Positions 1 through 26,981 of a stretch of DNA of 26,981 bases are shown piece after piece. Under the pieces are notes generated by a model that saw nothing but the letters and a program-made list of their open reading frames with translations, ran no database searches and was not told where the DNA came from. The position numbers were made by a program, and so were the translations under genes. Source of the DNA: a virus; the IMG/VR virus record IMGVR_UViG_3300005915_000091, positions 1 through 26,981 of that record; one strand, written 5' to 3'. Positions within the stretch are counted from its first letter, which is position 1; each line of letters begins with the position of its first letter.

Positions 1-99
1 CACATCTTTTAGTATAGTTATATGTTCATAAATAAAGCTTTTTGCTATTATATCTGTATCTTCTTTAATTTCAGCTTCTAATTGTTTTATTGTTTTCAT
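1..99 (-). CDS. Partial small protein, paralogue of the next gene upstream
   Basis: The reading frame starts at ATG 99-97 and runs off the left edge after about 33 codons, so the C-terminus is missing. It begins MKTIKQLEAEIKED, closely matching MKTIKELEDELK at the start of the neighbouring gene, and both later contain a LKDV element. The start codon overlaps the neighbour's stop as ATGA, which implies coupled translation. The N-terminal helix is charged and probably coiled-coil forming. No function is recognised. The coding call rests on the paralogy and the overlap. Confidence 0.65.
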   Translation of the reverse strand, partial: MKTIKQLEAEIKEDTDIIAKSFIYEHITILKDV

Positions 100-293
100 C
101 CTGATATCCTCTTTTTTAGTTCTTTAATAAACCAATGTTTACCATGGCTTTTCTCTAAATCATCAATCAACCCTAACACATCTTTTAGTGCTTGTAGTTT
201 TGATTTATTATGTGCAATACAAAATACCCAATTAACATGACTATCTGAGTTTAATACTTTCAATTCATCTTCTAATTCTTTTATTGTTTTCAT
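96..293 (-). CDS. Small helical protein (65 aa), tandem paralogue
   Basis: A 65-residue, mainly helical protein beginning MKTIKELEDELKVLN, with a later segment LQALKDVLGLIDDLEK and a basic end (ELKKRISG). It resembles short coiled-coil accessory proteins of viruses and mobile elements, but I cannot assign a role. The gene downstream (at the left window edge) starts with nearly the same residues and overlaps by ATGA, so this is a local tandem duplication. There is no clear Shine-Dalgarno sequence at its own start, so it may be read through coupling with whatever precedes it. Confidence 0.7.
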   Translation of the reverse strand: MKTIKELEDELKVLNSDSHVNWVFCIAHNKSKLQALKDVLGLIDDLEKSHGKHWFIKELKKRISG

Positions 294-296
294 GTT

Positions 297-384
297 TTAA
301 TCAGTTACTTCAATAGCAACTATGAATTTCTTATCTGCTTTCTGCTTCAAATTCTTTCTTACAATTTTTACATATTTTTTTCAT
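297..384 (-). pseudogene. Possible frameshifted small zinc-ribbon ORF
   Basis: ATG 384-382, overlapping the end of the SWIM gene, opens a 17-codon frame reading MKKICKNCKKEFEAESR with a CxxC knuckle, then stops at 331. A shifted frame continues (KKFIVAIEVTD) to a TAA at 297-299, only three bases before the next gene's ATG, which is the usual spacing here. The two pieces may be one small protein broken by a frameshift (sequencing error or decay). The evidence is thin and the stretch could be non-coding. Confidence 0.25.
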
Positions 385-643
385 TTTGTTTATTTGTTAA
401 TTTTGTAATCGCACATAATATATGCGCACATGGTTGATTTAAACTTCCTGCCTTGCATTCGCATAATGCGATCAACCGATGATTCTGATATTTAAGTGTA
501 ACATGAAAATCTCCTACTAAAAATGAAATTGAATAATCAGTTTCGGAGATTATTTGAGTTTTATCTAACAGATATTTTGCTTTGATAAATAAATATCTTC
601 TAATCTTTACAATGCAATCTTTTATGACAGACAATACAAACAA
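368..643 (-). CDS. SWIM zinc-finger protein
   Basis: The C-terminal half carries a SWIM-type metal site: C61-x-C63, eight residues, C72-x-H74 (segment LCECKAGSLNQPCAHI), preceded by beta strands FLVGDFHVTLKY as is usual for SWIM domains. SWIM domains bind nucleic acid or protein partners; here the domain stands alone in a small protein. The start is unclear. The longest frame opens with TTG at 643, inside the 3' end of the upstream HNH gene. The recognisable protein (RRYLFIKAKYLLDK) begins just after the HNH stop at 600, with no ATG or GTG there; the in-frame codon at 604-602 is ATT. The HNH gene may have displaced the original start. Overlap with the HNH frame is 44 bases. Confidence 0.75.
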   Translation of the reverse strand: MFVLSVIKDCIVKIRRYLFIKAKYLLDKTQIISETDYSISFLVGDFHVTLKYQNHRLIALCECKAGSLNQPCAHILCAITKLTNKQNEKNM

Positions 644-1121
644 ACATGATCTCTAATGGTTTGTTATAATCTTTGTGGTGTCTTTCTTTTGTAAGTCTTT
701 GATTACATACCTCACATAGTTTATTTTTTTGGATAGGGATTAGCTGCGCTAACTTTCTTGCATCATAATGCTTTTTATGCTTAATCCTGTCTTTTTTATT
801 CAACTCCCTATTTTTATCTTTGTAGCTTTTCTTTTGCCTATACTTTTTATAATATTTACTTATTTTTTCTCGATTATCTTTTCTGTATTTCTTTAGTCTA
901 ATCTTTCTTTTTTCAACAACTTCGGGTTTTTTACTATAAATTATTTGTTTTTTGATTATCTTTTCTTTATTGTCTTGATAATTTTTTTTATTCTTAGCTA
1001 ATAATTTATCTCTATTTTTTTGATAATCTCCTTTTGAAGATTTTTGAAGTTTAGACTTATTTTTTTTATAATAATCTCTACCATAGGCTTTTCTTTTCTC
1101 TCTATCCTCTCGCCACTTCAT
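600..1121 (-). CDS. HNH endonuclease, lysine-rich
   Basis: The C-terminal third carries an HNH zinc-type nuclease: CEVCNQ, then ERHHKDYNKP with the catalytic-type HH pair, then CIVCHKRLH. The N-terminal two thirds is very rich in Lys, Tyr and Asn, with a repeating pattern like YYKKNK / YQKNRDK / YQDNKEK, a positively charged extension common in phage HNH proteins and probably DNA-binding. I chose ATG 1121 because it overlaps the previous gene's stop as ATGA; the frame is open eight codons further upstream. This is one of four HNH genes in the window and is probably a free-standing homing endonuclease. Its 3' end runs into the SWIM gene. Confidence 0.85.
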   Translation of the reverse strand: MKWREDREKRKAYGRDYYKKNKSKLQKSSKGDYQKNRDKLLAKNKKNYQDNKEKIIKKQIIYSKKPEVVEKRKIRLKKYRKDNREKISKYYKKYRQKKSYKDKNRELNKKDRIKHKKHYDARKLAQLIPIQKNKLCEVCNQRLTKERHHKDYNKPLEIMFVCIVCHKRLHCKD

Positions 1122-1513
1122 TGAACTTTCTCCGTGCTTATCCATACTCCCTTCTCCAAAAAATTTAATGCACTTTCTGTTAAGACCTTTGCGTCTGACT
1201 CTTGTCCAGTTCCCATATAAACATTTCCTGCAAACTTTAAGGCAGCCATTTTAGTCATATCATTACTTGTATTATCTAATCCTTTTGGGTTATTTACTGT
1301 TCCGTTAGAATTTGGGCTATCGCCTTTTGGCTTACCACAAAATACAACTAAATCATTAGCATCACCGTCGGTTTCTTCTGTTGAGTATTCACAAGGCCCT
1401 TTTTTAATATAATTCATTTTTACTTTTGGACCTAAATCATACCAAACATCATCTATCTGAACAGCATTATTTTGTTGAGAAATTGCTTGAACTTCTCCTT
1501 TTTGATTTTCCAT
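1118..1513 (-). CDS. Conserved-looking hypothetical protein, possible OB-type N-terminus
   Basis: A 131-residue acidic soluble protein with a GGAGGT ribosome binding site upstream (plus-strand acctcc near 1526). The N-terminal 60 residues look like beta strands with an IDDVWYDLG...YIKKGPCEY pattern, reminiscent of small viral proteins near single-stranded DNA binding or replication genes. A Gly/Asn/Pro/Ser linker follows, then a helical tail (MTKMAALKFAGNVYMGTGQE...LNFLEKGVW). I cannot assign a family; DNA binding is only a suggestion. The stop overlaps the downstream HNH start by ATGA, and the 5' end overlaps the preceding 47-residue frame by 47 bases. Confidence 0.8.
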   Translation of the reverse strand: MENQKGEVQAISQQNNAVQIDDVWYDLGPKVKMNYIKKGPCEYSTEETDGDANDLVVFCGKPKGDSPNSNGTVNNPKGLDNTSNDMTKMAALKFAGNVYMGTGQESDAKVLTESALNFLEKGVWISTEKVQ

Positions 1514-1610
1514 TATTTATTTTTACCTCCTTATATTTGTTAATAAATTTTATTTGCCAATTAGTTAATTTTACTCCAAGCACTTTTTCTACAAATTTTT
1601 GAATATTCAT
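1467..1610 (-). CDS. Small basic protein (47 aa)
   Basis: ATG 1610-1608 overlaps the TGA of the previous gene as ATGA, the junction type used throughout this cluster, and a 47-codon frame follows (MNIQKFVEKVLGVKLTNWQI...). The first 30 residues form an amphipathic, Trp-containing helical segment; the tail is basic and Ser-rich (GKSKRRSSSNFS). The tail overlaps the start of the next gene by 47 bases, so only the first part may be under its own selection. The function is unknown. The stop/start overlap is the main support. Confidence 0.5.
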   Translation of the reverse strand: MNIQKFVEKVLGVKLTNWQIKFINKYKEVKINNGKSKRRSSSNFSTK

Positions 1611-1837
1611 TTTAAATCTTCCTCAGTTATATTAAAGAAATCTAACCAAGCACTTATTGGAAGTGTTGTCTTATCTGGATGATAATATTCTTTCAACCAC
1701 TTAATAGCTTCTTGTTTTAAATCTAAATATTTTACTGCTTTTTCAGAATACTCTGTCTTTTCTCCAATTATGATTTTCCCATTTTTATCAACGTTAAGAA
1801 AACCCCAATCAAAATCTTTTAATGTTTTTAATACCAT
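1607..1837 (-). CDS. Hypothetical protein (76 aa)
   Basis: A 76-residue soluble protein with an N-terminal beta-like segment (DFDWGFLNVDKNGKIIIGEK) and a helical C-terminus (EAIKWLKEYYHPDKTT...WLDFFNITEEDLK). I recognise no family. A TATA-like box (TTTATAAA) lies about 30 bases upstream within a motif shared with the portal and protease upstream regions, so this gene may begin a transcript. There is no Shine-Dalgarno sequence before ATG 1837, so the mRNA may be nearly leaderless. The stop overlaps the following 47-residue gene. Confidence 0.75.
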   Translation of the reverse strand: MVLKTLKDFDWGFLNVDKNGKIIIGEKTEYSEKAVKYLDLKQEAIKWLKEYYHPDKTTLPISAWLDFFNITEEDLK

Positions 1838-1857
1838 TGTTTACTTATATTTATTAG

Positions 1858-1876
1858 TAATGTTTGTTTATAAATG
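1858..1876 (-). promoter_or_regulatory. Promoter-like TATA block upstream of the 76-aa gene
   Basis: On the minus strand this reads ATTTATAAACAAACATTA. It resembles TTTTATAGAAAAC(A/G)AACAT found upstream of the protease (19514-19534) and portal (21189-21209) genes. The TTTATAAA core is about 30 bases before the ATG at 1837, a spacing that fits an archaeal TATA box with a very short leader. The function is inferred. Confidence 0.4.
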
Positions 1877-1921
1877 TTACGATATTTATTATTTACTCTA
1901 AAATGACAAAATTATCCCCAG

Positions 1922-2131
1922 TTATTTTTGCATCCAAGCGTTTTCTTGCTTAAAGTCACCGGATTTTGATCTTATCTCTCTACCATGATTATCTGAGATT
2001 TTCTTTTCTTTTACTTCTATTCCAGGGCCAGAGTAAGTAGTAGTGCAAAATATACATAAATCATCTTTGTTTAAGATTCTAATCTCAGAACAGCCCTTAC
2101 ACTTGCCCTTATTAATATTATTTATTTCCAT
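1922..2131 (-). CDS. Small zinc-ribbon protein
   Basis: A 69-residue protein with two CxxC knuckles, CKGC at residues 11-14 and CIFC about 12 residues later (segment LCIFCTTT), which should bind one zinc ion. The C-terminal half is charged, without obvious structure. Such stand-alone zinc ribbons are common in archaeal viruses and plasmids and usually bind nucleic acids or proteins; no specific role can be given. The ATG at 2131 is preceded by an AT run (AATATATA) and no ribosome binding site. The stretch downstream to the next gene (85 bases) holds only a promoter-like motif. Confidence 0.75.
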   Translation of the reverse strand: MEINNINKGKCKGCSEIRILNKDDLCIFCTTTYSGPGIEVKEKKISDNHGREIRSKSGDFKQENAWMQK

Positions 2132-2339
2132 TATATATTGGATTTCTCACTAATGGTGTGAATTCTTCACGTGTTAGGCATACCACACTAACTCTTTTAA
2201 ACAACATAACATAAAATCTACACCTGTTTAGGTAATAAAACCAGAGCCGATAGCACTCGATTTTTGAATAGTTTTGTTATTGGTATTTATGTTCTCTTGA
2301 TTTATGAATTCTCAATTTGTCTTGTGAAGTATGAATTCT

Positions 2340-2489
2340 TCAATTAAACATTTTAACATTAATTAAATTTCCAGAACAAGCCTTACTCGCTTTTTGATGA
2401 GAAGCACGGGCTTTAGGATTTCTCCCTGCTATACCTCTATAACTCTTTGGTGTCTTAGATTTACTTAATGAGAATTTTTGTTCGTGCAT
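2340..2489 (-). CDS. Small basic protein (49 aa), candidate
   Basis: This frame lies inside an otherwise gene-free stretch. It begins MHEQKFSLSKSKTPKSYRGI and ends in GNLINVKMFN, with many Lys, Arg and Ser residues, so it could bind nucleic acid. No ribosome binding site is visible. The first codons (minus ATGCACGAACAA) form one arm of an 11-base inverted repeat whose other arm lies 119 bases upstream (2608-2618), which could hide or regulate the start. It could be chance coding; confidence is modest. Confidence 0.4.
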   Translation of the reverse strand: MHEQKFSLSKSKTPKSYRGIAGRNPKARASHQKASKACSGNLINVKMFN

Positions 2490-2618
2490 TAGTTTTTCAA
2501 AGAATTATGGTTTTTAAATATTGTTGTTTTGAATGGCTAAACGCCTAAAAGTTTATAGATAATGCTAAGAAGTTCCTGCGAATTAGAATAAAAGTGTGGC
2601 AGAATTCTGCACGAACAA
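2478..2618. repeat. Inverted repeat flanking the leader of the 49-aa ORF
   Basis: TTGTTCGTGCA at 2478-2488 is exactly complementary to TGCACGAACAA at 2608-2618. The second arm abuts a 12-base perfect palindrome, GCAGAATTCTGC (2599-2610), and GTGGC/GCCAC arms also flank it (2596-2600 and 2620-2624). A minus-strand transcript could fold over roughly 140 bases and sequester the start of the 2340-2489 ORF. The gap 2490-2667 holds no other ORF that I can support. A structured leader or a small non-coding RNA is possible. Confidence 0.45.
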
Positions 2619-2667
2619 AGCCACTAAAAAATAAAGAAAAAAGAATTTAAAAATTTAACTGTTTACT

Positions 2668-2693
2668 TAAGCTATTGAAATTTCAATAGCTTA
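2668..2693 (-). terminator. Perfect 26-base palindrome at a gene end; probable terminator
   Basis: TAAGCTATTGAAA at 2668-2680 is followed at once by its exact complement (2681-2693). The palindrome overlaps the TGA (2683-2685) of the membrane-anchored protein gene. On the minus strand a T-rich stretch follows about 30 bases later. A transcription terminator or mRNA 3'-end hairpin is the simplest reading; a protein-binding palindrome is the alternative. It is immediately followed by the gene-poor stretch 2490-2667. Confidence 0.6.
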
Positions 2694-3144
2694 TTTCAAC
2701 ATCTTCATCATCTTCGTAGTAAGCAGTAACATCATATTCTTTATAACATTTATCTTCTACGTCCTTGTCAAGATATTTCAATTCAACAACAAAAGCTACT
2801 GTATAACTGTCGTCGCCGTAACTGATAGAATATTCTTCATCAATATCTTTCACTTTGATTTGATCTTCATCATATCTAACTGTTTTACATTTCTGCAAGC
2901 TCTTATCATCTTCTACTTCTTCCAGAAAATCTGCGATTGCAGTATCTAAAAGAGGCTGTGTATCTGTTGATATTACTTCAATTTCTTGAGTAATAGTTTC
3001 AGTCACAATAGTAGGAACTTCTTTGATGACTTCATTAGTTATTGTTTCAACCTTTTCAGGTGCCATAACATACCCAGTAGTGTATCCCAAAACCAAGCAT
3101 AATACGACAAGAACAACAGCTAATGCACTCATGTTTTTTTCCAT
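2683..3144 (-). CDS. Membrane-anchored acidic protein
   Basis: I chose ATG 3144 (MEKNMSALAVV...) because GGAGG sits 9 bases before it; the frame is open 17 codons further upstream. The result is 153 residues. Residues about 5-25 (ALAVVLVVLCLVLGYTTGYV) form one hydrophobic segment, a signal anchor or uncleaved signal peptide. A Thr/Val/Glu-rich stalk follows, then an acidic beta-rich domain with Cys in KCKTV and DKCYKEY, which may form a disulphide outside the cell. It may act at the host envelope, for example in superinfection exclusion or as an inner-membrane accessory protein, but nothing proves this. The gene ends in the 26-base palindrome. Confidence 0.8.
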   Translation of the reverse strand: MEKNMSALAVVLVVLCLVLGYTTGYVMAPEKVETITNEVIKEVPTIVTETITQEIEVISTDTQPLLDTAIADFLEEVEDDKSLQKCKTVRYDEDQIKVKDIDEEYSISYGDDSYTVAFVVELKYLDKDVEDKCYKEYDVTAYYEDDEDVEISY

Positions 3145-3226
3145 TTGTTTAACCTCCTTAAAATTTAATTTAGAATGATGTTTCATTTTGTTCAAAAAGA
3201 TTAGTAGTATTTAAAGATTATTATAC

Positions 3227-3376
3227 TTATTTTTCTTCTTTTGGTTTCTCGTCAGGAATTGCTTCTTCTTGTCTGATGGCTTGGTTTAATTGTTGTAATT
3301 TGGCTTGCGCCACTTCAATCGTTTTCAAACAATCATAGACTTGAGATTTCAATTCTATAACTTTTTGTTTATCCAT
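3227..3376 (-). CDS. Small coiled-coil protein (49 aa)
   Basis: ATG 3376-3374 overlaps the stop of the previous gene by 8 bases (ATGGATAA). The product, MDKQKVIELKSQVYDCLKTI followed by EVAQAKLQQLNQAIRQEE, has a clear heptad-like pattern and should form a helix or coiled coil, ending in an acidic/basic tail. No family is recognised. It may be a partner or oligomerisation protein of the adjacent small genes. The overlap and unbroken amphipathic pattern support that it is real. Confidence 0.6.
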   Translation of the reverse strand: MDKQKVIELKSQVYDCLKTIEVAQAKLQQLNQAIRQEEAIPDEKPKEEK

Positions 3377-3590
3377 TATTCTTTGAATTCTTTTGATTAT
3401 TTAAATCTTTGTAAACGATATACAATCTCAAGTAGTGAGTGCATTTTCTTCTTTCACACAGCTTGTAATTATTGTGAATAACTACTCCCTTATGGTGTTG
3501 ATAATTACAATAAGGAATAAATTTACCAATGCCATTTTCCACTGGTTTCATTAAGAGTAATCTATTCTCAAGTTTACCCTGTGATTTCAT
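3369..3590 (-). CDS. Small basic Cys-containing protein (73 aa)
   Basis: A 73-residue basic protein with Cys and His residues (IPYCNYQHHKG, KLCERRKCTHYLRLY) that could bind zinc, although spacing matches no family I can name. It starts two bases after the stop of the upstream gene and overlaps the downstream 49-residue coiled-coil gene by 8 bases, so it sits in a tight string of small genes. The low-complexity tail (NNQKNSKNNG) looks disordered. Function unknown. Confidence 0.6.
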   Translation of the reverse strand: MKSQGKLENRLLLMKPVENGIGKFIPYCNYQHHKGVVIHNNYKLCERRKCTHYLRLYIVYKDLNNQKNSKNNG

Positions 3591-3592
3591 CT

Positions 3593-3793
3593 TTAAATAC
3601 TTTCTGATTTTTCTGCATCTGATTTCAACTTAGTCCAATATGCTAATATCTTAGTTGCTGCTTCTATTTGATAATCTATATCTTCCATAGTTTTTGATAT
3701 TGTAGTATCTACTACCTCTATTACTTTTCCATCTTTGTCTATTGCTTCTTTATAAGTTACAATATTGTAATCATTTCCTACTTTTTCTATCAT
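3593..3793 (-). CDS. Small helical protein (66 aa) behind fibre genes
   Basis: I chose ATG 3793 (MIEKVGNDYNIVTYKEAIDK), not the longer frame to 3826, because a strong AGGGGG ribosome binding site follows the upstream stop and sits a few bases before it. A short beta section is followed by a helix (DIDYQIEAATKILAYWTKLKSDAEK). Proteins of this shape, a short conserved tail helix behind tail genes, are frequent in phages and may be small virion or assembly accessories. Specific function unknown. It is the first gene after the fibre block and starts a run of three tightly spaced small genes. Confidence 0.7.
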   Translation of the reverse strand: MIEKVGNDYNIVTYKEAIDKDGKVIEVVDTTISKTMEDIDYQIEAATKILAYWTKLKSDAEKSESI

Positions 3794-3803
3794 TTTAACC
3801 CCC

Positions 3804-4376
3804 TTAGTTTTTATCGGTATGTTCATACCATGTTCCTTTAAATTGAACTATGTTATCTGCTGCAGATGAGCTAAACATTCTTAGATATGTTGAGTTTTGT
3901 TTTAAAACCCACTCGTCCTCTCTTGAACCACCACCACCAATATTCTCTTTAAATCCCTCAGCACCCCACTTATCACTTTCCAGTAGTTGTCCAGATGATG
4001 TGCAATCTGTAACTCCTGAAGTTAAGATCGCTGTGCTTGGATTTGCTGAATTTCTATTATTATTTAGAGGAGGCATAGATGTTCCACCAGTCATGCCACC
4101 AATACAATCTTCTTTTAAAGTGGTTGTTAAAATTCCTGTTGATTTAATATCAAAAATGAAATGTGTCCACTTAGTTGAATTTGTTGTTTCCATTTTAATA
4201 TAATAGGTCTCAGTGTCTGCTAATGTCAGATAGCCTTGAACATAATAGTGAGAACCTGCATGAATTTCATGATGAGGATACTCAATAGTTTCAAACGCAT
4301 GCGTAGAAGCATCTATTCGAGGTGTCGCACTTTGGGTATCATTATACAATCCGTGTATTCTTCTTAGTTCTGTCAT
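3804..4376 (-). CDS. Probable tail fibre / virion surface protein
   Basis: A 190-residue, Thr/Ser/Gly/Asn-rich, beta-dominated protein with few charged helices, typical of virion surface proteins. It has segments HAGSHYYVQGYLTL, STKWTHFIFDI and PLNNNRNSANPS, and ends in FKGTWYEHTDKN. I recall this pattern from proteins encoded beside fibres in environmental tailed viruses. It lies directly downstream of the large fibre gene (38-base gap). A role as a fibre tip, decoration or receptor-binding protein is likely but inferred. No enzyme motif is visible. Confidence 0.75.
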   Translation of the reverse strand: MTELRRIHGLYNDTQSATPRIDASTHAFETIEYPHHEIHAGSHYYVQGYLTLADTETYYIKMETTNSTKWTHFIFDIKSTGILTTTLKEDCIGGMTGGTSMPPLNNNRNSANPSTAILTSGVTDCTSSGQLLESDKWGAEGFKENIGGGGSREDEWVLKQNSTYLRMFSSSAADNIVQFKGTWYEHTDKN

Positions 4377-4413
4377 CTTATATTGAGTCTTTTAGATTTT
4401 AAGTATTTTTCCA

Positions 4414-6111
4414 TTAGACAATCCACCAATCAGTTCCATCATTTATTACTCTTATTGTTTCTTTTCCATATATATCCCAAGTAGCATCTCCATCTATTGT
4501 TGCTGCATCTGTGGTTGCTATTGTAATTGTTGTTACCGAAGCTATATTTTTAATAGTATAAACTTGACTCAATACTGCATTTGGTAAAGTGATTGTAAAA
4601 GAATTTGTGTTACACAAAACAACATCATCAGTTGCAGTCATAGTATAATTTGCTGTTTTAGTTACTCCATTTAATTTTAATCCTTCAATTCTTCCTGTTC
4701 CTGTGAAACTTGTAGCATCATTTATTTGAAGTCCATCAGGACTTATTGTTAATCTTGTTGCCCAAGATTGAAGTGATGTTCCACTTGATCCTGCTGTTGA
4801 TGTCTGAAAGGTTAAACTACCCCCTGCTGCATTTCCTGTTGCTTTACCACCTTTGATATTAATTGTTCCACCAACCTTGTCTGTTCCTGCACCTTGCATT
4901 GCTTCAATATTAAAATCTTGTCCTACTAAATTTGCATTTGTTTGCCAAAATTTTATTGAATTAGCACTTGCTGTTTGGGTGCTATCTGGTAAAAACTTTA
5001 TTCCACCAATACCAATTACTTGCCCTGCTGATTTTTCTGGATAAGATGGATTATACCCCATACACCAACTACCTATTGTATAGTGATTAGTATTTGAAGA
5101 AGTAAGTCCAAATATACCTTTTGCACCACTTAATCCTGGAGAAACACTAACACTATCATTATAATTTGTAAATCTTAATGCACCATAACTATCTTTATTA
5201 CTTTGTTCTACTACAAACTTTCTTGTGCTATATAAGAATTGACTATTATCTATTGCACTTGTTCCAAAATATATTGTGCTTGGACTATCTAAACGAAAAT
5301 AACCATTTGTATTTATATTAATTAAAGCATTTCCTAAGCTATCATACCAATTAAAATAATCCCCTTCAATATAACCATTAACAGCTGTTGGTCCTGGCCA
5401 TCTAAAAAATCCGAATGAGTCATTAACATTCATATGAGTGCTATCTGTAATAGTATTAACTGACATTGGATAGGTATATGCTTGACCTTCACCTCCTGGC
5501 TCATATATATAAACTGTTTGGCTTACACTTAGAGTTGTGAAATCAGTTCCATCCCCTACTATGTCTAAATTCCAAGGGTCTGTATTTTGAGCAGTCATAG
5601 TCCCCAAATAGTCTCTATTAGCACCAGTTAATGTTATTTTACTCTTAAGAGTTAAGTCTCCTATCGTTGCATCCCCTGCTGTTGTTAAATCATAAGTTCC
5701 AATATCAATATTAGTATTAGCATTGCTTCCATCTAATTTTAAATAAATATTATCTAATCCTGCCTCAGTCGGCGTTTGATTTATCCAATTACTTGAAGAA
5801 GTATCATAAGCAAGTAATTCATTATCTGCGATTGAAGAAGTAGTTACATCTGATAAATCTGATAAAACTCTATTATCTATTTCTGTTTCTGTGTAATATC
5901 TTGAGTCGTGGTCTGAATTAGTGCCTGTCACATCTGGCATATCAGATAATTCTTCATGAGTTAAGATTTCTTCTATTTTTATTGTCCCATCATCATTAAG
6001 TAAAATTGGTGTAGTTGTTGAATTTGTTGTAGTTCCATATAAAAGAATTCTTTTAGCACCAGAAGTATCATCATGTTCATCTTGAATCATATCTACTGGA
6101 TTAGTTGTCAT
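4414..6111 (-). CDS. Tail fibre protein (565 aa)
   Basis: A long beta-rich, repetitive protein. Residues 1-50 (MTTNPVDMIQDEHDDTSGAK...) form a short N-terminal domain also found alone in the preceding 45-residue gene, probably the piece that attaches to the virion. The middle has fibre-like Asp/Ser/Thr/Asn-rich segments (DMPDVTGTNSDHDSRYYTE, GDATIGDLTLKSKITLTGA). The C-terminus (TITLPNAVLSQVYTIKNIA ... INDGTDWWIV) is a widespread phage fibre ending. It should trimerise and bind host surface structures. The start overlaps the previous stop by ATGA, which supports ATG 6111. No chaperone or peptidase motif is visible. Confidence 0.88.
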   Translation of the reverse strand: MTTNPVDMIQDEHDDTSGAKRILLYGTTTNSTTTPILLNDDGTIKIEEILTHEELSDMPDVTGTNSDHDSRYYTETEIDNRVLSDLSDVTTSSIADNELLAYDTSSSNWINQTPTEAGLDNIYLKLDGSNANTNIDIGTYDLTTAGDATIGDLTLKSKITLTGANRDYLGTMTAQNTDPWNLDIVGDGTDFTTLSVSQTVYIYEPGGEGQAYTYPMSVNTITDSTHMNVNDSFGFFRWPGPTAVNGYIEGDYFNWYDSLGNALININTNGYFRLDSPSTIYFGTSAIDNSQFLYSTRKFVVEQSNKDSYGALRFTNYNDSVSVSPGLSGAKGIFGLTSSNTNHYTIGSWCMGYNPSYPEKSAGQVIGIGGIKFLPDSTQTASANSIKFWQTNANLVGQDFNIEAMQGAGTDKVGGTINIKGGKATGNAAGGSLTFQTSTAGSSGTSLQSWATRLTISPDGLQINDATSFTGTGRIEGLKLNGVTKTANYTMTATDDVVLCNTNSFTITLPNAVLSQVYTIKNIASVTTITIATTDAATIDGDATWDIYGKETIRVINDGTDWWIV

Positions 6112-6245
6112 TTAAAGCTCCCATCATTTTTTACAACGATTGGAATAGCCTCACCACTTGTAGTTTTTCCATAAAGTAATCCACGAAGTGTTCCACTACT
6201 ATCGTCATGTTCGTCTTGTTTCATATCAGTTGGGTTTGTAGTCAT
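6108..6245 (-). CDS. 45-aa paralogue of the tail-fibre N-terminus
   Basis: ATG 6245 lies in a TAATG overlap with the holin-like gene and the frame ends at TGA 6110-6108, overlapping the fibre start by ATGA. The product begins MTTNPTDMKQDEHDDSSGTL and continues RGLLYGKTTSGEAIPIVVKN, aligning along its whole length with fibre residues 1-45 (MTTNPVDMIQDEHDDTSGAK...). It is therefore a complete copy of the fibre's head domain without the shaft. It may occupy or cap fibre attachment sites, or be the stump of a lost second fibre. Confidence 0.75.
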   Translation of the reverse strand: MTTNPTDMKQDEHDDSSGTLRGLLYGKTTSGEAIPIVVKNDGSFK

Positions 6246-6403
6246 TATTTATGCTTAAAGTAATTCTCAATACCTTTTAAGATTGGTAAAAGAGCTAACC
6301 AGTAAGGATTATTTTGCCAGACACTAATGCCTCCAGCAATTAAAACTGCTAACGCAGTTAATCCTACTTTCTTCCACCAAATCTTCCAATTCATTTTTTC
6401 CAT
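6245..6403 (-). CDS. Holin-like small membrane protein
   Basis: The 52-residue product MEKMNWKIWWKKVGLTALAV... has a basic, Trp-rich N-terminus, a hydrophobic segment (GLTALAVLIAGGISVW), a short polar turn (QNNP), a second hydrophobic segment (YWLALLPILKGI) and a basic tail (ENYFKHK). This is the hairpin layout of small holins. The start at 6403 is set by the TAATG overlap with the preceding gene; the frame extends 18 codons upstream but that part is the neighbour's coding region. Its position after an XhlA-like protein and a hydrolase-like protein suggests a role in host lysis, which is inferred. Confidence 0.7.
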   Translation of the reverse strand: MEKMNWKIWWKKVGLTALAVLIAGGISVWQNNPYWLALLPILKGIENYFKHK

Positions 6404-6600
6404 TATAAAGGTATAAATCTTCTTCCTATTATTGTGATTGTTAAAACAGATAACCAAACATAATTTATTTTTCTATGAAATGAATAATCTTTAAATTGTT
6501 TTCTAATATGAGTTACATTTCTAAACATCATTAGATCTCTTTCTTTTGAACTCATTTTTATAAATTGTTCTTCTGTTATGTCTAATCCATTTCCATTCAT
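6403..6600 (-). CDS. XhlA-like tail-anchored small protein
   Basis: A 65-residue protein with a charged helical N-terminus (DITEEQFIKMSSKERDLMMF, then RNVTHIRKQFKDYSFHRKI) and a single C-terminal membrane segment (NYVWLSVLTITIIGRRFIPL). This layout matches XhlA-type phage lysis accessory proteins, which sit in the cytoplasmic membrane beside a holin. It overlaps the previous gene by ATGA and the holin-like gene by TAATG, so all three are probably translated together. The family is inferred from layout and context; no sequence signature settles it. Confidence 0.65.
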   Translation of the reverse strand: MNGNGLDITEEQFIKMSSKERDLMMFRNVTHIRKQFKDYSFHRKINYVWLSVLTITIIGRRFIPL

Positions 6601-7037
6601 ATTATCACCATCTTTAATTTATATTTAGATTTAATGTTTTTGTATTCAAAGACTTCGTCAGTTTGAGGTTCAATTATCCAAATCTTTTCTTTGTCGTCGA
6701 TAAAAACATTAAACGCGTGAGAATTAGAAATAGCAAAGCCAAATGCAAAGTTAGGATTAATCTTTTTGAACCTACTCCAAAGCTGAATAGCAAAATCATC
6801 ACAATCAGCTTGTTCAGATAAATAAATTTTTAAGTTAGTAAAATCCTTTTTCAAAAAAGCTTTCAAACTCTCAAAATTGCCTAAAGAATATTTCTCATCA
6901 ATTACATAAACTTGAATCGGTGTGAGGTTTATTGTTTTACTCTTAGGATTAAAAATATCTTTAACCTTACTCTTATCTATCTTCTTTCTTTCTATCATCT
7001 TTTCTTTTTTAAATAGATTTAATATAAATTTTATCAT
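6597..7037 (-). CDS. Putative papain/transglutaminase-like cysteine hydrolase
   Basis: A 146-residue protein with a Cys-His-acid arrangement in papain/transglutaminase order: C79 in EQADCDDFAIQLWSRF at a helix start, H107 in SNSHAFNVFIDD at a strand, then a strand with an acidic residue (IWIIEPQTDEVF, E123 or D127). Position ahead of two small membrane proteins suggests a lysin or a virion-associated peptidase; a transglutaminase-like or inactive fold is equally possible. The N-terminus (MIKFILNLFKKEK) is short, hydrophobic and basic, not a clear signal peptide. The start overlaps the hub gene's stop by ATGA. Confidence 0.6.
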   Translation of the reverse strand: MIKFILNLFKKEKMIERKKIDKSKVKDIFNPKSKTINLTPIQVYVIDEKYSLGNFESLKAFLKKDFTNLKIYLSEQADCDDFAIQLWSRFKKINPNFAFGFAISNSHAFNVFIDDKEKIWIIEPQTDEVFEYKNIKSKYKLKMVII

Positions 7038-10000
7038 GTTGATTTTATGAATGTTTGCATATAAGCGTTAGCTTCTATCCTCATTCTTGCTCTACCTCCT
7101 AATTGTAAGTCATATAATTTCCAATTATAATTTACTGCTGCACTTGTAGTTAATGTTCCATCAATAGAAACTCCAATTACATTATCACCTGGAGAAATAG
7201 TTGAAGTTGAAACCTCATCATTATATAATATCCAATCATCGTTAGCTTGTTTTTTAATTGACCATTTTGAATCATCATCTCCTATTCCATCTGTTTCATC
7301 ATAGGTTTCACCAAACACATACATTTTTGGGCTTGTATCTGGGAATCCTCCAGAAACTTGAACTTGTGAAGTAAAACTTCCTGCTGAACCTGCGGTTCCT
7401 GCCGAACCATTAGTAGAATCTCCTCCAGAAATATTATAATATTCAGATGTCCCTATTGTCCCTCCTCCCCCATTAGATCCGGCAGTCATAATGGTAGTTT
7501 TTCCTGTTCCATCATAACTTGTAATATAATATAATTTGATATTTCCAGCATTTCCGCCTCCGCCTCCACCCCCACCACAGCCTCCTCTGGCAAGAAAACC
7601 CCGACTTGAACCATCATAATGTCCATAGCCCTTCCCACCATTTCCTCCGTTAGTCCCACTAAAACCAGATGTGTTAATTGTTCCAGAAAAAATTATTTCG
7701 TCAGCATGTAAATAAAAGTGACACCCTTGTTTTCCTGCTCTTCCACCACCACCACCACCACCTGATCCACCTAATGCGTGGTCACTTCCTCCATAACCTC
7801 TACTTCCATCACCACCAGTCCCTCCAAAAGAAGATGCTCCATCCCCACTTGAAGCCCAATATGCTACTTGGCTTGGACCAACACTTGCTATCCCACCACT
7901 TCCACCGCCACTTTCAACACCTACATTCCCATTAATTCCAAAAGCTCCATAACTATAATTCCCAGACCCACCAACAGGATTTTGACCTCCAACCCCTCCA
8001 GAACCCCGAGAACCATTATAATTATTTGTTGAATAATATGCTTGAGCCCAACCACCACTACCCCCACCACCAAAACCATTTCCTTGACCTCCACCACTAC
8101 CACCACTACCACCATTAGCAACACCTGGGCCAACTATCCCTTTATAAGTTGTTTTTACTTGGTCTCCATAAGTCCAAGGATTATTTGCCCCATTAATATT
8201 AATTGTTCCAGCAAGAGTTGCACTCCCAGTGCAAAAAATATCTAAAACAGAACCTTCTGTTTCAGAACTATCTAAAACAACAGTTGTTCCAGCACCTATA
8301 TTCATTGAACTAAAATTATATTCTCTATCAGCAAAAAGATAAAGTGTATCTCCAGAAACGTTATAGTCTATTCCCTCAGAAAGATTACCATAAGATTTAG
8401 CCCCTGTTGTGAAACTTAATGCACCATCTGAATCATCTGTTGGAATTTGTGCTCCTCTTTGAATTCTAAAAGATATTTCTGCCATGTCAGTTAATTCTGG
8501 TAAACTACTTGTAGAACACCCAATATTATAAGTTGCAGAATCAGTAGCCGCACTAATCATTAAATCTCCCTCAATAAATGTTGCAGTTTCTTGAAGTGTT
8601 GAAGCTGTCACTCGTCCTCCTGTTCCAGCATTTGTCGTAGACCATAAATCTGTATCAAGTGAAGAATCTGGTTTATCATAACTTTCTAATCCTCCAGCAT
8701 TTTCAAATTTAATGTTTGCCCATTCACCTACACCGATTGAATCAATTTCATTTGTTAAATCTACATCTGTTTGAGAAGTTGTATAAGGTTCAATAATTTG
8801 ATAAAAACTATTAGTTGTTGGAATATCTGCCCAGGGGGTAGTAAGATAAGCTACTGTTCCACTATTAGACTCTATTACTCTTAATTGGTCGTCACATCTC
8901 ATAACAAAATTTTGATAAGAATTTGTATCCCAAGAAGAATTTGTATCTGTAAGTGTTGAGGTAGTTGCAGAAGTTGGAGTTCCAGAAGAGCTTAAATTTT
9001 TATAAGTTTCAGAATCAATCGCTCCAATAGAAACAATAGTTTTAGGGTCATTTAAATCTTCTTCTTGAATTTGGTAGTCACCGTATGAACGCCACCCTTT
9101 TTGATTAAAATTAAGTTTAACCATATTAATTTTTACTGCTTCATCTGGAATATAAAAAGTCATATTAAGTGGATGAGCATTATCTAAATTTTCAGTTTCC
9201 TGTAATGAAATAATATTAGTTGCACCTTGCATATATTTAGCTTGATTTTCTGTATCTTGTTTACTTTTATTCATTTGTTCTATAAATTCTAAAGAACGAT
9301 TACTTACTTCTGTAGTTAAAGAAAGAAATCCATAATCACTACGATAAGTTTGTCCTACTATTCTATAATCACTATCAATATCTGATTCACTATCTGTTAC
9401 TGTTACATTATCTCCAATGTTTAAACTTGCGTCAGCTAATGGTTCGTCTGGGATAATTTTAATTCTAAGAATTGGAGTTTTTCTATCTGAAAGATAACCA
9501 CTCGCAATTACTTCTAATGTTTCTGTATCTATTATTGTTTTATCAATTAAAGTATAATCCATTAAACCATAAGTTTTAATTGAAGAACCAGTTTGAGCAG
9601 AGGTTGTAGTATAACTTTGTTCAATATAACAATTTCTATTATGAGCTTTCGCAGTAGTGCCTACACCTCTCGAACATCCAGTTAAAGTATTAGAAGAAAT
9701 CCCAGCATAAGTTACTATCTCTTTAGCTATTCTTGCAGAACCAGTTGCATCAAATACAGAACCATCAGCACAAAGAATAGAGGTATCTGTTGAAGTAATA
9801 TTTAGATCTAAGAAAGAACTTTGAGTTGATGCTGCATACATTGAAGTAGATAATTGATTTATTCCATCACCATAACCAAGCGCATACACATAATTAACTA
9901 AGTTAGTTATATCTTTTTCTTGAGATGTTTCAATAGCACTACTTGTTAGATTATATGTTTTTTGCGAAGCAGTTAATCCTTGATCGTCATCTAAATGAAT

Positions 10001-11278
10001 ATAATTTGCAGAATAATTATCAGAAGATGTTTGAGACACCCACCAATAATAATCAATAGTTTCAGATAATTTTCCTAAAGCATTAAGACGATTTGCATAC
10101 TCAAATCTTAATGATACACTCCCAAAATCTCCCCCTAATGGCCAAATTCCATCAGAAGCAGTTGTAAGTATTGAGTCATTGATTTCCTCTGCAATAGTTT
10201 CAGCACTTTCATTTGTATATTGAACACGATTATCACCCGCCTTAATAAATTGTTTATCTAAAAGTTTAGCTTCCATTCCAAAGCCTTTGGCAATTACTTC
10301 AAAAGTAGAGCCATATTCAATAGTTTGAATTCTTCCTTTCAAAATCATTGTGGTTCCAGCAAAGAATAATACTTCTGCTTGTTCTTTAAAATAAGCTTTT
10401 TGTGGGGTGGTTATATCAAATATCTTTACTTCAAATTCTGACATTTGGTTTTGTTTTTTCTTTACTTCGAAGAATTCATAGTGGTTAAACTCTACCCAAG
10501 TTCCAGAGTTATTTACCCACATCGTATTTTTATTTGCTAAGCCAGAGGCTTTACCTGGGAGGCTTATAGAAACAGAATCAGATAATGTCGTTGTATCACT
10601 TTCTGAAATATTATGAGTTTCTGGTCCAGCTACTGCATTAATTGAAACAGTATCACTTAAAGTTGTTATATCACTTTCAGAAATAGGATGTGTTTCGGGT
10701 CCAGCTACTGCATTAATTGAAACAGAATCTGATAATGTGGTTGTATCTGTTTCTGAAAGATTATGTGTTTCTCCTGCTATTTCAACTACTGCATAAATTC
10801 CTATTGGGTAATTACTTCCTGAGCTACTACTGGGCCAAGGGTTAGCTAAGGTGGTTTCTCCAACTTTAAAAGATGTTGGAGAAACCTGACCTGGAGTTCT
10901 ATCATTATTTGTAGTTGTTGCAGTATCATCAAGTTGAACAGCAATCCAATAAATTGTGGATGGTGATATTGAAATATTTAATCCTGTAACCTTTTTCCAA
11001 CCAGCAGTTGTTCCCTTAGCATTAGTTTGTGATGCTCCAGCTAATAAATTTAAAGGTTCATCATCTCCTACACTATGAGTATAAATTCCTACTTCAAAAT
11101 TAGCTTCTTCTGTTGCATTGTCACACCACCAACCAATCTCAGTAATCTTTGACGCGCCAGATGGAGATGTGTCTTTATTAGCTCTAATATTATTCTCAGT
11201 AGAAGAAGCAGTTGCTGCTGGGTCATTTACAGGTGCAGCCAATACAAATCCAAAATTTGTCCCTTTTACTAATGCCAT
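7034..11278 (-). CDS. Tail hub protein fused to glycine-rich adhesin (1414 aa)
   Basis: The largest gene of the window; GGAGAT before ATG 11278 sets the start. Domains from the N-terminus: residues 1-168, a beta-sandwich-like domain (GWWCDN, YWIAVQLDD); 170-245, three 25-residue repeats (THNLSETDTTTLSDSVSINA type); about 250-700, a tail hub region (EVKIFDITTPQKAYF, VLFFAGTTMILKGRI, ANYIHLDDDQG) with an inserted domain (IVTYAGISSNTLTGC); then a beta region (LNMTFYIPDEAVKINMVKLN) and further beta domains; about 1040-1300, glycine-rich runs of GGSGG and GGGGG with aromatic and polar insertions; a C-terminal beta domain. The glycine-rich part resembles the polyglycine sandwich of gp38-type tip adhesins. 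It probably forms the tail tip and binds the host. Confidence 0.85.
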   Translation of the reverse strand: MALVKGTNFGFVLAAPVNDPAATASSTENNIRANKDTSPSGASKITEIGWWCDNATEEANFEVGIYTHSVGDDEPLNLLAGASQTNAKGTTAGWKKVTGLNISISPSTIYWIAVQLDDTATTTNNDRTPGQVSPTSFKVGETTLANPWPSSSSGSNYPIGIYAVVEIAGETHNLSETDTTTLSDSVSINAVAGPETHPISESDITTLSDTVSINAVAGPETHNISESDTTTLSDSVSISLPGKASGLANKNTMWVNNSGTWVEFNHYEFFEVKKKQNQMSEFEVKIFDITTPQKAYFKEQAEVLFFAGTTMILKGRIQTIEYGSTFEVIAKGFGMEAKLLDKQFIKAGDNRVQYTNESAETIAEEINDSILTTASDGIWPLGGDFGSVSLRFEYANRLNALGKLSETIDYYWWVSQTSSDNYSANYIHLDDDQGLTASQKTYNLTSSAIETSQEKDITNLVNYVYALGYGDGINQLSTSMYAASTQSSFLDLNITSTDTSILCADGSVFDATGSARIAKEIVTYAGISSNTLTGCSRGVGTTAKAHNRNCYIEQSYTTTSAQTGSSIKTYGLMDYTLIDKTIIDTETLEVIASGYLSDRKTPILRIKIIPDEPLADASLNIGDNVTVTDSESDIDSDYRIVGQTYRSDYGFLSLTTEVSNRSLEFIEQMNKSKQDTENQAKYMQGATNIISLQETENLDNAHPLNMTFYIPDEAVKINMVKLNFNQKGWRSYGDYQIQEEDLNDPKTIVSIGAIDSETYKNLSSSGTPTSATTSTLTDTNSSWDTNSYQNFVMRCDDQLRVIESNSGTVAYLTTPWADIPTTNSFYQIIEPYTTSQTDVDLTNEIDSIGVGEWANIKFENAGGLESYDKPDSSLDTDLWSTTNAGTGGRVTASTLQETATFIEGDLMISAATDSATYNIGCSTSSLPELTDMAEISFRIQRGAQIPTDDSDGALSFTTGAKSYGNLSEGIDYNVSGDTLYLFADREYNFSSMNIGAGTTVVLDSSETEGSVLDIFCTGSATLAGTININGANNPWTYGDQVKTTYKGIVGPGVANGGSGGSGGGQGNGFGGGGSGGWAQAYYSTNNYNGSRGSGGVGGQNPVGGSGNYSYGAFGINGNVGVESGGGSGGIASVGPSQVAYWASSGDGASSFGGTGGDGSRGYGGSDHALGGSGGGGGGGRAGKQGCHFYLHADEIIFSGTINTSGFSGTNGGNGGKGYGHYDGSSRGFLARGGCGGGGGGGGNAGNIKLYYITSYDGTGKTTIMTAGSNGGGGTIGTSEYYNISGGDSTNGSAGTAGSAGSFTSQVQVSGGFPDTSPKMYVFGETYDETDGIGDDDSKWSIKKQANDDWILYNDEVSTSTISPGDNVIGVSIDGTLTTSAAVNYNWKLYDLQLGGRARMRIEANAYMQTFIKST
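10547..10771 (-). repeat. Three 75-base (25-residue) tandem repeats in the hub gene
   Basis: Three consecutive copies encode ETHNLSETDTTTLSDSVSIN, ETHPISESDITTLSDTVSIN and ETHNISESDTTTLSDSVSIS, the first two followed by AVAGP. DNA identity is high, so the duplication is recent or homogenised. The copy number could vary between related viruses and change the spacing between the N-terminal domain and the hub. Confidence 0.85.
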
Positions 11279-11344
11279 TTAATCTCCTTAGTAGCCACTA
11301 ATATTTCATTTAAGTATAAATTTAATACCATCTTTTAAATGGAA

Positions 11345-11791
11345 TTAAGCTACTTTAACATCATAGCCAATATTTACAGTATCTCCAGAACTTGCAGTTG
11401 TTGCACTATAAGTTGCTCGAGCTAACATATCTCCTGCAGAAGAACTATTAAATATACCAGCTTCTTGAAGTGTAACACTTGAAGTAATTGCTATACTTGT
11501 AGTAAGTCTTGCAGTATCATCAGTTACGGTAGTTGTTTCTTGAGAACCTGTCCCAGAATTTCTATAAACTTCTGCATACATTGAAGTGTCTGTTATATTT
11601 GGCGCAGTTGCGTCTGTTCCGATTGCTATGTTATCAAATGCTGTCCCACCAATATCTGTTAGCATTAAACCAGAAACTACTGCTTTACCAGCATTCATGA
11701 TTGTGTTTGGAACTATGTTATGATATTTTTCAATACCATCTTCACCCAAAACAGCTACGTGAAATGTTCCACTTAAACTTGCTTTTTCCAT
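11345..11791 (-). CDS. Tail-tip or fibre-like beta protein
   Basis: A 148-residue protein with a GGAGG ribosome binding site. The middle carries a pattern known from phage tail proteins: NTIMNAGKAVVSGLMLTDI, then FDNIAIGTDATAPNITDTSM, then a Thr/Ser-rich beta C-terminus (SVTLQEAGIFNSSSAGDMLA). This family is usually described as a tail or fibre structural protein of unknown fold. It lies between the tape measure side and the hub gene. The exact place in the virion is not known. Confidence 0.75.
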   Translation of the reverse strand: MEKASLSGTFHVAVLGEDGIEKYHNIVPNTIMNAGKAVVSGLMLTDIGGTAFDNIAIGTDATAPNITDTSMYAEVYRNSGTGSQETTTVTDDTARLTTSIAITSSVTLQEAGIFNSSSAGDMLARATYSATTASSGDTVNIGYDVKVA

Positions 11792-11816
11792 TTTAACCTC
11801 CTATAATTTAATTTAA

Positions 11817-12317
11817 TCATCTTTCGTCCCCCAAATAAAATGTTAATTCTATTTCTGCTCTTGCTACATTCATCGAACCACTTGACGTATCTGCTATATC
11901 TAAACTTTGCGCTCTTAATGGGTGCATAACAAAATTTACTTCTTCTAAAAATGCTTCTTGAGTTGCAGAACTAAACGTTAAATTATCTATGATTAAACTA
12001 TTTACTGGGCCACCTGCCGCAGACATTCCTCTTAATTGCCAAGCCTGTTCCCACGCAGATGAAGCTGTTGTATCAATTAACCATCCATTTACTTTGATTG
12101 TATCTTCAATTACTTTTAAATCTTTTACATAATTTTTACCTTTATCTCCTGGATTAGCTGCGATTGTTGCTGCACTTTGTTGAATTTGAATTTTTATTAA
12201 AGATTTTTTTGTGTTCATAGTAATTGTATTAACACCTGCCAAAGCGATTGTTTGAGAACCACCATTAGAATACCAACTCGAATTTGTTGGAAGTGTCATA
12301 TTTACTGAAATTGCCAT
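11817..12317 (-). CDS. Distal tail structural protein, unassigned family
   Basis: A 166-residue, mainly beta protein located directly after the tape measure gene, where siphovirus genomes place the distal tail protein. GGAGG precedes ATG 12317. Segments NYVKDLKVIEDTIKVNGWLI and SATQEAFLEEVNFVMHPLRA suggest a tail-tube-like or baseplate fold; the tail ends in ARAEIELTFYLGDER. I cannot assign a named family. The role as the tube-to-hub connector is inferred from position. Confidence 0.7.
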   Translation of the reverse strand: MAISVNMTLPTNSSWYSNGGSQTIALAGVNTITMNTKKSLIKIQIQQSAATIAANPGDKGKNYVKDLKVIEDTIKVNGWLIDTTASSAWEQAWQLRGMSAAGGPVNSLIIDNLTFSSATQEAFLEEVNFVMHPLRAQSLDIADTSSGSMNVARAEIELTFYLGDER

Positions 12318-12351
12318 TAGTTTTTAACCTCCATTATTAATTTATTTACCA

Positions 12352-13908
12352 TTAGTAACTCCCTCTCTGCATGAGACGCTCAAAATCCTTAGCCCAATAT
12401 CCATTTAATTTTTCTGCTAATAATCTTACATCCATATCATTATTTATTGAAGCGTTTAAATTAATTGTTGGTGAAAAGGTTACTTCTCCACCTGTTCCAC
12501 TTCTTCCTTTAGGAACTACTCTCTCTCCACGATGCAATATTGCTGGACCGTTTTCAGTTACTAATCCCCCAGTTTGGAACATTCTTAATCCAGAAGATTT
12601 TTTTGGTTTACTTCCCCCAGTAAGCCAACCAAGAATATCCTTACCTACTCCCTTTAGGCCCTCCCATAATCCTTTGATTATCCCCCAAGCTAATTCTAAT
12701 CCTATCTTCCCTATCTCTTCTCCATGTGTGCTAACCCATTTTATTATTTCTTTTATCACATCAAATATGGCAATAATTATTTTATCTATATTTTTTATTA
12801 TCCCTTTTGCTATTGCTAAAATAATATCTAACCCGGCTTTTATTACCTTTGAAAGATTATCTGAAATCCATGTAACTATTTTATCAATTAAAAAAGTAAT
12901 TGCATCTATAATTTTATCAATATTATTTAAAATTCCATCAACTAAAGAGAGTAATAAATCTCCACCCATTTTAATAAATCTTGGGATATTATCAACTAAC
13001 CAACTCCAAACTTTATTGAATAACTTAATAATTACCTCTAACATTGCTGGAAGCCTTTTTTTAAATCCTGTCCAAACTTGTTTTAATAAATTTAAAATTC
13101 CCTCTAACATTGCTGGAAGCCTTTTTTTAAATCCCTCCCATAAGGAACTAAACCATTCCATAACTTTAACCTTTAATTTACCAAAGAATTCAATAACCCA
13201 GAAAAAAGCTTTCTTAGCTTTCTTTACTATCTCAAGTAAAATATCTCCATCAACCCCCATCTTAGTTAATTCTGTTCTTGCACCCTTTGTATTTTTTTCT
13301 AAATTAGTAAAATATCCTATCAAAATCGCCATTAAAGGAATAAATAGACTTACGGCTGCAACTGCTATCAGAAAAATTGGTCCAACTACTGCTAAAGAAG
13401 TTATTGCTAACATTACTTGTCCAACAATTAAAAGAATTTTCCCAAAGAGTGCACCAAATAAAATAAATGTTCCTATTGCTAATTTTACCGATTCTGGTAA
13501 ATTCATAAAAACGTCTATTAAATTATATAACATTGGTAAAATTTTTTCCATAACTGGAAGCATAACAATGGTCCAAGCACTACTCATCATTTCTGTTACC
13601 CCAAATAATTTTAATTGGGTTCTTACTAAACCCCCAAATGCTCTATCTAAAGCCATCCCTGCAAACATAATTCCTAACCACTCCATCTTAAATCTTCTAC
13701 CTTTTATTGCTGCTTGATTTATTGCTTGACCATAGGTTTGCATTTGCCCAGTTAATTTACTTGTAATTTGTTGATTCTTACCAAATGCTAAGAAGTTAGT
13801 TTTCATATGTTTATTGAATTTTCCTAAACTCATTCCAGCTATGTTTAAGCCTTTCTCTAATTCAGTCATATTAGCTGTTCCTACAATCCTTATCTCCTCG
13901 GTCGCAAT
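12352..13908 (-). CDS. Tail tape measure protein, probable ATT start
   Basis: A long, helical, hydrophobic protein in the usual place, upstream of the distal tail genes. Hydrophobic segments near the N-terminal third (FGALFGKILLIVGQVMLAIT, FLIAVAAVSLFIPLMAILIG) are typical tape measure membrane-like regions; helical repeats follow (NIDKIIDAITFLIDKIVTWI, NIDKIIIAIFDVIKEIIKWV). The C-terminus (FQTGGLVTENGPAILHRGER) matches the usual tape measure ending. The natural N-terminus should be ATEEIRIVGTANMTELEKGL, beginning at codon ATT (13908-13906), 7 bases after AGGAG; the upstream HNH stops at 13910. The frame continues upstream only within the HNH gene. The product would be about 518 residues, a short tail. 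The next in-frame ATG is at 13869. Confidence 0.85.
   Translation of the reverse strand: MATEEIRIVGTANMTELEKGLNIAGMSLGKFNKHMKTNFLAFGKNQQITSKLTGQMQTYGQAINQAAIKGRRFKMEWLGIMFAGMALDRAFGGLVRTQLKLFGVTEMMSSAWTIVMLPVMEKILPMLYNLIDVFMNLPESVKLAIGTFILFGALFGKILLIVGQVMLAITSLAVVGPIFLIAVAAVSLFIPLMAILIGYFTNLEKNTKGARTELTKMGVDGDILLEIVKKAKKAFFWVIEFFGKLKVKVMEWFSSLWEGFKKRLPAMLEGILNLLKQVWTGFKKRLPAMLEVIIKLFNKVWSWLVDNIPRFIKMGGDLLLSLVDGILNNIDKIIDAITFLIDKIVTWISDNLSKVIKAGLDIILAIAKGIIKNIDKIIIAIFDVIKEIIKWVSTHGEEIGKIGLELAWGIIKGLWEGLKGVGKDILGWLTGGSKPKKSSGLRMFQTGGLVTENGPAILHRGERVVPKGRSGTGGEVTFSPTINLNASINNDMDVRLLAEKLNGYWAKDFERLMQRGSY
13035..13134 (-). repeat. 66-base tandem repeat in the tape measure gene
   Basis: An exact 34-base block (minus-strand product GFKKRLPAMLE) occurs at 13035-13068 and again at 13101-13134, a period of 66 bases or 22 residues: GFKKRLPAMLEGILNLLKQV then GFKKRLPAMLEVIIKLFNKV. 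Exact DNA identity indicates recent duplication. Tape measure length sets tail length, so each copy would lengthen the tail by about 3 nm if helical. Confidence 0.85.
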
Positions 13909-13909
13909 T

Positions 13910-14452
13910 TTAACACTCCTTTTGCATAATCTTTTTATGCAAACCAGATTTAAGATGAAATTCAGCACAATAAGTTATTCCATTATCAACTCTAAAAACT
14001 AATTCTGGATAAAATGCTAATTGTTTAATGTGATGGGGATGTAACATAATCCCTCCAATTTTATTATTACAAAATTCGCAGTGAGGATTTTGGCAAGTGA
14101 AATTATCTCTCAAGAAAACTAATTCTCTCCAGATTTTCCATTTACTTGTTCTTCTTAATAATTTATTTAGGGGAGTAACTCCTCCTTTCCAATTAGGGTT
14201 ATCTTTTCCCTTACCAAAAGAATAAGCTTTAGGAGATTTTATCTGCCCCCTATGTCCGAGACTAATATTTTCTCTTTGCTTTCTTGTTAATTTCTTTCCA
14301 CGTTTTTTATGGTTCCCTAAATTTGCTAAACTTATTTTTCTCTTTGCTTCTTTTGATTGTTTACTTCCTAATCTCATTTTTTGCCCTTTCTTAAAACCTG
14401 CGATAGGTTTACTTCCTTTTACAAATCTTCCTTTAATATCTCTTTTTACCAT
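13910..14452 (-). CDS. HNH homing endonuclease with NUMOD3 motifs
   Basis: Residues about 30-90 contain repeated NUMOD3-type DNA-binding motifs (SKEAKRKISLANLGNHKKRG, LTRKQRENISLGHRGQ, GKGKDNPNWKGG). Residues 115-180 form an HNH nuclease: C120, C125 and C128, then LHPHHI with H140/H141, N157 and H166/H172. The ATG at 14452 sits in a TAATG overlap with the chaperone gene. The gene separates the tail chaperones from the tape measure, two genes normally adjacent, so it is an insertion. It has no ATG-containing junction at its 3' end and the tape measure appears to lack a normal start codon. A free-standing homing endonuclease is the best call. Confidence 0.88.
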   Translation of the reverse strand: MVKRDIKGRFVKGSKPIAGFKKGQKMRLGSKQSKEAKRKISLANLGNHKKRGKKLTRKQRENISLGHRGQIKSPKAYSFGKGKDNPNWKGGVTPLNKLLRRTSKWKIWRELVFLRDNFTCQNPHCEFCNNKIGGIMLHPHHIKQLAFYPELVFRVDNGITYCAEFHLKSGLHKKIMQKEC

Positions 14453-14649
14453 TATTTATACGATTTAGCCTCCGCTTTTTTTTGTGCATCCAAACAATCC
14501 ATTAATTCTGAGGATAAAGGAATAGGCATTTCCATAATTTCTGAAAGTGGTTGGTGCATAAAATACATAAAATCAAAAATAGTTCTAACTATGTTTTTGT
14601 CTAAGTTGCCTTGATTCATTAAATCCTTAATCTGTTTTTGGTGTAACAT
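14452..14649 (-). CDS. Second tail assembly chaperone frame (GT-like)
   Basis: A 65-residue helical protein (MLHQKQIKDLMNQGNLDKNI ... PIPLSSELMDCLDAQKKAEA) whose frame overlaps the end of the 14627-14917 gene by 23 bases in the +1 frame. This is the place of the T part of a G/GT tail chaperone pair. It may be made from its own ATG 14649 or as a fusion by frameshift in the overlap, where CCAAAAAC allows the tRNA on AAA to slip forward one base. The DFMYFMHQPLSEIMEMPIPL segment resembles C-terminal chaperone frames that read the active site of tail assembly. The identification depends on position. Confidence 0.65.
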   Translation of the reverse strand: MLHQKQIKDLMNQGNLDKNIVRTIFDFMYFMHQPLSEIMEMPIPLSSELMDCLDAQKKAEAKSYK

Positions 14650-14917
14650 CTTTTAATCCATTAACTTCTCCGATTGCTTCTGAAATTTCCATAAGATAGG
14701 ATAAACCTAAATTATTGATTTCTTCATCAGTTGCATCTGGAACAGCTTCTTTAAGAGTTATTTTTATAATCTCTTGCATAGCTTTGATTCTTTGTTCTGG
14801 ATTATCTAACTTCGCAAGCAAATCCATATGCTCAAATCTAAGCGGCTTTAATTCCAAATCTAATTCACCAATCTTAAAAGTCTTGGACTTTCCTAATAGT
14901 GTTGATAGTTTTGACAT
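14627..14917 (-). CDS. Tail assembly chaperone (G-like)
   Basis: A 96-residue soluble protein, GELDLELKPLRFEHMDLLAK followed by helices (RIKAMQEIIKITLKEAVPDA, EEINNLGLSYLMEISEAIGE). The short beta hairpin then helical layout is that of siphovirus tail assembly chaperones located between tail tube and tape measure. GGAG lies before ATG 14917. It should bind the tape measure during tail assembly and not be in the virion. The next frame overlaps by 23 bases. Confidence 0.75.
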   Translation of the reverse strand: MSKLSTLLGKSKTFKIGELDLELKPLRFEHMDLLAKLDNPEQRIKAMQEIIKITLKEAVPDATDEEINNLGLSYLMEISEAIGEVNGLKDVTPKTD

Positions 14918-14919
14918 TT

Positions 14920-15201
14920 TTATTCTCCGAATGTTTTAATTTCTTTATGTTGCTCTGGGTTCTTTAGTTCATCTATTTGTTTCTGTAAGTTCTCTGTAGT
15001 CTTTTGTAAAGAATGGAAAAGCGGGATAATCTCCTCATAAATCTTTTTAGTTTTCATAAGTTGAATTATTCCCAAATAATAAATATCTCCATATTCTTCT
15101 TTACAAAGCTTCTTAAATTCTTTCAAAGCCCAGACTGGAATTCTTGTAACAGAGAAGTTTGTTGTTCTCTTTTCACGTATGTCGTTTACAAATTCATCCA
15201 A
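14920..15201 (-). CDS. Small protein with RHH-like N-terminus and coiled coil
   Basis: A 93-residue protein between tail tube and tail chaperones. Residues about 14-50 (TNFSVTRIPVWALKEFKKLC, KEEYGDIYYLGIIQLMK) have a strand-helix-turn-helix pattern resembling ribbon-helix-helix DNA-binding domains. Residues 55-85 (IIPLFHSLQKTTENLQKQID) form a coiled coil. An AGGTGAT ribosome binding site precedes ATG 15201. Either it is a regulator placed in the tail operon or a structural or assembly accessory that only resembles RHH. Such a gene is unusual at this spot. Confidence 0.6.
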   Translation of the reverse strand: MDEFVNDIREKRTTNFSVTRIPVWALKEFKKLCKEEYGDIYYLGIIQLMKTKKIYEEIIPLFHSLQKTTENLQKQIDELKNPEQHKEIKTFGE

Positions 15202-15210
15202 TCTATCACC

Positions 15211-15783
15211 TTAAAATTTATTAGTTGAAGTGTATGCACTTGCTGAGCCTAATGTGCTTGCGGTATTACATACTTCAAATTTAAAATTTTGAGAGCCATC
15301 TGAATCTTCAAAAGGACACTTAAAAGTCATATCTGCTTTTAGATGTTCTCCTGCGTCCATTGATTTTTCTAAAGATACAAGATTAGCTTCTGCGTAATAC
15401 TCTCTATAAGCCTCACTTGCAGTAGCAATAGCTTGAGTTGCGTCAGTAATTCCACTTTCATCAGTCCATAGAATTGCTATTCTAAAATCTGAAATTGAAC
15501 TTGTAGTAATACTTACATCGCCTGCCGAACCACCATGAAACATCCAATCAAAATCTTGAAGTGATGTTGGAATACCCTCAAAAGATATTTCAAAATCTTC
15601 TCTTGTTCCAAGTCTTTTAACCTTTCCACCAAAAGTTTCAATACTTTCAACGTCAAAGTTTCCACCAGTGATGTTAAGACTTGTAGTCTTAGCCCTTAGT
15701 TGGTTTTCTGTTCCAGCTTGCTTAGCAATACTAATAAATGCTTTATCATACCATGCCTTTGTGTTCATATTTAATGCTGCCAT
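15211..15783 (-). CDS. Major tail tube protein
   Basis: A 190-residue beta-rich protein with GGAGGA before ATG 15783. Pattern: ITGGNFDVESIETFGGKVKR, DFEISFEGIPTSLQDFDWMF, then FRIAILWTDE ... YREYYAEANLVSLEKSMDAG ... LKADMTFKCPFED. This matches major tail proteins with a beta sandwich and long loop, in the right place between neck proteins and chaperones. It should stack as hexamer rings around the tape measure to form the tail tube. No Ig-like C-terminal decoration is visible. Confidence 0.82.
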   Translation of the reverse strand: MAALNMNTKAWYDKAFISIAKQAGTENQLRAKTTSLNITGGNFDVESIETFGGKVKRLGTREDFEISFEGIPTSLQDFDWMFHGGSAGDVSITTSSISDFRIAILWTDESGITDATQAIATASEAYREYYAEANLVSLEKSMDAGEHLKADMTFKCPFEDSDGSQNFKFEVCNTASTLGSASAYTSTNKF

Positions 15784-15805
15784 ATTATATTTTTCCTCCT
15801 ATCAT

Positions 15806-16219
15806 TTACCTTACATTTCCTCCTATCTTTTCGATAGAACGATGAATTTCTAATTCTAATCTTTCAGCAAATTCTCCTTGTAAGAATACTGCAGTTTGTT
15901 TCATAAAACCTAAACTACTTGCTAATCTTGGATTTGGATATAACCCTAAATCAAATAATATATGTGTTGGGAATGCACCATCTCCTTGTGGTTGAGATGA
16001 AATTATTACAAAAGTATCTTGTCCTGGGAACTCTAATCTCATAGCATTTCTTAAATTACCTCTGTAATGTGGAGCTAAATTAAATGCAAAATTAAATCCT
16101 AATGTTCCTACCTCTTTTATCTTTTCCTCACTATCTATTTTAATATCTTCTGCAGCTCTAACTAACTTTTGTTGTATTCTTAAAACATCTTTCATTGCAC
16201 TTTTATTAAATTGTATCAT
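15806..16219 (-). CDS. Neck protein (HK97 gp10-like / tail completion)
   Basis: A 137-residue protein with an N-terminal amphipathic helix (MKDVLRIQQKLVRAAEDIKI), then FNLAPHYRGNLRNAMRLEF and a beta core (DTFVIISSQP), a pattern shared by HK97 gp10-like minor proteins that link head and tail. In this family the segment APxxxGxLRxxI contributes to the neck. It overlaps its upstream neighbour by ATGA and lies just before the tail tube gene. Assignment is by motif and position. Confidence 0.72.
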   Translation of the reverse strand: MIQFNKSAMKDVLRIQQKLVRAAEDIKIDSEEKIKEVGTLGFNFAFNLAPHYRGNLRNAMRLEFPGQDTFVIISSQPQGDGAFPTHILFDLGLYPNPRLASSLGFMKQTAVFLQGEFAERLELEIHRSIEKIGGNVR

Positions 16220-16644
16220 ATTCTACTCACTAAATTTAATGTGATTTCTCTAAATAAAACTTTCTTACCTTTTTGGTCTAATGTCCAGTTAATAGGAGAT
16301 GAACTAAGTGTCCTAACTCCAAATGTTAAATCAGTTGAAGTTTTTAGATTAGAAAAAATACTATCACAAATTGTTTCTATATGTGTTGGTTGGTCAGAAT
16401 AGATTGTAACAATTGCTCTAAAGTTTTTTTGAGAGGTTGAATTATCAAAAGATTTAACATCCTCATTTACTCTAATTTTTAATGTCATAAAAGGATAACC
16501 CTCAAAGTTTCTTCCATTAAGTTGAGGCATAGATGCATGAACCCAATTAACTTTATATCTTTTTTTTGGATCACTAATTGTCTTTAAGAATGTTTCGACT
16601 TCGTCATACGAAGCACTAAATAATGTGCTATTTGTTATCGTCAT
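16216..16644 (-). CDS. Head closure / tail terminator-like protein
   Basis: A 142-residue alpha/beta protein. After an N-terminal helix region (SASYDEVETFLKTI) it has FEGYPFMTLKIRVNEDVKSF, then NFRAIVTIYSDQPTHIETIC and a C-terminal strand (VLFREITLNLVSRI). Such a strand-helix-strand pattern is typical of tail terminators or stoppers (gp17/gpU-like). The stop overlaps the next gene by ATGA. The precise neck role is uncertain, but the position between connector and gp10-like protein is right. Confidence 0.68.
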   Translation of the reverse strand: MTITNSTLFSASYDEVETFLKTISDPKKRYKVNWVHASMPQLNGRNFEGYPFMTLKIRVNEDVKSFDNSTSQKNFRAIVTIYSDQPTHIETICDSIFSNLKTSTDLTFGVRTLSSSPINWTLDQKGKKVLFREITLNLVSRI

Positions 16645-16651
16645 TTTAAAC

Positions 16652-17452
16652 CTACGGTTTTTCTATATTCATAGACTTCAACTCATTAGTTAAAGTTGCT
16701 ACTCTTTTCTCAACTACGTCGAGATTGATAGGAGATGAATCATCTCTCCCTTGATATAATGTTTGATAAACGGTAGAACGAACTAAAACTCCTTGAGCTA
16801 ATAATGTTGCTAATTCTTTTGCACGATAAGGAACTGTAGTATATCCATGAACATAAGTCACCTTGATTATATCCTTTCCTTTGTTCGGAAAATTATCTAT
16901 AACTCTAAATTTACCAGCAAGTAAATCTTCATCGTTTGCTATGAAATCATTTCCTAATCCTTGTGTTGAAGAACTCCAAGATGGTGTATCTGTAACATCT
17001 TCTGTATTTATTTGTAAAGAACTAATTGTAGAAATGGGCCAATGCTTTAAAAAATATTCATCTTGTGTTCCATTTTCTACATCTAAATATTCTGTAGTAG
17101 TTGTTGTAGCAAATACTCTACCCGTAGAACTTGTTAAAAATTCATCTGCTTGATTTAAAACATCTTGAATATGTGAATCTGGTAAATCGGCATAATTATA
17201 ATCTGCAGTTAAAGAACTATCAGAAGCTAATGTTAATGAACTTATATCTCCATCATCTAAATCTATTGTATAAGAAGTTGTAATTTCAACACCATCTGCA
17301 TAAAGAGTTGTTGAGCCTGTTATTACATTATCAAATTCTAAAGAAAATGCTGTTGTAGAACCATCTCCAGTTCCAACTGCCTCTGTTCTAACTTTAGTAT
17401 AGGAATTTTTCCCTAAACTTTTCCATAAATCTAAGCTTGTTATTGTTGTCAT
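16652..17452 (-). CDS. Head-tail connector (adaptor) with N-terminal beta domain
   Basis: A 266-residue protein. Residues 24-80 (GTGDGSTTAFSLEFDNVITG ... LYADGVEITTSYTIDLDDG) are a beta domain of the kind found in phage structural proteins. Residues 90-230 match gp6-like connectors: helices around SHIQDVLNQADEFLTSSTGR, a beta hairpin (TTEYLDVENGTQDEYFLKHW PISTISS), and helices near AKELATLLAQGVLVR. It joins the portal to the neck. The first gene after the capsid gene, separated by an oligo-T tract. A fused extra domain on a connector is less common. Confidence 0.75.
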   Translation of the reverse strand: MTTITSLDLWKSLGKNSYTKVRTEAVGTGDGSTTAFSLEFDNVITGSTTLYADGVEITTSYTIDLDDGDISSLTLASDSSLTADYNYADLPDSHIQDVLNQADEFLTSSTGRVFATTTTTEYLDVENGTQDEYFLKHWPISTISSLQINTEDVTDTPSWSSSTQGLGNDFIANDEDLLAGKFRVIDNFPNKGKDIIKVTYVHGYTTVPYRAKELATLLAQGVLVRSTVYQTLYQGRDDSSPINLDVVEKRVATLTNELKSMNIEKP

Positions 17453-17476
17453 ATTTCATCTTCGATGATTTAAATT

Positions 17477-17499
17477 AAAAAAAATAAAAAAAATAAAAA
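17477..17499 (-). terminator. Oligo-T tract after the capsid gene
   Basis: On the minus strand this stretch is TTTTTATTTTTTTTATTTTTTTT minus its last three bases (positions 17499 to 17477: T5-A-T8-A-T8), starting 15 bases after the capsid stop at 17514. There is no strong stem before it. Archaeal RNA polymerase terminates on oligo-T runs without a hairpin, so this may reduce readthrough behind the highly expressed capsid gene. In bacteria it would be a weak terminator. Confidence 0.55.
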
Positions 17500-17513
17500 T
17501 TGATTAAGCTTTA

Positions 17514-18479
17514 CTAACTATCACTTATTGCTCGAATCATACAATATGCGTTAGCATATTTGATGGCAAAAGCTAATCTTGTAGTAGTTTGATATTTGTA
17601 TTTATCAGTGTCGATGTCATAATCTGTCTTCCAGATAAAACCTCTCCTCTGTCCACAAATAGCAAACTGTTTACTCAATCCTACAACAGCATCAGCACAA
17701 GAAGCAGACTGCGCAGCAGCTGTTCCGTATGATAAGTTTGTAGGTAACTGAGATGTCAGTTTAGCCTTTGTCCCGTAAAGTATACCAACAACGCCTTCTT
17801 TTAACAATGGGCTTCCCCATGTTTCTTGGTTCAATACTGGTCTTGTAGTTGAGTCAGTTAAGGCTGCAACTTGTCCCATTGTTTTTGGGTTCCAGTATGA
17901 AATGTCGGGTTGATCGTGGTTATCTTTAAGTATCTCATAGACTGCCTTTTGAGTTGCAGCTATAGTAATTGTCGAACCAGTCAAAACGCTTCCAGTTCCA
18001 TCAGCGTGTGTTAATTCCGTGTTTCCAGCGGCATCAACAGCGTTCGCCATAGAAGCTGTATCTCTTAAACCTGTAAAGTTAGTTCCACCACCAGTAAGCA
18101 TTTCAGCGTCTATTGATAATGCTATATCAGTAGCCATTTGCTCTACTAAGTGGTCTGCCACACCAACATTATTATCTTCTAAAACCTCAGAAGATGCCTC
18201 TGTCAATGCTGCAACTTTCTTTGCAGTAAGAGTAATTCGTCCAAACTTTGAGTTAGCAGCGGTAATGTCTTCCATTTCGCCTAACCAATATGCAGTTGTT
18301 CCAGCAGTAACTTTAGGGATATATTGTGTAAGCCCAGCCATTTGTCTGATATCACAATCAGCCATAACAGTTGTTTTTGCTTGCACTAATGCCAAAAGTC
18401 TATTGCTAAACTCGTCTGGGACTAAGTATAATCCGTCAGAATTTGTAGCCTCGTTCAAGGCCTTCATAATATCTGCCAT
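17514..18479 (-). CDS. Major capsid protein, HK97 fold
   Basis: A 321-residue protein in the canonical place after protease and scaffold. The N-terminus ATNSDGLYLVPDEFSNRLLA is the family signature for the start of the mature HK97-fold capsid protein, followed by GRITLTAKKVAALTEASSEV and LSIDAEMLTGGGTNFTGLRD. The C-terminal part (GSPLLKEGVVGILYGTKAKL, YQTTTRLAFAIKYANAYCMI) fits the A-domain and P-domain strands. It lacks the usual 100-residue delta domain: the start is at the mature N-terminus, and the acidic scaffold is in the gene before it. ATG 18479 overlaps the previous stop (TAATG). Capsid self-assembles into the icosahedral head. Confidence 0.9.
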   Translation of the reverse strand: MADIMKALNEATNSDGLYLVPDEFSNRLLALVQAKTTVMADCDIRQMAGLTQYIPKVTAGTTAYWLGEMEDITAANSKFGRITLTAKKVAALTEASSEVLEDNNVGVADHLVEQMATDIALSIDAEMLTGGGTNFTGLRDTASMANAVDAAGNTELTHADGTGSVLTGSTITIAATQKAVYEILKDNHDQPDISYWNPKTMGQVAALTDSTTRPVLNQETWGSPLLKEGVVGILYGTKAKLTSQLPTNLSYGTAAAQSASCADAVVGLSKQFAICGQRRGFIWKTDYDIDTDKYKYQTTTRLAFAIKYANAYCMIRAISDS

Positions 18480-19015
18480 TATTTTAAGTCTCCATACATA
18501 CTTGGTGCTTTGAATAAACCATTCATCATAGCCATTTCGCCAATAGATTTCTTCGCTAACACTTCTTTCATCTTATCCACTTTTGAGTCTTCACTTTCGA
18601 TTAGACCTCTTGGTGTTGCAGATGCTTTTAATGCAGCTTGGAAACCCTTAGTCATAACTTCCATCATGTCTTCTTTGCTCATACCTTTTACTTCTTCTGG
18701 TTCAGCCGGAGCTTCTTCAGGAGTTTCAGCAGTTTCAGCAGTAGGTTCAGCCTCAGCAGTTGCTTCCTCTGGTTCTGATACTTCATCAGTAGATTCAGTA
18801 GCTTCTTCGACAGGTGTCTCAGTAGCTTCTTCTTCTTCCATAGGACTTTTCTCCAAATTTAATTCCCCCTTTATCGGCTCTGCGGTTTCCCTCAAAGCTT
18901 TAATCAAGGATTTAAATGATTTGTTAATTGCGTAATCATAAGCAGGTATTCCAACTGCAGAAGTTTCTAATAATTTTATCTTTCCCCATTTCTTTCCTAC
19001 TTTCTTTTTTATCAT
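18479..19015 (-). CDS. Protease C-terminal segment fused to acidic scaffold domain
   Basis: A 178-residue protein. Residues 1-30 (KIKLLETSAVGIPAYDYAIN) match the last conserved block of HK97-type prohead proteases (the EVSVVGIPANxxA element), which belongs after the SIG serine motif of the upstream gene. Residues 58-109 are a Glu/Ala/Thr/Pro-rich acidic region without structure. Residues 112-178 are helical (MSKEDMMEVMTKGFQAALKA, KVDKMKEVLAKKSIGEMAMM) and resemble a scaffold/delta domain. It overlaps the upstream protease by ATGA and the capsid gene by TAATG. It probably guides capsid assembly and is cleaved by the protease. Confidence 0.78.
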   Translation of the reverse strand: MIKKKVGKKWGKIKLLETSAVGIPAYDYAINKSFKSLIKALRETAEPIKGELNLEKSPMEEEEATETPVEEATESTDEVSEPEEATAEAEPTAETAETPEEAPAEPEEVKGMSKEDMMEVMTKGFQAALKASATPRGLIESEDSKVDKMKEVLAKKSIGEMAMMNGLFKAPSMYGDLK

Positions 19016-19455
19016 TCTGGTAACTCCACCATCTCTGGTTCGCTTACTGGGTTTCCACCGATTGAAAATCCAACAGGCATTTTATTTTGAATATATTTAA
19101 AAAATAAGTCTGCGTCTGGGTGAGCTTCATTTAATCTAAGTGTTGCTTTTAGATGTTTTCCCTCTTGAACAGCATCAGTCCAAACACCCATTATTCCTTT
19201 CCATGTATAATTCCCAGGTTCTCCTTGAGCATTTACTCCGTGGTCTGAAAAGAAAGGTATTGTTGCAGATTTATATTGAAGAATCATATCATCTATTCCC
19301 TCTTGACTCATCATTTCGTCTTGCTTATCTGTTTCTAATCCACTAACAATTACAGAAATAAATCTTTGAGAAACTTCTTTTTTACTACCTTTTAGAACCA
19401 TGGTATCTTCATAACAATCTGCTGCATTACATATAAACGTAAATTTTTTACTCAT
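19012..19455 (-). CDS. HK97-type prohead protease, N-terminal (catalytic) part
   Basis: A 147-residue protein (MSKKFTFICNAADC...) with the U35-type protease landmarks: VSGLETD, H72 in PFFSDHGVNAQG, then S131 in KMPVGFSIGGNPVSEPE. The catalytic His and Ser are present; the final conserved segment lies in the next frame, reached by an ATGA overlap. ATG 19455 is preferred over the TTG at 19476. Upstream lie a TATA-like block and a short palindrome. The enzyme matures the prohead by cutting scaffold and capsid precursors. Normal family members are about 180-220 residues, so the two-gene arrangement is odd. Confidence 0.82.
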   Translation of the reverse strand: MSKKFTFICNAADCYEDTMVLKGSKKEVSQRFISVIVSGLETDKQDEMMSQEGIDDMILQYKSATIPFFSDHGVNAQGEPGNYTWKGIMGVWTDAVQEGKHLKATLRLNEAHPDADLFFKYIQNKMPVGFSIGGNPVSEPEMVELPE

Positions 19456-19477
19456 TTGATTAAAACTTCTTAGCAAA

Positions 19478-19494
19478 GCTTAAAACTTTTAAGC
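19478..19494. promoter_or_regulatory. 17-base palindrome between portal and protease
   Basis: GCTTAAAACTTTTAAGC reads the same on both strands around the centre at 19486. It lies between the promoter-like block (19514-19534) and the protease ATG (19455). It may be an operator for a dimeric regulator such as the ribbon-helix-helix protein encoded nearby, or a weak RNA hairpin at the portal mRNA end. Neither can be told from the sequence. Confidence 0.4.
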
Positions 19495-19513
19495 GTTAAT
19501 AGTTTAAAAGAAC

Positions 19514-19534
19514 TATGTTTGTTTTCTATAAAAC
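19514..19534 (-). promoter_or_regulatory. Promoter-like block upstream of the protease gene
   Basis: Minus strand begins GTTTTATAGAAAACAAACAT. The 21-base block is identical to the one upstream of the portal gene (21189-21209) except for one base. The TTTTATAG core lies about 71 bases before ATG 19455 and directly behind the portal stop codon. A TATA-box-containing promoter for protease, scaffold and capsid is the favoured reading. Confidence 0.5.
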
Positions 19535-21156
19535 TATATCTTCAATTTTATGAACGTTTGCAGCTTTTCTACCCTAAATTGCTCTACATCTATAGAGTTT
19601 TTATCAATTCTTGTTTTATATTTCCAGCTTTCATCCCCAAAAAATAGTATAAATTCATTCATGGTTTCAACATAAAGAACCTTACCTTTTGTGAAATTTC
19701 CAGGACCTAACTTGTTTTCAACAATAGAAATGAAATCTGTATAAGATACTGAAATACTATCTGTTAATCCTTTCCTCAACATTACAGATTTAAGTTTATT
19801 ATCAACTTTATCTTTTGGCTTATCATCAATTTTTGCTTGTTCTTTTTGGTCTTTCTCAAAATTAATAGCGTTTTCATCTCCCAATGAATTTGGCATTGTC
19901 CCTTTAGGAATTTCTGGTTCCATACCCATTCTTTCTCTTGCTTCTTCTACAGTAATCATTTGTCCTTGTGTTAGGATTTGAATTATTTGTGCCTCTCTCA
20001 TTTCATCAATCTTATAAGCTCTATTAAATTTCATACGAACCTCGAAGTGACTCCATAATTCTTTGTTCAAAGTAGTTTCCATTCCTTTCTGAATAAAAGC
20101 AATTTTTTTATAATAACCAGATTCTATAACTCCTGCTTGTTTTGCAGTTGCGTCTTTGTTTGCTAATGCATAATTAACTCTTGTTGCTGGGACTCCTAAT
20201 CCCATAAAGATTATTTGTGTGAAGTGTTCTACCAGCTTCGCGAATTCCATATCCTTATTAAATTTATTAACTTGAATTGGATCTACATTTCCAGTTAAAA
20301 CCATAGAACGATATTTCTCTCCTTTCTTTTTTAAATCTCTTAATTCTTTTTTTAGTAATTTATAGTTTCTACCGTTTGGAGATTCTTCAATCATCTTGAA
20401 AATAAAATAAGGAACCCCATCATTTTCAAAATAGTTTCCAGCAAATTCTTTAGCAAATATTAATGTTCCAATATCTGAAAGTAAAGGCTCTAATTCTGAA
20501 AAAGCATAAGGCCCTCCACCAATTCTTACTCCCCCTAAATGAATTATATCTTCTGGTTGATAGACTCTCTTTTCTCCTTTTACTTCTTGAGTGTATGAGG
20601 CTATATCTCCAGTCTTATCATAATTGATTTTTATTGTAGAGGATTTTAATAATTGTAAATCATTTGGAATCCCACCCTCTTGTTTTAATATTTTGAATTG
20701 GTCTGCTTTACTTATTCCAGTAACCCCTAACTTTCTTGCCATATAGTGAGTTAAATTTTCAAGAATACTTTTTAATTTTTCTTTATCTACAGAAAGTTTA
20801 AGGATATAACCATTACCAGTTGCGAAATAATCAAAACAAGCATCAGTAAAGACTTGATAAAATTTAGATTTTATTTCAAATTCATGCACCTTATCCAATG
20901 CAGCTTTACTTAATTTTTTAGAATTAGATGGCGAAGCAAACTTCCAGTAATCAGCCAAGATGTCTTCAACCTTAGCCATAATACAAGCAAAAGCTTCTGG
21001 AGAAGCCTTAAGCACATCATAAAGAGTTTGAACATTAACAGATTTTTCTTGAGAAAATATTTCTTTAAAGATACCCGATGAATCTGCATGCGGCACATAA
21101 CTAACATCCAAGCCTCTAATACTTGCAGTTTTAGTTAATTTAGGTTTATTTTCCAT
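19534..21156 (-). CDS. Portal protein, HK97-like
   Basis: A 540-residue portal protein. Characteristic segments: SPEAFACIMAKVEDILADYW (wing), YFATGNGYILKL, YQPEDIIHLGGVRIGGGPYA with the clip/stem region after it (LLSDIGTLIFAKEFAGNYFE), the crown-side helix (MGLGVPATRVNYALANKDAT) and MITVEEARERMGMEPEIPKG. The portal forms the dodecameric ring for DNA entry. After residue 440 there is an extra C-terminal region (GKVLYVETMNEFILFFGDES, WKYKTRIDKNSIDVEQFRV) beyond the usual family length. ATG 21156 is preferred; GTG 21159 is also in frame. No Shine-Dalgarno is visible. Confidence 0.9.
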   Translation of the reverse strand: MENKPKLTKTASIRGLDVSYVPHADSSGIFKEIFSQEKSVNVQTLYDVLKASPEAFACIMAKVEDILADYWKFASPSNSKKLSKAALDKVHEFEIKSKFYQVFTDACFDYFATGNGYILKLSVDKEKLKSILENLTHYMARKLGVTGISKADQFKILKQEGGIPNDLQLLKSSTIKINYDKTGDIASYTQEVKGEKRVYQPEDIIHLGGVRIGGGPYAFSELEPLLSDIGTLIFAKEFAGNYFENDGVPYFIFKMIEESPNGRNYKLLKKELRDLKKKGEKYRSMVLTGNVDPIQVNKFNKDMEFAKLVEHFTQIIFMGLGVPATRVNYALANKDATAKQAGVIESGYYKKIAFIQKGMETTLNKELWSHFEVRMKFNRAYKIDEMREAQIIQILTQGQMITVEEARERMGMEPEIPKGTMPNSLGDENAINFEKDQKEQAKIDDKPKDKVDNKLKSVMLRKGLTDSISVSYTDFISIVENKLGPGNFTKGKVLYVETMNEFILFFGDESWKYKTRIDKNSIDVEQFRVEKLQTFIKLKI

Positions 21157-21188
21157 CACTTATTTAATATAACAAGGTTTAAGTAGTT

Positions 21189-21209
21189 TATGTTCGTTTT
21201 CTATAAAAC
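21189..21209 (-). promoter_or_regulatory. Promoter-like block upstream of the portal gene
   Basis: Minus strand begins GTTTTATAGAAAACGAACAT; the TATA-like core lies about 45 bases before ATG 21156. The block also overlaps the plus-strand start region of the ribbon-helix-helix gene (ATG candidates 21190 and 21211), so the two divergent genes share regulatory DNA. A plus-strand AT box, TTTAATATAA (21172-21181), lies about 30 bases before 21211. Confidence 0.5.
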
Positions 21210-21210
21210 A

Positions 21211-21477
21211 ATGATAAAGCGTAAAACTAAAGGAAAAGAGTATACTTATGACAAAAAACAAGAGAATCTTATCATAAGCAGTATGATTAAAGACTCAATG
21301 GACGAATTCTGTAAGAAAAATAAACTAAAGAAATGTGATTTAGTAGAGAAATTCTATAAATCAATTATATTAAATTATCATGATGGCTCCCTGGAAGCGA
21401 CTAAAGGATTTGTTACATTGAATATTCTTAATGAAATCCAAAGGAAAGGGAATAAATATTTTCTTAAACCCCTCTAA
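21211..21477 (+). CDS. Ribbon-helix-helix type regulator, only rightward gene
   Basis: The only supported gene on the plus strand, divergent from portal and convergent with TerL (14-base 3' overlap). The 88-residue product (MIKRKTKGKEYTYDKKQENL...) has a strand-like N-terminus, a helix (SSMIKDSMDEFCKKNKLKKC) and a second helix (DLVEKFYKSIILNYHDG) separated by a turn, the ribbon-helix-helix layout. The alternative ATG at 21190 lies inside the promoter-like block, so 21211 is preferred. No Shine-Dalgarno is visible. The likely role is repression of its own gene and the portal promoter, because both start within 60 bases. Confidence 0.65.
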   Translation: MIKRKTKGKEYTYDKKQENLIISSMIKDSMDEFCKKNKLKKCDLVEKFYKSIILNYHDGSLEATKGFVTLNILNEIQRKGNKYFLKPL

Positions 21478-22879
21478 AAGAAACTGCACCATAAGGGTCT
21501 TGAGAAGCTCGATTTGCGAAAGCTAAACTATTAACACAGTCATCATATTTTCCAAAAGATAATTTGTTTCTGGTTGTTTGTCCAGCTCTCAAATCTACAT
21601 GCATAGAAACTTCACTTAATTCTGTGACTAATTGTTGAGTAAAAGCATAAGCATCATCGTCCCTGTTGTTTGGGAGAACCATATTATATCTTTCAAATTC
21701 TCTCCTTAAATCCATTAAGATTTTATGTTTTATTTCATAGGTTACTTTCAGCATTTCTACCCCACCAAATTCTTGTTCAATATCCTTAGCTTGTTTTTCT
21801 CCGATTGTTGTTGCATCAACTACAACTCTTGCTGGTTTAAAATCATTGTATAAATCTCTAAAGATTCTAAGTTGTTCTTCAAACGTATTTCTAAATCTTA
21901 ATCCTTTCACAAGTCTTTTCTTTTCTTTAGTTACTCCCAAGACAGTCATCACAACATAATCTCCTTTTAGATTTCCACCAGCAATATCATACCCTACATA
22001 ATATTGTTCATTCTTTCTTCCGAATGGTAAAAACTTTTCTGTATTAGCAAGTGCTTCATTTAAATATTCTATTGGATAAAGTGAATTAGCGTCGCTGATT
22101 GGTTTTAACATAAACTCTTGTTGGAAAGGTAGTTCTCCTATCTCTTTTTTTATTGCTGGGATACTTCTTTGAGTTTCTGTATCATGTTCTAACATTGTAT
22201 ATTTTTGTGGCCATAATGGTTTTCCGTCTTTAACTACTGGATATTCATCAAAGTAATATTCTTCATTTTCTTTTAATTCATGTAGTAAATCTATTGGAGA
22301 TTTTGGTGTTCCGATCACAAATATCTTTCCACGATTTAATTGAACAACTGCAGAAACCGCAGTCCAGAAAATAGACTTATCTTCGTATTGTCCTCCCTCA
22401 TCACAAAGAAGAAAATCAATTCTTAATCCTCTTACACCCTCTCCATAAGTTTTACAATAAAATATACATCTATTATTAATTGTTAATTCTGTTGCTTTCC
22501 AAGATACGTTTCTATCTCGGGGTATAAATTGAGCAAGCATTTCATTATCTGCAAACATATTTTTTATAATTTTTAAAACCTTTTTACTATCTTCAAAATC
22601 TTGTGAAAGAATAAGAAAAGATAAATTTTCTCCAAAGACTGCTTTCCAAATAAAATATGCTGCAACTAAATTAGTTTTCCCAGAACCTCGAAAAGCCATT
22701 AAACAAAGACGAGGATACTTCTCCATTAGAGTATACCATTCTCGATGATAATCTGACATATCAAATTCAAAAAGATGTTCTGCGAAGAAAGCAAAATCAA
22801 CATAACATTTAGCCCAGAAGTATTCTACTTGATTATTTTCATAATCTGTTCCCTTTAATATCTGTTGTATTGTTCTCAT
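21464..22879 (-). CDS. terL: Terminase large subunit
   Basis: A 471-residue DNA-packaging motor. ATPase part: Walker A AFRGSGKTN at residues 62-70, Walker B IDFLLCDE at 154-161, coupling motif VIGTP at 188-192. RNase H-like nuclease part: D298 in VGYDIAGG, D355 in RVVVDATT and D446/D447 in KYDDCVNS, all metal-binding acid residues present. The length is normal. It packages viral DNA through the portal. Its ATG overlaps the HNH stop by ATGA, which replaces the usual junction with the small terminase; no small terminase is recognised in the window. Confidence 0.93.
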   Translation of the reverse strand: MRTIQQILKGTDYENNQVEYFWAKCYVDFAFFAEHLFEFDMSDYHREWYTLMEKYPRLCLMAFRGSGKTNLVAAYFIWKAVFGENLSFLILSQDFEDSKKVLKIIKNMFADNEMLAQFIPRDRNVSWKATELTINNRCIFYCKTYGEGVRGLRIDFLLCDEGGQYEDKSIFWTAVSAVVQLNRGKIFVIGTPKSPIDLLHELKENEEYYFDEYPVVKDGKPLWPQKYTMLEHDTETQRSIPAIKKEIGELPFQQEFMLKPISDANSLYPIEYLNEALANTEKFLPFGRKNEQYYVGYDIAGGNLKGDYVVMTVLGVTKEKKRLVKGLRFRNTFEEQLRIFRDLYNDFKPARVVVDATTIGEKQAKDIEQEFGGVEMLKVTYEIKHKILMDLRREFERYNMVLPNNRDDDAYAFTQQLVTELSEVSMHVDLRAGQTTRNKLSFGKYDDCVNSLAFANRASQDPYGAVSFRGV

Positions 22880-23271
22880 GAATGGGGTGTGGAAATTATT
22901 ACTAACTTTCCAGATTTCCTCAGATGAACCCTGTTATGGCAACCCCTACAAAGAATAGATAAATTACATAATGAATTATTAAATTTATTTCCATCCTTAT
23001 GATGAACAAGTAACTTGTCATCTGTTCCACAAAGCATACATTCTTGAGGAAATAATTTACTTAATTCCTTATACACTTTCTGATTATGACTATGTGAATT
23101 TTTAACTATTTGAGAAACATCCTTGCATTTTCTACAACAGAATTTAGCGTCTTTATTAGATGGCCTAACAAAAAATTCTATATTACAGAAATTACAATTT
23201 TTCTTTATTTTCTCTTTAAAGGTTCTATATTTTCTATTTCTCTCTGCCATCCAAGGACATTTTCTTCCCAT
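22876..23271 (-). CDS. HNH endonuclease with N-terminal zinc ribbon
   Basis: A 131-residue protein with two metal sites. First, CNFC at residues 26-29 with CCRKC at 45-49, a treble-clef-like ribbon typical of phage HNH proteins. Second, an HNH domain: CMLC at 78-81, LLVHHKDGNKFNN with H90/H91, then ILCRGCHNRVH. The start is in a TAATG overlap with the glycosyltransferase and the end overlaps TerL by ATGA. Inserted directly upstream of TerL; HNH genes beside terminases are known to assist packaging in some phages (HK97 gp74 type), so a packaging role is as possible as a selfish one. Confidence 0.85.
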   Translation of the reverse strand: MGRKCPWMAERNRKYRTFKEKIKKNCNFCNIEFFVRPSNKDAKFCCRKCKDVSQIVKNSHSHNQKVYKELSKLFPQECMLCGTDDKLLVHHKDGNKFNNSLCNLSILCRGCHNRVHLRKSGKLVIISTPHS

Positions 23272-24512
23272 TAGATATTCTCCTCGAACAAGTCAAGCCA
23301 AAGCTTAGCTACAATATCCCAATCATAAGTTAGTGCAAACTTTCTACTTTTCTCAGACATCTCTTTCAGAGTTTCTCTATCTCCTTTCCAATCTGTATAA
23401 TACTTTTCAAGTAATTGAGTTATATGAACATCATCAGGTATAAGATTTTCAACACCATTAGTTCCAATATAACCAATAGGTCTTCCATGATTATCTTTCA
23501 ATGTATCAATTAACTCTCCACTTTCTTCAACTAATTCTGGGCCAGTAGTATTATTACTCATAAGAATAGGTAATCCACTTGCTTGAGATTCAATCGCTGG
23601 TAAGCCAAATCCCTCTCCACCAGTAGAGTAAAGAAACAAATCAAATAAATTATAAACATCATTCATATTGTCTGGTTGTATTGCTTGTCTTGTAAGAATA
23701 TCCATATCTCCTTGAGTCATCATTATCTTTTTAGAAGCAAATAAATCTCCACCACTTTCTTTTTCAAATTTCCAAACAAGAGCGTCTATCACAGAACCTC
23801 TACCCTCTCCACCTGGGGGATGAGCATCAGTATGCATTAGCAAAGTAACATCATCTTTACCTTTAGCAAAATTAGCAAATCCTCTCATCATATGGGGGAT
23901 CATCTTTCTTGTTTGATTTCTTCCAACAAACCCTACAACAAACTTTTCGTTTATTCCAAATGCCTTTCTTCTTTCTCCCCTATCTGCACTTGGAAAATAA
24001 GCCTTTGTATCCACACCATGAGGAATATATTTTACATTAGGAACATCATTATTCTTCATCATTATTTCTCCAAACTTAGCCATGGCGATATTAATATCTG
24101 GTGTAGCAAATATCTCAGTCCAATGAACCGCCCACTGGTGACAATCAATAGGAGTATAAGCTAACCATTTTCCTTTCCATCCTCTTTGTTTTGCTTCTTT
24201 AATTCCTGCAATAAATCCACTTTGTTTTCCAACATCACAAAGGGTAATTAATATCTCAGGTTTATATTTCATCAAGTTTGGTAGAACCATATCAAACCCA
24301 TGATTATCTCTACCTCTTGGTAGCATATAGTAACCCTCAGCACGTTTATGTGGTCTATCAGTGTTCTGCCAACCAACATGCATGAAATCCCATTTAGGTT
24401 TCATCTTAGCCCATCTACGAAGTAAATTATCCCAGACACAACCATAGCCAGTAGACATCTTAGGATTATCTCCAAATGTCATTACAGTTATTTTCTTATC
24501 TTCTATTCCCAT
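23271..24512 (-). CDS. GT4-type glycosyltransferase (413 aa)
   Basis: A GT-B fold glycosyltransferase. N-terminal Rossmann part (ITVMTFGDNPKMSTGYGCVW) and C-terminal donor-binding part with VVGFVGRNQTRKMIPHMMRG and the EGFGLPAIESQASGLPILMS element, keeping both Glu residues of the E-x7-E nucleotide-sugar motif. It probably transfers a sugar from a nucleotide donor to a virion or host surface acceptor, or to modified DNA bases; the acceptor is not indicated. A second GT4 gene lies upstream. The start overlaps the tiny zinc-ribbon gene by 10 bases. Confidence 0.88.
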   Translation of the reverse strand: MGIEDKKITVMTFGDNPKMSTGYGCVWDNLLRRWAKMKPKWDFMHVGWQNTDRPHKRAEGYYMLPRGRDNHGFDMVLPNLMKYKPEILITLCDVGKQSGFIAGIKEAKQRGWKGKWLAYTPIDCHQWAVHWTEIFATPDINIAMAKFGEIMMKNNDVPNVKYIPHGVDTKAYFPSADRGERRKAFGINEKFVVGFVGRNQTRKMIPHMMRGFANFAKGKDDVTLLMHTDAHPPGGEGRGSVIDALVWKFEKESGGDLFASKKIMMTQGDMDILTRQAIQPDNMNDVYNLFDLFLYSTGGEGFGLPAIESQASGLPILMSNNTTGPELVEESGELIDTLKDNHGRPIGYIGTNGVENLIPDDVHITQLLEKYYTDWKGDRETLKEMSEKSRKFALTYDWDIVAKLWLDLFEENI

Positions 24513-24622
24513 GCTTCTTCATCATCACACTCCTTACAGATTACCTTTTCTTCTCCATCCACTCTAATTGGGATTTCTTCGCCATGAAAAATTCCTTTAG
24601 AACAGAGAAAACAAGTCATCAT
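24503..24622 (-). CDS. Tiny zinc-ribbon protein (39 aa)
   Basis: A 39-codon frame from ATG 24622 (MMTCFLCSKGIFHGEEIPIR...) to TAG 24505-24503, with two CxxC knuckles: CFLC and CKEC (residues 29-32). It overlaps the methyltransferase stop by ATGA and the glycosyltransferase start by 10 bases, so it fills the gap between them exactly. It should bind one zinc ion. The acidic C-terminus (DDEEAWE) may bind a partner. The function is unknown. Confidence 0.65.
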   Translation of the reverse strand: MMTCFLCSKGIFHGEEIPIRVDGEEKVICKECDDEEAWE

Positions 24623-25317
24623 TTGAATGCGTGAAATACCCCCCTGTGAATTTGCTCATTGGCAAAAACCATTTTAACTTCTTTAAATCCTGCAGCCTTT
24701 AGCATTTCTGCAACACACTTAGGGTTAGGCCCACACCAAGTTCCAGGATCGTTGTTACATTGTTTATCAGAATAAAAAGCCATTACAGCCTTATCTCTAA
24801 TATTCATACAATCCATATGAGTTTCAATAATACACATCCCCCCCTCTGCAGTAATATCATACATAACTTTACACATCCCAAAAGGGTCTTTCATGTGATA
24901 CATAATTCCTAAGCAAAGAACTAAATCAAATTGTTTAGGTTGTGCTTTTGCTAAGTCCATAACTTCTATTTCCATACTTTGAACTGCTGAATTAAGGATT
25001 GTTTGAGCAAAATTAAAACCTTTTTTTCCAGTATGCATTATCTCTCTACCTTTATCTGCTGCCCAAAGTGGGCCTTCTTTCCAAGTAATTGTATCAATCG
25101 CTAAAACATCTTTAGCACCTCGTCTTTCACATTCAAAAGAGAAGAAGCCATCCCAGGCTCCTACATCTATCACACTTTTTCCCTTCAAATTATTTGGTAA
25201 TTGTATTGTTTGTAACTTTGGTTGAGTATAATCTCTGCCAGGAGTCATGACTCCGTCTAATTCCATTTGATGCCACCAATCAATTTCATTCATCTCCTTT
25301 AATTCTTCTGGATTCAT
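24619..25317 (-). CDS. Class I SAM-dependent methyltransferase, CmoB-like
   Basis: A 232-residue enzyme with motif I VIDVGAWDG (residues 49-57), an acidic strand end D75 in VLAIDT, and the segment FDLVLCLGIMYHMKDPFGMC (130-149), whose LGxxYH element is typical of CmoB-like/Methyltransf_9 enzymes. Those act on tRNA or small molecules and sugars; viral relatives often lie among glycosyltransferases and may methylate sugar. The substrate is not known. It overlaps the C2H2 gene by ATGA at its start and the tiny zinc ribbon by ATGA at its end. Confidence 0.85.
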   Translation of the reverse strand: MNPEELKEMNEIDWWHQMELDGVMTPGRDYTQPKLQTIQLPNNLKGKSVIDVGAWDGFFSFECERRGAKDVLAIDTITWKEGPLWAADKGREIMHTGKKGFNFAQTILNSAVQSMEIEVMDLAKAQPKQFDLVLCLGIMYHMKDPFGMCKVMYDITAEGGMCIIETHMDCMNIRDKAVMAFYSDKQCNNDPGTWCGPNPKCVAEMLKAAGFKEVKMVFANEQIHRGVFHAFK

Positions 25318-25598
25318 TTTAGATATTCCACTATTTTTTCTTTTTTAGATTTATTATACCAAATTTTAGCATGTTTAATATATTCTTTTCCATCAATAAC
25401 TTTCTCCTCATCACTAAAGAAATAATAGGGATAAAGTTTCTGAGGTTTTCTAAGTTTAATTGTAGCTTCCATATGTTCTAATATGAAGTGTTCTTTAATA
25501 TCATTTATAGATTTAAATGTTTTTTTACATATCTTACATTTATAGGAGTGATATTTGCTTGATGATACAAAATGTTTTCTTAATTCATTTGATTTCAT
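25314..25598 (-). CDS. C2H2 zinc-finger protein
   Basis: A 94-residue protein with one classical C2H2 finger: C21-x2-C24-x12-H37-x4-H42 (YKCKICKKTFKSINDIKEHF...), including the Phe and hydrophobic core spacing. The rest is basic and aromatic (RKPQKLYPYYFFSDEEK). Such fingers are rare in bacterial phages and frequent in archaeal viruses. It probably binds DNA or a protein partner. The start overlaps the HNH stop by ATGA. Confidence 0.75.
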   Translation of the reverse strand: MKSNELRKHFVSSSKYHSYKCKICKKTFKSINDIKEHFILEHMEATIKLRKPQKLYPYYFFSDEEKVIDGKEYIKHAKIWYNKSKKEKIVEYLK

Positions 25599-25948
25599 TT
25601 TCTTGTGTGGTTATTCTCTCCTTTTTTATATTGAAATGGGATTAGATGTGCAATATGTTCTATCTTGTGATGATACCTACAAAGAATTTCCAAATTAGAT
25701 AATTCATTATTTTCTGGATTTCTGTCTTTATGATGTATTTCTAAATTTTCATTAGAACCACAAACCACACAAACTTGAGGTAATGTCTTTTTTAATGTCT
25801 GTGAGTATTTTCTACTCTTTCCACCTTTCCAAGCAGGGTTATCTTTACCTTTATGTTTGCCTTTCATAGATTTTTTAATGCTCTCCTTGTGTGTTTCACT
25901 AAGTTTAATCTTCTTTCTGTTTTTGATTTTTCCTTTTGATTTAGTCAT
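25595..25948 (-). CDS. HNH homing endonuclease with NUMOD3-like motif
   Basis: The start is set by an 8-base overlap (ATGACTAA) with the glycosyltransferase stop; an in-frame ATG 6 codons upstream is less likely. The 117-residue product has a NUMOD3-type element (KGKHKGKDNPAWKGG) and an HNH domain: CVVC at residues 60-63, LEIHHKDRNPENN with H72/H73, and ILCRYHHKIEH. It is inserted between the glycosyltransferase and C2H2 genes with overlapping junctions on both sides. One of four HNH genes here. Confidence 0.87.
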   Translation of the reverse strand: MTKSKGKIKNRKKIKLSETHKESIKKSMKGKHKGKDNPAWKGGKSRKYSQTLKKTLPQVCVVCGSNENLEIHHKDRNPENNELSNLEILCRYHHKIEHIAHLIPFQYKKGENNHTRK

Positions 25949-26981
25949 TTTGTAAAAATTTAACAATCTTCTCGGCCGTTACAGACCAAGTCCAATGCTC
26001 TCTAATTTCTTTACTAACCTCTAAGCCTCTTGCTTTTAATTCATCTTTCTTTTCAAAAGCAAATCTCATTTGTTTTTTAATATCTTCAAAGTCTGGTTTA
26101 GCTAACATATTTCCAGGGCAATAAAATCGAGGATCTCCTTGTTCAACTTCTGTCGCATCAATCCAAACAACTGAATCTCTATCTTTACAGAAATCCATAT
26201 GTCCAGAATTAACATCTTTAGTCACAACTACTGGTAATCCGCAAGCCATAGCGTTTAAGATTGTTAATCCAAATCCCTCTCCTTTTGTGGGTGCTACAAA
26301 ACAATCTGCTTCTTGATAATACTTAACTAAATCTTCTTCACTTTTATATTCTGTATCAATTATTATATCTTTATTTTCATGTCCTAAAATGTTTTTTGCT
26401 AATTGTTTGTAATCTCTTTTATCTTGCCAGAAAGTTCCAATCTTTAAAATTAATTTTGCTTCGCCCTCTTTAAATTCTTCATCAAATGCTCTTAAAAGTA
26501 AATCAGTTCCTTTTCTATCTCCAACTTCACCACTCCAAGAATTAACTGAAAGGAATGTAAATTTAGCTGTGCCAGAGCTGTTCCTTAGCTGTGCCGGTTT
26601 ATAAATTTCTGGATTAGTTCCATAATGAATAACAGTTATTGGAATTGTAATGTCATTCCATTTATACAAATTTTTATTACTTTCAGAACAAACAAATATC
26701 TTTTCGCATTGATTAATTAATGGAATCCATTGTGGAAATATCTTAGTCCCCTCATGAATTGGGTGTCCAATTAATTCTCCATAGCCACCTTGCCAAGTTT
26801 GAGGGTAAGCAGCAAAAATAGTTTTAATATCTTTAGAATTTCCATCAATAGCTTTGTTCAAATATTCTAATCCTTTATTACAATCATACTTAGAATTCCA
26901 TACATCAGCTACTTGAATTTCAACATCATCTCTTTTGGCTAACGCCTTAACCATTTCTCTATTTGCAGTTGCGATTCCTGT
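25941..26981 (-). CDS. GT4-type glycosyltransferase, N-terminus beyond window
   Basis: A GT-B glycosyltransferase cut by the right edge. An ATG exists at 26954, but the frame is open to the end of the window and the upstream codons read TGIATANRE, the usual N-terminal element of this family (TGxAxxNREMVKAL), so the real start lies outside. C-terminal part: FLSVNSWSGEVGDRKGTDLL, then PTKGEGFGLTILNAMACGLP. The second Glu of the E-x7-E motif is Asn here, which may change donor binding. It ends KIVKFLQND and is joined to the HNH gene by an 8-base overlap. Confidence 0.85.
   Translation of the reverse strand, partial: TGIATANREMVKALAKRDDVEIQVADVWNSKYDCNKGLEYLNKAIDGNSKDIKTIFAAYPQTWQGGYGELIGHPIHEGTKIFPQWIPLINQCEKIFVCSESNKNLYKWNDITIPITVIHYGTNPEIYKPAQLRNSSGTAKFTFLSVNSWSGEVGDRKGTDLLLRAFDEEFKEGEAKLILKIGTFWQDKRDYKQLAKNILGHENKDIIIDTEYKSEEDLVKYYQEADCFVAPTKGEGFGLTILNAMACGLPVVVTKDVNSGHMDFCKDRDSVVWIDATEVEQGDPRFYCPGNMLAKPDFEDIKKQMRFAFEKKDELKARGLEVSKEIREHWTWSVTAEKIVKFLQND

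Follow-up and report, generated by a model that had tools for sequence, protein, structure and literature searches.

How a prohead protease should be interpreted whose conserved residues are distributed over two reading frames, as a damaged gene or as an enzyme composed of two polypeptides, is the question raised by the virus record IMGVR_UViG_3300005915_000091 (IMG/VR), of which positions 1-26,981 were analysed (26,981 bases, termed the window throughout). The minus strand holds the head genes in the usual order, namely terminase, portal, chain 1, chain 2 and capsid protein (Table 1), with the split protease gene in the location typical of the S78/HK97 type, between the portal and major capsid genes. 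A first-pass annotation had placed the catalytic His72 and Ser131 (GFSIGG) in the first of the two frames and the final conserved protease block at the beginning of the next gene, where it is followed by an acidic region and a helical scaffold, and had noted that the break falls inside the normal fold at an ATGA overlap of 4 nt. All of these features are present. As to their meaning, the annotation offered either two coupled chains or a one-base change or sequencing error.

Table 1. Features of the split protease locus and of the neighbouring head genes, in window positions.
Feature	Position	Strand	Evidence
Terminase large subunit	21464..22879	(-)	
Portal protein	19534..21159	(-)	
Chain 1 (147 aa from ATG), core of an S78-type prohead protease	19012..19455	(-)	fold model, profile match to S78 set
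Catalytic His72 codon, aligned to His65 of HK97 gp4	19240..19242	(-)	
Catalytic Ser131 codon (GFSIGG); FSIG motif aligned to Ser114 of HK97 gp4	19063..19065	(-)	
GGAG, candidate ribosome-binding site of chain 2, within the end of chain 1	19024..19027	(-)	
ATGA junction, chain 1 stop overlapping chain 2 start by 4 nt, chain 2 in -1 frame	19012..19015	(-)	
Chain 2 (178 aa), comprising the last protease strand block and, fused to it, the acidic and helical scaffold	18479..19015	(-)	
Final protease block of chain 2, residues 8-31, KKWGKIKLLETSAVGIPAYDYAIN	18923..18994	(-)	
Chain 2 codon for Glu17, probably the third active-site residue, at the aligned position of invariant Glu141 in HK97 gp4	18965..18967	(-)	
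GGAG, internal Shine-Dalgarno sequence before Met59	18851..18854	(-)	
Free nested scaffold of 120 aa, predicted to start at the internal ATG (Met59 of chain 2)	18479..18841	(-)	
HK97-fold major capsid protein without N-terminal scaffold (delta) domain	17514..18479	(-)	alignment to TIGR01554

The AlphaFold2 model of chain 1 (mean pLDDT 80) is predicted to adopt the prohead protease fold. Its first match in the PDB is the T4 prohead protease gp21 (PDB code 5jbl, probability 1.00, E 1.4e-3, TMq 0.60, 132 columns), three gp21 chains being the best matches (TMq 0.57-0.60), and prohead proteases are also found among its viral matches in BFVD. A sequence search of the PDB gave no meaningful match and a Pfam search with chain 1 and chain 2 at E up to 1 matched no family; the kinship of the two chains with S78 is based only on profile-profile comparison and fold. 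For this comparison a reference alignment of HK97 gp4 and nine other S78 proteases was used, in which His65, Ser114, Glu141 and Ser143 (HK97 gp4 numbering) are invariant. Against this set chain 1 gives an E-value of 8.7e-8 and chain 1 joined to the chain 2 block one of 8.7e-14, the joint profile having been built with the expected order in mind. More independent evidence is provided by the profile of chain 2 alone, which aligns at the end of the protease domain (E 1.9e-4), and by the head-maturation-protease PHROGs matched by members of the chain 2 family; single chain 2 sequences give weak E-values against protease families.

The residues expected of an S78 enzyme are partitioned between the chains. 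His72 and Ser131, both invariant among the relatives, lie on chain 1, while the conserved glutamate of the LxExS strand block is found on chain 2 as Glu17. In alignment with HK97 gp4 as a single sequence Ser131 is placed opposite Ser118, whereas alignment with the complete S78 set puts the FSIG motif of chain 1 on Ser114, a position where the phage proteases of L122 and L125 carry FSIG/FSVG. Chain 2 starts with MIKKKVGKKWGKIKLLETSAVGIPAYDYA / KKWGKIKLLETSAVGIPAYDYA and contains the last conserved protease block KIKLLETSAVGIPAYDYA, after which an acidic stretch and then helical-looking sequence follow. Glu17 is invariant in 16/16 aligned chain 2 sequences and, together with the likewise invariant Ser19, corresponds to Glu141 and Ser143 of HK97, which are invariant in single-chain S78 proteases. 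The glutamate follows the serine by 27 residues in HK97 gp4 as well as in the haloarchaeal virus protease described below, and in the T4-related S80 protease SPN3US gp245, with its aligned triad His77, Ser153 and Asp178, the aspartate stands 25 residues after the serine (PMC5694885); Asp is the third residue in the S80 enzymes related to T4 gp21 (PMC5694885). Because of this matching spacing Glu17 is probably the third active-site residue. Since the invariant His and Ser reside on chain 1 but the invariant Glu on chain 2, the active site is probably completed in trans by the scaffold-linked strand of chain 2, and the enzyme would, judging from Glu17, need chain 2.

The division of the gene is not peculiar to one record. 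A second IMG/VR record of 45.9 kb is 99.99% identical to the window over 26.1 kb and displays the same junction, and the chain 1 of a third is 100% identical to that of the window. Relatives were collected from IMG/VR with alignments as well as the protease and capsid protein sequences as queries, and 35 loci including the window were tabulated (34 of them distinct when chain 1 is compared at 95% identity), the most diverged of which are about 46% identical to the window. In 35/35 loci the protease is split within the same loop, between the serine motif and the ETS strand; L109 and L067, which lie beyond the tabulated set, are also split. The junctions are varied. Chain 2 is in the -1 frame relative to chain 1 in 20 of the 35 loci, overlapping by 4 nt in 14 and by 1 nt in six, and in the +1 frame in 15, of which 13 have overlaps of 8-26 nt, L080 a 1-nt gap and L045 a 100-nt gap. 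An 8-nt gap is found in L109. In pairwise comparison (Nei-Gojobori) dN is lower than dS in 13/13 pairs, both over chain 1 and over the initial 50 codons of chain 2. To judge from these substitution patterns, both halves are maintained as separate proteins under purifying selection.

These observations bear on two explanations in which no genuine two-chain design would exist. That the gene is decayed, or broken by a sequencing error, in this one virus might be supposed because only a frame difference parts two pieces of a normally single protein. This explanation was rejected and its probability is negligible, as the same junction is present in other records, all close relatives are split down to about 46% identity, giving about 36 distinct loci with the same split, and dN is lower than dS in both halves; the one-base change or sequencing error proposed in the first-pass annotation is thereby excluded. 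The single uninterrupted frame that the annotation had considered for relatives occurs only in four GC-rich relatives of haloarchaeal type (HRTV-28/L087, L088, L089 and L108). Alternatively, ribosomes could shift frame at the junction in a programmed manner, or bypass it, and yield a fused chain at least sometimes, and as -1 overlaps make up most of the junctions, a -1 shift would indeed fuse the chains in those viruses. However, neither the frame nor the overlap is constant, no slippery site is shared among the junctions (slippery heptamers are rare and not conserved among the loci), gaps part the halves in L045, with an ORF inside, and in L109, and chain 2 has a Shine-Dalgarno sequence of its own in 74% of the loci. 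Programmed frameshifting was rejected on these grounds and is very unlikely. Together, the split at the same loop in all the close relatives, the varied junctions and the purifying selection on both halves disfavour error, pseudogene and frameshift fusion alike, and the split is regarded as a real, conserved and functional-looking, if unusual, design of a known enzyme family. The enzyme is encoded not as one polypeptide but by two ORFs in all close relatives, which makes it a variant and does not exclude its kinship with S78.

The split point is also the site of further sequence variation. In many relatives C-terminal extensions of chain 1 sit exactly there: a DUF6582 tail (Pfam) in L016 and L020, similar tails in L041, L056, L057, L060, L067 and L080, and zinc-ribbon-like CxxC tails in L007, L012, L015, L017, L018 and L021. 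As so many relatives lengthen the end of chain 1 by a zinc-ribbon-like or DUF6582 segment, the junction appears to tolerate insertions. The 100-nt gap of L045 (L045:3346-3445) contains a 33-aa acidic ORF between the protease halves.

Two features escaped the first-pass annotation, the S78-invariant glutamate on chain 2 and a conserved nested start of the scaffold within the same chain. The internal Met of chain 2 follows a conserved LN peptide, and GGAG or a longer Shine-Dalgarno sequence is retained upstream of it although the peptide sequences encoded there vary. When each locus is represented by its best Met in the interval of residues 43 to 80, and a Shine-Dalgarno match of at least 4 nt is required, the internal signal is found in 31 of 35 loci compared to 12.7 on average and 21 at most under a synonymous-codon null (1000 randomisations), with the reservation that the sequences are related and the counts not independent. 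A simpler rule gives 24/34 (null mean 10.2, maximum 18). The internal start is hence an in-frame signal with a ribosome-binding site conserved beyond synonymous-codon expectation, and it predicts a free nested scaffold, beginning in the window with MEEEEATE, comparable to Nu3 of phage lambda. In lambda C/Nu3 the scaffold is made alone from an in-frame internal start, which is situated in the 3' part of the protease-scaffold coding region; the C protease belongs to another protease family and is a single chain. Here, by comparison, there are two genes, and it is the second that contains the nested start. Shine-Dalgarno matches of at least 4 nt precede 15% of the chain 1 starts, 74% of the chain 2 starts and 89% of the internal starts; little protease core, more chain 2 and still more free scaffold are therefore predicted, as a core particle needs. 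The chain 1 start is without a Shine-Dalgarno sequence in the window (19456-19533) and in many relatives, and A/T-rich TATA-like runs about 25-40 nt upstream of chain 1 resemble archaeal leaderless promoters.

The best isolated relative of the split enzyme is gp10 of Halorubrum tailed virus 28 (HRTV-28, Suolaviridae, MZ334528), a protein of 356 aa annotated as prohead protease (E 6e-12, or 3e-20 using chain 1 of L045), which is 34% identical to chain 1 over the core. Its sequence is colinear with chain 1 plus chain 2, comprising the core, GFSIG, the loop, the LxExS strand block LMEISPVGIQSHPDA and an acidic, coiled scaffold, and its gene directly precedes the capsid gene like the split pair. 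In contrast to the latter it is one uninterrupted chain, as are the proteins of L088, L089 and L108, which are haloarchaeal-type contigs, and no clear Shine-Dalgarno sequence is present before an internal Met. The model of the HRTV-28 single chain has low confidence in the strand region, where the alignment comprised three rows. The word protease is absent from the main text of the HRTV-28 paper.

In HK97 gp4 (MEROPS S78), which is encoded between portal and capsid protein, the same invariant His, Ser and Glu are found in the same order, but on a single chain. HK97 carries its scaffold as the delta domain at the N-terminus of gp5, the capsid protein, whereas the scaffold here sits on chain 2. 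T4 gp21 is likewise a single chain and its scaffold comes from a separate gene (gp22). Residue 5 of the capsid protein of the window corresponds to position 101 of the HK97 capsid model TIGR01554, and because the alignment begins there the capsid protein is devoid of an N-terminal scaffold domain, as the first-pass annotation had noted. Its further proposal that the scaffold has moved from capsid to protease agrees with the presence of the scaffold on the protease side and its absence from the capsid protein; the arrangement is not odd in itself, being found in the single-chain gp10 of HRTV-28. In a paper on thaumarchaeal proviruses, proteases fused to the capsid protein are reported and split ones are not described. 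Literature searches for split prohead proteases returned no description of any, and none of a prohead protease with an active site completed in trans by the scaffold.

Taken as a whole, it is probable that the locus encodes an S78 (HK97-type) prohead protease as two polypeptides, with the strand block bearing Glu17 on the scaffold chain and with an internal start for extra scaffold. In the mechanism we propose, the second, internal start of chain 2 would make extra scaffold lacking the strand, and this free scaffold would, together with some full-length chain 2, build the procapsid core and co-assemble with the capsid protein. Chain 1 would bind the strand block on chain 2, so that the enzyme becomes complete inside the assembling shell, where its activity would be confined and where it would then digest the scaffold before DNA packaging. 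The first-pass suggestion of two coupled chains is supported as far as the chains are concerned, and that they act as one joint enzyme is what the partition of the residues suggests. We slightly favour the stricter version, in which the protease is obligately two-chained, its active site is completed in trans by the scaffold, and the number of active proteases per procapsid would be set by the proportion of scaffold with the strand to scaffold without it; with the third catalytic residue on the scaffold chain, no complete enzyme would form unless scaffold and core had co-assembled.

A different role of the chain 2 block is conceivable, in which chain 1 is a complete and active protease on its own and the block is a docking or recruitment signal joining scaffold and protease. 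The model of chain 1 alone, predicted with fair confidence and matched to T4 gp21 over the 132 columns mentioned above, is consistent with this, as is L067, in which chain 2 (L067:3828-4301) has lost, in frame after LFE, the greater part of its final protease block, while an intact chain 1 and the nested scaffold start are kept; L067 is either a natural exception or an assembly fault. Herpesvirus-like proteases, moreover, can use a different third residue. However, Glu17 and Ser19 are precisely the residues that are invariant in single-chain S78 proteases, and a mere docking tag need not retain them, so that a self-sufficient chain 1 is considered improbable.

Several further observations concern the surroundings of the locus. 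The 14-mer GTTTTCTATAAAAC occurs in two copies on the plus strand, one just downstream of the portal gene in the interval to chain 1 (19521-19534) and one upstream of the portal gene (21196-21209), and is possibly a promoter or regulatory element. Glycosyltransferase and methyltransferase genes adjoin the head genes (23271-26954); the longer near-identical record adds genes for a GDP-mannose dehydratase, a TPP enzyme, an aminotransferase and a radical SAM protein, and all of these perhaps form a sugar-modification cassette. An ORF of 448 aa on the plus strand (12371-13717) runs antisense to the tape measure gene (12352-13968, minus strand) and is probably a by-product of codon usage.

Genes for group II chaperonins of the thermosome type are present in the near-identical long record and in a second relative (L114:8712-10127 and L117:15743-17134), the chaperonin of the former matching thermosome-type sequences with 5e-90 compared to 4e-21 for GroEL. 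Since, in addition, it is a haloarchaeal virus that has the protease most similar to the one in the window, the host is likely, though not proven, to be an archaeon. No relative was found in two scans of genome contigs for proviruses, and no MCM helicase in nine relatives. A RuvB-like AAA+ ATPase with a weak match below the curated cut-off is encoded by the virus with the first of these chaperonins (L114:4595-5497).

For annotators the locus carries a warning, as enzymes of this kind may be reported as missing or broken in surveys of archaeal viruses because neither half matched Pfam. There is no settled account of what keeps procapsid proteases inactive before the shell has formed; the proposal made for T4 gp21 involves self-cleavage of its N-terminus (PMC9958956). 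A scaffold chain that holds a probable active-site residue suggests a different and testable answer, namely that activity would be licensed by assembly.
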